From: Candidatus Omnitrophota bacterium
GTDB taxonomy: Bacteria > Omnitrophota > Gorgyraeia > Zapsychrales > Fredricksoniimonadaceae
NCBI GenBank assembly: GCA_903836515.1
Contig: CAILQW010000044.1
Coordinates: 1-37,717, forward strand
DNA length: 37,717 nucleotides
Direction of reading: 5' to 3'
Under the pieces are notes generated by a model that saw only the letters and a list, made by a program, of their open reading frames with translations, was not told the origin of the DNA and ran no database searches. This document shows, piece by piece, positions 1-37,717 of this stretch (position 1 is its first letter; each line of letters begins with the position of its first letter). A program made the translations under genes and the position numbers.

Positions 1-80
1 AGGCTTCTTTGACGTGTCCATGTGTTAATTGTTGTTCGCTCTTCATCTGATAACAAGATTGGCTTGGCGTGTTTGCTCAT
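1..80 (-). CDS. IS630 family transposase, N-terminal fragment (runs off the window)
   Basis: Only the first 26 or so codons are visible, starting MSKHAKPILLSDEER and continuing with a Thr/Arg-rich helix. The LSDEER start followed by a basic stretch is typical of the helix-turn-helix N-terminus of IS630-type transposases. In-frame ATGs also exist at 89 and 92, so the start may be up to four codons earlier. No convincing Shine-Dalgarno sequence is seen. The DDE catalytic domain is outside the window, so whether the transposase is intact is unknown. Confidence 0.5.
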   Translation of the reverse strand, partial: MSKHAKPILLSDEERTTINTWTRQRS

Positions 81-133
81 GAGATACATCATACATGAAA
101 ATCTGAATAAGTCAAGTTATTTATGGGACACTA
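1..133 (-). mobile_element. IS630-type insertion sequence, 5' end only
   Basis: The element continues beyond the left edge. Its inner boundary is placed at the TA at 132-133. Reading on the minus strand from there, the sequence GTGTCCCATAAATAAC looks like a terminal repeat, and IS630/Tc1-type elements insert at TA dinucleotides. The transposase N-terminus begins about 40 bases inside this end. The element interrupts the secreted-protein gene at 131-253. The other terminus is outside the window, so the inverted repeat cannot be compared. Confidence 0.6.
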
Positions 134-253
134 CACTAGCATGCGTCCAGGCACCGGAAGATCTGTAATGCCTTGGGCATACGAAGATAGGAATACGCCT
201 TGTAATAAAAAGACGCCCAAGATCATTGTGATAATAGACTGTCGAAAACGCAT
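131..253 (-). pseudogene. Secreted protein gene cut by IS630 insertion (signal peptide remnant)
   Basis: A 40-codon reading frame starts MRFRQSIITMILG, runs through a hydrophobic stretch to a likely signal-peptidase site after SSYAQ, and continues ITDLPVPGRMLV before a TAG. That stop is formed by the insertion target TA plus the first base of the IS630-type end. The frame is therefore the 5' part of a longer exported protein that was truncated by the transposon. The LPVPGRML stretch reminds me of secreted proteins starting LPxPGxMV in Omnitrophota genomes, but that is from memory. The rest of the gene should lie beyond the far end of the element. Confidence 0.6.
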
Positions 254-303
254 ATGAAGCAAATCGTTTAGAATGTTAGAAAATAAATCTCTTTAAGTAA
301 CAA

Positions 304-333
304 ACTATACCATTCTAAACATAGAAAACACAA
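304..333 (-). promoter_or_regulatory. Candidate sigma-70 promoter for the interrupted secreted-protein gene
   Basis: On the minus strand TTGTGT (333-328) and TATAGT (309-304) are separated by 18 bases, in a very AT-rich spacer region. The start codon of the broken gene lies about 50 bases downstream. This is a pattern match only. Confidence 0.35.
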
Positions 334-369
334 CAAATGTACTACCTACTAATTTAAAATAAAGATTCC

Positions 370-3300
370 TCAACGCCCCACCCCCCGCTGTTTCCACATA
401 AAATAGATCACCGGATACACCAGAAGCTCCAGGATAAAACTGCTGAAGATCCCGCCGATCATGGGGGCGGCGATGCGCTTCATCACGTCCGCACCCGCGC
501 CCATGGACCACATGATCGGGACAAGGCCCATGAACATGGCGGCCACGGTCATCAGTTTCGGACGGACACGCTTCACCGCGCCGTGGACAATCGCTTCCGT
601 CAGGTCTTCCCGGGTCCGCATTTTCCCCTGACGCACCGCGTCGTCATAAGCCATATCCAGAAAAAGAAGCATAAAAACACCCGTCTCGGCATCCAGCCCC
701 ATGAGCGCGATCATGCCGACCCACACAGCGATAGACATATTGTATCCAAGCATCCACAAGAACCACACGGCACCTACCAGCGAAAAAGGCACCGCCAGCA
801 TCACGATCCCGGCCTTGACCGGCGAACGGGTATTCATATAAAGCAAAATAAAAATAAGAAAGATCGTCAGGGGCAACACCACCCGCATCCGCTCGCGCAC
901 GCGCAGCATGTTCTCGAACTGACCGCTCCACTGCAGGGAATAACCGGTTGGAACCTTCAGCTCACGGGCCACAACACGCCGTGCCTCTTCCACAAAACTC
1001 CCGACATCGCGCCCGGCAATATCCACATACACATACCCCGCCAGCATGCCGTTCTCATCACGGATCATCCCGGGGCCGGTGGTGAGCTTGATATCGGCCA
1101 GCTGTTCCAACGACACCTGCGCGCCTGAAGCGGTCGGCACCAGCACGCGGCGCAATTTCGGAAGATCGTCGCGAAAATCACGGGCGTACCGGACATTCAC
1201 CGTATACCGTTCCCGGCCCTCGATCGTCGTGGTCACCGGCTCGCCGCCAATGGCGGACATAATGATATCTTGAACCTCTTTGATGGACAACCCGTAACGC
1301 GCGATCTCCAGGCGCTTGATATCGAAATCGATGAAATACCCGCCCGTCACACGTTCCGCGTAAACACTCCGTGCGCCCTTGATATTTTTGACAAGACCCT
1401 CCACGTCGATCCCGATCTTCTCGATCTGCGCCAGATCCGCGCCATACACTTTAATGCCGATCGGCGTCCGGATCCCGGTTGAAAGCATATCAATCCTGGC
1501 CTTGATCGGCATGGTCCATGCGTTGGACACCCCCGGGAACTGCATCTTCAAGTCCAGCTCGGCAATGAGATCCTCCCAGGAAATCCGGTCCGGCCAGATC
1601 GGGCGGAAGGGTGCCTGCAGGAAACCGGGGAACGTGGAATACCAGCGCGGCACATGGCGCCACGCACTCTCGGGCTTGAGAACGACCGTCGTCTCCATCA
1701 TGGAAAAAGGCGCCGGATCCGTCGATGTTTCCGCACGACCGGCCTTCCCGAAAACGCGCTCGACTTCCGGCACCGTCTTGATCACCTTGTCCATTTGCTG
1801 CAGGAGTTTCGCCGCCTCGGTCACGGAAATGCCCGGCAGCGTCGTGGGCATATAAAGGATAGATCCTTCATTCAACGGCGGCATGAATTCTGACCCTAAG
1901 CGCATAAAAACAGGGATCGTCGACACCACCAGCAAGGCTGCCGCGATCAAAGTGGCTTTAGGGAACTTAAGGACAAACCGGCACACCGGTTCATAACATC
2001 TGAACAACACCCTGCTGACGGGATGTTTTTCTTCAGGGTAATATTTCCCGACAAGAATACTGTTGAAAAAACTCGAGATCCAGACGGGTCGAAAACAGAT
2101 CGGATCAATGCGCGTAAAAAACATCCGCATCGCCGGATTAAGGGTCACCGCGAGAATCGCCGCGATCGCCATGGCAAAGTTCTTGCTGAACGCCAGCGGC
2201 TTGAACAACCGCCCCTCCTGGTCCAGGAGCGTGAATACCGGCAAAAATGCCACGGCTATCACCAACAGCGAAAAGAACACGGACGGCCCAACCTCTTTAA
2301 GTGCCGTCAACAGCACCTCGCGATAATCCCCCTGGCGCCCTCCCGCGTCCCACACTTGAAGCTTTTTGTAGGCATTCTCGACCTCAATGATGGCGCCGTC
2401 GACAAGCACCCCGATCGATATGGCAATACCGGCCAGGGACATGATGTTGGAGGTCAGCTTCATCATGAGCATCGGGATAAAACTGAGCAGCACGGCGACA
2501 GGAATCGTGACAATAGGGACACTGGCCGACGGGAAATGCCACAAAAAGAAAACAATCACCAGCGCCACAATGATCATTTCCTCCATGAGCTGATGCCTGA
2601 GCGTGTCAATGGCGCGGCGGATCAAATCCGAACGATCATAGGTGGTCACAAGCTCGACCCCCGGCGGCAAGGATGCCCTGACCTCCTTCAATTTTTCTTT
2701 GACCCGCTCAATGACATTTAAGGCGTTCTCCCCCGAACGCATGAGCACGATGCCCCCCACCGTATCGCCTTCGCCGTCCAGGTCCGCAATGCCGCGCCGC
2801 ATCTCCGGCCCCAGGGCCACAGACGCCACATTTTTAACAAAGATCGGCGTGCCGTTGGCATCGTTACCCAGGACAATATCCTCGATATCTTTGGCCGACT
2901 TGATATAGCCCCGCCCGCGCACCATATACTCAGTACCTGCCAGCTCGATCAGCCGCCCGCCCACATCGTTATTGCCATTACGGATCGCCTCGCTCACCTT
3001 CATGAGCGGTATGTTGTATGCCAGCAGGGCATTGGGCTTCACATTCACCTGGTACTGCTTCTGAAAACCGCCGACCGACGCCACCTCCGCCACACCCGGG
3101 ACAGACTGCAGCCAGTAACGCAGATACCAGTCCTGGAAAGAGCGCAGTTGAGAAAGATCATTTTTGCCGGACTTGTCAACCAAGGCATACTGATAAACCC
3201 ATCCCACAGACGTCGCATCCGGTCCGATCTCCGTCTTGACGCCTTCGGGCAATTTAGGCAATATCTTGCTCAAATACTCCAGCGTCCGGCTGCGTGCCCA

Positions 3301-3609
3301 GTAAATATCGGTGCCGTCCTTGAAAATGATATACACGAAAGAGTATCCAAAATCGGAAAAGCCGCGGATCGACTTCACGCCGGGAGCCCCCAGCATGGCC
3401 GTCACCACAGGATAGGTAACCTGGTCTTCGATAATGTCCGCAGAACGATCCCAGCGGGAATACACAATGACCTGCGTATCGGAAAGGTCCGGGATAGCAT
3501 CAAGAGGAATATTCTTCATGCTGTACACGGCGCCGACAAGTGCCATCACCGTCAGTATCATGACAATGTATTTATTCTTCGCTGAAAACTCTATGATTTT
3601 TTCGATCAT
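370..3609 (-). CDS. cusA: CusA-type heavy-metal RND efflux pump (Cu(I)/Ag(I) class)
   Basis: Inner-membrane RND permease of the HME family that exports metal ions from cytoplasm/periplasm using the proton gradient. The protein has 1079 residues, the usual family length, and starts MIEKIIEFSAKNK. Key residues of E. coli CusA are present: the TM4 proton-relay aspartate at D404 (GVLVDGA), and the methionine triad that binds Cu(I)/Ag(I), at M587 (LYMPTTLPG), M637 (PFSMMETT) and M708 (RIDMLSTG). This favours monovalent copper/silver over Zn/Co/Cd. A GGAG lies 9 bases before the ATG. It follows cusB in the same direction after a 168-bp gap that contains a palindromic repeat. No dedicated outer-membrane factor is in this operon. 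TolC homologues occur at 9613-10920 and 14118-15404. Confidence 0.93.
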   Translation of the reverse strand: MIEKIIEFSAKNKYIVMILTVMALVGAVYSMKNIPLDAIPDLSDTQVIVYSRWDRSADIIEDQVTYPVVTAMLGAPGVKSIRGFSDFGYSFVYIIFKDGTDIYWARSRTLEYLSKILPKLPEGVKTEIGPDATSVGWVYQYALVDKSGKNDLSQLRSFQDWYLRYWLQSVPGVAEVASVGGFQKQYQVNVKPNALLAYNIPLMKVSEAIRNGNNDVGGRLIELAGTEYMVRGRGYIKSAKDIEDIVLGNDANGTPIFVKNVASVALGPEMRRGIADLDGEGDTVGGIVLMRSGENALNVIERVKEKLKEVRASLPPGVELVTTYDRSDLIRRAIDTLRHQLMEEMIIVALVIVFFLWHFPSASVPIVTIPVAVLLSFIPMLMMKLTSNIMSLAGIAISIGVLVDGAIIEVENAYKKLQVWDAGGRQGDYREVLLTALKEVGPSVFFSLLVIAVAFLPVFTLLDQEGRLFKPLAFSKNFAMAIAAILAVTLNPAMRMFFTRIDPICFRPVWISSFFNSILVGKYYPEEKHPVSRVLFRCYEPVCRFVLKFPKATLIAAALLVVSTIPVFMRLGSEFMPPLNEGSILYMPTTLPGISVTEAAKLLQQMDKVIKTVPEVERVFGKAGRAETSTDPAPFSMMETTVVLKPESAWRHVPRWYSTFPGFLQAPFRPIWPDRISWEDLIAELDLKMQFPGVSNAWTMPIKARIDMLSTGIRTPIGIKVYGADLAQIEKIGIDVEGLVKNIKGARSVYAERVTGGYFIDFDIKRLEIARYGLSIKEVQDIIMSAIGGEPVTTTIEGRERYTVNVRYARDFRDDLPKLRRVLVPTASGAQVSLEQLADIKLTTGPGMIRDENGMLAGYVYVDIAGRDVGSFVEEARRVVARELKVPTGYSLQWSGQFENMLRVRERMRVVLPLTIFLIFILLYMNTRSPVKAGIVMLAVPFSLVGAVWFLWMLGYNMSIAVWVGMIALMGLDAETGVFMLLFLDMAYDDAVRQGKMRTREDLTEAIVHGAVKRVRPKLMTVAAMFMGLVPIMWSMGAGADVMKRIAAPMIGGIFSSFILELLVYPVIYFMWKQRGVGR

Positions 3610-3688
3610 AACCCATTACTCCAAGAAATATTTACGAGCCACAATTACACAGGATGCAATCACTCTTCATCAAAAAAATACGTGCTCA

Positions 3689-3748
3689 AAGCTTGCGGTG
3701 TGCCTCGGATGCGAGTGCTGTCTGAGCAGACAGGCATGCCGCAAGCTT
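3689..3748. repeat. Palindromic multi-hairpin repeat, copy A
   Basis: Outer arms AAGCTTGCGG (3689-3698) and CCGCAAGCTT (3739-3748) are perfect inverted repeats and can extend inward over a further GCCT/AGGC. Inside are two smaller palindromes: TCG/CGA around GATG (3705-3714) and CTGTCTG/CAGACAG around AG (3718-3733). The block 3717-3749 is identical over 33 bases to 22952-22984 in copy B, and 3701-3716 is identical to 22888-22903. It sits between cusB and cusA and would be transcribed within the operon mRNA. It contains no ORF. A REP- or MITE-like element is the likeliest class. Confidence 0.8.
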
Positions 3749-3777
3749 CATACTCACACAATCACACCTTTGATTGA

Positions 3778-4641
3778 TTACAGAGCATTTTTTAATCTAC
3801 TCTCGGCATCAATCAAAAAATTCCCGCTCGTCACGACTTCTTCCCCTTCATGGAGGCCCGACAGGACTTGATAAAACTGCCCGGCCCTGGGTCCCAGCGT
3901 CACCTCACGCGCGGCAAACCGGTTGTCCCTGACAACATAAACGATCTTGCGCGTTCCGGAATCCATGACCGCTTCTTCAGGCACTGCCAACTGCTCTCCC
4001 AGGTCGACCCTGATCGTCGCGTTGACAAACATCCCCGGCTTAAGCTTCCCCTCCTTGTCTTCCACCTGAACCTTGGCGCGTGCGGTGCGGCTTGTGGTGT
4101 TAATAATGGGCCTCAGCCCTGCGACATTCCCTTTAAAGACCTCTCCAGGAAAAGCCACGGCGTCAATCCGCACTTCCTGGCCTTTTTTGATCAACCCCAA
4201 TTCATATTCATAGACCGTCACATAGACCAGCGTCCTGCTGCCATTGCGCCACTTGACTGATGCGGTCTTGATTTCCTGAAGATACTCGACCTGTCCCGAA
4301 TACAGACCGGGATCATCCGCGATCTTGCCGGCCGTCGCGATCTCAAGGGCGAGCTGACGCCGCTGCACCACGCCCCGCCTGACCCCGATCAACTGCTGTT
4401 TATCCGTATTAACGAGGACACCCGAAGGAGAACCCTGTGCCTCTGATGCTGTTTCTTTTAAGACAAGATCCATCCCGCAAATCGGACAGGATCCCTTGTG
4501 ATCAGAGGTGATCTGCGGATGCATGGGGCAAACATACACCACCTTGGCCGCATGCTGCCCCGCCGGTTCCACGGCGAAGCCCTGGGAAGGGGCTCCGCCG
4601 GCGTAAACGATACACAGCATGAATAATAATCTTGTTTTCAT
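3778..4641 (-). CDS. cusB: CusB-like periplasmic adaptor with metal-binding N-terminus, hairpin domain missing
   Basis: Membrane-fusion subunit expected to link CusA to an outer-membrane channel. The start is MKTRLLFML at 4641, with AGGAG four bases before the ATG, rather than the upstream in-frame ATG at 4656. A signal peptide is followed by a heavy-metal-binding domain (CPMHP at 38-42, CPICGMDL at 52-59), then a beta-barrel and membrane-proximal region ending near SGNFLIDAESRL. The protein is only 287 residues, whereas CusB-type adaptors are about 400-500. The sequence jumps from GQVEYLQEIKTA (about 116-127) directly to WRNGSRTLVYVTV, so most of the lipoyl/alpha-hairpin segment is absent. 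The frame is open and the flanks look normal, so this is an in-frame internal deletion. Docking to TolC may be impaired. Confidence 0.85.
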   Translation of the reverse strand: MKTRLLFMLCIVYAGGAPSQGFAVEPAGQHAAKVVYVCPMHPQITSDHKGSCPICGMDLVLKETASEAQGSPSGVLVNTDKQQLIGVRRGVVQRRQLALEIATAGKIADDPGLYSGQVEYLQEIKTASVKWRNGSRTLVYVTVYEYELGLIKKGQEVRIDAVAFPGEVFKGNVAGLRPIINTTSRTARAKVQVEDKEGKLKPGMFVNATIRVDLGEQLAVPEEAVMDSGTRKIVYVVRDNRFAAREVTLGPRAGQFYQVLSGLHEGEEVVTSGNFLIDAESRLKNAL

Positions 4642-4670
4642 AAAACTCCTCTCCAAAGCGCAGGCTGCGC

Positions 4671-4991
4671 TCAGCGCCCCATGGGCATATCTTTCATGGC
4701 CTCTTTACTCTGCGCCACGGCCTGATCAGCGATCTGGCTGTATTTTTCGGGATCCGCCTTAAAAAGGCTGATACACCCGCCGCAGCAGAGATTGTAAACC
4801 TTCCCCTTATACGTATATGTCGCTGGAGCCATTCCTGAATCAGGCCCGATCTCCCGCCCTGACACCGGACATGTCTTGTTACCGACATTCACGGCTTTCA
4901 CAGACGCTTCCGCGGCCATGGCTTGTCCGTAACCTGACACCGTCATACCCGCCGCCAAGATCACGCCTAACATTAAAACGATCGCCTTCAT
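4671..4991 (-). CDS. Exported YHS-like metal-binding protein
   Basis: The protein has 106 residues from the ATG at 4991, which has AGGAGG four bases upstream. The longer in-frame start at 5051 lacks such a site. An N-terminal signal peptide (MKAIVLMLGVILAAG) is followed by NKTCPVSGREIG and then YTYKGKVYNLCCGGC with FKADPEKY. The CPVSG, YKGKVY and CC..C pattern is the YHS domain layout, found in copper and other metal-handling proteins. It lies 29 bases upstream of cusB in the same direction and is probably in the same operon. It is likely a periplasmic metal carrier or sensor for the pump. The exact role is inferred from context. Confidence 0.75.
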   Translation of the reverse strand: MKAIVLMLGVILAAGMTVSGYGQAMAAEASVKAVNVGNKTCPVSGREIGPDSGMAPATYTYKGKVYNLCCGGCISLFKADPEKYSQIADQAVAQSKEAMKDMPMGR

Positions 4992-5107
4992 AAAGCCTCC
5001 TGAGGTTAACATACCGCGTTGATTGAATTTTTTCTTAAAAAGATAATACACCCCATCTCCTTGATGTCATGACAAGAAGACAGAAAAAACGCCGCTCAAA
5101 ATGAGGA

Positions 5108-5500
5108 TTAAAGACGGAGAGAGTGCTGCTGAAGATAAAGAGGAACAGACGAAAGACGCCCTGGCGGCGCGCCTCCATAGGCGACCCTTAATACGGCTGC
5201 CTGGAACAAAGACCTGCCGACCATGGCCACGGCAGGAGCATGAAAGGCATGTGAAATCCCCGCCGCCATCGTGAAAGCGCCCTGTTCGACTTCGGCAATA
5301 CCAAACTTGGTGAGGGCGCAATGGCAAGGCTTGGCATTCTTGTGATCCGCCGCCCTGTCGCCATGACAGCAGGCGCGCGCCACCACGTTCTGATGTGTCT
5401 GCGCCTGGGCCAGCTTCTCTATACAGCAGCAAAAAACAGCCGAAGCACCTACCGCTACGACCAGAAAAGCCATGATGAAAGGTTTAAAGAATTTCTTCAT
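5108..5500 (-). CDS. Cys/His-rich exported protein of the copper-efflux operon
   Basis: This 130-residue protein begins MKKFFKPFIMAFLVV, a signal peptide or membrane anchor, followed by CCC and then a cluster CCHGD...HKNAKPCHC (about residues 44-61). The cysteines and histidines suggest metal binding. The C-terminal half is unremarkable, ending SSVPLYLQQHSLRL. I do not recognise a named domain with certainty. Small exported proteins with this tail occur next to metal-efflux genes in related genomes, as far as I recall. It is the first gene of the likely metal operon (followed by the YHS-like protein, cusB and cusA). The spacing to the next gene is about 115 bases. The ribosome-binding site is weak. 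Confidence 0.55.
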   Translation of the reverse strand: MKKFFKPFIMAFLVVAVGASAVFCCCIEKLAQAQTHQNVVARACCHGDRAADHKNAKPCHCALTKFGIAEVEQGAFTMAAGISHAFHAPAVAMVGRSLFQAAVLRVAYGGAPPGRLSSVPLYLQQHSLRL

Positions 5501-5615
5501 TGCCTAAAACCCAGTTGAATTACAGAAAACCAACCCAAAGGCCTATTTAAAGCTAACACACTTCCCCGAAACATATCAAGCAAAATCATAAACCACCTGG
5601 CGCGTATCCCGCAGG

Positions 5616-6386
5616 TCAGGGATTCCTCAGCCTGCGTTCAAACTCTTTCCAGGGAAAAAGCTTGCCGGGGCATTCGGTCCTGGCGCCGGGGACCTGGCTG
5701 TGGCCGAGGATGTTCTTTTCAGGAATATTATAATATTGCCGGAGATAATTAACCAAATGTACCAGGGCGGACAACTGGCTCTCCGGCACCCGTTCCTGGC
5801 TGAAATTCCCCACCAGGCAGATGCCGATCGCCTTGGTGTTCATGTCCGAGGCCTTGCAATGCGCCCCGTCTTTCTGCGCGATCCAGCGCGGCGTGGCATC
5901 CACATGCCCGGCACTGGTCCCCTTGGTGCCGTTATCAATGATAAAATCGTACCCTGTCCCGTCGAACCCGCGGCGTAGATGCGTGTTAAAAAGCGACATG
6001 GCATTATCCTTGTCGCTGGCGCTGTGATGCACAATGATATATTTCCATTTTCGGGAAGGAAATACCGGAATAACCTCCTTAAGCGGCGCCGCATGCGGGA
6101 TCGTGATCGTCCGGCCCATCTTCAGGCCCGCAGGCCCCTTAAGGCCATTCCTGGAAAGAATATCTTGCGCGCTCACATCATACATTTTGCTCAAACGATA
6201 AAGCGTTTCTCCCGGGATGATCATGTGGGTTATATCATGACGCGGCCCTATCGCCTGCGGCCACGCTGCGGCATGCCCTGAAGGCCTGGACGGCATCATC
6301 ACAGGCCGCGTGGCGCATGAGCTTAAGCATATCGTTACCACCGTGATCAGGCCCCACCGGACCCATGTGCCGATCTGACGGGTCAT
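5616..6386 (-). CDS. LysM-containing N-acetylmuramoyl-L-alanine amidase lipoprotein
   Basis: Peptidoglycan amidase of the Amidase_2/PGRP fold, predicted to cut the MurNAc-L-Ala bond. The start at 6386 overlaps the upstream stop (ATGA), and this start gives a lipoprotein signal with lipobox LSSC (Cys24). A LysM domain spans about 54-97 (GETLYRLSKMYDVS). The catalytic domain follows, with zinc ligands H120 or H121 (IVHHSAS), H229 (LGHSQVPG) and C239 (TECPG), plus a Tyr in GYDFII. The mature protein should be anchored in a membrane facing the periplasm. It is the last gene of the efflux operon and is coupled to the small membrane protein. The longer in-frame start at 6494 would lie within that upstream gene and is not preferred. 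Confidence 0.88.
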   Translation of the reverse strand: MTRQIGTWVRWGLITVVTICLSSCATRPVMMPSRPSGHAAAWPQAIGPRHDITHMIIPGETLYRLSKMYDVSAQDILSRNGLKGPAGLKMGRTITIPHAAPLKEVIPVFPSRKWKYIIVHHSASDKDNAMSLFNTHLRRGFDGTGYDFIIDNGTKGTSAGHVDATPRWIAQKDGAHCKASDMNTKAIGICLVGNFSQERVPESQLSALVHLVNYLRQYYNIPEKNILGHSQVPGARTECPGKLFPWKEFERRLRNP

Positions 6387-6634
6387 GCCGCCTCCGGCCG
6401 CTTGAGAATGCGGATCAACGAAACTAGCGCGATGGTGCCCCAGGCGATCTCCAGGCCAAAGGCAGGCCAGGCATTTTTTGGAAAAACACTGCATCCGACG
6501 GCCACAGCGCCGCCGAGATTCAACACCTGATAAAAGACGCTGTCCACTTTCAATCTGCCGCAGGAAACCAGATAATACGCCGCCACAAAAGCCGTGGTCC
6601 CCGCCCAGCCGAACAGATCCAGAATGACCGTCAT
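6383..6634 (-). CDS. Small membrane protein, CBU_0592-like
   Basis: This 83-residue protein has about three hydrophobic segments (ILDLFGWAGTTAFVAAYYLV, a Val/Ala/Gly-rich middle and an Ile/Leu-rich end) and finishes with a charged tail. The pattern resembles the CBU_0592 family of small membrane proteins, whose function is unknown. GGGAG lies eight bases before the ATG. It begins 33 bases after macB ends and its stop overlaps the start of the amidase gene, so it is part of the same transcript. Confidence 0.65.
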   Translation of the reverse strand: MTVILDLFGWAGTTAFVAAYYLVSCGRLKVDSVFYQVLNLGGAVAVGCSVFPKNAWPAFGLEIAWGTIALVSLIRILKRPEAA

Positions 6635-6667
6635 GATGAAATCTCCCTGCTGCCCTGTGGTTCCCGA

Positions 6668-8635
6668 TTACTCATAACGCAAAGCCTCGATGGGGTTGAG
6701 TTGGGACGCCTGATGCGCCGGCCAAAGGCCGAAAACAAGGCCGACGAGCACAGAAAATACCGTAGCCACCAGAATGGATATAATCGAGATCTTGACGGCC
6801 CAGCCTGCGGCAAATGTGATAACAAACGAAGCGCCCACACCCACCATGATCCCGGCAACCCCGCCGATCAAGGACATGAGCACCGATTCGATAAGAAACT
6901 GGACCATAATATCTTTATTGTTCGCCCCGAGCGCTTTACGCAGGCCGATCTCCCGCGTGCGCTCCGTGACAGACACCAGCATGATATTCATGATCCCGAT
7001 CCCGCCCACCAACAGCGAGATCGCGGCGATAGCCCCCAACAGCATGCCCATGGTCTGGGTGCTCGACTCCATGGCCTGCTTGATATCCGACATATTGCGG
7101 ACCTGGAAAGAATCCTGGGCTTCCTTGGCGGTCAGGTGATGTTCCTTGGCCAGGACATCCTGCACCTCCTGCTGGGCGGAATCGACCGTATCAGGCCCCT
7201 TGGCTTCGACGTAAAGACTGTCGATATACTGCTTTCCCAATAAACGATACATGGCCGTTGTGATCGGGACAAGGACAATGTCATCCTGGTCGCGGAACGG
7301 GCTGGCCCCGCGCGACGGAAGAACACCGATCACCTTGAAATTGACCAGGTTGATCTTGATGGTCTTCCCGACAGGATCATCTTCGCCGAAAAGCTGGGTT
7401 ACGATGGTCGTGCCGATCAAGGCAACCTTGCTCCTGGAGGCCACCTCTTCATCCGTAAAGAATCTTCCCGCGATCGGTGTTGCCACCCGGACTTCTTCAT
7501 AGGAAGTCCCTGCCCCCTCAACCTGGGTATTCCAGTTCTTGCTGCTGTAAACCAGCTGGGCCCGGCCGGTGACTGACGGCGAAACATTACCAACTGTATT
7601 CGTCAGTTTGGCTATCGCCGCCACATCCTGGAACGTAAAACGTGTGACAGCACCGGCTCCGAGCGAAACGCCCCCGGATTGACTTGACCCCGGCCTGACC
7701 ATAAGAAGATTGGACCCCAGGGATGTCAGCTGTTGTTCGATCGACTGCTGGGCCCCGCGGCCCAGCGCGATCATGGCAATCACGGCAGCCACACCGATCA
7801 TGATCCCCAGGATGGAAAGGAAAGCCCTCATCTTGTGCGATACCATGGCAAAGATCGCCTGCCGCGCATAATCGAAGAATTTTATGCCGCCGGGAACGAT
7901 CACATCCATATCCCCGGCAAGCGGAGTTATATCCGCCGCGCCGCTGTCGGCCCCGGCGACAGACGCCCCCTGCCGTTTATCGGAAACAATATCCCCGTCC
8001 CGCATGGTGATGACGCGCTTGGCCTGCGCGGCGATCTCAGGCTCATGCGTCACAATGACAACGGTCTTTCCCTTCTGATTCAAGGCCTTGAACAGGCCCA
8101 TGATGTCAGCCTTGCTTTTGGAATCCAGATTGCCTGTGGGTTCATCCGCCAGAATGATCATCGGATCATTGATCAGAGAGCGTGCCACAGCCACGCGCTG
8201 CTGCTGGCCGCCGGAAAGCTCGTTAGGATTATGGTGCGCGCGGTCCGTCAGCCCGACATCAGCCAGACGCTGATGGGCCAATCCCTTTTGATCCGCATGA
8301 CCTCCATAAATCAACGGCAATGCGACATTGGCCAGGGCCGTCATGCGCGGGAGCAAATGAAACTGCTGGAAAACGAACCCGATGTGCCTGTTCCTTAAAA
8401 CTGCCCATGCATTATCCGACAGGTCATGGACTTCCCGACCGTTCATCAAATAAGCGCCCTTATCGGGCCGGTCCAGAAGACCGATCGTATGCATGAGTGT
8501 GGATTTCCCTGACCCCGACGGGCCAATGATGGCCACAAACTCTCCCTGCCCGATGGTCAGGGAAATATCCCGAAGGGCATGGACTTCGGTATCACCCATA
8601 CGGTAAGTTTTGCTGACATGCCTTAACTCAATCAT
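6668..8635 (-). CDS. macB: MacB-type ABC transporter, ATPase fused to permease
   Basis: Inner-membrane component of a MacAB-TolC tripartite exporter for macrolides, peptides, heme precursors or lipoproteins. The substrate here is unknown. The protein has 655 residues. The N-terminal ATPase has Walker [10 protein letters not shown] (38-46), signature LSGGQ (140-144), and Walker [12 protein letters not shown] (from 161). After a linker comes the first transmembrane helix ([21 protein letters not shown]), a large periplasmic domain and three further helices in the FtsX-like C-terminus ([20 protein letters not shown] and after). All expected parts are present. It starts 10 bases after macA ends. 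Confidence 0.92.
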
Positions 8636-8645
8636 GGCTTATCTC

Positions 8646-9626
8646 TCAATGCCGGGTGCCGCCAGCCCCGCCGCCTGGCCGGGCCGGCGCAAACGGATTG
8701 GTACCCGTGGCGCTTTTGGGAAGAGAAAATTTCTTGTGATCAACCAGCACTTCATCCTCATCAGTTAACCCTGAAACAATTTCCACACGGGTATCATCCG
8801 TAATGCCGACCGTCACCGTACGCCTGAGCGGCTGGGATGTCTCGGGATCCTTGAGAAGGACAAAGCTGCCCACTTTATCTTTATGGACCGCATTGACAGG
8901 AAGTGTGGGGATATTTTCTTTATACTGATTCCTGAAATCGATGGTCACATTCATCCCCGAACGGCAAAACGCCGGAAGTTCAGCCGCAGCAAGATCCACA
9001 TCGTAAATCGTCACATTATTGACGGTTTTGGATTCATAATAAATATGCTCGACGCTGGCCTTGATCTTGGTGTCCTGGTAAGCATCCAGGGTCACCGACG
9101 CTTCCTGGCCTGTAGCGATCTTCCCGATATCCGTTTCATCCACCTGTGCCCTGAAGATCAGCTTGTCGGAGAGAACAAGGACGGCATCCGCGGTCGTCAG
9201 CGTCTGCCCCGGCTGCATGGTCGCCACAATCACCTGCCCGTTGATCGGCGCTACAAGGGCAATGGGTTTATAGACATCGTTCCAATAAGCTAATGAGGCA
9301 TCACTTTTCCCGCGCGCCGCATCCAGCAGCGCGGCACGATCGGTCGAGCTCATCCACGCCACGATCTCTCCGGCCTTCACCAGGCCGCCTTCCTGCACCA
9401 GGATCTGTTCGACGCGGCCGTTGACCGGAGGCCGGATCTCCAGCCGGTTTTTCGGAAGCACCGTTCCCGTCGTTGAAATAAACGTTTCGATGGTCCCGTT
9501 CTTGACATGAATGACGCGCGTACCATCCTTGGCCGCCGCATTTTTGCGGGCCCACCCCGTCCAGAGGAAGGCCGCCCCCGCCAGAACAAGCACCAGCCCT
9601 GCGATGTAAAATTTATTGATACGCAT
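8646..9626 (-). CDS. macA: MacA-type periplasmic adaptor with a very short hairpin
   Basis: Membrane-fusion protein linking an inner-membrane pump to TolC. The start is taken at 9626 (MRINKFYIAGLVLVLAG, an N-terminal anchor), not the longer frame that runs back through the preceding tolC gene. It overlaps the tolC stop by 14 bases. The 326-residue protein has the two lipoyl halves (RVEQILVQEGGLVKAGE and PINGQVIVATMQPGQTL) separated by only about 30 residues, where most MacA proteins have a long coiled-coil hairpin. A beta-barrel domain and a Gly/Pro/Ala-rich tail follow. Short-hairpin adaptors exist, so this may be a natural subclass. It is the only adaptor gene in an operon with two pumps. 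Confidence 0.85.
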   Translation of the reverse strand: MRINKFYIAGLVLVLAGAAFLWTGWARKNAAAKDGTRVIHVKNGTIETFISTTGTVLPKNRLEIRPPVNGRVEQILVQEGGLVKAGEIVAWMSSTDRAALLDAARGKSDASLAYWNDVYKPIALVAPINGQVIVATMQPGQTLTTADAVLVLSDKLIFRAQVDETDIGKIATGQEASVTLDAYQDTKIKASVEHIYYESKTVNNVTIYDVDLAAAELPAFCRSGMNVTIDFRNQYKENIPTLPVNAVHKDKVGSFVLLKDPETSQPLRRTVTVGITDDTRVEIVSGLTDEDEVLVDHKKFSLPKSATGTNPFAPARPGGGAGGTRH

Positions 9627-10920
9627 ATTCCAGCGTTTCTCCTTTCGCATTGATCCATTGGGCCTCGGCCAGCAGGGCATTGGCCTGAACATTGAGATAT
9701 GTTTTCTTGGATTGAACGATATTATCCTCAATGATGGTCCAGTTATCGTAACTGATAAACCCTGTCGAATACTGTGCTGCTGCAATTTTGGAACGTTCTT
9801 CATTCGCGGCCAGCGACACCTTGGCAGATTCCACCGCCTCCACCGCCTCACGAAAAGTTTCCCAGGCCTGCTGCAGATCAAGGCGCGTGCTGTCCAAGGT
9901 GCTCCTCACCTGCGCCTCGGCCTGCCTCAGGACCGATGCGGCCTGCGATACCTGGGCACTACGCAACCCACCCTCAAACAGCGGCAGGCTCACCACGACT
10001 TGCGCACTTAAGCCACGATCCTCCGGCGGCCAAACCGAACCATTCTTGTCAGCCCCGGCCTTGACTGACAGCTGGGGAAAATACCCCCCCCGGATGGATC
10101 GTAACGTAAAATCCGCGGCATTCTTTTTCGCCATCGCCTGTTTCATGGAAGGGTGCTGCTGCGCCATCGCCTCAAAATCCGGTTTCTGATGGAATTCCTC
10201 CTGCACCACCAATTCCCCGCTTGCCTCAATCGACTTGAATACCCCGCGCCCCATGGCCTTGTTCAACTGCCGTTGGGCAAGTTCCAGGTTCCGTACCGCC
10301 TGCTGTAAATCGAATTTGGCCTGGGTCATGCTGGCCTGGGTCGTCCATAACGCCCCGCGATGTTCCAAGCCGGCCTTGTAGCGCAGGGTGATCAATTTCA
10401 AGGCATCTTCCCTGATCCTGGCGATCTCTTGCGTGACCCGGATCAAGGCCTGCGCTTTAAGCAAGGCCACAAAGGCCGTCCTTAACTGAAGCCGCACATC
10501 TGCCGAGACAAACCGATACGATTCCTGTGCCGCAACAATATTCAACGCCGCGGCCTTGATGCTGTTGCGGGATTTAAACCCGTCAAAAAGCAGCCAGGCG
10601 CCCGACACGCCATAGGAATAGGCATGGGATGTGGTCGTCTTTGCGGAGTCTATGGTCGTTCGTGTTTCACCGGCACCGGCGTTCGCATCCAATTGGGGAA
10701 ATACGGCACTGTCCGTGATCGCTTTTAAACTCCTGGCCTGGTCAACGGATTCAACCGCCACGACCAGATCCGGATTGTTCCGGCCAGCCTCCTGGATAGA
10801 GCTTTCCCATGTCAACACGTCCTTGGCCATGGTCAAGGGGGCGGTCCCTGCGGGATCTGCCGCAAGGCTTCGCCCGCAGAACAATCCCAGCGCTATCGTG
10901 AACATAAGGAATTTTTTCAT
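9613..10920 (-). CDS. tolC: TolC family outer-membrane efflux protein
   Basis: Outer-membrane channel of a tripartite exporter. The 435-residue protein has a signal peptide (MKKFLMFTIALGLFCG, likely cleaved after SLAADP region) and two OEP repeats rich in long amphipathic helices (QARSLKAITDSAVFPQLDAN; SKIAAAQYSTGFISYDNW). It overlaps the RND gene upstream by four bases (ATGA) and macA downstream by 14 bases, so translation is probably coupled. Its position directly before macA suggests it serves MacAB. It could also serve the RND pump. Confidence 0.87.
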   Translation of the reverse strand: MKKFLMFTIALGLFCGRSLAADPAGTAPLTMAKDVLTWESSIQEAGRNNPDLVVAVESVDQARSLKAITDSAVFPQLDANAGAGETRTTIDSAKTTTSHAYSYGVSGAWLLFDGFKSRNSIKAAALNIVAAQESYRFVSADVRLQLRTAFVALLKAQALIRVTQEIARIREDALKLITLRYKAGLEHRGALWTTQASMTQAKFDLQQAVRNLELAQRQLNKAMGRGVFKSIEASGELVVQEEFHQKPDFEAMAQQHPSMKQAMAKKNAADFTLRSIRGGYFPQLSVKAGADKNGSVWPPEDRGLSAQVVVSLPLFEGGLRSAQVSQAASVLRQAEAQVRSTLDSTRLDLQQAWETFREAVEAVESAKVSLAANEERSKIAAAQYSTGFISYDNWTIIEDNIVQSKKTYLNVQANALLAEAQWINAKGETLEYAYQ

Positions 10921-13900
10921 GTTACCTGCTGGGTACCTTTATCATTGGCCCGCGCGGCTTCCTGTTCAAAAGCCTCAAACGCCTTGTCGCTGACAATGTC
11001 TGTCTTTTTCTCAAACTGTGAAAAAACCTGATAAGCGCAAGGGATCACAAAAAGCGTCAATAACGTGGACAGCATGACCCCGCCGATGATGGCCACCGCC
11101 ATGGGCACAATAGTTTCTGAACCCGATCCGCGGGACATGGCCCCGGGCACAGCCGCCGCGATCATGGCAATGGAGGTCATCAGGATGGGTCTCAACCTGA
11201 TGGGGCACGCGTCCAGCAGCGCCTCCCGCACAGGCATCCCCTGCCGGCGGCGGACATTGGTGAAATCAACGAGCAGGATGGAATTTTTCTTCACAATGCC
11301 CATGAGAAGGACCAGCCCGATCATGCTGTAAAGGTTCACCGAATTGTTGGTTAAATAAAGCGCGGCAAAAGCGCCGGTGATACTGAAAGGCAGGGCCAGA
11401 AGCACCGTGAAAGGGTGCGTGAAACTGTTAAACTGTGTGCCCAGGATCATATAGGCGACAAAAAGACCCAGCACCAGGGCAAATATCAGGCTCTGGAACG
11501 ACTCCTGGAACGCCTGCGATCCGCCGGAAAAAACCATGCGGTAACCCTGCGGCAGGACTTTCCTGCCGATCTTCTGCACCGCATCGAGCGCTTCCTGCTG
11601 GGAATGGCCCACCGCCGGATTGGCATAAATACTGATGGCCCGTTCGCGGTTCTTGCGCGTGACAGAAAAGAGGGTCGGCTTGACCTCGGCGGTCGTGACC
11701 GCGCTGATGGGGACCACTTCCCCGGACTGGTTACGCACCCACATTTTCTGCACATCCTCGATCCGGGATCTGTCTTCCTCCGCCAGGCGGACACGGACAT
11801 CATAGCGTTTGCCGTTACTGGTAAACTTGGCCACGCGCAAACCGCCGATAGCGGCATTCACCGTGTCGGCCACCGATGAAATGCTCACCCCGTACGCCGA
11901 TGCCTTGACGCGGTCGGGACGTACCTGCAGTTCCGGCATGCCTTCATTGTAATCGGTATCCACGTCCGTCATGAGGCCCGATGCCTTCATGTCCTTCTTG
12001 ATCTGGGCGCTGTAGGCCGCCAGCTGACTCCAGTCGGGACCACGCACGGTAAACTCCACCGGATAACCGCGCTGGGATGTAAACCCGGTCTGGGACAGAT
12101 CCTGGATCCCGGCCCGGTCAACGCCGGGAATGGCATTCAATTTTTTGCGGGCCACCTGCATAAACTCCTGCTGGGTTTCATGATGCCCCTTGACGAGCGG
12201 ACGATCCTTCAGCGCTTTCATGGTGATAAAAATAAACCCCTGATTCACCTGCCCGCCGGAATTGCTGCCCACCGAGCAAAAATAATTCTCCACTTCCGGA
12301 GAAGTCATCAGAAAACTCTCTGCCAGCTTAAATACCTTATCCGTCTCGGAAAGCGGCGACCCCAAAGGCAAATTGATACGTGCCAGGAAGCGGCTCTGGT
12401 CCTGGGAAGGAATAAACTCTTTCTTCAAAAGCGAAACGATCTGCAGCGATCCGGCGAAAAAGAGCGTGGCCAGGATCAACACCGCCACTGCATATTTCAA
12501 CACAAAGGTCAACGCGGCACGGTAGCCTGTTGAGACTTTATGCATCAGCCGGTCTACAAAACGCCCCAGCCTGGTGGTATGCCCCACCACCAGAAACTGC
12601 GAACAACGCATGGGCGTGATCGTCAGGGCCTCGATCAGGGAAAACAGGACCGCCACCGAAATCGTCACCCCGAACTGAAAGAAAAATTTGCCCACGATCC
12701 CCTGCATAAACACGACAGGGATAAAAATCGCCAGGATCGCCAGCGACGCGGCCAGGGCCGCAAACGTGATCTCGCGCGCGCCCAGGAGCGCCGCGGCCAC
12801 ACGCGACAGGCCTTTTTCCTGGTAACGGGAAATATTCTCGAGCACCATGATCGCATCGTCCACCACAATCCCGATCACCAGCGACAAACCCAGCATCGTG
12901 AACGTATTGATCGTGAACCCCGCGAAATACAGCACAAAGAACGCGCCCAGGACCGATGTGGGGATCGCCAGAAGGACATTGAGGGTGGCGGTCCACGATC
13001 CTAAAAAGAAGAAGCACACGGCCGATGTCAGGATGATCGACAACATGAGATTGCGCTTGAGCTCATTGACAGAATCCCGGATGAACTGCGTGCTGTCAAA
13101 CACCACATCCAGGTGCATGCTGGAAGGCAGGTCTTTATTGATCTCCGCCACCTGCTTTTTAACGGTCTCCGCCACAGCCACCGCGTTGGTACCGCGCTGT
13201 TTGATGATCCCCATGCCTATCGACGTCTTGCCCCAGGTGCGCGAAATGCGGCGGATATCCGCCAGGCCGTCCTCCACCGTTCCCACATCATTCAACGTCA
13301 GATTGTTCCAGATCTGACCGCCGCGCACCCTTGAGCGGATCACAATATTCTGAAATTCAGCCGGTGTTGCCGCCTCGCCGTACACACGCACGTTGATCTC
13401 TTTGCGATCGGTATCAATATAACCGGAAGGCATATCCGCGTGCTCACTGCCGATGGCCTGCAGGACATCTTCCACCGTCAATTCGTGCGCCTGCATCTTG
13501 TTGGCGTCAAGCCACACACGGAGATTCGGGTCCATATAACCGCCCAAACGGATGTCGCCCACACCTTTGACCGTTGTCATGCGGTCTTTTAATGTTTCAC
13601 TGACATACCGCGACAACTCGGTGATCGACGCCTTGCCGGAAAGCGCCACCCACATGATGGGCTGATCTTCGGGGTTGGTCTTGGTGACAATGGGCGGGTC
13701 GATATCCTTGGGAAGATTCCTCTGGGCCTGGGAAATCTTGGTCTGCACATCCTGGAGCGCCAGGTCAATATTACGGCTCAGATCAAATTCGATGGAGATC
13801 GTCATCTGCCCCTGGCTGGATACCGACGACACCTCCTTGATGCCCTCGACACTCATGACCGCGTCTTCCACCACATCGGTCACTTCCGTCTCCATGACCT

Positions 13901-14069
13901 CTGGGGCCGCACCTTCCCAGGTGATCGTGGCCGTCACCACAGGAAAATCCACATCCGGCAGCTGGCTCACCCCCAGGCGTGAAAACCCGATCCAGCCAAA
14001 CACCATGATCCCGATCATCAGCATCCAGCCGAAGACCGGATTTTTTATGGAAACATCGGATAATGTCAT
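10917..14069 (-). CDS. HAE1-type RND multidrug efflux pump
   Basis: AcrB/MdtB-like inner-membrane pump of 1050 residues, starting MTLSDVSIKNPVFGW. The paired TM4 aspartates of the proton relay are at 404-405 (IGIVVDDAIMVLENI). TM10-12 carry the usual charged segment (LLMGIVKKNSILLVDF). Two large periplasmic loops of equal size are present. Unlike CusA it lacks the methionine triad. AAGGG lies four bases before the ATG. It follows a tolC gene after 48 bases and overlaps a second tolC downstream. No adaptor gene is next to it apart from macA. The substrate could be drugs, lipids or hopanoid-type molecules, and the sequence does not decide. Confidence 0.9.
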   Translation of the reverse strand: MTLSDVSIKNPVFGWMLMIGIMVFGWIGFSRLGVSQLPDVDFPVVTATITWEGAAPEVMETEVTDVVEDAVMSVEGIKEVSSVSSQGQMTISIEFDLSRNIDLALQDVQTKISQAQRNLPKDIDPPIVTKTNPEDQPIMWVALSGKASITELSRYVSETLKDRMTTVKGVGDIRLGGYMDPNLRVWLDANKMQAHELTVEDVLQAIGSEHADMPSGYIDTDRKEINVRVYGEAATPAEFQNIVIRSRVRGGQIWNNLTLNDVGTVEDGLADIRRISRTWGKTSIGMGIIKQRGTNAVAVAETVKKQVAEINKDLPSSMHLDVVFDSTQFIRDSVNELKRNLMLSIILTSAVCFFFLGSWTATLNVLLAIPTSVLGAFFVLYFAGFTINTFTMLGLSLVIGIVVDDAIMVLENISRYQEKGLSRVAAALLGAREITFAALAASLAILAIFIPVVFMQGIVGKFFFQFGVTISVAVLFSLIEALTITPMRCSQFLVVGHTTRLGRFVDRLMHKVSTGYRAALTFVLKYAVAVLILATLFFAGSLQIVSLLKKEFIPSQDQSRFLARINLPLGSPLSETDKVFKLAESFLMTSPEVENYFCSVGSNSGGQVNQGFIFITMKALKDRPLVKGHHETQQEFMQVARKKLNAIPGVDRAGIQDLSQTGFTSQRGYPVEFTVRGPDWSQLAAYSAQIKKDMKASGLMTDVDTDYNEGMPELQVRPDRVKASAYGVSISSVADTVNAAIGGLRVAKFTSNGKRYDVRVRLAEEDRSRIEDVQKMWVRNQSGEVVPISAVTTAEVKPTLFSVTRKNRERAISIYANPAVGHSQQEALDAVQKIGRKVLPQGYRMVFSGGSQAFQESFQSLIFALVLGLFVAYMILGTQFNSFTHPFTVLLALPFSITGAFAALYLTNNSVNLYSMIGLVLLMGIVKKNSILLVDFTNVRRRQGMPVREALLDACPIRLRPILMTSIAMIAAAVPGAMSRGSGSETIVPMAVAIIGGVMLSTLLTLFVIPCAYQVFSQFEKKTDIVSDKAFEAFEQEAARANDKGTQQVT

Positions 14070-14117
14070 AAAACCCTTGTCATGTGTTCATCGTTAAAAT
14101 ACACCGTTGCCGCGCGA

Positions 14118-15404
14118 TCACTTTTCAAGCTCTTCCATCAGGGATAACCGGCGGGCCGCAGCAGCTTCCAGCTGATTAAAGTCGACCTTAAGCAAGTAAC
14201 GGATCTTTTCCAGGGCACGCTCCGTGTCCTGATAAGCTGTTAATGCCTGCAGGACATCAAGATTAGTGACAAGATTGTGCTCATAATCTTTCACATTGGC
14301 TTGATAATTTTTTTCCGACAAATCGAAAGCCTCTTGAAGGGCGGTCCTTTGGGCCGTATCGGACTTCACGTTATGGTACAAAGAACGGACCTCTTCCAGC
14401 GCCGTGCGCTGCACCAGGCTTAATTGTATTTCACTCTGACGTCGTTGAGATTCGGCCGTCTTCACATTCGCAGAAATGATCCCGCCGGTAAAAATAGGCA
14501 GTGTCACGGCAATTTCAACATCCCAGATCCCGTTTTGATGTAGATCAGGGCGCTGGGCATAAATATTGCCGATCAGATCCACGGATGGAAGGGACGCCCC
14601 TTTCGCCACCTCAACACTGGCCTTGAAAGCTTCCACATTCTTGATGGCCGCCAGGATATCGGGCCTCTGGGCAAGTCCGGCCTGATAGAGGTCCCATGAT
14701 CCGATATCCAACGGCATAGCATCCGCGTCCTCCAAGGGAATGCCCTGGTCGAGTCCCGTTAGAAAGGCGAGGACTTCTTTGGCCACTTCCAACTGGCCCA
14801 CCACCTGTTCCCTTTGGGCCTTAAGGATCGCCTGGGCCGCCTGGACCGTAAGCACTTCGGAAATCCTGGAACGACCTAAAGCGACGCGATCCTCAAGATC
14901 CTTGATCCTTTTCTGGTACAACTCCAGCTCATTATCCAGAAGACTCAAATCTTTTTCTACAGCCATGCGGGTATAAAAAGCCCCGGCCACATCTCTAAAA
15001 AGCTGTGTCCCAGCCCACTGCCGGGCCAGCTTCTGCGCTTTGATCAAGGCTTTCGCTCCGTTCAAGGCCGCAAAATCCCTGAATCCCCTGAACAACGGCT
15101 GGTCCCCGGTGAGTTTTAACGTCTGTTGTCCCGAAGAGCCGGCGGTATTCCCTGAACGGGTCAACCCCGGCGCCTGACGGTGGAAATAGGCATAGGAGCC
15201 GTTAACAGCCGGAAGAATGGCACCCCAGGATTTCTGATAATTTTCCTCAGCCTGGATGACCAGCTCCTGTTGGTTCAACAGGACTTCACTTCGCTTGAGA
15301 GCGGCCTTGAAACAATCCTGAAGATCACGCGTCTCTCCGGCCCACGCATACGCAGGCCCCAATAGCCATAAAATCATCCCCAGCCATACATAATATTTTT
15401 TCAT
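14118..15404 (-). CDS. TolC family outer-membrane efflux protein, first gene of the efflux operon
   Basis: This 428-residue TolC-like protein has a signal peptide (MKKYYVWLGMILWLLG, cleavage likely after AYAWA) and two OEP repeats with the helix pattern of TolC barrels (NQQELVIQAEENYQKSWG; SEKNYQANVKDYEHNLVTNLD). It lies upstream of the RND pump, which it probably serves. It is different in sequence from the TolC at 9613-10920, so it is not a recent tandem duplicate. The ribosome-binding site is weak (GATGAG about nine bases upstream). No strong promoter could be picked in the 220 bases before it. Confidence 0.85.
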   Translation of the reverse strand: MKKYYVWLGMILWLLGPAYAWAGETRDLQDCFKAALKRSEVLLNQQELVIQAEENYQKSWGAILPAVNGSYAYFHRQAPGLTRSGNTAGSSGQQTLKLTGDQPLFRGFRDFAALNGAKALIKAQKLARQWAGTQLFRDVAGAFYTRMAVEKDLSLLDNELELYQKRIKDLEDRVALGRSRISEVLTVQAAQAILKAQREQVVGQLEVAKEVLAFLTGLDQGIPLEDADAMPLDIGSWDLYQAGLAQRPDILAAIKNVEAFKASVEVAKGASLPSVDLIGNIYAQRPDLHQNGIWDVEIAVTLPIFTGGIISANVKTAESQRRQSEIQLSLVQRTALEEVRSLYHNVKSDTAQRTALQEAFDLSEKNYQANVKDYEHNLVTNLDVLQALTAYQDTERALEKIRYLLKVDFNQLEAAAARRLSLMEELEK

Positions 15405-15630
15405 TTTTTAATACTCATCTTGGTGTTGTCATCCCGGAATGGCCCATCCACACAACCTGTACAAATTATTCCTTTCCAGCATATCAGAAAAAACCCGACA
15501 ACCTCCTGCAATCAAAAACATTTCAGCAGGATAAATATATTTCTTTGTATCGGCACACCACGCCCCCCTGTGTGTGCCTGCGGTTAGACAAGGCGCCACA
15601 TCAAAAAGTTACCTGGACATTGTAAAAAAT

Positions 15631-15940
15631 TTATACATCCCATGAACCAAGCCGCCATGTGTCATTCGCATAAGGCGCCTGGATGGCGATATCCTTACCC
15701 CTATCCAGATAATGGTTCGACTTGATGGTGTCCCACTCGAGGTCGGTGCCAAATACAAACAGATCCTCTTCCCTCACAGGAGCACTCCCGTTAAAAAGGG
15801 ATATCATCGACCATCACGCGCACATCGCGTGACGTCGAGCCGTGGATGGAAATGGCGCTGGGCTGCCCCAGACGAGTCCCGGCCTGGACGAAGCTGCCGG
15901 CGCAAGAAAGATAAAAGAAAGACACAGGACAAAAAAACAC
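15631..15940 (-). pseudogene. TonB-dependent receptor remnant (frameshifted and internally deleted)
   Basis: On the minus strand a frame reads through GTRLGQPSAISIHGS, then TSRDVRVMVDDIPF and a stop. This is the plug-domain motif of BtuB/FepA-type receptors (ISIRG..SRxVxVLVDGIP). Shifting frame at the run of T at about 15792-15796 continues FNGSAPVREEDL, then VFGTDLEWDTIKSN, DIAIQAPYANDTW and GSWDV to a stop at 15631. These later pieces look like barrel segments much further along a receptor. So at least one frameshift and a large deletion are present. A hydrophobic, signal-like stretch in another frame (ALRCFFVLCLSFIFLAP) precedes the plug. Full receptors have about 600 residues. About 100 codons survive here. 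Confidence 0.7.
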
Positions 15941-15952
15941 CTAAGGGCTAGC

Positions 15953-16036
15953 TCATGAAGACGCCGCCGCAGCGATGGTCTTAGAGGGGAATGGCCATGC
16001 CGCATGATCTATGGTGTGACACCCGCGACACCAGGA
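15953..16036 (-). pseudogene. Possible cytochrome c fragment (CXXCH scrap)
   Basis: Between two in-frame stops, a short stretch reads SWCRGCHTIDH followed by AAWPFPSKTIAAA. CRGCH (codons 16030-16016) is a heme c attachment motif, and CxxCHxID...K.IAA resembles small class I cytochromes. There is no start codon and no axial methionine region, so this would be debris. It could be chance. It lies between the 70-codon gene and the TonB-receptor remnant, a region with other signs of decay. Confidence 0.25.
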
Positions 16037-16041
16037 TCACC

Positions 16042-16254
16042 CTAAAAAAGTTTTCTGGCACTCCGTGTAGGCTTCTTAACGAGGGTCGGATGCTGCGCTT
16101 CCCATGCTTTGGCATGAAGTTTCAACCAATTCTCCGCCGCCTGATCAAACCCGATATCATACCCCGCCTTCTCGCTTTCGATCCATTTGTACCGCTCGAC
16201 TTCGTGAATCACCTCTTGATCCTGCAACAACTTTTCACCCTTTGATCCAGCCAT
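16042..16254 (-). CDS. Small conserved-looking hypothetical protein
   Basis: This 70-residue protein is preceded by GGAGG four bases before the ATG, which supports real translation. It is charged and helical (LLQDQEVIHEVERYKWIESEK), with a motif AGYDIGFDQAAENWL and a final basic tail. There is no signal peptide or membrane segment. I recall similar short proteins with ERYKWIESEKAGYDIG but cannot name a family. Its mRNA leader contains a small hairpin at 16282-16297. The stop codon is followed by decayed DNA, so it stands alone. Confidence 0.6.
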   Translation of the reverse strand: MAGSKGEKLLQDQEVIHEVERYKWIESEKAGYDIGFDQAAENWLKLHAKAWEAQHPTLVKKPTRSARKLF

Positions 16255-16543
16255 ACACCCTCCATCCTAACCCGGGTTTATCCTGCCTGATGGCAGGCCA
16301 TAAAATAAGCTGTTTAAAATCATCCGCTTGGAAGAATCATGTGCATTTTTCAAGTTACTATCCATACCAGATTTTTCTAGAACAAGGAATGCCTCCAGCA
16401 CGCTTTATGATGACTTTTTCCCACTTAACCGCGGATGGCAAGAACATTCTCCCCCATCATTCAAGGCCACCCCCTATACAAAGTGAACGAAATCCTCCTG
16501 AATTGAAGAAATCCGTGCATGATCATCTGCCGTTATCTTTTGC
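16255..16543. other. Non-coding gap with one small hairpin
   Basis: No ORF with a credible start was found on either strand in this stretch. It holds a short perfect stem, CCTGCC/GGCAGG around TGAT (16282-16297), which would fold in the leader of the 70-residue gene. An AT-rich part near 16370-16395 could hold that gene's promoter, but no clear -35/-10 pair stands out. Confidence 0.4.
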
Positions 16544-16575
16544 GTAAAAAAAGAAATCCGGACAAAAGCCCGGAT
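16544..16575 (-). terminator. Rho-independent terminator after the 242-residue protein gene
   Basis: The minus strand reads ATCCGG, a loop, CCGGAT (16575-16556), then TTTCTTTTTTTAC (16555-16543). A GC stem followed by a T-run is a standard terminator. It lies about 145 bases after the stop codon at 16721. Confidence 0.65.
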
Positions 16576-16720
16576 ACCATTAACCCAACAACCTCATAAA
16601 ATCAATCTGCCTGATCACTGACATGAGTTTTACCTTCCTGAAGAATCATCGTAACATTCCTTCGGAAAGATTCAATGAGTATCAATGAAATCTCGGACCA
16701 ACAGCACAGTCCCGGGCGTC

Positions 16721-17449
16721 TTACGTGACAATGGTCCCGGAAAACAATTCTCTGACGCCGTTCTGGTCCTGGATGTAAACTTCCGGCGGAAATTCAATGC
16801 TGCAGTTAGCCTGGGCCGTGATCAATTCGTCGAGGAATGCCTTTTGCTTTTCATTCCGAGGATCATGCAGGGGAAAGGTGCTCAGGTCATTGACCAGCAC
16901 CATGACCGGCTCACGGGAAAATTCAACTGTCTTCAAAATCTTGCTCACCAGGGCAAATAAGAAATTCGGCTTGTCGTTAAAAAGCTCCACCGCTGTCTTA
17001 AAAACGATCTTGCCCCAGGACTCATCAACCAGCTTCTGAAACATCCCATAAACAGACGAATACTTGATGAGCATCTGCTCCCCCGCTTTAAGGCGGAGCG
17101 AAGAATTCACCAGGACCTGGGTCAGTTCCCTGGGACTGAAAGACTCGGTCTCCTGATGCACATTGAAGGTCAGCAGGTCAAAGGCATAAATCCCGCGGAT
17201 CATGGCCGCCGCATCCTTCACAGAACGATCCAGCAGGTCTTTTGTCGAATCCCACAGGAAATCCTCGTCCTTGCGGATGATCGTGACGGCCAACAGCTTG
17301 CACGTCTGGCCTTCCCTGACCGCCCTGAACAACTGAACCTTGCCCAGGGGATTGCCCTCATAATAAATCTCTTCGAACCTGGGCAAATAATGGAAAAGAG
17401 TGGACGTTGGAAATTGTGTCGTGACCAGGTTGATCGTCTGAAAAGCCAT
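16721..17449 (-). CDS. Hypothetical protein, 242 residues, family not recognised
   Basis: The protein starts MAFQTINLVTTQFPT, with a GGGGA about six bases upstream, and has no signal peptide or obvious membrane segment. It looks like a soluble alpha/beta protein: hydrophobic strands (KVQLFRAVREG, KLLAVTIIRKDE, VMVLVNDLSTFP) alternate with charged helices. There is no cysteine cluster, P-loop or known catalytic motif. The 51-codon ORF ends 43 bases upstream and the DEAD-box gene is further upstream in the same direction, so these may be co-transcribed. A terminator is downstream. I cannot assign a function. Confidence 0.65.
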   Translation of the reverse strand: MAFQTINLVTTQFPTSTLFHYLPRFEEIYYEGNPLGKVQLFRAVREGQTCKLLAVTIIRKDEDFLWDSTKDLLDRSVKDAAAMIRGIYAFDLLTFNVHQETESFSPRELTQVLVNSSLRLKAGEQMLIKYSSVYGMFQKLVDESWGKIVFKTAVELFNDKPNFLFALVSKILKTVEFSREPVMVLVNDLSTFPLHDPRNEKQKAFLDELITAQANCSIEFPPEVYIQDQNGVRELFSGTIVT

Positions 17450-17491
17450 CCCGTCCCCGCGTCCTGTATCGCCTGCGCCGGCCTTATGCCG

Positions 17492-17647
17492 TCATGATCC
17501 GATAATTTGATCCGGAAGAACCGGCCCTGGCACGGCCCCGGCCTCAACCGCTTTCTTCTCGAGCTTCTTTTGTTTCTTTTCCTCGGCCTTCTTTTTCCGG
17601 GCCAATTCTTTCTGATATTTTTGGTACGAATAATTATCTCTGGCCAT
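17492..17647 (-). CDS. 51-residue Lys/Glu-rich small protein
   Basis: The ORF starts MARDNYSYQKYQKELARKK, continues with a run of Lys/Glu (KAEEKKQKKLEKK) and ends in a Pro/Ile-containing tail (GPVLPDQIIGS). AGGAGG lies five bases before the ATG, a strong translation signal. The first 35 residues should be a single charged helix. Very similar small proteins (M.R.NYSYQKxQKEL.KKKK) are familiar to me from several bacterial phyla as unnamed hypotheticals, often near RNA helicase or cold-shock genes. Here a DEAD-box helicase is the next large gene upstream. RNA or ribosome association is a guess from charge and context. Confidence 0.7.
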   Translation of the reverse strand: MARDNYSYQKYQKELARKKKAEEKKQKKLEKKAVEAGAVPGPVLPDQIIGS

Positions 17648-17818
17648 ATAAGCCTCCTTGATCCCGATCATGCCGCGCCTACACGCCGCAACGACCAGGG
17701 GCAGTTCCAGGTTGATCTTTTATATCATGCTACGCCTTCCCCTGGCGGGAATGATCCTGCCGGAGACTATCTCCCCTTACTATTGTAACAAATGATATTA
17801 ACCCAGATTTTGCAGTAG

Positions 17819-17856
17819 CACCATTTTATCGACGTATCCACGCACACAAAATGGTG
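17819..17856. repeat. Inverted repeat, 9-bp arms
   Basis: CACCATTTT (17819-17827) and AAAATGGTG (17848-17856) are perfect complements around a 20-base loop. The stretch lies in a 300-bp gap (17648-17947) between two small ORFs where I see no other gene. There is no T-run, so a terminator is unlikely. A regulator-binding site or an mRNA hairpin is possible. Confidence 0.4.
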
Positions 17857-17947
17857 TGGATGCAAAATCGTCGGCTTCCATATTTTTTATCGTCCAGAAA
17901 AGCCGGGGTTATCCCGCGTTCATCTGTTCCCATTGCAAAATGCGGGA

Positions 17948-18100
17948 TTAACGGCTTTTACGCGCCGAGATCACGTTCTCCTTGGGCCGCTGAATGGCAC
18001 AGGAGTGGCACAAAAGATCGTGATTATAGATGCTTAAAACATTTTTACAGCGGGGACGTTGACACTTCCTGCCCTGACGGGACGTCACAGGTGGCTTGAT
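17948..18100 (-). CDS. Small zinc-ribbon protein, non-ATG start
   Basis: On the minus strand an open frame encodes RQGRKCQRPRCKNVLSIYN and then HDLLCHSCAIQ, ending ARKSR. CxxxxC followed about 16 residues later by CxxC, in a very basic 47-51 residue protein, looks like a zinc ribbon that could bind nucleic acid. There is no ATG. A Shine-Dalgarno-like AAGGAG sits five bases before an ATC at 18100 (the coordinate used here), and an in-frame GTG is at 18088 but 17 bases from that site. It lies 63 bases after the DEAD-box helicase gene in the same direction. Coding potential rests on the motif and the ribosome-binding site. Confidence 0.5.
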   Translation of the reverse strand: MKPPVTSRQGRKCQRPRCKNVLSIYNHDLLCHSCAIQRPKENVISARKSR

Positions 18101-18163
18101 AATAACTCCTTTTTTACCGAAAATGCTTTACGAAAGCTCCAACCTTGAGCTTGAACCAATAGC

Positions 18164-19435
18164 TTATGATACCACTATCCGGCCATCTGCGGTCGAATTA
18201 GTGGACGCACCCGGGGCCAGGGCCCTGGCCTTGTCTTTCTTGCTCATGCGGCGGCCTTTAACAGGCGCCCCGCCTTTAACCTCAGGTAAAGCCGCTCCCG
18301 TTAATTCAAAACCTTTAACACTTTCTCTGGCCAAACGGATATGCGCCCGTTTCTCAATGAGCGCCATATGGGCCTGATCTTCATGCCCGATAAAAGAAAC
18401 CGCAACCCCCGCGGCGCCGGCCCGGCCTGTCCTTCCGATGCGATGAATATATTCGTGCGGCGAGCGCGGCAGGTCATAATTGACCACACAGGGCAGCTTG
18501 TGGATATCAAGACCACGTGCCGCAATATCCGTGGCCACAAGGATATTGAAATGTCCGGCTTTAAAATCACTGAGCACACGCGTCCGTTGCGCCTGGGTCA
18601 ACCCCCCGTGAAAAGCATTCGCCGTTATACCGGCATGCACTAATTTCGCGGCGATGATATCCGCATCCCTGACTTTGCCCACAAAGACCAGCACCTGCCC
18701 CCACGCCTCCGTCCGGATCAAATGCCGCAACAAGGGGCCGCGATTATGACGATTGACCTCAATGGCCCGTTGGGCGATACGTTCTGCCGCCGGAGCCACT
18801 TCCGCTTCGCTGACGGCAACAGGGTCCCGCATGAACTGACGCGCCAACCCGCTGACATGAGGCGAGATGGTTGCCGAAAACAACACATTCTGCCTAACGC
18901 CGGGCAATGCCTTTAAGACAGCGTCCAATTCCTGTGCAAAACCAAGATCCAGCATCTTGTCGGCTTCATCAATGACCAGGATACTCAATAACGACAGATC
19001 AACAGCATGGCGTTGCAGCAGATCCAGCAATCTGCCGGGTGTAGCCACCGCAATATCTGCCCCGTGATGAAGCTGCCGGATCTGAAGTTCAATGTTCAGC
19101 CCGCCGATCAGCGTGATGGTGCGCAGCGGCCTGGTTAAAGGCCGTCCGTAAACCTTGAGCGCATGCGCCACCTGCATGGCCAGTTCACGCGTGGGTGTCA
19201 GGATGAGAGCGCGAATGACTTTCTTGTTACCAGGAAAGGGCTTTTGCAGAAGCTGAAGCACCGGCAGGGCAAAACTGGCCGTCTTCCCTGTGCCGGTCCT
19301 GGCCTGGGCCATCACATCCCTGCCTTTTAAAATAAAGGGGATCGACTTCGCCTGGATTGACGTAGGCGTTTCATGACCGGCGTACTTCACGGCTTCAAGT
19401 AGATCGCGGGATAATCCCAGTGATGAAAATAACAT
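18164..19435 (-). CDS. DEAD-box ATP-dependent RNA helicase (RhlE-like)
   Basis: This 423-residue protein remodels RNA duplexes, probably in ribosome assembly or mRNA decay. Motifs in order: Q motif (TPTSIQAKSIP), motif I ARTGTGKT (45-52), PTRELA (81-86), GG, TPGR, DEAD (156-159), SAT (187-189), then ATDIAARGLD and HRIGRTGR in the second RecA domain. A basic C-terminal tail (GRRMSKKDKARAL) follows. The order is typical of RhlE/CsdA-class helicases without extra domains. No Shine-Dalgarno is visible before the ATG. A TATGAT at 19455-19450 lies so close that the transcript might have almost no leader. It is divergent from recQ with 73 bases between start codons. Confidence 0.9.
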   Translation of the reverse strand: MLFSSLGLSRDLLEAVKYAGHETPTSIQAKSIPFILKGRDVMAQARTGTGKTASFALPVLQLLQKPFPGNKKVIRALILTPTRELAMQVAHALKVYGRPLTRPLRTITLIGGLNIELQIRQLHHGADIAVATPGRLLDLLQRHAVDLSLLSILVIDEADKMLDLGFAQELDAVLKALPGVRQNVLFSATISPHVSGLARQFMRDPVAVSEAEVAPAAERIAQRAIEVNRHNRGPLLRHLIRTEAWGQVLVFVGKVRDADIIAAKLVHAGITANAFHGGLTQAQRTRVLSDFKAGHFNILVATDIAARGLDIHKLPCVVNYDLPRSPHEYIHRIGRTGRAGAAGVAVSFIGHEDQAHMALIEKRAHIRLARESVKGFELTGAALPEVKGGAPVKGRRMSKKDKARALAPGASTNSTADGRIVVS

Positions 19436-19493
19436 AGGATTGCAATTTTATCATATCCCCTCTACTTTCCCTAGATATTCGATCATTACGTCC

Positions 19494-19499
19494 TATAAT
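19494..19499 (+). promoter_or_regulatory. Candidate -10 element for recQ
   Basis: A perfect TATAAT ends 10 bases before the recQ ATG at 19509. No matching -35 was found at 16-18 bases. If used, the transcript would start about three bases before the ATG and exclude the AGGGG at 19499-19503. Confidence 0.3.
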
Positions 19500-19508
19500 A
19501 GGGGCCTT

Positions 19509-21284
19509 ATGAAATTAAATATCCTGCGCTCCATCTTCGGTTACAACACCTTCAGGCCCCTGCAGGAAGCGTGCATCAAGTCGGTGCTCGATAAGAAAGA
19601 CACCCTGCTCATCATGCCCACCGGCGGAGGAAAATCTCTGTGCTACCAGATACCGGCCCTCATGTTGCCGGGCTTGACGGTTGTCATTTCCCCGTTGATC
19701 TCCCTGATGAAAGACCAGGTCAGCCAGCTGAAAAGCCTGGGTGTGGAAGCCGAAGTCCTCAACAGTTCGCTGTCCTGGGATGAATATGACATGAACAAGG
19801 CCCGGATCCGCTCAGGCAAAACCAAACTTCTTTTCTGCGCACCGGAAACATTATTTAAGGAAGACATCCTGCAGCTGCTCGGCGCCTGCCGTATCGATTG
19901 CATCACCATCGACGAAGCGCATTGCATTTCCGAATGGGGGCATGATTTCCGGCCGGAATACCGCAGGATCAAAGATCTGCGGGAACAATTCCCAGGAGCG
20001 GTTTTCCTGGCTGTCACCGCGACGGCAACCGAGCGCGTCCGCCAGGACATCATGAGCAACCTGGCCTTGAAAAATCCGCGTGAACTGGTCGCCAGCTTTA
20101 ACCGCGACAATTTATTCTACGAAGTCATCCCCAAACATCATGCCACGGACCAGACGATCGATTTCATCAGGAAATTCAAAGGCCAGAGCGGGATCATCTA
20201 TTGCTTTTCACGCAAACAGGTCGACAGCCTGACCCAAGACATCAATGCCGGCGGCTTTAAAGCCCTGCCCTACCACGCGGGACTGGCCGATGATGTCCGT
20301 CACAAAAACCAGGAAGCCTTCATCCGGGACGATGTTCCCATCATGGTCGCCACCATTGCCTTCGGCATGGGGATCAACAAACCCAACGTGCGTTTTGTCA
20401 TCCATCATGACCTGCCCAAAAACATTGAATCCTACTACCAGGAAACAGGGCGCGCCGGACGCGACGGCCTGCCCTCGCAATGCCTCCTGCTCTTCAGTGC
20501 CGGAGACGCCGCCAAGATCAAGTATTTCATCGATCAAAAAGAAGATCCGGCGCAAAAGCGTGTGGCACAAAACCATTTGAATGCCATCATGGCCTACGCG
20601 CAAAGCCGCCAGTGCCGGCGGATACCGCTCATCACCTACTTCGGCGAGAACTACGCGGTCCAGAACTGTGGTTTATGCGATAACTGCGTCAAACCTCAGG
20701 CCGCCACGGCAAATTTAACGGTGCCGGCCGTCAAATTCCTGCAATGTGTTTCGGAAACAGAAGAACGCTTTGGAGCCCTGCATATCATCAATGTCCTGCG
20801 CGGTAGCGAAGCGGAAAAAGTTTTGCACTACGGCCATGATCACTGCCGGACGTTCGGAGCCGGCCGGGAATGGACGGTCAAACAGTGGCAGCAGCTGGTC
20901 CATCAATTGCTGACCCGGAACCTGCTCCATAAAAACGATGACTACGGCGTCCTCAGCCTGACAGAGGGCGCCTATGAACTCTTGAGCAATAAATGCGGTT
21001 TTCAAGGATATATCCCGGAAGAAGAGCGCGCGCCCGTTAAAGCCGTGCGGATCAAGCACGATGACAATTACGATAGCGGGTTATTTGAGAAATTACGGGC
21101 CAAACGCAAGGAACTCGCGGATAAAAAGGGCGTCCCTCCCTACATCATCTTCTCCGACAAATCCCTGATCGACATGTGCCAGCGCAGGCCAACAACAAAA
21201 GGGGAATTCGCGCAGGTCTTCGGGGTGGGAGAACAAAAACTGGAGCGCTTCAGCGCTATTTTCATCCGGGTCATTAACAGCTGA
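19509..21284 (+). CDS. recQ: ATP-dependent DNA helicase RecQ
   Basis: 3'-5' DNA helicase for recombination and repair of stalled forks. The 591-residue protein starts MKLNILRSIFGYNTFRP with AGGGG upstream. An in-frame ATG at 19440 would add 23 unlike residues and overlap the divergent promoter area. Motif 0 (FRPLQ), motif I MPTGGGKS (36-43), DEAH (135-138), GMGINKPNVRF and the motif VI region ETGRAGRDG are all present. The zinc-binding cysteines are seen in QCRRIPL...NCGLCDNC, followed by a winged-helix RQC domain and a C-terminal HRDC domain (LRAKRKELADKKGVPPYIIF). Full length compared with E. coli RecQ (about 610). It is one of only two plus-strand genes here. It converges on the SDR gene with only five bases between stops. 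Confidence 0.95.
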   Translation: MKLNILRSIFGYNTFRPLQEACIKSVLDKKDTLLIMPTGGGKSLCYQIPALMLPGLTVVISPLISLMKDQVSQLKSLGVEAEVLNSSLSWDEYDMNKARIRSGKTKLLFCAPETLFKEDILQLLGACRIDCITIDEAHCISEWGHDFRPEYRRIKDLREQFPGAVFLAVTATATERVRQDIMSNLALKNPRELVASFNRDNLFYEVIPKHHATDQTIDFIRKFKGQSGIIYCFSRKQVDSLTQDINAGGFKALPYHAGLADDVRHKNQEAFIRDDVPIMVATIAFGMGINKPNVRFVIHHDLPKNIESYYQETGRAGRDGLPSQCLLLFSAGDAAKIKYFIDQKEDPAQKRVAQNHLNAIMAYAQSRQCRRIPLITYFGENYAVQNCGLCDNCVKPQAATANLTVPAVKFLQCVSETEERFGALHIINVLRGSEAEKVLHYGHDHCRTFGAGREWTVKQWQQLVHQLLTRNLLHKNDDYGVLSLTEGAYELLSNKCGFQGYIPEEERAPVKAVRIKHDDNYDSGLFEKLRAKRKELADKKGVPPYIIFSDKSLIDMCQRRPTTKGEFAQVFGVGEQKLERFSAIFIRVINS

Positions 21285-21289
21285 ACGCG

Positions 21290-22831
21290 TCACCACTCAA
21301 CAGGGAAATAGTCCTTGAGAAACTTGCCGCACCAGTGCTTTCCGGTCAGGATCCCGTCAAAAAATGGATCGCACACCCTGGCGGCCCCGTCGACAATATC
21401 CAAGGGCGGCTGAAAATCATGTTCTTTTTGCTTGCGCATGGACAAGGCAAAAGGATCTTCATCCGTCACCCAGCCTGTATCAACCGCATTCATGAAAATC
21501 CCGTATTTTGCCAGGTCGCTGGCTGATGTATGCGTCAGCATGTTAAGCGCGGCCTTGGCCATGTTCGTATGCGGATGACGGTCTGTTTTTACAAAACGAT
21601 GAAACTTCCCTTCCATGGCTGACACATTGACAATATGTTTCTGCCCGGTGTTCTGGCGTTTCATCATCCATGACAATTTGTTGCACAACACAAACGGCGC
21701 AATGGCATTGACCAACTGCAGTTCGATCATCTCGGAGGTGGGGATATCGCCCAAGCGCAGGCGCCAGCTGTTGGTTTCCCGCAAATCCACCTGCTGAAGA
21801 TCCGCATCCAGCTTCCCCTCGGGGAATACCTTCTCGAGGGACAAAGACTGGTCATGCACATAGGGTACCTGGGAAAGCTTCGCGGAAGCCGCCAGGCCAA
21901 CGCCGGTCATCTTGCCATTCCAGGATACCGCCAGGGAAGACTCGGCCACGCGCGGGGCATCCTTGGGATCAAGCCCCAATTCCTGCTTGCACATCTCAAA
22001 AGGCCGCAACAATCCCTGCACCGGCTGGGGAAGATCTTCAAAATGCAGCGCTTCATTGGCGATCATATGCGCATAAAAACCCGGCGGCCGCCGCACGGTC
22101 TGTGCAGCATTGTTGATCAAAAGGTCCAGCCGGTCATATTTCTGTTCAATGAACTTGCAAAATATCTCGACGCTGGGAGTGTGCCTCAGGTCCAGCCCGT
22201 AAATATGCAGCCGGTCTCCCCACTGCGCAAAATCCGTTTCGCGGGAATACCGCATGGCGCTGTCGACCGGGAAACGCGTGGTTGCGATAACACGGGCACC
22301 CGCGCGCAGCATCATGAGGGCGGCCTGGTACCCGATCTTTAAACGGGACCCCGTGATCAGGGCGACCTGGCCCGCCAGCGACGCGGTCTGGAATCGCTTG
22401 GCATAATTGAATGCCGCGCATTGCGGACACATCGAATCATAAAAAAAATGCACCTTGGTGAATTCCTGCTTGCACACATAGCAGGAATCGGGCTTCAGCA
22501 ATTCCAGACCCTGATCCACTGCCTGCCGGGACGGGCCTTCGAGGCATGGCGGCGCGATGAACACCGCCGCTTCGCGGGCCGCACGGATGCCGGTTGCCGC
22601 ACGCACCTGGCGTTCATGCGTGTCGATCTTCTGGTGTTTGAGCTGGGTCCTGGCACGTTTTCTTTTTTCAAATTCAAGCTTGTCCGGACGGGAGATCATG
22701 CCCGCGGCCTTTCTTAATGCCACGCTTTGCGCCGTCGATAAATCGGCTAATTGCGAACTATCCCGGACAAGACCCTCTAAAACGCGGATGCACTGTTCAA
22801 TATCCTGGGGTGTCTGTTTCGACGTTACCAT
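21290..22831 (-). CDS. Atypical SDR-fold oxidoreductase with zinc-ribbon insert
   Basis: The 513-residue protein has a helical, very basic N-terminal third, a zinc-ribbon-like CYVCKQEF...CPQCAAF around 115-140, and then a Rossmann domain ([14 protein letters not shown]). The SDR NN(A) motif is visible as [10 protein letters not shown]. At the active site VNVSAMEG supplies a serine, but the usual YxxxK reads TNMAK, so the catalytic tyrosine is replaced by threonine. The glycine motif is TGSRLKIG rather than TGxxxGIG. I recall a family in bacteria and plants with this same arrangement, so it may be a real subfamily with altered chemistry. The substrate is unknown. Its stop faces the recQ stop. 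Confidence 0.8.
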
Positions 22832-22874
22832 TATTTATAGTCTTTCAATATTTCTTATCAACACATACGCACCA

Positions 22875-22984
22875 GAAGCTGGCGGCATGCCTCGGATGCG
22901 AGTTCAGAAACCAAGCTTTCCTCAAAATCCATCCAAGAGAAAGCTGTTTCTGCTGTCTGAGCAGACAGGCATGCCGCAAGCTTC
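22875..22984. repeat. Palindromic multi-hairpin repeat, copy B (with an extra arm)
   Basis: Outer arms 22875-22892 and 22967-22984 pair over 18 bases with one mismatch (CATGCCT/AGGCATG at the inner end). Between them are TCG/CGA around GATG, an additional arm at 22906-22951 in which AGAAAC pairs with GTTTCT and AGCTTTC pairs with GAAAGCT, and CTGTCTG/CAGACAG. Bases 22952-22984 are identical to 3717-3749 of copy A. The segment 22904-22951 is absent from copy A. It lies in the 181-base gap between the MazG-like gene and the SDR gene, both on the minus strand. Confidence 0.8.
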
Positions 22985-23012
22985 GATACTTACATGTACA
23001 ACTTATCCTGGA

Positions 23013-23360
23013 TCACAACTTGTTATATTTCGTATGCCGACCGCGGCATTTCTCGACCGGATATTTTTCCGCATTTTTCTTCATCTTGGAAGCGATGGCC
23101 TGCCCCAGATCTATGTCCAGATCCCGCGCCAGTTCAAAAACATACCACGCCACATCCGCCAGCTCATCAGCCAGTTCATCCTTGTGTTCTTTCCCGTGCA
23201 ACGCCACTTCCGCCGAGGACTTCCACTGGAAATGCTCCAGCACCTCGCCCGCCTCAAGGACCAGCGACAACGCCACATCTTTATGGTTATGGAATTGCTT
23301 CCAGTCCCGCGCGTCGCGGAATTGCATGATCTTTTCTGTGATCTCGTGGATCTCGCCCAT
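23013..23360 (-). CDS. MazG-like nucleotide pyrophosphohydrolase (RS21-C6/dCTPase type)
   Basis: All-alpha NTP pyrophosphatase of 115 residues, starting MGEIHEITEKIMQF at 23360 with GGAG seven bases upstream. An in-frame start at 23495 lies inside the upstream gene. The metal-binding pattern LVLEAGEVLEHFQW and, further on, DELADELADVAWYV is the ExxE...ExxD signature of MazG-type enzymes. These remove abnormal nucleotides such as dCTP derivatives. The protein is the right length for the single-domain type. It follows the DUF1456 gene by 16 bases and is probably co-transcribed with it. Confidence 0.85.
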   Translation of the reverse strand: MGEIHEITEKIMQFRDARDWKQFHNHKDVALSLVLEAGEVLEHFQWKSSAEVALHGKEHKDELADELADVAWYVFELARDLDIDLGQAIASKMKKNAEKYPVEKCRGRHTKYNKL

Positions 23361-23376
23361 GGGATCGCTCCTGTTG

Positions 23377-23682
23377 TTATGCGCGGGGGACATGCGGCCT
23401 GAACGGTTTGACCGCTTCCATTTTCGGCACGGGCCGGGGTTGGGGCGGTTTAATGCTTTTTTCCTGAACGCCGCGGTTGCGGATAATAAGCCCATCGAGA
23501 AAACGCCTCAACAGCTGGTTCCCGCAAGGCATGTACTGTGCCTGGCCTTCCTTGCGAAAGATCGCCGACAATTCCGAGGACGTGGTTTCAAACTCGGCCA
23601 GCTTCAGGATCTCGATGATATCGGTGTCTCTCAGGTGCAACGCCACCCGAAGCTTTTTCATGATGTCATTATTGGTGATCAT
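23377..23682 (-). CDS. DUF1456 family protein, single-repeat form
   Basis: The protein has 101 residues from MITNNDIMKKLRVALHL, a motif characteristic of DUF1456 (E. coli YehS). YehS has two such repeats in about 156 residues. Here one repeat (to LRRFLDGLIIRNRG) is followed by a Pro/Lys-rich tail (KPPQPRPVPKMEAVKPF). The function of the family is not known to me. Upstream in-frame ATGs at 23733 and 23721 exist but the domain begins at 23682. It is cotranscribed with the MazG-like gene. Confidence 0.75.
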   Translation of the reverse strand: MITNNDIMKKLRVALHLRDTDIIEILKLAEFETTSSELSAIFRKEGQAQYMPCGNQLLRRFLDGLIIRNRGVQEKSIKPPQPRPVPKMEAVKPFRPHVPRA

Positions 23683-23811
23683 GCTGCACGGCCCTTTCCG
23701 ATCAAACATGGATTCCTTGTCCATAACGGACATACTTTACCACAACCTGCCCTTCTTACAGATGAACGATTATTTTTTACCTCCAAGACCGCTACCCGAT
23801 CCGCAGAACCA

Positions 23812-23820
23812 TGCTATAAT
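23812..23820 (+). promoter_or_regulatory. Extended -10 promoter for the 19-residue ORF
   Basis: ATGCTATAAT ends at 23820 and contains an extended -10 (TGnTATAAT). There is no good -35, as expected for this class. Transcription would start near 23827 and give a leader of about 65 bases to the ATG at 23893. Confidence 0.5.
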
Positions 23821-23836
23821 CATTTTTTACAAAACA

Positions 23837-23869
23837 CATGAGTCCTGCCCTACTCTTGGCCGGCTCATG
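23837..23869 (+). promoter_or_regulatory. Leader hairpin upstream of the 19-residue ORF
   Basis: CATGAG (23837-23842) pairs with CTCATG (23864-23869), with further CC/GG pairing inside, in the predicted 5' leader. The structure ends 12 bases before AGGAGG. It could protect the RNA or tune translation. No known riboswitch class is recognised. Confidence 0.3.
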
Positions 23870-23892
23870 CCAACAAAAAACAGGAGGAAAAA

Positions 23893-23952
23893 ATGGGCGA
23901 CAAGAATCCCAAGAACAAGATCAAGAAGGCCAAAGCAGGAAAAAAGAAGTAA
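23893..23952 (+). CDS. 19-residue Lys-rich micro-protein
   Basis: The ORF MGDKNPKNKIKKAKAGKKK has AGGAGG six bases before its ATG, a clear extended -10 promoter upstream and a strong hairpin downstream, so the whole transcription unit looks deliberate. It carries nine lysines, only one acidic residue and no hydrophobic core. Tiny MGDKxPKxK proteins recur in many bacteria as unnamed ORFs, as far as I recall. A nucleic-acid or ribosome partner is plausible from charge alone. Confidence 0.65.
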   Translation: MGDKNPKNKIKKAKAGKKK

Positions 23953-23987
23953 TTAAAAGCTGTTGCCAGGAAGTTCATGAGGGACGT

Positions 23988-24030
23988 ATCAGGGACAAGT
24001 GTTCTTTATAAAACTTGTCCCTGATCTATT
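23988..24030 (+). terminator. Strong hairpin between convergent genes
   Basis: ATCAGGGACAAGT (23988-24000) and ACTTGTCCCTGAT (24013-24025) form a perfect 13-bp stem around a 12-base loop, followed by CTATTTTA on the plus strand. It would end the micro-protein transcript. On the minus strand the stem includes the last codons and stop of the TPR gene, and no T-run follows there. Confidence 0.6.
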
Positions 24031-24614
24031 TTAGCGAGCCTTTCAATTTCTGCCCCAAGTTGCTGTTTGATCCCGCCCGCCGACACCGGGAGGAACGCCA
24101 CCGCCTTCCTGTAGGCCGCGAGCGCTTCGGGGATCCGCCCCTGCTCCTCATACGCATTGGCCATATTCTCCCAGGTCACCACACGCTGCGGCTCAAAAAC
24201 CAGCGCCTGCGCAAAACAAACGAGCGCCTCGCTGGACCGGCCGATCTTGTTGAGAAACCAGCCCTTGTTATGGTGAATCGTGGCATAATCCCCTTCGACG
24301 GCAATGCCTTGGTCGAACATTTCAAGCACCCCGTCGATTTTTCCCATCTCGACCATGCACAGGGCGATATCGTTATAGGCCGCGCCATCCGAAGGATTAA
24401 ACACCAAAGCCCGCTGCAACAACGCCATCGCTGTGTCAAACCGTTCGTCAATGACCGCTTCCTGGGCACGAAAATACATCAACTCTCCCGGGCATTCGCT
24501 GGCCTGGGCCGAACGCACCCCCTCGGCGATCCAATGCCTGGCTTTATCCAGGTCATGGAACGTTATCGCCTCATCGATCAAGCGCCTTAATTTTGTAAAA
24601 TCAGGGTGATTCAT
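24006..24614 (-). CDS. TPR-repeat protein
   Basis: The 202-residue soluble protein has about three tetratricopeptide repeats in the central part (ALLQRALVFNPSDGAAYNDIAL, and ALVCFAQALVFEP and ALAAYRKAVAFLP are typical repeat ends). It has no signal peptide. TPRs mediate protein contacts. Its ATG overlaps the stop of the HTH-like gene (24611-24614), so the two proteins are translationally coupled and may interact. The stop codon lies in the loop of the hairpin at 23988-24025. Confidence 0.8.
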   Translation of the reverse strand: MNHPDFTKLRRLIDEAITFHDLDKARHWIAEGVRSAQASECPGELMYFRAQEAVIDERFDTAMALLQRALVFNPSDGAAYNDIALCMVEMGKIDGVLEMFDQGIAVEGDYATIHHNKGWFLNKIGRSSEALVCFAQALVFEPQRVVTWENMANAYEEQGRIPEALAAYRKAVAFLPVSAGGIKQQLGAEIERLAKIDQGQVL

Positions 24615-24844
24615 ATATTAAATAAATCCTGTCTCTTATACTGGACATCGCCGTTACAGGCATTTAACGCGTTCAAAATCTTATCCTGAATATTGGCCGT
24701 CACAGGCCGGCCGGCCCGCGCCTTCTGAACCTGCTTGAAGGTAAGCTGCTGGCTGGACGCCCTGACAAGATCCGCATTATCCAATCCTCGCGCTTTTAAA
24801 ATCGTATCGATACGCTGAGGCTCCCCTGGCATACTCATCCCCAT
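24611..24844 (-). CDS. Small HTH-like protein
   Basis: A protein of 77 residues, in which LDNADLVRASSQQLTFKQVQKAR and GRPVTANIQDKILNALNA look like a helix-turn-helix with a basic loop, similar to small XRE-like proteins. It is therefore a possible DNA-binding protein. The start is uncertain: ATG at 24847 has AGGA too close, ATG at 24844 has AGGA at four bases, and further ATGs are at 24838 and 24832. The stop overlaps the TPR gene start. The GGDEF-EAL gene ends 100 bases upstream. Confidence 0.6.
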   Translation of the reverse strand: MGMSMPGEPQRIDTILKARGLDNADLVRASSQQLTFKQVQKARAGRPVTANIQDKILNALNACNGDVQYKRQDLFNI

Positions 24845-24945
24845 CATTTCCTTAAAAATTTAAAAAAAGATACCGATGCTCTCACCGGACAACGCTTTGT
24901 AGCTCAATTTCTTGGAAAATATTCAGCCTGTTTGACGATCACCGG

Positions 24946-26910
24946 TCATTTGATCGGCGCGATGCTGCCTGTAAATTTGGGTGAACAGGCACGCGCCAGG
25001 AAAAGCGGCACTTCATCAGCCCTGATGGGCTTGCTTAAAAAATATCCCTGATAATAATCACATCGGTTACCTAAAAGCTTCTCAAGCTGGACACCCGTCT
25101 CCACACCTTCGGCAATAACTTCCAGTTTCAGCTTGTGCGCCAGGTCGATAATGGCCGGGATCATGGCGTTCTCGTCGGTGTCTTTGGCAATCTCCCTGAT
25201 GAAGAAACGGTCGATCTTCAGGCTCCCGATGGGCAGTTTGTGCAAATGGACCAAAGACGAATAGCCTGTCCCGAAATCATCCAAAGAAACCTGAACGCCC
25301 AAGGCACGGATCGCATTAAGAACATCAACCGCCGCGTCAAGAGACTCGATGAACAAACTCTCGGTCACTTCAACCTCCAGCAGTTCCGGGCGCAAGCCGC
25401 TGTGGTCCAGGGCGTTTTTGATCATGCCCACAAGATTTTTCCAGCGCAGCTGGGCCACGGACATGTTGACCGACATCACCAGGTCCGTATACCCGGCGTC
25501 GACAAGCTTTTTATTGAATCGGCAGGCCTCATGCAGGGCCCATTCTCCAATAGGGACAATAAGCCCTGTTTCCTCGGCCACAGAAATAAATCCATCCGGA
25601 AGCACAAGGCCGCCATCGGTCTTGAACCAGCGCAAGAGTGCCTCAAAACCCCTGATCCTCCCGTCGGCCATGCCGACGATGGGTTGATAGAATAACGCAA
25701 ACTCTTTTTTGACCAACGCATCCCTTAAACACCGCTCCACATGCATTTTACTCGCCGCGTTCTCATGCATCACCTGATTAAAGAAACAAAACATATTCCT
25801 GCCCGAGGCTTTGGCCGCATACATGGCCGTGTCGGCATTTTTAAGCAGGTCCTCCAGCAGCTCCCCGTCATGGGGATAGACCGCAATACCCACACTCGCG
25901 GTAATGAAAAGATCGTGCCCGGCTATCACCCTGGGCGCGTTGAACTTTTCCCGGATACGTTCCGCCGTATATTGCGCACCCTGTTCATTTTCAAGATCAT
26001 TTAAAAGAACAACGAACTCATCTCCCCCCAGACGCGCAAGGATATCCGTCCCGCGGATGCAGGTGGCCATTTTGGCAGCGGAATCCTTCAAGAGTTCATC
26101 CCCCACCGAATGACCGAGGGTATCATTCACATTCTTGAAATGGTCAAGATCCACAAAAAGAATCGCGCACTGCCGGCCAGTCCTTTTGGCATGCGCCAAT
26201 TCCAGCCCGGCTTTCTCGAGAAAACACACGCGGTTTGGCAATTGGGTCAAGGCATCGGAACGCGCAATGGTCAAAAGCTGGCCTTCCAAAAGCTTCCGCT
26301 CGGCGCTATCCCGGTGAAAGGACTGAATAAAATGCTCGTCGCCAATGGCAATATAACTTGTTGAAATTTCCTGTGTGCTGATGCTGCCGTCTTTCTTGAT
26401 ATGATTGGCTTCAAATTGCAGGGTTTCACCCTTCAAAACCCTGGAGAGCCGTTCTTGAACATGCGCCGCGGTAGAAGGATCTATCAGGTCGCGAATATCC
26501 ATTTTCATTATCTCATCAATGCTATATCCGTGCATCTTGGCGAATGATTCATTGGCGCCGATAATTTTACCGCTGATGTCCATGAACATGATGCCGTCGC
26601 TGGCCTTGTTGAACAATGTCTGATACCGTAACCGGCTCAACCGCAGATGCTCCTCCACCTTCTTTCTCTCATTGATCTCCTGACGCAATCTCTTGATCTT
26701 TCGCTTAACGGTAACGCGTAACAGAAGAATCAGCAGGAACGCCGTCAAAACAATGAGGGTGATCAACGCCATGATCCAATGGGCATTCGCATCTTTGGAT
26801 AAAATCTCTCTGAAGAACTCGACCACCCTTTCATCCGCAGGTATCTGTGCGAATGCCAATGGCTCACCCATCAATAAGCCTGCCATGAACAGACCAACAA
26901 ATCTCAGCAC
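24946..26910 (-). CDS. Membrane-bound PAS-GGDEF-EAL protein (c-di-GMP turnover)
   Basis: The start is taken as GTG at 26910 (MLRFVGLFMAGLL), with GGGAGG five bases upstream. The ATG at 26943 overlaps the promoter and lacks such a site. The 654-residue protein has a signal-like segment, a short periplasmic part, a transmembrane helix (ALITLIVLTAFLLILLLRV), a short coiled linker, a PAS domain (about 92-205), a GGDEF domain with intact GGDEF (295-299) and inhibitory-site RGTD (286-289), and an EAL domain starting EALLRW (423), with DDFGTGYSS and IAEGVET. Both cyclase and phosphodiesterase motifs look intact, so activity may be either or switched by the PAS signal. Confidence 0.9.
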   Translation of the reverse strand: MLRFVGLFMAGLLMGEPLAFAQIPADERVVEFFREILSKDANAHWIMALITLIVLTAFLLILLLRVTVKRKIKRLRQEINERKKVEEHLRLSRLRYQTLFNKASDGIMFMDISGKIIGANESFAKMHGYSIDEIMKMDIRDLIDPSTAAHVQERLSRVLKGETLQFEANHIKKDGSISTQEISTSYIAIGDEHFIQSFHRDSAERKLLEGQLLTIARSDALTQLPNRVCFLEKAGLELAHAKRTGRQCAILFVDLDHFKNVNDTLGHSVGDELLKDSAAKMATCIRGTDILARLGGDEFVVLLNDLENEQGAQYTAERIREKFNAPRVIAGHDLFITASVGIAVYPHDGELLEDLLKNADTAMYAAKASGRNMFCFFNQVMHENAASKMHVERCLRDALVKKEFALFYQPIVGMADGRIRGFEALLRWFKTDGGLVLPDGFISVAEETGLIVPIGEWALHEACRFNKKLVDAGYTDLVMSVNMSVAQLRWKNLVGMIKNALDHSGLRPELLEVEVTESLFIESLDAAVDVLNAIRALGVQVSLDDFGTGYSSLVHLHKLPIGSLKIDRFFIREIAKDTDENAMIPAIIDLAHKLKLEVIAEGVETGVQLEKLLGNRCDYYQGYFLSKPIRADEVPLFLARACSPKFTGSIAPIK

Positions 26911-26943
26911 GCCAACCTCCCTGTGATACTTACGGCAATCCAT

Positions 26944-26972
26944 TCAATAAAATTAAAGCGATCAAGGATCAA
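26944..26972 (-). promoter_or_regulatory. Candidate promoter of the GGDEF-EAL gene
   Basis: TTGATC (26972-26967) and TATTGA (26949-26944) are 17 bases apart on the minus strand. The predicted start gives a leader of about 27 bases that contains the ribosome-binding site of the GTG at 26910. This supports that start. Confidence 0.5.
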
Positions 26973-27082
26973 CCTGGATTTTCCATGAAATAACGGCGGG
27001 ATTAATATCCAAACGCCATTCTAACTGACTCAACATGTTCCAAGTATATAATGTTATTCATATTTATGCCATTTAACAACAG

Positions 27083-27124
27083 AAACCCCCTTGCAACTTA
27101 TTCAGTCACAAGGGGGTTTTTATC
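27083..27124 (-). terminator. Terminator of the small exported protein gene (possibly bidirectional)
   Basis: AAACCCCCTTG (27083-27093) and CAAGGGGGTTT (27109-27119) form a perfect 11-bp stem with a 15-base loop. On the plus strand the T-run is longer (27117-27121), on the minus strand TTTCTGTTG. The only gene that ends here is the minus-strand one at 27186. The rest of the 26945-27185 gap shows no further gene. Confidence 0.6.
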
Positions 27125-27185
27125 ACAATCTGACCGGCTTAACCGCACCGCCCTGATCAAAAATGAAAAACCTTAACAGGAAGCA

Positions 27186-27557
27186 TCACTTCTTCACAGG
27201 CTCAGGCGCGGCTTCAACCTTGGGCTCAACCTGGGGGGGTTCCACCTTGGGTTCACCCTTAAGAACCCTGACGCCCGCAGACTCATCCGTACCGGCCTTA
27301 AGCTTGATCCTGACCCTGTCGCCCACCTGAAGCTGTGCGGCCGCCTTGGCGCTGATCTTCACGGTCCTCGATGCCCCGCTTTTCTCTTCTTTAACGACAA
27401 TGGTTAGCGCGGCGGCATCCAGAGAGACAACCTCGGCCACAATCCTGTCATACTTCTGCCCCGCATCCTTTTTGCCGTGTGTTTTCGCAGCGAAACTTGG
27501 CGTTGAGAAACCAGCCACCAGCAATACGGCAAAAATTATCCCCAGCACTTTCTTCAT
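27186..27557 (-). CDS. Small exported protein with Pro/Glu-rich tail
   Basis: The start at 27557 (MKKVLGIIFAVLLVAG) has GGGG five bases upstream and gives a signal peptide with cleavage after SFAA. The 123-residue protein then has a beta-rich core (AEVVSLDAAALTIVVKEE, VGDRVRIKLKAG), similar in style to small OB-like periplasmic domains such as DUF5666. It ends in a repetitive tail of Glu-Pro-Lys-Val units (VEPPQVEPKVEAAPEPVKK). No partner gene is adjacent. Function unknown. Confidence 0.65.
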   Translation of the reverse strand: MKKVLGIIFAVLLVAGFSTPSFAAKTHGKKDAGQKYDRIVAEVVSLDAAALTIVVKEEKSGASRTVKISAKAAAQLQVGDRVRIKLKAGTDESAGVRVLKGEPKVEPPQVEPKVEAAPEPVKK

Positions 27558-27710
27558 AATAACCCCTTCCTTCATTTTTAATATTTTATGATTTCAGCAA
27601 AGCGGCTTTAATTCCGATTGATTTCTTAATATACACATCTTTTATTAAATATGAATGAATAAATGATGGAAATTTATCAGTCTCTTTTCATGGGCGAGTG
27701 AAGATTCCGT

Positions 27711-28790
27711 TCAACCATGCGCCGCCCCATCACTGCCCCTTCTTACCCAGCGCAGGATCGCGCTCTTTGAGCGTGGATTATCATAGCGCTCCTGACGCGT
27801 CGCCACAATGGGATCGCGCCCGGTTTGCGCGTATAACCCCGACGCCACACCCGCCTGAAAAGATCGGACAACGCGCGCATCTTCACCGGAATGAAACGTC
27901 AGGACAGCCGCCCTGCCACAAGGCTTCAGGCACGCGGGCAGATGCCTCAGGAACTGTTCCAACACAAGAAACTCATCATTGACTGCAATCCGCAGCGCCT
28001 GGAATGTCCTGCGAATAGACCGCGTTCTTTCTTCTTCATCCTTTTCAGACATGGCGCGGGGCAGGGCCCGCCGCACCGCATCCGCCAGCGCGGTGGTGGT
28101 GACAATCGCCTGCCGGCACTTAAAAACAGATCGCGCTATGCCCTGGGCAAAAGGCTCATCCGCATTCACGCGGAGTATGTGCTCAAAATCTTTCTCCGAC
28201 ATCGCTGCCAGCCATGCTGAGGCAGGCTTACCACGCCCGGGATTAAGCCTGAGGTCCAAGGGGCCTTCCTGCTTGAAGGTAAAACCACGCGCCGGATCAT
28301 CCAACTGCATGGAAGAAACGCCCAAGTCCGCCAAAATAATATCAAAGCCGCCGCCGGTATCCGGCAATATTTTGGAAATACCTGCAAAATTGATAAGCCG
28401 CGTCTTGAATTGCTCTTGCGTATACCCTGCTCCCCGCAGACGCGCCTCCGTGCGCTTGATCTCGACAGGGTCCACATCGATACCCCACAAACAACCGCCG
28501 GGGGTGATTCGTTCAAGGATCGCCTGGGCATGGCCGCCGTACCCCAAGGTCGCATCCAAGGCGGTCTGCCCGGGATGCGGCTCCAGGATCTTAAGGATCT
28601 CCTCGACACAAATGGAACGATGCATCCCTGCCGGCGTTTTCCCGGTCTGGATGATCCTGGCGACCTCATCCGCGTAACGCTCGGGATTAAGCTCTTTATA
28701 TTTCTCATTAAATTTTTGCGGATGCTTTCCCTTATAACGCACGCGGCGCTTGTGCAGCGGTGGCGCCTGACTGCTTTCAGGATCTGTCAT
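27711..28790 (-). CDS. rsmH: RsmH-like 16S rRNA C1402 N4-methyltransferase with N-terminal extension
   Basis: SAM-dependent methyltransferase with the MraW/RsmH layout: DATLGYGGHA (79-88) as the SAM-binding loop, DLGVSSMQLDDPARGF, QALRIAVNDE and LTFHSGEDARVV near the C-terminus. All are RsmH hallmarks. RsmH methylates N4 of C1402 in 16S rRNA. The protein has 359 residues, longer than the usual 310-320, because of a basic extension of about 55 residues (KRRVRYKGKHPQKFNEKYKE). It is not in the usual mraZ-ftsL-murE cell-division cluster, so it may be a paralogue. It is preceded by the DUF6515 gene with an 8-base gap. AGAGG lies five bases before the ATG. Confidence 0.85.
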   Translation of the reverse strand: MTDPESSQAPPLHKRRVRYKGKHPQKFNEKYKELNPERYADEVARIIQTGKTPAGMHRSICVEEILKILEPHPGQTALDATLGYGGHAQAILERITPGGCLWGIDVDPVEIKRTEARLRGAGYTQEQFKTRLINFAGISKILPDTGGGFDIILADLGVSSMQLDDPARGFTFKQEGPLDLRLNPGRGKPASAWLAAMSEKDFEHILRVNADEPFAQGIARSVFKCRQAIVTTTALADAVRRALPRAMSEKDEEERTRSIRRTFQALRIAVNDEFLVLEQFLRHLPACLKPCGRAAVLTFHSGEDARVVRSFQAGVASGLYAQTGRDPIVATRQERYDNPRSKSAILRWVRRGSDGAAHG

Positions 28791-28798
28791 GCATACCT

Positions 28799-29506
28799 CT
28801 AATCTTGAACCACCCCAACCACTTTATAGCCGCCCGCTACCGGCTGGTAATAAACACCGTTATGCGCGTAATAAATTTCCCCGTCGACAATATGCTGGTA
28901 TTGCGTTGTACGGATCGTCGGGACAACAATCCCCATGGGAGGCGGAACAGCCACATATCCCGAAGAAAGGGTAACAACCGGAATAATATTAACATAGGGA
29001 TAAAAATGATACGTATCTTCGTAAAAAGTGTATTGCGGATGCCAATTGCCCTGATGCCTGCGGTGAAAAGGGCCAGGATGCCCATCGACGCGCCGGTCTT
29101 TATCTGCCAAAAAGGGCTGTACCCCCGCACCACGCCTTTGAGCTGCAGAACGATTCTCTGGGACACCATAAACCCGGGGTGTCACTTGTTGACGCAAAAC
29201 CTGCTGGGGTAAAGCGGTCGAGCGCATCGGAAGCGCCGGAGAGCCCTGCTGGGGCATGGGAGCCGTGTGAACCCTTGGCGGTGCTTGTGGCGGCTTGCCC
29301 TCTTCATGAGTCCGAATCGTCCGCGAGCGATCTGCCGGCACCGGCAGGGCGGCGGGTATCCCTTGTCCAGGTCGACGCACGCGATCGCCGGAAGCCTGCG
29401 CATCAAAACGATCATGCTGCCTGTCCTGAGATCTCGCCTGAGCCGGTAAAAACACAAGACCTGTCAGGACACATAAAATAATCACAGCCCTTTGTTGTAT
29501 CAACAT
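28799..29506 (-). CDS. Exported protein with DUF6515-like C-terminus
   Basis: The 235-residue protein has a signal peptide (MLIQQRAVIILCVLTGL), a long low-complexity middle rich in Pro, Gln and Arg, and a C-terminal Tyr-rich part (YEDTYHFYPYVNIIP, GEIYYAHNGVYYQPVAGGY). The YY.NGVYY.PV.GGY pattern matches what I know as DUF6515. It is likely envelope-associated, with unknown role. AGGAG lies before the ATG. It is cotranscribed with the rsmH-like gene. Confidence 0.7.
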   Translation of the reverse strand: MLIQQRAVIILCVLTGLVFLPAQARSQDRQHDRFDAQASGDRVRRPGQGIPAALPVPADRSRTIRTHEEGKPPQAPPRVHTAPMPQQGSPALPMRSTALPQQVLRQQVTPRVYGVPENRSAAQRRGAGVQPFLADKDRRVDGHPGPFHRRHQGNWHPQYTFYEDTYHFYPYVNIIPVVTLSSGYVAVPPPMGIVVPTIRTTQYQHIVDGEIYYAHNGVYYQPVAGGYKVVGVVQD

Positions 29507-29565
29507 GTCGCCTCTCCTTTACGTTCAACACGACTCTCTGCCGGTACGCCAGCCTGAACCTGCCG

Positions 29566-29832
29566 TCATATCTTGACGATCTTGTCCGGCGGAGCCCCGC
29601 AGATATGACAATGGTCCGGCGGCTCGGCGGCACTGCGCATGTTCCCGCACGACGTGCACACATAAAAATCCTGGGGTTTAAGATCCTGACCTGCCTCATA
29701 TGATACGAGCGCTTCGGGTAATAGTTCATAATTCTTCTTTTTAGCTTCATACGCTTCGTAAAACCCGCAATACGCTAACGGCGACGGGACGGCAAGAATA
29801 TAACGGATATTTTCTTTAACGGGGACATCCAA
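29566..29832 (-). CDS. Rubrerythrin tail / rubredoxin-like protein, probably truncated
   Basis: The C-terminal 35 residues, FYVCTSCGNMRSAAEPP and DHCHICGAPPDKIVKI, form a CxxC...CxxC rubredoxin-like iron/zinc knuckle as found at the end of rubrerythrins. The preceding LLPEALVSYEAGQDLKP resembles the linker of rubrerythrin. The four-helix ferritin-like domain that should come before is missing. The only start is a TTG at 29832 and there is no good ribosome site. The frame runs on from the end of the CDGSH gene after its TGA. So it is either a stand-alone small protein or a rubrerythrin remnant. Confidence 0.5.
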   Translation of the reverse strand: MDVPVKENIRYILAVPSPLAYCGFYEAYEAKKKNYELLPEALVSYEAGQDLKPQDFYVCTSCGNMRSAAEPPDHCHICGAPPDKIVKI

Positions 29833-29862
29833 AACGCCAGATGCCCCCGCCGCAGGAACAGA

Positions 29863-30051
29863 TCACGCCTTAAAGTTTGCCTTGACGTGAGCCCCGTCGC
29901 AGAAAGGCTTGCCGGCCGAACCACCGCAACGGCACAGGGCGTTGGCATCCTTCTTGCAAGGGATGATGTTCCCCTCAGCGTCCTTGATCTCGATCTCCCC
30001 ATTAACCAGGTAGGGCCCGTTCTTTAGCGTCTGAACCACTGTTTTAGGCAT
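29863..30051 (-). CDS. CDGSH iron-sulfur domain protein
   Basis: The 62-residue protein starts MPKTVVQTLKNGPYLVNGEI, with AGGA seven bases upstream. The CDGSH motif is complete: C-R-C-G-G-S, then KPFCDGAHVKANF (three Cys and one His ligate a 2Fe-2S cluster). Such mini-proteins are thought to act in iron/redox sensing or cluster transfer. The in-frame upstream start at 30138 would lie in an AT-rich segment before the ferritin-like gene and is unlikely. It belongs to the iron/oxidative-stress cluster. Confidence 0.85.
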   Translation of the reverse strand: MPKTVVQTLKNGPYLVNGEIEIKDAEGNIIPCKKDANALCRCGGSAGKPFCDGAHVKANFKA

Positions 30052-30097
30052 AATCATTTCCTTTCTGTTGTTATAGGAAGCTCTATTGATACACTTC

Positions 30098-30511
30098 CTA
30101 AAGATAATAATCCTCCCCCCGATATCCAAATTCCGCATTCTCCGCCCACGTGTCGGGTTTTGTAATCAATTCGATGATATTCTCCATCACCTGCCGATGC
30201 GCCTTTTCTTCAGCCGCTATTTGCAGAAACACGGCTTGCATGGCCGCATTATTCGCTTTCTCTGCGCCTTCCTCATAAAGCTTTATGCTGTCTTCCTCGA
30301 CTTCAAGTGCCTTACGGTAGAGCTCAACCTGCGACGTTTTGACATTCAGCCTGGCGCGCGATTCCTTCCAGCCTGAAAAGATACTGAGCACGCTTTTAAA
30401 GAAGGCATCTTTTTCAATCAAGACAGGAACAGCATCTTTCATTTTTTTAAAAATACTGTAATGCTTTTTCTCCTGATCGGCCAACCATGAAAAAATCTTT
30501 ACTGATGCCAT
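30098..30511 (-). CDS. Ferritin-like/rubrerythrin-domain protein, N-terminus short
   Basis: The 137-residue protein has helices with the ferritin-like pattern (SWLADQEKKHYSIF; ALEVEEDSIKLYEEGAEK; IAAEEKAHRQVMENI) and a C-terminal PDTWAENAEFGYRGEDYY tail. The di-iron-type ExxH motifs (EKKH, EKAH) are visible, but the first helix of the usual fold is missing from the ATG. The frame stays open upstream into the end of the SOD gene with no start codon. The Shine-Dalgarno is weak (AGGC). Either the protein is short, or an unusual start is used. It probably binds iron and protects from peroxide. Confidence 0.6.
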   Translation of the reverse strand: MASVKIFSWLADQEKKHYSIFKKMKDAVPVLIEKDAFFKSVLSIFSGWKESRARLNVKTSQVELYRKALEVEEDSIKLYEEGAEKANNAAMQAVFLQIAAEEKAHRQVMENIIELITKPDTWAENAEFGYRGEDYYL

Positions 30512-30530
30512 CTTGCCTGTGTCAACAATT

Positions 30531-31154
30531 TCATGGCTTGAGATTATCTGCCGCGAAATCCCAATTGATCAATTTCTCGATCACAGCATTAACATAATCC
30601 ACACGTCGATTCTGATAATCCAGGTAGTAGGCATGTTCCCACACATCAATATTTAACAACGGCGTCACGCCCTGGGTCAACGGTACTTGCGCATTGCCGG
30701 TCTTAACCACCTTGAGCTTGCCATTCTCCTGCACAAGCCAGGCCCATCCACTGCCAAACTGGCTCATGGCTGCAGCCGCCAGTTCTTTCTGGCAGGCATC
30801 TACACTGCCAAAAGACACCTCCATCATGTTCTTCAACACCATGGGCGGCTGTCCGCCTCCTTTGGGCTTCAAGCTGCGCCAGTAAAACGCGTGATTCCAT
30901 GCTTGCGCCGCATTATTGAAAATCGCCGTCTTGTCCGTATTTCCGGCGGTCCCCATGATGATTTTCTCCAGGGACAACCCTGCCAACTCCGTCCCGGCCA
31001 CCAACTTATTTAGATTATCGACGTAGGCCTTGTGGTGCTTGCCATAGTGATAACTTATCGTTTGTGCGGATATGACAGGATCCAGGGCATTGTCCGCATA
31101 CGGCAAAGCCGGCAGCACCTGCACCGATCCCTTCTCATTGATTTGATCGCTCAT
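30531..31154 (-). CDS. sodB: Superoxide dismutase, Fe-type
   Basis: Converts superoxide to oxygen and peroxide in the cytoplasm. The start [10 protein letters not shown] at 31154 has GGGAGG six bases upstream. The 207-residue protein has metal ligands H36 (SYHYGKHH), H88 (WNHAFYW), D170 and H174 ([13 protein letters not shown]). The GSGWAWLV and AQAWNHAF motifs match the Fe/Mn family, and overall it is closer to SodB. Full length. It lies between two ferritin-like genes, which fits an iron/oxidative-stress unit. Confidence 0.93.
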
Positions 31155-31189
31155 GTTTGACCTCCCGCTTCGATCGATTTTTGACCCCT

Positions 31190-31633
31190 TCACTGCCCCA
31201 GCAATACAGACAACTCCGCCACATGCTGCTGCTCCTCCATGATCACATGCCGGATCTCATGCTCCAGCGTCTCAAAGGCATACGGCAGCTTTTCTTTATT
31301 TTCGATGACCTTCTTGTAAATTGTCTTATAAAAATCTATCGCTTCTTTCTCCCCGGCAAGATTGACCGTGAGGATCTCTACCGTTGTACCGGCCTTACGG
31401 GTCTTATAAATCCCCATGGATGGCTCTCCATCAAGATAGTTCCCGATCAAATCGCGGAATTTATCCTCATGTTTCGCTTCATCCGAAGCGATTTCCTTCA
31501 ATCGTTCAATGAGCGGTTCGGCATCGATCCCCTTGATCAATTCCGCATGGGCCAGGTATTGAATCCGTGCGGCATGTTCCATCTCCAGGGCCTGATTCAG
31601 CATCACAATGAGTTCATTCTTGATTTCTGCCAT
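31190..31633 (-). CDS. Bacterioferritin-like / ferritin-like protein
   Basis: The 147-residue all-helical protein, starting [20 protein letters not shown] with GGAG six bases upstream, has the pattern of four-helix di-iron proteins: [38 protein letters not shown] and EEQQHVAEL. The Glu/ExxH ligands are all visible. It is likely an iron store or ferroxidase. It is upstream of sodB, with 35 bases between the genes. Confidence 0.75.
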
Positions 31634-31730
31634 GACCTTCTCCTTTATTCACGTGACCTCGCACCACGAATCTGCGAGGCCACGCATTTTTGACTTTTAC
31701 TGTGTTCAACGCCGAACGCTTCCGCTGAAC

Positions 31731-32066
31731 CTACGGCTTGTCCTTAAAAAGGCCCTGGAGGGTATTCTTCAATTCTTCCTTGGCTTTCATCCCCAGTATC
31801 ATCGCCTCTTTCTTTGCCTCCAATGCCTCCATGACGGCATCGGCAGCCTGCTCCATCTTCTTGCCCCAGGCTTTTTGCATCTTAACTTTCAAGATGTCGA
31901 CCATCACTTGCCGTTTGGCCTCACATGAAGCGCACATCAACATTTTCATCTGCTGATCGATGCAGCATTCTTTCTCGCACGTACACTTTTCCCCGCCCGG
32001 TGCCTCCGAAACGGTTTTGTTCTGCGGCACTTCACAACTTCCTGTTTTGCTTTCACACGTAGACAT
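31731..32066 (-). CDS. Cys-rich small protein, unknown
   Basis: The 111-residue protein starts at 32066 (MSTCESKTGSCEV), with GGAGG five bases upstream, not at the in-frame ATG at 32078. The first half has eight cysteines, including C-T-C-E-K-E-C-C and CASC. The second half is a long Lys/Glu/Met-rich helix (KMEQAADAVMEALEAKKEAM). A metal-binding role is plausible. It sits at the head of the iron/oxidative-stress group, about 98 bases upstream of the ferritin-like gene. I recognise no family. Confidence 0.6.
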   Translation of the reverse strand: MSTCESKTGSCEVPQNKTVSEAPGGEKCTCEKECCIDQQMKMLMCASCEAKRQVMVDILKVKMQKAWGKKMEQAADAVMEALEAKKEAMILGMKAKEELKNTLQGLFKDKP

Positions 32067-32223
32067 TTTTGCCTCCATTGTTAATCAAGCACATTTCCTG
32101 ACTGACTTCTGGTGTCATCTTAAGGAGAGATCAGGAATGAATCAATTGTACCTGGGTACAACAGAAGATGAGGCAGGGCGTTACTGGCGCGCGGGGTACA
32201 AAATCAATCGCAATGCACTACGA

Positions 32224-32982
32224 TTATATTTCCTTAATGACGACAATGGTCCCCATGGGAATAAAATCGTAGAGCTCCTCGACATCCTCATTTTTCATAC
32301 GAATACAGCCCTTGGATGCCGGCTGGCCGATCAGTTCAGGAAAAATCGTTCCATGGATCCCGAACTGGGGCTTATCGAATCCCAACCAGCGGGATCCTAA
32401 AAAATTCTTAGGCGATGCCGCAGAAACAACCGTTCCCTTGTGAAACCATGTCGGATAAGGATAACGGGACTGAATAACAAAAATCCCTACCGGTGTTTGT
32501 TTCGCCGATTTCCCCGTTGATACGGGATACTCTTTGATCAAAACATCTCCGGATTTGACATAGAGCCGATTAAACGTCTTGTTGATTTCAAGGGTCAAAA
32601 CCTGATCGGGTACCCATAATTTCTGCCCCGATTTGACGCGTCCACTGTTTGTTCTGTTAAGTCTTTTAATGACCTCAATGGTGGTGGTATGGCTGCGCGC
32701 AATCCTGTTAAGTGTGTCATTGGGTTGAACGGTATAAAGATGGGCGCGCGCCTGGCTATAAATACTGTCCAGCGGGTTGTGTGCTGCCCCTAAAGATAGC
32801 TGGAGACTTCTTTCTGCTTTTGGAAAGCGGGAATACGCACAACCCAGGCCATAGCGGTTGTTTTTGATCTCTAGCAAATCGGTGAGGTATAACCTTGGGG
32901 CGGACGCCTGATCAAGAAGACGGGCAAAGGCTTCCGAAGCGTGAAAAAACAGGAGACAACACACTATGATAACCCTGTTCAT
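32224..32982 (-). CDS. LysM-containing L,D-transpeptidase (YkuD)
   Basis: The 252-residue protein with signal peptide (MNRVIIVCCLLFFHASEA) has a LysM domain (YTVQPNDTLNRIARSHTTTI) and a C-terminal YkuD domain with catalytic motif: histidine in FGIHGT and cysteine in SKGCIRM. It makes 3-3 cross-links or attaches proteins to peptidoglycan in the periplasm. Full length for the class. It lies downstream of engB. Confidence 0.9.
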   Translation of the reverse strand: MNRVIIVCCLLFFHASEAFARLLDQASAPRLYLTDLLEIKNNRYGLGCAYSRFPKAERSLQLSLGAAHNPLDSIYSQARAHLYTVQPNDTLNRIARSHTTTIEVIKRLNRTNSGRVKSGQKLWVPDQVLTLEINKTFNRLYVKSGDVLIKEYPVSTGKSAKQTPVGIFVIQSRYPYPTWFHKGTVVSAASPKNFLGSRWLGFDKPQFGIHGTIFPELIGQPASKGCIRMKNEDVEELYDFIPMGTIVVIKEI

Positions 32983-33042
32983 AATACTTTAATCTATCAT
33001 AGGTAAATATTTATGCTTGTTTGGCGCCAAAGGCATTCCTGT

Positions 33043-33621
33043 TCAAACACCCAGCAGTTTGGCGATCACTTTTCGCAATGTTTCTATCTCGATATTCTTT
33101 TTTGAACTGACCCAAAAGATGTCGGCAGGCTGAAGGGCAAGTTTTCCCGTGATTTCCTTCTTTCTTGCCTCAAGCCCGGAAGGCCCGACCTTATCGATCT
33201 TGTTCACAATGATATTAAAAGGATATGCATTATGTATAAGCCAGTTGATCATCAGAATATCCAGCTTTGTCGGCCCTGCAACAGCGTCAAGAATGACAAA
33301 TACCCGGCAAAGATGCTCTCGGCTTGTCAGATAAGTTTCAATCATCGGCCCTAATGCCGCCTTTTCTGACCTTGAACCGGCCGCAAAACCATACCCGGGC
33401 AAATCGACGATCCAGCGGTAGGGCCTGATCTCGTACACATTAATCGTTCTTGTCTTTCCCGGGACCTGCGATACATGCGCCATCTTCGTTTTTTCACACA
33501 GCGCATTAATGAGCGAGCTCTTGCCGGCATTTGACCGCCCGACAAAAGACACTTCCACCTCACTCTCCCCGAGCGTCAGGGCATCCGTTTCCGTCATCAA
33601 ATGTTTAGCCGCGTGCAACAT
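33043..33621 (-). CDS. engB: Ribosome-biogenesis GTPase EngB (YihA/YsxC)
   Basis: The 192-residue GTPase has G1 GRSNAGKSS (28-36), G2 threonine in GKTRTINVY, G3 DLPGYG (from 73), G4 NKIDK and G5 SSKKN. It is needed for 50S subunit maturation. The length fits the family. No good Shine-Dalgarno before ATG 33621 is seen. M9 at 33597 is an alternative. It is followed by the L,D-transpeptidase gene after 60 bases. Confidence 0.92.
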   Translation of the reverse strand: MLHAAKHLMTETDALTLGESEVEVSFVGRSNAGKSSLINALCEKTKMAHVSQVPGKTRTINVYEIRPYRWIVDLPGYGFAAGSRSEKAALGPMIETYLTSREHLCRVFVILDAVAGPTKLDILMINWLIHNAYPFNIIVNKIDKVGPSGLEARKKEITGKLALQPADIFWVSSKKNIEIETLRKVIAKLLGV

Positions 33622-33726
33622 CTTCTTGAATTTTTTTCCCCGGTTCTGGTATGTTAATCATTACAATAACACATATTCAAACGATCGCGTCACAAAACCC
33701 TTGTGCGGCTAAATGCCTCATGCCCG

Positions 33727-36288
33727 CTATTGACTCTTTACGCTAAGCCGTTTCCATACCCATTTAAGCCCCTCAAACCAGAAAAGGCTTAAAATGCCTC
33801 CTGCCAGCGCAACCCCCAATTCAGTCAACGACAAGCCCGTGAAATGAAATAAGGAACGCAAGAACGGCACCGACAGCACGCCCACAAGCCCGAGGGCCGT
33901 CCCGAAAAGCACCCACCACAGGGCCAGATTTTTTGCCTTTAATATTTCCATAATATTTTTTGACCATGACAGGTTGGTTACAATCAATATCATATTCGAG
34001 AAAACCAGCGTGGTAAACGTAAGCGTACGGCATTCATCTTCGCCGATCTTCGTGGTCAGAGCATAAAAATAAACGGCAAAAACCACCAGCAGTACACTTA
34101 ATCCTTGCAAAAGACTTACGATAAAAGTATTCCTGTTAAACAAGGGCTCCTTAAGCTTCCGGGGCGGCCGGTTCATAATACCTTTTTCTTCTGAGACAGA
34201 TTCAAACACAGTTGAACACGCAGGATCAATGATCAATTCCAAAAATGCAATATGCGCCGGCATCAAGACGATCGGCATATTAAACAAGACCGGTAAAAAC
34301 GACATCCCTGCAATAGGAATGTGCACTGAAAAAATGTACGCAATCGCTTTCTTGAGATTATCGAAAATCCGGCGCCCAAGCCTGACAGCGTTGACAATTG
34401 ATGAAAAATCGTCATTCAACAACACCAGCGCGGATGACTCGCGCGCCACGTCCGTGCCGCGCTCTCCCATCGCAATGCCAATATTGGCCGACTTTAACGC
34501 CGGAGCATCATTGACACCATCACCAGTCATCGCCACGATCTCACCGTTGGCTTTAAATGCATTAACGATCGCCAGCTTTTGTTCCGGCACAACACGCGCA
34601 AACACATTCACGGTTTTAATCCGTTCCAGCAATGCCTTCAATGGCATCTTTTCCAATTCCATGCCGGTAATAACCTGATCCGGATTAATAAGGCCTATCT
34701 CTTTAGCGATATGTGCTGCTGTTGCAGGATAATCTCCCGTGATCATGACAACGCGCATGCCTGCCGCGTACGCCTCCTTGATCGCCTGCGGTACGGTCGC
34801 CCTGACGGGATCACTGAACCCCAGCAGACCGACAAAATTGAATATGAAATCATGCTGCCCCTGAGGCAAATCACCCTTCTTGAACACAGCGCTGGCAACC
34901 CCCAAAAGGCGCAATCCACGCGCAGCCATACTCTCGATCGACTGCGTCAACTCCTGCCGTTGCGTATCGTTCAAATGACAAAGATCGGCGATGGCTTCGG
35001 GCGCTCCCTTGGCCGCAATAATAAAATTCTCACTATCAGGCGATTTCCAAACATGCGACATCGCAATTAATTGACGTGACAACGCGTACTCTTTTACTAG
35101 CTTCCAATTTTGATGAATATGTTCCGTGCCCTGCAAATGCAAATCCCCCATTTGCTTGATGCCGCGTTCAATAGGATCAAAGGGGTCGGATTGACTGGCC
35201 AAAATCCCGTACTCGATAAGATCATGCGCCTCTTCCGCTAACGGCGTTGACTTCTCAGTCCCCACCTCGTAAAATTTTCCTTTGCTGTACAAAACTGCCA
35301 GCTGCATCTTGTTCAGCGTAAGGGTGCCGGTCTTATCCGTACACAACACCGTCGCCGCACCCAGCGTTTCCACGGCATACGTGCGCCGGGTCAAAACCTG
35401 GATTTTCGACATCCTCCACGCACCCAGTGTCAAAAAAATCATCAGAACCACCGGAAATTCCTCCGGCAGCATCGCCATGCCCAGCGTTAAGCCAGAAAGA
35501 ATGCCCTGAATCAAATTCCCACGCGTCAAGGCATAGATAACGACAACAAGCACACACAAGACCAGACCGATCAGGGAAAAAATCCTTACCAGCCTGCCGG
35601 TTTCTTTCTTAAGAAGGGTTTCCTCTTCCGTAATCCCCTGCAGCGCTTTACCGATCTTCCCTATTTCTGTCCGCACACCTGTTAATGTCACCTTGGCCAC
35701 GCCACGGCCGCTAACCACCATGGTGCCTGAATAAACAAACGGCAGATCATCTCCACCGGGACGACTGGGCGACTGTTTACCGTCCCACTCCGCCTTGCGG
35801 ACAGATACGGATTCTCCCGTCAAAAGCGATTCATCAACGGATAAATTGGAGCAGCTGATCACGACCGCATCCGCCGGGATCCGGTCGCCTTCACGCAGAA
35901 CAATGATATCCTCACGGACAACATCGCGCCCGGCAATACGCGCCTGCTCGCCGTCACGGATAACTAATGCCCGGGGACTCGACAGATCCCGCAACGCTTC
36001 AAGGGCCTTCTCGGTCTTGTGTTCCTGATAAAAAGTGATGCCAACCACAACAACAACGAAAGAGATCAGCATGACAGCATCCCTGGGCTCTCCAAGACAC
36101 AAATAGATAAGCCCGCTGCCGATCAACAAAAGAAGCATCGGCTCGCGGAGAATGCCGAACATGATGACCACAATGTTCTTCTGTTTCTGCGAAGGCAGTT
36201 CGTTAGCTCCCTCTTCCATAAGCCGCTTGTCGGCTTCCCGTGCTGACAACCCCTTAATCGCCTGGATTTCATGGTCGCTTAATATCAT
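33727..36288 (-). CDS. P-type cation-transporting ATPase (P2-like)
   Basis: Integral membrane ion pump of 853 residues. Actuator loop TGES (157-160), TM4 motif PEEFP (275-279), phosphorylation site DKTGTLT (D318), KGAPEAI, GDGVNDAPALK and a six-helix C-terminal region identify a P-type ATPase of the Ca2+-/cation-type class. TM4 PEEFP differs from the PEGLP of SERCA pumps, so the ion (Ca2+, Mn2+, Mg2+ or other) is open. There is no heavy-metal-binding N-terminus. GGGAG lies three bases before the ATG, and the start overlaps the end of the DUF2062 gene by 20 bases. Confidence 0.9.
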   Translation of the reverse strand: MILSDHEIQAIKGLSAREADKRLMEEGANELPSQKQKNIVVIMFGILREPMLLLLIGSGLIYLCLGEPRDAVMLISFVVVVVGITFYQEHKTEKALEALRDLSSPRALVIRDGEQARIAGRDVVREDIIVLREGDRIPADAVVISCSNLSVDESLLTGESVSVRKAEWDGKQSPSRPGGDDLPFVYSGTMVVSGRGVAKVTLTGVRTEIGKIGKALQGITEEETLLKKETGRLVRIFSLIGLVLCVLVVVIYALTRGNLIQGILSGLTLGMAMLPEEFPVVLMIFLTLGAWRMSKIQVLTRRTYAVETLGAATVLCTDKTGTLTLNKMQLAVLYSKGKFYEVGTEKSTPLAEEAHDLIEYGILASQSDPFDPIERGIKQMGDLHLQGTEHIHQNWKLVKEYALSRQLIAMSHVWKSPDSENFIIAAKGAPEAIADLCHLNDTQRQELTQSIESMAARGLRLLGVASAVFKKGDLPQGQHDFIFNFVGLLGFSDPVRATVPQAIKEAYAAGMRVVMITGDYPATAAHIAKEIGLINPDQVITGMELEKMPLKALLERIKTVNVFARVVPEQKLAIVNAFKANGEIVAMTGDGVNDAPALKSANIGIAMGERGTDVARESSALVLLNDDFSSIVNAVRLGRRIFDNLKKAIAYIFSVHIPIAGMSFLPVLFNMPIVLMPAHIAFLELIIDPACSTVFESVSEEKGIMNRPPRKLKEPLFNRNTFIVSLLQGLSVLLVVFAVYFYALTTKIGEDECRTLTFTTLVFSNMILIVTNLSWSKNIMEILKAKNLALWWVLFGTALGLVGVLSVPFLRSLFHFTGLSLTELGVALAGGILSLFWFEGLKWVWKRLSVKSQ

Positions 36289-36772
36289 ATGCTCCCTTTC
36301 TCCTGTTCCGTATCCGTATCACAAAGATATACACAACTATGGCAGCCACCGCCGCAAACAACAGTGAAACGATCAAATATCCAACGCCGATGGGAACAAG
36401 CACATCCTTGGCGGACACCTCGAACAATTTTTCCCATTTAAAATTCTTAAACAGCCCTATCCAGGCGGCATAAACATCCTGATAATTCTTCCCCATCACG
36501 GCTGCGCCGATCTTGATAGCCAGTACAAGCGCAATAAGACTGACCCATGTATTAAAAAGAATGCTTCCCAAAAGAGCACTCGTACGATTGACCCGGAAAA
36601 GAAACGCAAGCAGGAATGCGATCACCGGGCCGACGCCTGGCATCACTCCGACAAAGGCACCAAGCCCGAACCCAAGTGCGATCTTCAGCGGCGTATCTCT
36701 GATCCGAAAAAGCCTGAGATACGTCACTTTGACCAACCGTTGTATTTGATCCAGCCTTCCTCTATGATACAT
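36269..36772 (-). CDS. DUF2062 membrane protein
   Basis: The start is taken at 36772 (MYHRGRLDQIQRLV), with GGAG four bases upstream, rather than 36787. The 167-residue protein has DUF2062 features: IALGFGLGAFVGVMPGVG, then further membrane helices (SILFNTWVSLIALVLAI, LIVSLLFAAVAAIVVYI). The C-terminus overlaps the ATPase start, so they are probably translated together. Function is unknown. An envelope role is likely. Confidence 0.8.
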   Translation of the reverse strand: MYHRGRLDQIQRLVKVTYLRLFRIRDTPLKIALGFGLGAFVGVMPGVGPVIAFLLAFLFRVNRTSALLGSILFNTWVSLIALVLAIKIGAAVMGKNYQDVYAAWIGLFKNFKWEKLFEVSAKDVLVPIGVGYLIVSLLFAAVAAIVVYIFVIRIRNRRKGAYDIKRP

Positions 36773-37008
36773 ATTTCTCCATCCCATCGATTGTTCTAAT
36801 ACGAATTAATGTCCACCAGATTAATGTCATACCGCATGGCTCCTGCAACATTTGACTTTTCCAGGCAGGTCGGTGGAATTTACTGCCCTCAATATAAAAT
36901 ATTAAATATGTTAGTATTGTAGCCCTCTCCCCCTGAACAACCCACAATTTTTAACATGTATAAGAATCCCGCGGAGGGACCAACGATCGGCGCGGGTGTG
37001 CCTATCAT
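36773..37008. other. Intergenic stretch with a GC-rich inverted repeat
   Basis: No credible gene was found. An in-frame stretch of about 60 codons on the minus strand (36762-36947) lacks a ribosome-binding site and overlaps the DUF2062 start, so it is left out. CCCGCG (36968-36973) and CGCGGG (36991-36996) form a short stem. Confidence 0.35.
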
Positions 37009-37039
37009 GAAAAAACCCTTCAGCGTTGAGGCTAAAGGG
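37009..37039 (-). terminator. Terminator after the response-regulator fragment
   Basis: On the minus strand CCCTT T AGC (37039-37031), a six-base loop, GCT G AAGGG (37024-37016) and then TTTTTT (37015-37010) form a hairpin with one mismatched pair and a T-run. It ends transcripts from 37087 and beyond, about 48 bases after the stop. Confidence 0.7.
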
Positions 37040-37086
37040 CCAACAGATAGATTGGTTCAGCGCTATTTACCGGTGCGGGCGTAAGC

Positions 37087-37451
37087 TCATTTAAGAAGAC
37101 CCTCTATTTTTTTCACCAGCGCTTCGACATCAAACGGCTTACTGATAACACCGGCAACAAGACCGGACTTTATTTCCTTGCTGTATAAATGATCCAGGTC
37201 CATCATGCCGGAAATAATAAAAACCAAAGATTGGGGATTGAACTCCTTGGTCATTTTCAATAAGTCCATACCACTCAACCCATTCATTTTATAATCAAAT
37301 AAACATACATCATATTTATGTTTCTTTACGCGCTTTGCGGCTTCTTCGCTATTTGTTTCCTCGTCAACATAATACCCCTCGTCACGAAAAACAAGGGCTA
37401 ATGCGCAGCAAATAGATTGGTTATCATCAACAATAAGTATTTTTGGCTCAT
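37087..37451 (-). pseudogene. Response-regulator receiver with damaged start
   Basis: The frame reads PKILIVDDNQSICCAL and then DVCLFDYKMNGLSGMDLL, with conserved Asp pair (VDD), phospho-acceptor D in LFDYKM, and a Lys in ISKPFDV. It is a single receiver domain of about 115 residues that ends LVKKIEGLLK. No ATG, GTG or TTG opens the frame before the internal ATG at 37287. An ATG at 37451 is in another frame. Restoring one C after ATGAGCC would give M-S-P-K-I-L-I-V-D-D, so a single-base deletion or assembly error is likely. The transposase stop overlaps this ATG. A stand-alone receiver could relay signals to a partner. Confidence 0.7.
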
Positions 37452-37717
37452 TCTGAATTGTTGAACGCCACCGTCCACGGCTGAAAAAACCTTAAAGACG
37501 AGCACGCCTGGATAATTTTTAGCTTCATGTACTCGTCATCCCGGTAGCCATAGGCACGGCGGATGATGTTTTTAGCATTAAGGTTCGTTGACTCGACAAA
37601 TCCCAACGGGAGTTTATGATCGCAATACGCGAGAATGCCATCCAGATGTTTATCGACCATTCGAACGAAGCGCTCATACGATTCCAGCCGGGCCCACTTC
37701 AACGAATCCTTCCAGAG
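37448..37717 (-). CDS. ISL3 family transposase, C-terminal part (runs off the window)
   Basis: The visible 89 residues begin LWKDSLKWARLESYERFV and contain the ISL3 end motif: HLDGILAYCDHKLPLGFVES, then TNLNAKNIIRRAYGYRDDEYM. The order ILAYCDHKL...ES.N.KAK...YGYR is the C-terminal DDE domain of ISL3 elements. The protein ends FNNSE at 37448, whose stop (ATGA) overlaps the ATG of the response-regulator fragment. No inverted repeat is seen after the stop, so the element may be truncated here. The rest lies beyond the right edge. Confidence 0.7.
   Translation of the reverse strand, partial: LWKDSLKWARLESYERFVRMVDKHLDGILAYCDHKLPLGFVESTNLNAKNIIRRAYGYRDDEYMKLKIIQACSSLRFFQPWTVAFNNSE

Follow-up and report, generated by a model that had tools for sequence, protein, structure and literature searches.

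The two intergenic repeats found in the window (the whole analysed stretch of 37,717 nucleotides, from an Omnitrophota MAG) belong to an apparently undescribed family of mobile DNA hairpins, present up to dozens of times per genome in several bacterial phyla, whose stems vary freely but stay paired around one fixed internal loop. The existence of a mobile, structured family is close to certain; the mechanism by which it moves is much less so, and no mobilizing enzyme was identified.

Two copies in the window

Positions 3716-3749 and 22951-22984 were identical over 34 nt (33 in the first-pass annotation), and a 16-nt block (3701-3716 and 22888-22903) was also identical, inside a 44-nt match of 77% identity. 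Both regions folded far better than shuffled sequence on the + strand (z-scores of -5.1 for copy A and -6.4 for copy B; none of 200 shuffles reached these values). Both were located between co-directional minus-strand genes: copy A between a gene for a CusB-like adaptor (3778-4656) and a CusA/AcrB-like RND gene (370-3609), and copy B between an SDR-like gene (21290-22831) and a MazG-like gene (23013-23495). The parts of the two copies were as follows:

3689..3748 (+), copy A, a truncated copy of the hairpin element lacking the inner stem-loop, inside the CusB-CusA-like operon
3689..3705 (+), copy A, outer stem, left arm
3711..3716 (+), copy A, remnant of constant loop strand 1 (GCGAGT)
3718..3727 (+), copy A, constant loop strand 2 (CTGTCTGAGC)
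3732..3748 (+), copy A, outer stem, right arm
22875..22984 (+), copy B, a full copy of the hairpin element
22875..22892 (+), copy B, outer stem, left arm
22898..22904 (+), copy B, constant loop strand 1 (GCGAGTT; pattern match at 22898-22962)
22905..22919 (+), copy B, inner stem, left arm (CAGAAACCAAGCTTT)
22940..22952 (+), copy B, inner stem, right arm (AAAGCTGTTTCTG)
22953..22962 (+), copy B, constant loop strand 2 (CTGTCTGAGC)
22967..22984 (+), copy B, outer stem, right arm

The repeat pair reported by the first-pass annotation was therefore confirmed, with one correction besides the length of the block: smaller hairpins had been described inside the outer stem of each copy, but copy A has no inner hairpin and equals a B-type copy from which about 49 nt between GCGAG and TGCTGTCTGAGC are missing.

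A multi-copy family in the same genome

Finding only these two copies had been named beforehand as the result that would reduce the observation to a chance duplication. This was not the case: searches of the window's own assembly found 13 full copies on 11 contigs, plus several fragments. Their alignment showed an invariant core and outer stems differing in sequence, and 14 of 36 consensus pairs had changed on both sides with the pair kept. A covariance model built from these copies found matches in 17 of 55 genomes of the order, this one included.

General architecture and distribution

Every full copy was a long hairpin (the element being about 110-150 bp) with a variable outer stem, a constant two-strand internal loop (GCGAGTT opposite CTGTYTGAGC) and a variable inner stem-loop; in relatives, the inner stem also changed completely. 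Many lineages had an extended form of the loop, GCGAGTTCCGCAGC / GCGAGGACTGTYTGAGC. The exact pattern GCGAGTT-N(36-66)-CTGTYTGAGC was present in 27 of 384 genomes of the phylum, often repeatedly, against 3 control hits in all, though some single hits in other genomes look like chance matches. A scan of named genomes found the extended form in at least Adlercreutzia, Enterorhabdus, Olsenella, Thermophilibacter, Senegalimassilia and other Coriobacteriia, a Dormibacterota MAG, Bdellovibrio-type MAGs (Bdellovibrionota) and Omnitrophota MAGs. Five Adlercreutzia genomes held 4 to 32 exact-motif copies with no control hits. In Adlercreutzia copies, a weakly conserved palindrome (CTCAACCATGGTTGAG) was located beyond the outer stem, in the left flank at about -45 to -30, and may be a further part of the element in that genus. 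No element was found in plasmid and phage records, and viral contigs contained one permuted copy only (see below).

The window showed no Rfam match at the gathering threshold, and further Rfam searches gave only weak matches far below gathering scores. No published description of the family was found, although most subscription journals lay outside the literature searched, and an earlier description or an unnamed computational prediction cannot be excluded.

Selection on a folded single strand

Both stems covaried: the arms of one copy paired at about 14-15 of 16 outer positions, but arms swapped between copies at only about 10, and inner stems behaved likewise. A first count of mismatches, which included loosely aligned stem ends, showed no outer-stem asymmetry between G·T and A·C (112 vs. 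110). When only outer-stem mismatches flanked by Watson-Crick pairs were counted, G·T exceeded A·C on the GCGAGTT strand: 39:15 in a first set, and then 60:18 distinct contexts in Omnitrophota and 85:22 in a mainly Coriobacteriia set (three- to fourfold), in tests not corrected for shared ancestry. The filter was chosen after the first count, but the second, larger data set is largely independent of it. The complementary strand would show the reverse, so the GCGAGTT strand is the one whose folding matters. Inner stems contained too few mismatches for this comparison.

Circularly permuted copies, in which the outer stem is closed by a short loop and the inner stem is the open end, were found as 8 hits in 5 genomes (G387, G216, G196, G190 and G130; G, L and C numbers denote genomes, loci and contigs, respectively), with no control hits, and once in a viral contig. 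Most had their own stem sequences, pointing to the loop as the unit; the permuted copies (these hits and L251-L253 and L377) also shared further flanking similarity, for example GCGAGAGACCTTTGC-like right flanks.

Mobility and genomic context

Orthologous filled and empty sites were found in Omnitrophota (L100 vs. L127; L237 vs. L127 and L119) and in Coriobacteriia (L257 vs. L347 and L305; L260 vs. L347; L360 vs. L352; L309 and L367 vs. L329), showing that the element has been mobile. The empty sites were from different species or genera and were too diverged for exact insertion events or a target-site duplication to be read. One site was filled in two congeners (L108/L111), and another held different subfamilies in the same place and orientation (L148/L095). 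Insertion into pre-existing hairpins as the source of the outer stem was rejected, as the empty sites of L100 in L127 and L119 have no hairpin.

Neighboring genes were ordinary housekeeping genes, as were the genes between neighboring copies, so that composite transposons were rejected. Copies occurred in all gene orientations, but in Omnitrophota the folding strand was mostly antisense to co-directional neighbors (31:12), including at both window copies. All 8 pairs separated by less than 400 bp in one comparison, and all 7 pairs under 300 bp in another (partly the same pairs), were back-to-back, where about 0.1 such pairs per genome are expected by chance. Four Adlercreutzia/Enterorhabdus genomes carried a sense copy in frame inside one gene (encoding ...VTGLLCGCDIA...; L260:4460, L347:5194, L334:3233 and L305:6459), adding about 53-62 codons with differing stems and with the reading frame open throughout. 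In UBA10174, one copy was nested in the inner loop of another in opposite orientation (L080, about 1475-1650; L190, about 1305-1470), and the flanks suggest that this compound has been amplified. No autonomous copy with a gene between the two loop strands was seen: long spacings were nested or neighboring copies or chance pairs.

Y1 transposases were common in these genomes, but no element was located beside any Y1 gene examined, and PF01797 was not detected in four Adlercreutzia genomes (G397-G400) with 4, 23, 26 and 32 exact-motif copies, while control genomes gave hits; a very divergent HUH protein could have been missed by this search. Reverse transcriptases (RVT_1) were not found in 11 of 20 copy-bearing genomes, several of which are incomplete assemblies, against an origin as a retron or group II intron derivative.

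Comparison with known systems

REP, BIME and REPIN elements (GTAG- and CGTC-tagged) are also dispersed, mostly intergenic palindromes that form inverted dimers of unlike partners, with stem sequences that vary while pairing is kept (PMC3733652). However, REPs there have 5-13 bp stems, a GTAG or CGTC tag and, for the GTAG class, an associated transposase, whereas here the stems are about 20 bp or longer on two levels around a constant internal loop, no tag was present as a shared motif at the hairpin foot, and no Y1 gene is associated.

MITEs, including ERIC/RU and Correia-type repeats, are likewise gene-less, palindromic and multi-copy, of about 100-150 bp, with presence/absence between relatives, and carry the terminal repeats of a parent IS. 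In the present family, outer arms differed from copy to copy, and no fixed terminal sequence or parent IS was found, though the latter without a systematic search. Rickettsia palindromic elements (RPE) are found in frame inside coding genes; the present copies were mostly intergenic, and conservation is of a folded internal loop across phyla. Integron attC sites share a folded single strand with paired boxes around an unpaired asymmetric spacer, and a structure more conserved than its sequence, but no core boxes, arrays or cassettes were seen in the copies examined here, and the spacer is the conserved part. Permutable ribozymes, for example hammerhead types I-III, have constant core strands, variable stems and circular permutations (PMC3088659 for the hammerhead), but no sequence resemblance was noted and any catalysis by the present loop would be inferred by analogy only.

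Interpretation

The analysis itself establishes that the two sites are copies of a dispersed hairpin element that has been mobile, with variable stems and a constant internal loop, and that folding of the GCGAGTT strand is under selection. That the element carries no gene and is moved in trans is inferred, as is the rest of the mechanism: an unidentified recombinase or transposase would recognize the internal loop on the folded single strand (most likely ssDNA) and insert it, mostly between genes and sometimes as a back-to-back pair. In this view the stems need only to pair, and so drift by compensatory change while the loop stays fixed; copy B is intact, and copy A, a deletion derivative that has lost its inner hairpin, is probably a decayed remnant. 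This explanation is considered about as likely as not. Against it, no mobilizing enzyme, exact ends or target-site duplication were identified, the wobble excess is equally expected for RNA, and the replication-strand orientation of copies did not speak clearly for or against the bias expected for ssDNA transposition.

The interpretation given in the first-pass annotation was partly supported. A mobile, structured, multi-copy palindromic family with compensatory changes, of REP/MITE type in its behavior and without a published description that we could find, was supported. Its restriction to this genome was much too narrow, it is not a REP in the strict sense, and an RNA-processing role is not shown; the strand whose folding is selected is mostly antisense to neighboring genes in Omnitrophota.

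The next explanation, possible but less likely, is that the functional molecule is RNA: a small structured module (protein-binding site, processing signal or ribozyme-like motif) spread through genomes on a mobile element. G-U wobble tolerance on one strand, an invariant internal loop between variable stems and circular permutation, a property of ribozymes such as the hammerhead (PMC3088659; the comparison is ours), are compatible with it. The absence of an Rfam match, the lack of a fixed position relative to genes (unlike a cis-regulatory RNA or riboswitch) and the mostly antisense orientation in Omnitrophota are against it, and the sense copies in frame inside a coding gene argue against efficient self-cleavage.

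An attC-like site recombined as folded ssDNA by a tyrosine recombinase is unlikely. Two paired boxes around an asymmetric unpaired spacer, strand-specific folding and a 2-nt bulge in the inner stem are reminiscent of attC sites, but no RYYYAAC/GTTRRRY boxes were seen by inspection, and the copies examined lay singly, dispersed among housekeeping genes, without cassette arrays. A REP/REPIN-type element mobilized by a Y1 (HUH) REP-associated tyrosine transposase (RAYT) is similarly unlikely and already largely refuted: the palindromic, dispersed, mostly intergenic copies and inverted dimers fit, but the missing tag, the long stems with a conserved internal loop and the Y1 results described above do not. 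Equally unlikely are palindromes kept symmetric only by template switching or gene conversion without selection on folding. This would give compensatory arm changes without function, and one orthologous site does carry different subfamilies in the same place and orientation (L148/L095), but strand symmetry would be expected instead of 60:18 and 85:22, and neither the invariant loop across phyla nor the permuted form is explained. Chance duplication is refuted by the 13 full copies in this genome and by pattern hits far above controls in the phylum.

Other identities were also rejected. Intrinsic terminators did not fit on inspection, because in several copies T runs precede and A runs follow the stem, the reverse of a terminator. 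For a kink-turn, tandem G-A pairs are possible next to the outer stem but, on inspection only, the rest does not fit. A resemblance to the hairpin ribozyme was limited to an octamer on the other strand.

Dispersed bacterial palindromes are usually explained by REP/RAYT systems or by IS-derived MITEs. On present evidence this family fits neither, yet it is abundant in cultured gut bacteria (Adlercreutzia, Olsenella) and in uncultured phyla. The strand-specific wobble bias is direct evidence of selection on a folded single strand and the permuted forms pin the function to one small loop, making the search for the cognate enzyme concrete, with the four Adlercreutzia genomes lacking a detected Y1 transposase as a starting point. 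A more far-reaching reading, held only tentatively, is that the constant, permutable loop is a new kind of nucleic-acid recognition or catalytic module (an RNA motif, or a folded-ssDNA recombination site used by a non-HUH enzyme) that has spread across phyla as a gene-less mobile hairpin, in which case its cognate enzyme would define a new mobility system.

Other repeats in the same genome

A second repeat of about 140 bp (TTCGCCTGCCTTAWCGCGCCACCC...GGCGCGGCGAAAA, with palindromic ends) was located directly next to the hairpin element at three of its loci (L142:4127-4269, L148:4380-4521 and L145, about 5155-5290), and a related sequence appeared in G004 (L106). Window positions 17793-17948 (about 157 bp) were 89% identical to contig C45 (L143:683-836), being another dispersed repeat of this genome and not the hairpin element. 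Positions 37439-37580 (about 142 bp), at the window's end, were 98% identical to the end of contig C58 (L153:4020-4161) and constitute an assembly-breaking repeat.
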